Positions 1 through 5,744 of a stretch of DNA of 5,744 nucleotides are shown here, in pieces. This DNA is from Alphaproteobacteria bacterium (lineage in GTDB: Bacteria > Pseudomonadota > Alphaproteobacteria > Sphingomonadales > Sphingomonadaceae). Both the position numbers and the translations under genes were made by a program. The stretch is from positions 1 to 5,744 of the forward strand of contig JAGWVG010000123.1 in assembly GCA_018970965.1 (NCBI GenBank), in the 5' to 3' direction. Positions within the stretch are counted from its first letter, which is position 1. The number at the start of each line of letters is the position of its first letter. The notes under the pieces were generated by a model. That model worked only from the letters and a program-made list of their open reading frames with translations, was not told the DNA's origin and searched no databases.

Positions 1-1352
1 ATTTTGATCTGCTCATCGCCCGTGCGCATGCCTTGGGCCTGAAAGTGCTGATCGATCAGGTCTATGCCCATACGTCTGACCTGCATGATTGGTTTTCTGA
101 AAGCCGGGCCAGCCGCAGCAATGCCAAGGCGGATTGGTATGTCTGGGCCGACGCCAAGGCAGATGGGTCTCCCCCGAATAATTGGCAGTCCGTTTTTGGC
201 GGCCCGGCATGGACGTGGGATGCGCGCCGCGGCCAATATTATATGCACAATTTCCTCTCTACTCAGCCGCAGCTCAATTGCCACAACCCGGCAGTGCAAG
301 AGGCCTTATTGGGCGTGGCGCGCTTTTGGTTAGATCGCGGTGTTGATGGCTTCCGTGTCGATGCCATCAATTTTGCCATGCATGATCCTGCATTGACGGA
401 TAATCCTCCGGCGCCTGCAGACAATGGCGTGCGCACCCGACCCTTTGATTTTCAGCTGCATGTTCACAACCAATCGCACCCGGATATTCCGGACTTTTTG
501 AAAAAATTTCGTGCGCTGACGGATGGCTACAAAGGCATTTTCACGGTGGCCGAAGTCGGCGGTGCCGAAGCGCATCGTGAGATGAAGGCGTTCACTGCTG
601 ATCATCAACACCTCAACAGCGCTTATGGCTTTAATTTCCTCTATGCTGAGCGACTAACGCCTGCGATCGTGCGTGAAGCCTTGGAAGAATGGCCGGATGC
701 GCCGGGGATAGGCTGGCCGAGCTGGGCCTTTTCCAACCACGATGCGCCGCGCTGGATCAGCCGTTGGGCGCCAAAGGGGCATGAAGCCGCTTATGCGCGC
801 ATGGTCATGATGTTGCTGGTTGCGCTGCGCGGCAACATCATTGTCTGGCAGGGCGAAGAATTGGGCATGACGCAAGTCGATATTGCCTTTGAAGACCTGC
901 AAGACCCTGAAGCCATCGCCAATTGGCCGCTAACCTTGAGCCGCGATGGCGCACGCACGCCGCTGCCTTGGGTGGCAGATGCCCCTTATTGTGGCTTTTC
1001 AACTGCCAAGCCGTGGCTGCCATTGGGCGCGGACCACGCTGCGCTTGCGGTGGATGCGCAAGAGGCGGATCCGCAATCGCTCCTCCAGCTCACCCGGCGG
1101 TTGATCGCGCTGCGCCAAGCCCATCCCGCCCTCAAAACCGGCGGGCTGAAGGTTTTGGTCGCCAGCGAGGATCTGCTTGTCTTCACGCGAACGGACGGGG
1201 CGGACCGCTTATTATGTGTTTTCAACATGGGCGGTGTGCAGCGGCACTGGCAGCCTGAAGCTGGCGATTGGACAATTTTGGCGGAGGTTAATGGAGCCAG
1301 CCTTGGCACATTGCCGCCCTTTGGCGCGCTCGTCGCGTCGTGTTTGGCATGA
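1..1352 (+). CDS. GH13 alpha-glucosidase (5'-truncated by window edge)
   Basis: This is a retaining alpha-glucosidase of the alpha-amylase superfamily (GH13), probably subfamily 23, releasing glucose from maltose and short alpha-glucosides. The reading frame is open from base 3, so the gene starts upstream; the TTG at 33 is an internal Leu codon. About 449 residues are visible, against roughly 540 in the family, so about 90 N-terminal residues are missing. Seen directly: region I (IDQVYAHTSD, from about 51); region II GFRVDAINF with the nucleophile Asp at 360-362; region III VAEVGG with the acid/base Glu at 552-554; and region IV FSNHD with the stabilising Asp at 741-743. The stretch AMHDPALTDNPPAP just after region II resembles the GH13_23 alpha-glucosidases (for example Halomonas HaG). 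The C-terminal part (about 1080-1349) fits the small beta domain C. Cellular location cannot be read without the N-terminus; cytoplasmic is usual for this group. The stop overlaps the next gene's start. Family assignment is very secure; substrate preference is inferred. Confidence 0.95.
   Translation, partial: FDLLIARAHALGLKVLIDQVYAHTSDLHDWFSESRASRSNAKADWYVWADAKADGSPPNNWQSVFGGPAWTWDARRGQYYMHNFLSTQPQLNCHNPAVQEALLGVARFWLDRGVDGFRVDAINFAMHDPALTDNPPAPADNGVRTRPFDFQLHVHNQSHPDIPDFLKKFRALTDGYKGIFTVAEVGGAEAHREMKAFTADHQHLNSAYGFNFLYAERLTPAIVREALEEWPDAPGIGWPSWAFSNHDAPRWISRWAPKGHEAAYARMVMMLLVALRGNIIVWQGEELGMTQVDIAFEDLQDPEAIANWPLTLSRDGARTPLPWVADAPYCGFSTAKPWLPLGADHAALAVDAQEADPQSLLQLTRRLIALRQAHPALKTGGLKVLVASEDLLVFTRTDGADRLLCVFNMGGVQRHWQPEAGDWTILAEVNGASLGTLPPFGALVASCLA
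1349..1352 (+). promoter_or_regulatory. ATGA stop/start overlap, GH13 to GH97
   Basis: The TGA of the GH13 gene (1350-1352) overlaps the ATG of the GH97 gene (1349-1351). No good Shine-Dalgarno sequence lies just upstream, so translational coupling by terminating ribosomes is a reasonable inference. A weak AAAAGG (1352-1357) sits 9 bases before the alternative ATG at 1367 and could serve that start instead. Confidence 0.7.
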
Positions 1353-1432
1353 AAAGGATGATGAGGATGAAGCAGCTTATGGCCCGGTTTTTGGCAGTTC
1401 TGGCATTTTGCCTCGCCCTGCCTGCATTCGCT
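1349..1432 (+). other. Sec signal peptide of the GH97 enzyme
   Basis: Residues 1-28 from the ATG at 1349 have a short basic n-region with several Lys and Arg, a hydrophobic run (FLAVLAFCLALPAF) and an Ala-Phe-Ala cleavage site followed by Ala-Pro. This predicts signal peptidase I processing and a soluble periplasmic protein. The Cys in the core is preceded by Phe and does not form a lipobox. Starting at ATG 1367 would shorten the n-region to Met-Lys-Gln-Leu-Met-Ala-Arg but keep a working signal. Confidence 0.85.
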
Positions 1433-3403
1433 GCACCCCTGGCCAGCGTCTCGTCGCCCGACAACAGCCTGACGGTGTCGTTCGACATCGATAGTGATGG
1501 CCGCATCAATTACAGCGTCACGCGCAAAGGCCAGCCGCTGATCAACCCCTCCAAAATGGGCTTCTTGCTGCAAGATAGCTTTGCGATGGTGCGCGGTTTT
1601 GGCTTCGTGAGCCAAGAAGCCCGCTCAGGCGAAGAAAATTGGGAGCAGCCTTGGGGTGAACGGCGCTACATCCGTGCGCAGTATAATGAACTTCTGGTGC
1701 GCTTTCAGCAGAAGGAAGATTTTAAGCGGCTGATGAATGTGCGCGTCCGCGTGTTCAATGATGGCTTGGGCTTCCGCTATGAAATTCCTGATCAGCCGAA
1801 TTTAAAGGTGATGAAAATCGCTGAAGAGTTGACGGAATTTGCCATCGCGCAGCCCGGCACCGCGTGGTGGATCAATGGCGGCGAATGGAATCGCGAAGAG
1901 CAAATTTATCAAAAAACGCCAATCGATGCCGTCTCTACCGCTTATTCGCCGATCACGATGCGGCTGAACGATGGCACGCATTTGTCGTTCCACGAAGCGG
2001 CGATTGTCGATTATTCGGGCTATTGGTTCAAACGTCAGGATGGCCAGACTTTCCGCACCATGCTCGCCCCCTCGGGCCGCGACGCGAAAGTGATCCGGGA
2101 GACGCCGTTCTGGACGCCGTGGCGCACCATTCGCATCGCAGATAGTGCAGCGGGCCTCGTTGAAAACAATCTTGAGCTCAACCTGAATGAGCCCAATAAA
2201 ATTGGCGATGTCAGCTGGTTCAAGCCGCACAAATATATCGGGATTTGGTGGGGCATGATCACGGGCAAATGGACATGGGCCAGCGGCCCCAACCATGGCG
2301 CCACCACCGAACGGGCCAAGCAATATATCGATTTTGCCGCCAAATATGGCTTTAAGAGCGTGCTGATCGAAGGCTGGAACAAAGGCTGGGACGGCAATTG
2401 GTTCGGCCATGGCTATTATAGTTTCACCGAGGCCTATCCTGATTTCTATTTGAAGGCGGTGACAGATTACGCTCGCAAAAAAGGCGTGCGGCTGATTGGG
2501 CATCATGAAACTGGCGGCAACATCGCCAATTATGAAGCGCAGCTGGATGATGCGATGAAGCTGTATGCCAGTGTTGGCGTAAATGCAGTCAAGACCGGCT
2601 ATGTCGCAGATGCGGGCGGGCTGATTGCACCGGGTGATAAGCCTGGGGATATGGTGATGGAATGGCATGATGGCCAGCGGTCATCGGTGCATCACCTGAA
2701 GGTCGTAGAAACCGCCGCCAAATATCATATCGCGATCAACGCGCATGAGCCGGTAAAAGATAGCGGGCTTCGCCGCACCTACCCCAATTGGATTGGACGC
2801 GAAGGCGCACGCGGCATGGAATATAATGCCTGGGGCCAATATGCGAACTCGCCCGATCATGAGCCGACTTTGGTGTACACCCGCATGCTCGCCGGGCCGA
2901 TGGATTTTACGCCGGGTGTCCTCTCTCTCACGGGGGCCAACGGCGTCCACATGGCCTCGACGCTGGCGAAGCAACTGGGGCTTTATCTCGCGCTCTATTC
3001 GCCCATTCAAATGGCGGCCGATTTCCCAGAGCAACTGGTCAAATATCCGCGTGAGCTGGACTTCATCACCAAAGTCCCTGCTGATTGGTCGGAAAGCCAT
3101 TTGATCGCGGGGGAAGTGGGTGACTATGCAGTCTTTGCGCGCAAGGATCGGAACAGCGATAATTGGTATGTGGGCGGCGTGAATGATGCCGATCCGCGCA
3201 CTGTAACCGCGAAGCTGGACTTTTTGGACGCAGGCCGCACCTACACGGCGACCATCTATCGCGATGGCCCCGATGCGGATTACCGCACCGATAAGCGTCA
3301 CAGCATCGCCTATGAAACGCGCAAAGTGAAAAAGGGCGATGTGATTGATGTTCGCATGGCCCCGGCTGGTGGTTTTGCGGTGCGGATCGCAGCGGGGCGA
3401 TAA
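1349..3403 (+). CDS. susB: GH97 alpha-glucosidase, SusB-type, secreted
   Basis: A complete glycoside hydrolase family 97 enzyme of 684 residues, predicted to cut non-reducing terminal glucose from maltodextrins in the periplasm. It begins with a Sec signal peptide (basic n-region, hydrophobic core, AFA cleavage site). Next come an N-terminal beta-sandwich (about 30-285), a (beta/alpha)8 barrel (about 290-565) and a C-terminal beta domain (about 585-680). Barrel motifs match Bacteroides SusB: IGHHET (Glu387, codon 2507-2509), NAHEP (Glu467, codon 2747-2749), GREGARGMEY (Glu485 and Glu491, the latter codon 2819-2821), and AGPMDFTPG. The spacing of the last three glutamates (18 and 6 residues) equals that of SusB Glu508, Glu526 and Glu532, the base, a calcium ligand and the acid. 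SusB has VKSGYVG where retaining members carry a nucleophilic Asp; here it is VKTGYVA, so inverting hydrolysis is inferred. The ATG at 1349 was chosen for its ATGA overlap with the GH13 stop; ATG 1367 (678 residues) is an alternative, and the in-frame GTG at 1340 is less likely. Confidence 0.95.
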   Translation: MKRMMRMKQLMARFLAVLAFCLALPAFAAPLASVSSPDNSLTVSFDIDSDGRINYSVTRKGQPLINPSKMGFLLQDSFAMVRGFGFVSQEARSGEENWEQPWGERRYIRAQYNELLVRFQQKEDFKRLMNVRVRVFNDGLGFRYEIPDQPNLKVMKIAEELTEFAIAQPGTAWWINGGEWNREEQIYQKTPIDAVSTAYSPITMRLNDGTHLSFHEAAIVDYSGYWFKRQDGQTFRTMLAPSGRDAKVIRETPFWTPWRTIRIADSAAGLVENNLELNLNEPNKIGDVSWFKPHKYIGIWWGMITGKWTWASGPNHGATTERAKQYIDFAAKYGFKSVLIEGWNKGWDGNWFGHGYYSFTEAYPDFYLKAVTDYARKKGVRLIGHHETGGNIANYEAQLDDAMKLYASVGVNAVKTGYVADAGGLIAPGDKPGDMVMEWHDGQRSSVHHLKVVETAAKYHIAINAHEPVKDSGLRRTYPNWIGREGARGMEYNAWGQYANSPDHEPTLVYTRMLAGPMDFTPGVLSLTGANGVHMASTLAKQLGLYLALYSPIQMAADFPEQLVKYPRELDFITKVPADWSESHLIAGEVGDYAVFARKDRNSDNWYVGGVNDADPRTVTAKLDFLDAGRTYTATIYRDGPDADYRTDKRHSIAYETRKVKKGDVIDVRMAPAGGFAVRIAAGR

Positions 3404-3407
3404 GCCG
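3404..3407. other. 4-base gap between convergent genes
   Basis: The GH97 stop (TAA, 3401-3403) and the minus-strand photolyase-like stop (TAG, reading 3410-3408) are separated by four bases. No hairpin followed by a T-run is visible here on either strand. The only local inverted repeat spanning the gap is weak: GCTAA at 3407-3411 with TTAGC at 3422-3426. Termination must use another mechanism, or the transcripts run into the opposing gene. Confidence 0.8.
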
Positions 3408-4934
3408 CTAAAGATCCAGACTTAGCTGCCCGCTTCTGCCAGAGGGGGAGGCAGATCGGGCGGCCATCCCGCGCCGCGCCCTTGGGCCGGCGCGGGACCC
3501 GTGGCGCCGGAATACAGCATCCGCTTCTACCCGCGCCTCGGCCTGTTTGCGGCGCGTGAAAATCTGGTCTTTGGCAAAGGCGGTGGCCGTCTTGTGATCG
3601 ACAATCGGGGGCGGATAATGGGGCGCTGCCGATCGGTCTAACCGCCACGGCTCATGCACCAGCGCGCCTTTGACCTGTGCCAATTCTGGCACCCATTGGC
3701 GAATAAAGTTGCCCTTTGGGTCTTGATCATGCCCCTGCTTCACGGGCGAATAGACGCGCACGGTGTTGATGCCGGTTTCGCCCGATTGCATCTGGCATTG
3801 TGACCAATGAATGCCCGGCTCAAAATCTACAAATTTGCGCGCGAGGATCAGTCCTGCTTCCTGCCAGGGCAGCCAGAGATCATAGGCGGCGAAGGACATC
3901 AGCATCGCGCGCATGCGAAAGTTGATCCAGCCATGCGCAGTTAAGTATCGCATTGCGGCATCGATAAAGGGATAACCCGTGCGCCCTTCCGCCCAGGCTG
4001 CCAGCTTGTCGGGGTCAGCGGGCTGCGGCCGCATCCCAACATACATGCGCGCAAAGGGCTGGTGCTCAATCTCGGGCTCGCTCTCCAGCTTTTGGATGAA
4101 GTGACAATGCCAATGCAGCCGCGCGATGAAGGAACGCATGGATTGCGCCCATCCGGCACGGCTTTTATCGGAAGATGTGTGGAGCGCCATCAAGCGCCGC
4201 TCGGCCGCTTGAAACACTTCGCGCATCGAAAGCGCACCATAAGTGAGATAGGGCGAAAGCCGCGAACAGGCCTGCTCTGCCGTTACAGGCGACGACATTT
4301 CGCGCGTGTATTGCTGCCCTCGGTCATGCAGAAAGCTGGTGAGCAGCGTTATCCCCGCTTCTCGCCCCGGCGTTTGCAGAAATTGGATGCCATCAGGATG
4401 CAGGCCAAGTTCTGCATATGTCGGCAGGGGCATGCTCTGCGTGGCTGCCCAGTGGACGTGCGGCTGGATCAGCACGGGCTCACGCATCAGGGCTTCCCAC
4501 TGGCCCGCCCAGATATCGCGGTTGAGGCCCGGCCCGCGCAATACGCCAAATTGGCGGCGCTCGTGCCAGGTTATGCCTTGTGCCCGCGCCCAGCGTTTTA
4601 CGCGGCGGTCGCGCGCATAGGTCCAGCCATTGCCCGTTTCTTCATGTGACCAGAGCGTGAAAGGCCCATGGTGTTGGCGTAGGGCCTCTAGCACGGCCAC
4701 TGCATCGCCCTGCGCAATGCATAATGTGCCGCCTTGCGCGCGAATGGCGTCCGCCAAATCGGCGACGCAGCCGCGCCAAAACTCCCATTGGCGAAAGGAC
4801 GTGTCGGGCAATTGCCAATAATCTGGCTCAACAATGAAAAGCGGCAAAACGGGCCCTGCCGCCGCCGCCGCGCCCAGCGCTGCGTGGTCGGCAAGCCGCA
4901 AATCGCGCTTAAACCAGAGGACTTGCAGGCTCAT
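3408..4934 (-). CDS. Photolyase/cryptochrome family flavoprotein, EPGIHW variant
   Basis: A complete 508-residue member of the photolyase/cryptochrome family: a blue-light FAD protein, likely repairing UV photoproducts or acting as a light sensor. It has the usual order. An N-terminal alpha/beta antenna domain (about 1-135) opens with LWFKRDLRLADHAAL, and the helical FAD-binding domain (about 200-425) contains SRLSPYLTYGALS (224-236), RTGYPFIDAAMRYL (318-331), GWINFRMRAM (335-344) and a closing FIRQWVPELA. By eye, Trp275, Trp357 and Trp377 match E. coli PhrB Trp277, Trp359 and Trp382; no Trp aligns with Trp306. The loop DFEPGIHW (370-377) is three residues shorter than DGDLAANNGGW in PhrB and has no asparagine facing flavin N5. 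The C-terminus is Arg/Ala-rich and ends QLSLDL. The ATG at 4934 was preferred over an upstream in-frame ATG at 5012 because the conserved strand begins right after it and it overlaps the preceding stop as ATGA. Family is certain; CPD, (6-4) or sensory activity cannot be decided. Confidence 0.93.
   Translation of the reverse strand: MSLQVLWFKRDLRLADHAALGAAAAAGPVLPLFIVEPDYWQLPDTSFRQWEFWRGCVADLADAIRAQGGTLCIAQGDAVAVLEALRQHHGPFTLWSHEETGNGWTYARDRRVKRWARAQGITWHERRQFGVLRGPGLNRDIWAGQWEALMREPVLIQPHVHWAATQSMPLPTYAELGLHPDGIQFLQTPGREAGITLLTSFLHDRGQQYTREMSSPVTAEQACSRLSPYLTYGALSMREVFQAAERRLMALHTSSDKSRAGWAQSMRSFIARLHWHCHFIQKLESEPEIEHQPFARMYVGMRPQPADPDKLAAWAEGRTGYPFIDAAMRYLTAHGWINFRMRAMLMSFAAYDLWLPWQEAGLILARKFVDFEPGIHWSQCQMQSGETGINTVRVYSPVKQGHDQDPKGNFIRQWVPELAQVKGALVHEPWRLDRSAAPHYPPPIVDHKTATAFAKDQIFTRRKQAEARVEADAVFRRHGSRAGPRARRGMAARSASPSGRSGQLSLDL
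3468..3510. repeat. GC-rich overlapping inverted repeats in the 3' coding end
   Basis: CCCGCGCCG (3468-3476) is perfectly complementary to CGGCGCGGG (3488-3496). Inside it, GCC (3478-3480) can pair with GGC (3485-3487), leaving a tetraloop and one bulged C. The right arm also belongs to a second inverted repeat, CCGGCGC (3487-3493) with GCGCCGG (3504-3510), so the two hairpins exclude each other. No T-run follows on either strand, so this is not a standard intrinsic terminator. It lies within the Arg/Ala-rich tail codons of the minus-strand gene and about 65 bases past the GH97 stop. It may simply reflect high-GC codons. Confidence 0.5.
4931..4934 (-). promoter_or_regulatory. ATGA stop/start overlap between the two photolyase-like genes
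   Basis: On the minus strand, the TGA ending the upstream FAD-domain gene (4933-4931) overlaps the ATG of the downstream photolyase-like gene (4934-4932). The bases upstream of the ATG show no clear Shine-Dalgarno sequence. Coupled translation from one transcript is inferred. Confidence 0.75.
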
Positions 4935-5744
4935 TGTGGCAACAGACTGGGAATATGTTGGCGGAATGGGAAAAAGCCTTTTGTCGCCAGCGGCCAAGCG
5001 GCGATGTCCCACGCGCGCTGGACTTGGTGTAAACGCATTCCATGCGCCGTGGCTTGCTCTGCAAGCGCATTTAAGCGGGTGGCTATCGGCCCAATAGGGG
5101 CATAGGCTGTTACGATATGCTCTGATCCCAGCGTGCGGGCATGTTCAATCAGCCCTTCTGCGTCGATCAATGGGGCGTCCCTGCCAAAATGGGCGGCAGC
5201 GCGTGTCAGGCCGTCAGCCAAGGCCTCTTGCCGAAACGCTGCAACGCGGGGCGACAGGCCGTCGGTTTGCACGCGTAAGCCAGCAATTGCCAAGACATGC
5301 TGTGCGTTGATCGGGAGGCTTTCTGCCTGAAGATCTTCTTCAGTCAGCAACAAAAGGCATGGCGCGTCTGGCAGAGGAGAGGGTGGTGTCAGCGCTTGAG
5401 GTGCGGGGTTTGGGACAGGTGCCGGTGCAGGGCCGTGGTGCAGCGGCGCGGGTGCGAAACGGCCTTGAGTGAAGGTGGTGATATTTTCGGCTGTTGCCAG
5501 ATAGGTTTTGCCCGGCGTCTGCAAGCCAGCAACCCAGCGCCAACTGAGCGTGTTGGATGCAGGGTCACCATCAAGCAGATGATTGAGGAAAAAGTCTGCC
5601 CCCAACTGCCAAGGCAGGCCCAAAGTGAAAATCCAGATGCTTGCAAACCACATCCGCGCATGATTGTGGAGATAGCCAGTCGTTATCAATTCGCGTGCCC
5701 AATGGTCAAAACAGGCAATGCCCGACTGCCCTGCCATTGCGGCC
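4931..5744 (-). CDS. Photolyase-like protein, FAD domain then C-terminal alpha/beta domain (5'-truncated)
   Basis: The C-terminal 270 residues of a photolyase/cryptochrome-family flavoprotein; the frame is open to the window edge, so the start lies beyond it. The Met codon at 5737-5735 falls inside the FAD domain and is not the start. Numbering from that Met, residues 1-93 are the end of the FAD-binding domain: TTGYLHNHARMWFAS with Asn25 (PhrB Asn341), LPW with Trp43 (Trp359), and LLDGDPASNTLSWRW with Asn62 (Asn378), Trp66 (Trp382) and Trp68 (Trp384). The flavin site therefore looks canonical. A Pro/Ala-rich linker follows (about 94-126). Residues 127-258 form an alpha/beta domain that resembles, by eye and in the same order, the antenna domain that normally comes first in photolyases. 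The FAD part recalls bacterial short photolyase-like proteins (SPL/NewPHL), which lack an N-terminal antenna domain. Its stop overlaps the downstream photolyase-like gene, suggesting joint expression. FAD-domain identity is secure; the C-terminal domain assignment is inference. Confidence 0.9.
   Translation of the reverse strand, partial: AAMAGQSGIACFDHWARELITTGYLHNHARMWFASIWIFTLGLPWQLGADFFLNHLLDGDPASNTLSWRWVAGLQTPGKTYLATAENITTFTQGRFAPAPLHHGPAPAPVPNPAPQALTPPSPLPDAPCLLLLTEEDLQAESLPINAQHVLAIAGLRVQTDGLSPRVAAFRQEALADGLTRAAAHFGRDAPLIDAEGLIEHARTLGSEHIVTAYAPIGPIATRLNALAEQATAHGMRLHQVQRAWDIAAWPLATKGFFPFRQHIPSLLPQ
4964..5359 (-). other. Putative relocated photolyase alpha/beta (antenna-type) domain
   Basis: This is a sub-region of the truncated upstream gene. 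It starts with a hydrophobic strand and an acidic-Leu turn (CLLLLTEEDLQAESL), then VLAIAGLRVQTDG, then a long helix with AAFRQEALADGLTRAAAHFG. These line up with LWFKRDLRLADH, VLPLFIVEPDYW and FRQWEFWRGCVADLADAIR at the N-terminus of the downstream gene. Later, HARTLGSEHIVTAYAPIG plus a helix and HGMRLHQVQRAWD match LEALRQHHGPFTLWSHEETG plus a helix and QGITWHERRQFG. The segment ends with AWPLATKGFFPFRQHIP, recalling the motif that closes the antenna domain. The alignment was made by eye without statistics. Confidence 0.55.
5360..5458 (-). other. Pro/Ala-rich interdomain linker
   Basis: About 33 residues between the FAD-binding domain and the C-terminal alpha/beta domain are dominated by Pro and Ala (APAPLHHGPAPAPVPNPAP and on to PPSPLPDAP). 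Such composition is typical of an extended flexible linker and marks the domain boundary. Confidence 0.75.

Follow-up and report, generated by a model that had tools for sequence, protein, structure and literature searches.

Two photolyase-type genes lie next to each other on the reverse strand of the window, the whole stretch of DNA analysed here, whose 5744 nucleotides make up all of contig C61 in a genome assembly of 1.97 Mb (379 contigs, 95% complete). The gene under study, which is cut by the contig end, precedes a second photolyase/cryptochrome-type gene, and the features of the contig are as follows.

3-1352, forward strand: alpha-amylase family protein, cut at its 5' end
1340-3403, forward strand: GH97 glycoside hydrolase
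3408..4934, reverse strand: neighbouring photolyase/cryptochrome-type gene, 508 aa, of the conventional domain order, with Pfam matches to PF00875 and then PF03441
4931..4934, reverse strand: ATGA in which the photolyase gene's TGA stop overlaps the ATG start of the next gene, read from the junction sequence
4931-5743, reverse strand: open reading frame of the likely NewPHL-type photolyase, 270 codons, cut by the contig end, with a TGA stop at 4931-4933
4934..5374, reverse strand: predicted antenna-like C-terminal domain, residues 124-270 (147 residues), called the 'Z-domain' in the literature
5375..5452, reverse strand: Pro/Ala-rich interdomain linker, residues 98-123, with P or A at 16 of 26 residues in the translation
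5453..5743, reverse strand: C-terminal part of the FAD (catalytic) domain, matched by PF03441 and open at the contig end

With the first GTG taken as the start, the amylase and GH97 reading frames share 13 bases; they and the photolyase pair meet tail to tail, with 4 bases between. The window has no Rfam match, and the counts of promoter-like and terminator-like sequences in positions 3380-5744 are 2 and 2, compared with shuffled means of 0.8 and 2.6.

The 270-codon frame contains the motifs HNHARMW and SNTLSWRW in translation. PF03441 (FAD_binding_7) matches residues 4-82 of this piece with an E-value of 9.1e-18, and residues 318-397 of E. coli PhrB align with residues 4-83 without a gap. These results bear out what an earlier note on this DNA had read from the letters, namely the end of a canonical FAD domain followed by a Pro/Ala linker and a further domain. 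In the gap-free register, N27, M31, W45, N64, W68 and W70 of the window correspond to PhrB positions 341, 345, 359, 378, 382 and 384, and the first five of these are identical in all 81 aligned sequences. More broadly, the positions of PhrB N341, R344, M345, W359, D372, N378, W382 and W384 each hold a single residue in 81 of 81 sequences, and that of D374 is Asp in 78; the position of R342 differs from PhrB, being His in 80 of the 81. Further upstream, a Glu and a Trp in the N-terminal half (residues 75 and 78 of the homologue L027, which we take to be E274 and W277 in PhrB numbering) are present in every one of the 80 full-length rows. The roles we attach to the PhrB residues at these aligned positions are presumed ones, save for that of the flavin-facing Asn. 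This residue, which faces flavin N5, is discussed and said to be kept in NewPHL in the available part of PMC12083526, and it is kept here as N64, at PhrB position 378, in 81/81 sequences. A Trp dyad rather than a triad is described for NewPHL in the part of PMC8948257 available to us. W45 and W68 are invariant in our alignment (81/81), and across L027 residues 94-113 Trp never exceeds 8 of 80 sequences in any column; at L027 residue 93, nearby, 76 of 80 have Trp, with no firm equivalence to PhrB W306.

To find the missing 5' part of the gene, we used the first 111 residues of a homologue as a genome query and obtained a single match, at positions 3529-3828 of contig C132 (59% identical, E-value 7.1e-37). 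The frame begins with an ATG (L110:1462), preceded three codons earlier by an in-frame TAA (L110:1453-1455), opens straight with FAD-domain sequence and without an antenna domain, and is still open where the contig ends, at 3845 bases. Since both pieces lie at contig ends and the genome holds only this match, the C132 and C61 pieces, which are unjoined, suggest one continuous gene; if so, the full protein would have about 390 residues with no antenna domain in front. The earlier note had left room for a normal N-terminal antenna domain upstream of the window, and the 5' piece argues against it on the assumption that the two pieces are one gene. Pfam matches across the genome agree with this, in that PF00875 has one match, in the neighbouring gene, and PF03441 has two, both within the window. 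By our start-picking rule, the start adjoins the FAD domain in 90 of 94 homologous loci, which encode proteins of 370-427 aa, and PF03441 is the sole Pfam family above cut-off in 5 of 5 full-length homologues scanned. In the structure model of a homologue, residue 1 aligns at PhrB 200 and residues 1-220 align with PhrB 200-464, the aligned part in full-model structure comparisons being mainly the FAD domain. The two pieces together hold three cysteines, two in the window piece and one in the 5' piece, with a few residues in the contig gap unseen; because an Fe-S cluster needs four, the Fe-S cysteine set appears to be lacking.

The reverse order of domains was the central claim of the earlier note, and its spread among relatives upholds it. 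A homologue over essentially all 270 residues is found in 15 of 99 genomes of the same family, including the window's own, so the arrangement is not a chance reading; the other 14 homologues are 44-55% identical and none of the 15 full-length matches has an internal stop codon. A scan of species genomes gave at least 564 encoding stretches, of which the best 80 were kept. By their record titles these are mostly alphaproteobacterial, with some from gammaproteobacteria and actinobacteria, one from a cyanobacterium and one from Eremiobacterota, and many of the source genomes are metagenome-assembled. In a protein search with L027, the best 120 matches all have at least 95% query coverage and PF03441 alone in precomputed Pfam annotation, and with L066 PF03441 stands alone in 119 of the best 120; both sets are the best 120 of at least 7998 scored candidates and do not represent a family size. 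One 469-residue homologue (P0163) has PF13628 together with PF03441, which could be a fusion or a misplaced start. A homologue at an E-value of 1e-40 or better occurs in eight plasmid records, all of them replicons of at least 244 kb that PLSDB types as non-mobilizable in seven cases and conjugative in one, while in the four phage records the match spans only 40-44% of the query and is 29-30% identical. We therefore saw no sign in these 8 plasmid and 4 phage records of the gene moving with plasmids or phages.

That the contig end cuts the gene might invite the suspicion that the C-terminal stretch is a degenerate remnant, an option the earlier note had raised, or an artefact of annotation or assembly. 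The C-terminal domain has a mean identity of 38% to 80 relatives, with near-invariant residues D14, P93, G95, R120, D123, W127, P128, G133, F134 and F135 (in a separate numbering), and this conservation makes a remnant unlikely; with the unbroken frames in 15 of 15 full-length matches and a confidently predicted fold, decay or artefact is scarcely credible.

The nature of this C-terminal domain was approached by sequence and by predicted structure. In sequence, the in-order alignment to the neighbour's antenna domain claimed by the earlier note found no support. BLASTP gave a best E-value of 5.1, and profile-profile comparisons with hhalign gave probabilities of 5.0, 0.43, 0.08, 2.4 and 0.09. 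The 147 residues have no Pfam or NCBIfam match above any cut-off, and PF00875, to which the earlier note had looked for a significant hit, was not found by Pfam in the window piece; it appears at an E-value of 0.1 or better in 3 of 81 family members (best 0.0021), compared with PF04273 (BLH_phosphatase) in 5 of 81 (best 8.5e-4). We also ran HMM searches in both directions between antenna domains and Z-domains with reversed-sequence decoys. The Z profile on antennas gave 85 hits, 26 of them decoys (best E-value 0.035), the antenna profile on Z-domains gave 29 hits, 2 of them decoys (best 0.055), and a classical antenna profile on Z-domains gave 67 hits, 4 of them decoys (best 0.02). By sequence, then, the homology between the C-terminal domain and PF00875 is not significant, and given the weakness of these tests the antenna fold is a claim drawn from predicted structure.

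The structure model of the C-terminal domain is confident and antenna-like, and by VIA-align its 147 residues align colinearly with the antenna domains of solved photolyases, the comparators in which the in-order alignment of the earlier note does stand. Among the matches listed, photolyase-family chains account for 34 of 50 rows, and 31 of these 34 cover 135-145 of the 147 residues; the chain range of three photolyase-family rows (5kcm, 6x24 and 8z3g) extends beyond the antenna domain. The other 16 rows, 11 of them titled universal stress proteins, cover 102-126 residues, and only three extend past model residue 131. The VIA-align Z alone ties between the two groups, though Foldseek TM-scores by query separate them among the matches listed, at 0.52-0.67 for the 34 photolyase-family rows and 0.22-0.51 for the 16 others. 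The prediction is therefore of an antenna-type fold whose elements follow one another as in the antenna domain. A competing explanation is that a Rossmann-like alpha/beta domain of other origin, akin to universal stress proteins or nucleotidyltransferases, was fused to a short FAD core, making the likeness convergent rather than an evolutionary permutation. The coverage, reach past residue 131 and TM-scores of the photolyase-family rows all speak against it, as do the PF00875 matches in 3 of 81 members and the few decoys obtained with the two antenna profiles, though the Z profile returned many; we consider such a separate origin rather unlikely. The check for an unrelated fold proposed by the earlier note hence left its reading standing, and overall its interpretation of the architecture is supported.

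The neighbouring gene, for which PF00875 (E-value 8.7e-24) and PF03441 (E-value 1.1e-61) were matched in the longer frame 3408-5012, has as its closest named proteins among the matches listed those of a Sphingomonadaceae bacterium and Chakrabartia sp., both 89% identical. To judge by its residues, it has lost the usual flavin-site motif, with His at PhrB position 378, Cys at 382 and Met at 384. The region around position 378 reads I-H-W in all 120 homologues listed, its own entry included, and an alignment of the window's copy with 13 relatives shows His at 378, with position 382 occupied by Cys, Val, Thr, Ala or Leu. A limited literature search returned no title fitting a named class for this I-H-W type of photolyase/cryptochrome.

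In 13 of 90 loci, the NewPHL gene has a relative of the neighbour (41-55% identity) no more than 460 bases away on its own strand. The 90 loci are best hits rather than a random sample and count one gene twice (L003 and L040); a 29.7%-identical gene on the opposite strand in L027 was left out of the 13. Measured from the aligned start, this relative comes after the NewPHL gene in eight loci and before it in five, and the ATGA overlap recurs at two of four junctions inspected (L031 and L090). Loci from the same family have only about 1.1 kb of flank, such that neighbours may be missed in them. Among the 99 same-family genomes, the neighbour's family (E-value of 1e-60 or better) occurs in four, three of which also have the NewPHL gene; the two genes adjoin each other in the window's genome, 126 kb lie between them in G040, and G020 has them on separate contigs. 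This spacing and occurrence show that the pair is not obligatory.

The overlap with the neighbour and the recurrence of the pair in both gene orders would suit a protein that senses light or serves the neighbour as a partner subunit and is not itself a repair enzyme. That the pair is not obligatory in the family sample, together with the core residues of CPD photolyases kept in 81/81 sequences and the N-terminal-half Glu and Trp in 80/80, makes this very unlikely. We regard as quite improbable, too, a broader proposal in which NewPHLs are true domain-level circular permutations, the Z-domain being the moved antenna, and the gene here forms a coupled unit with a second flavoprotein that would serve as a sensor or electron partner rather than a repair enzyme because its flavin site is changed (His in place of Asn378, Cys in place of Trp382). 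The coupled neighbour with its rebuilt flavin site may nonetheless be the more useful lead.

Other genes were seen near NewPHL genes. A PF04244-type gene is found by BLAST in 9 of 77 loci, four of which were confirmed by Pfam (L103, L083, L100 and L106). In L083, L095 and L100, the neighbour's relative, the NewPHL gene and a PF04244-type gene form a same-strand row in which the frame of the last begins directly after the NewPHL stop (by Pfam in L083 and L100, by BLAST in L095). A gene for a DCC1-like thiol-disulfide oxidoreductase is on the NewPHL strand in 11 of 77 loci (L037, L039, L042, L050, L054, L056, L082, L091, L099, L105 and L106), directly upstream in all save L050, with PF04134 confirmed in L042.

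Taken together, we assign the gene, at a probability of roughly 0.9, to a photolyase-type flavoprotein with the FAD domain first and a C-terminus of predicted antenna fold, likely a NewPHL/SPL that repairs cyclobutane pyrimidine dimers (CPDs) in single-stranded DNA with blue light. Going by the class literature and the conserved residues, excited reduced FAD (FADH-) would give an electron to the dimer, split it and regain the electron, and photoreduction of FAD would run by way of the conserved tryptophan pair W45 and W68. The C-terminal domain would close the flavin side of the core rather than harvest light; the NewPHL class paper reportedly has it shielding the flavin. Co-translation with the next gene may place both proteins, the second also of photolyase/cryptochrome type, in one UV-response unit.

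Among known systems, the class I CPD photolyase PhrB shares the fold of the FAD domain and the active-site residues, but has its antenna first, whereas here none precedes the FAD domain and the antenna-like domain comes last. The N-terminal PF00875 followed by the FAD domain that marks class I, DASH and classical photolyases is therefore not the order found. Nor is the gene an FeS-BCP (prokaryotic 6-4 photolyase), with PF04244 and four Fe-S cysteines: PF04244, which we take to be the family of these proteins, has no hit at an E-value up to 10 in the window piece or up to 1 in 5 of 5 full-length homologues, and the PF04244 gene of this genome is a separate one on contig C336. Closer in layout are cyanobacterial proteins described in the part of PMC9426592 available to us. 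Phr4/Phr5 and Phr6 of marine Synechococcus/Cyanobium share the inverted FAD/photolyase domain order, but they carry Fe-S cysteines and have been put forward as (6-4) photolyases. Phr7 of Prochlorococcus has an N-terminal FAD domain and a C-terminal Z-domain without Fe-S cysteines, the same layout as here in a cyanobacterial protein, the likeness being one of description.

The reversed layout is already in the literature as that of the NewPHL (short photolyase-like, SPL) class, said to have been defined by Emmerich et al. in 2020 and Xu et al. in 2021. For its features we relied on the available parts of citing papers (PMC9426592, PMC13274461, PMC9649867 and PMC9178010), according to which the NewPHLs of D. 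shibae and M. mesophilicum repair CPDs in single-stranded DNA (PMC9426592, PMC13274461), the characterised M. mesophilicum protein being UniProt M7YZC8 (PMC13274461). A homologue named Methylobacterium mesophilicum (P0216), which may not be M7YZC8, is 50% identical over 269 residues with the C-terminal domain included (E-value 9e-75). The gene thus has FAD-first order, an antenna-less matching 5' end, a conserved catalytic core and a near relative in a species with a characterised NewPHL. Compared at the gene level with the class as those parts describe it, we found no distinguishing feature: the FAD domain is N-terminal, the N-terminal alpha/beta domain is absent, the Z-domain is C-terminal, the flavin-facing Asn is kept, there is no Fe-S cysteine set, and the relatives seen here, at 370-427 aa, come mostly from alphaproteobacteria. 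The available parts of the citing papers treat it as a live question whether permutation is the ancestral or a derived state, with SPLs proposed near the origin of the photolyase family (PMC9498864, available in part), and the fold-level argument bears on it. As the layout is published, the gene is a further, ordinary relative of a known class, and it confirms from one raw window that photolyases of inverted order are ordinary and widespread.
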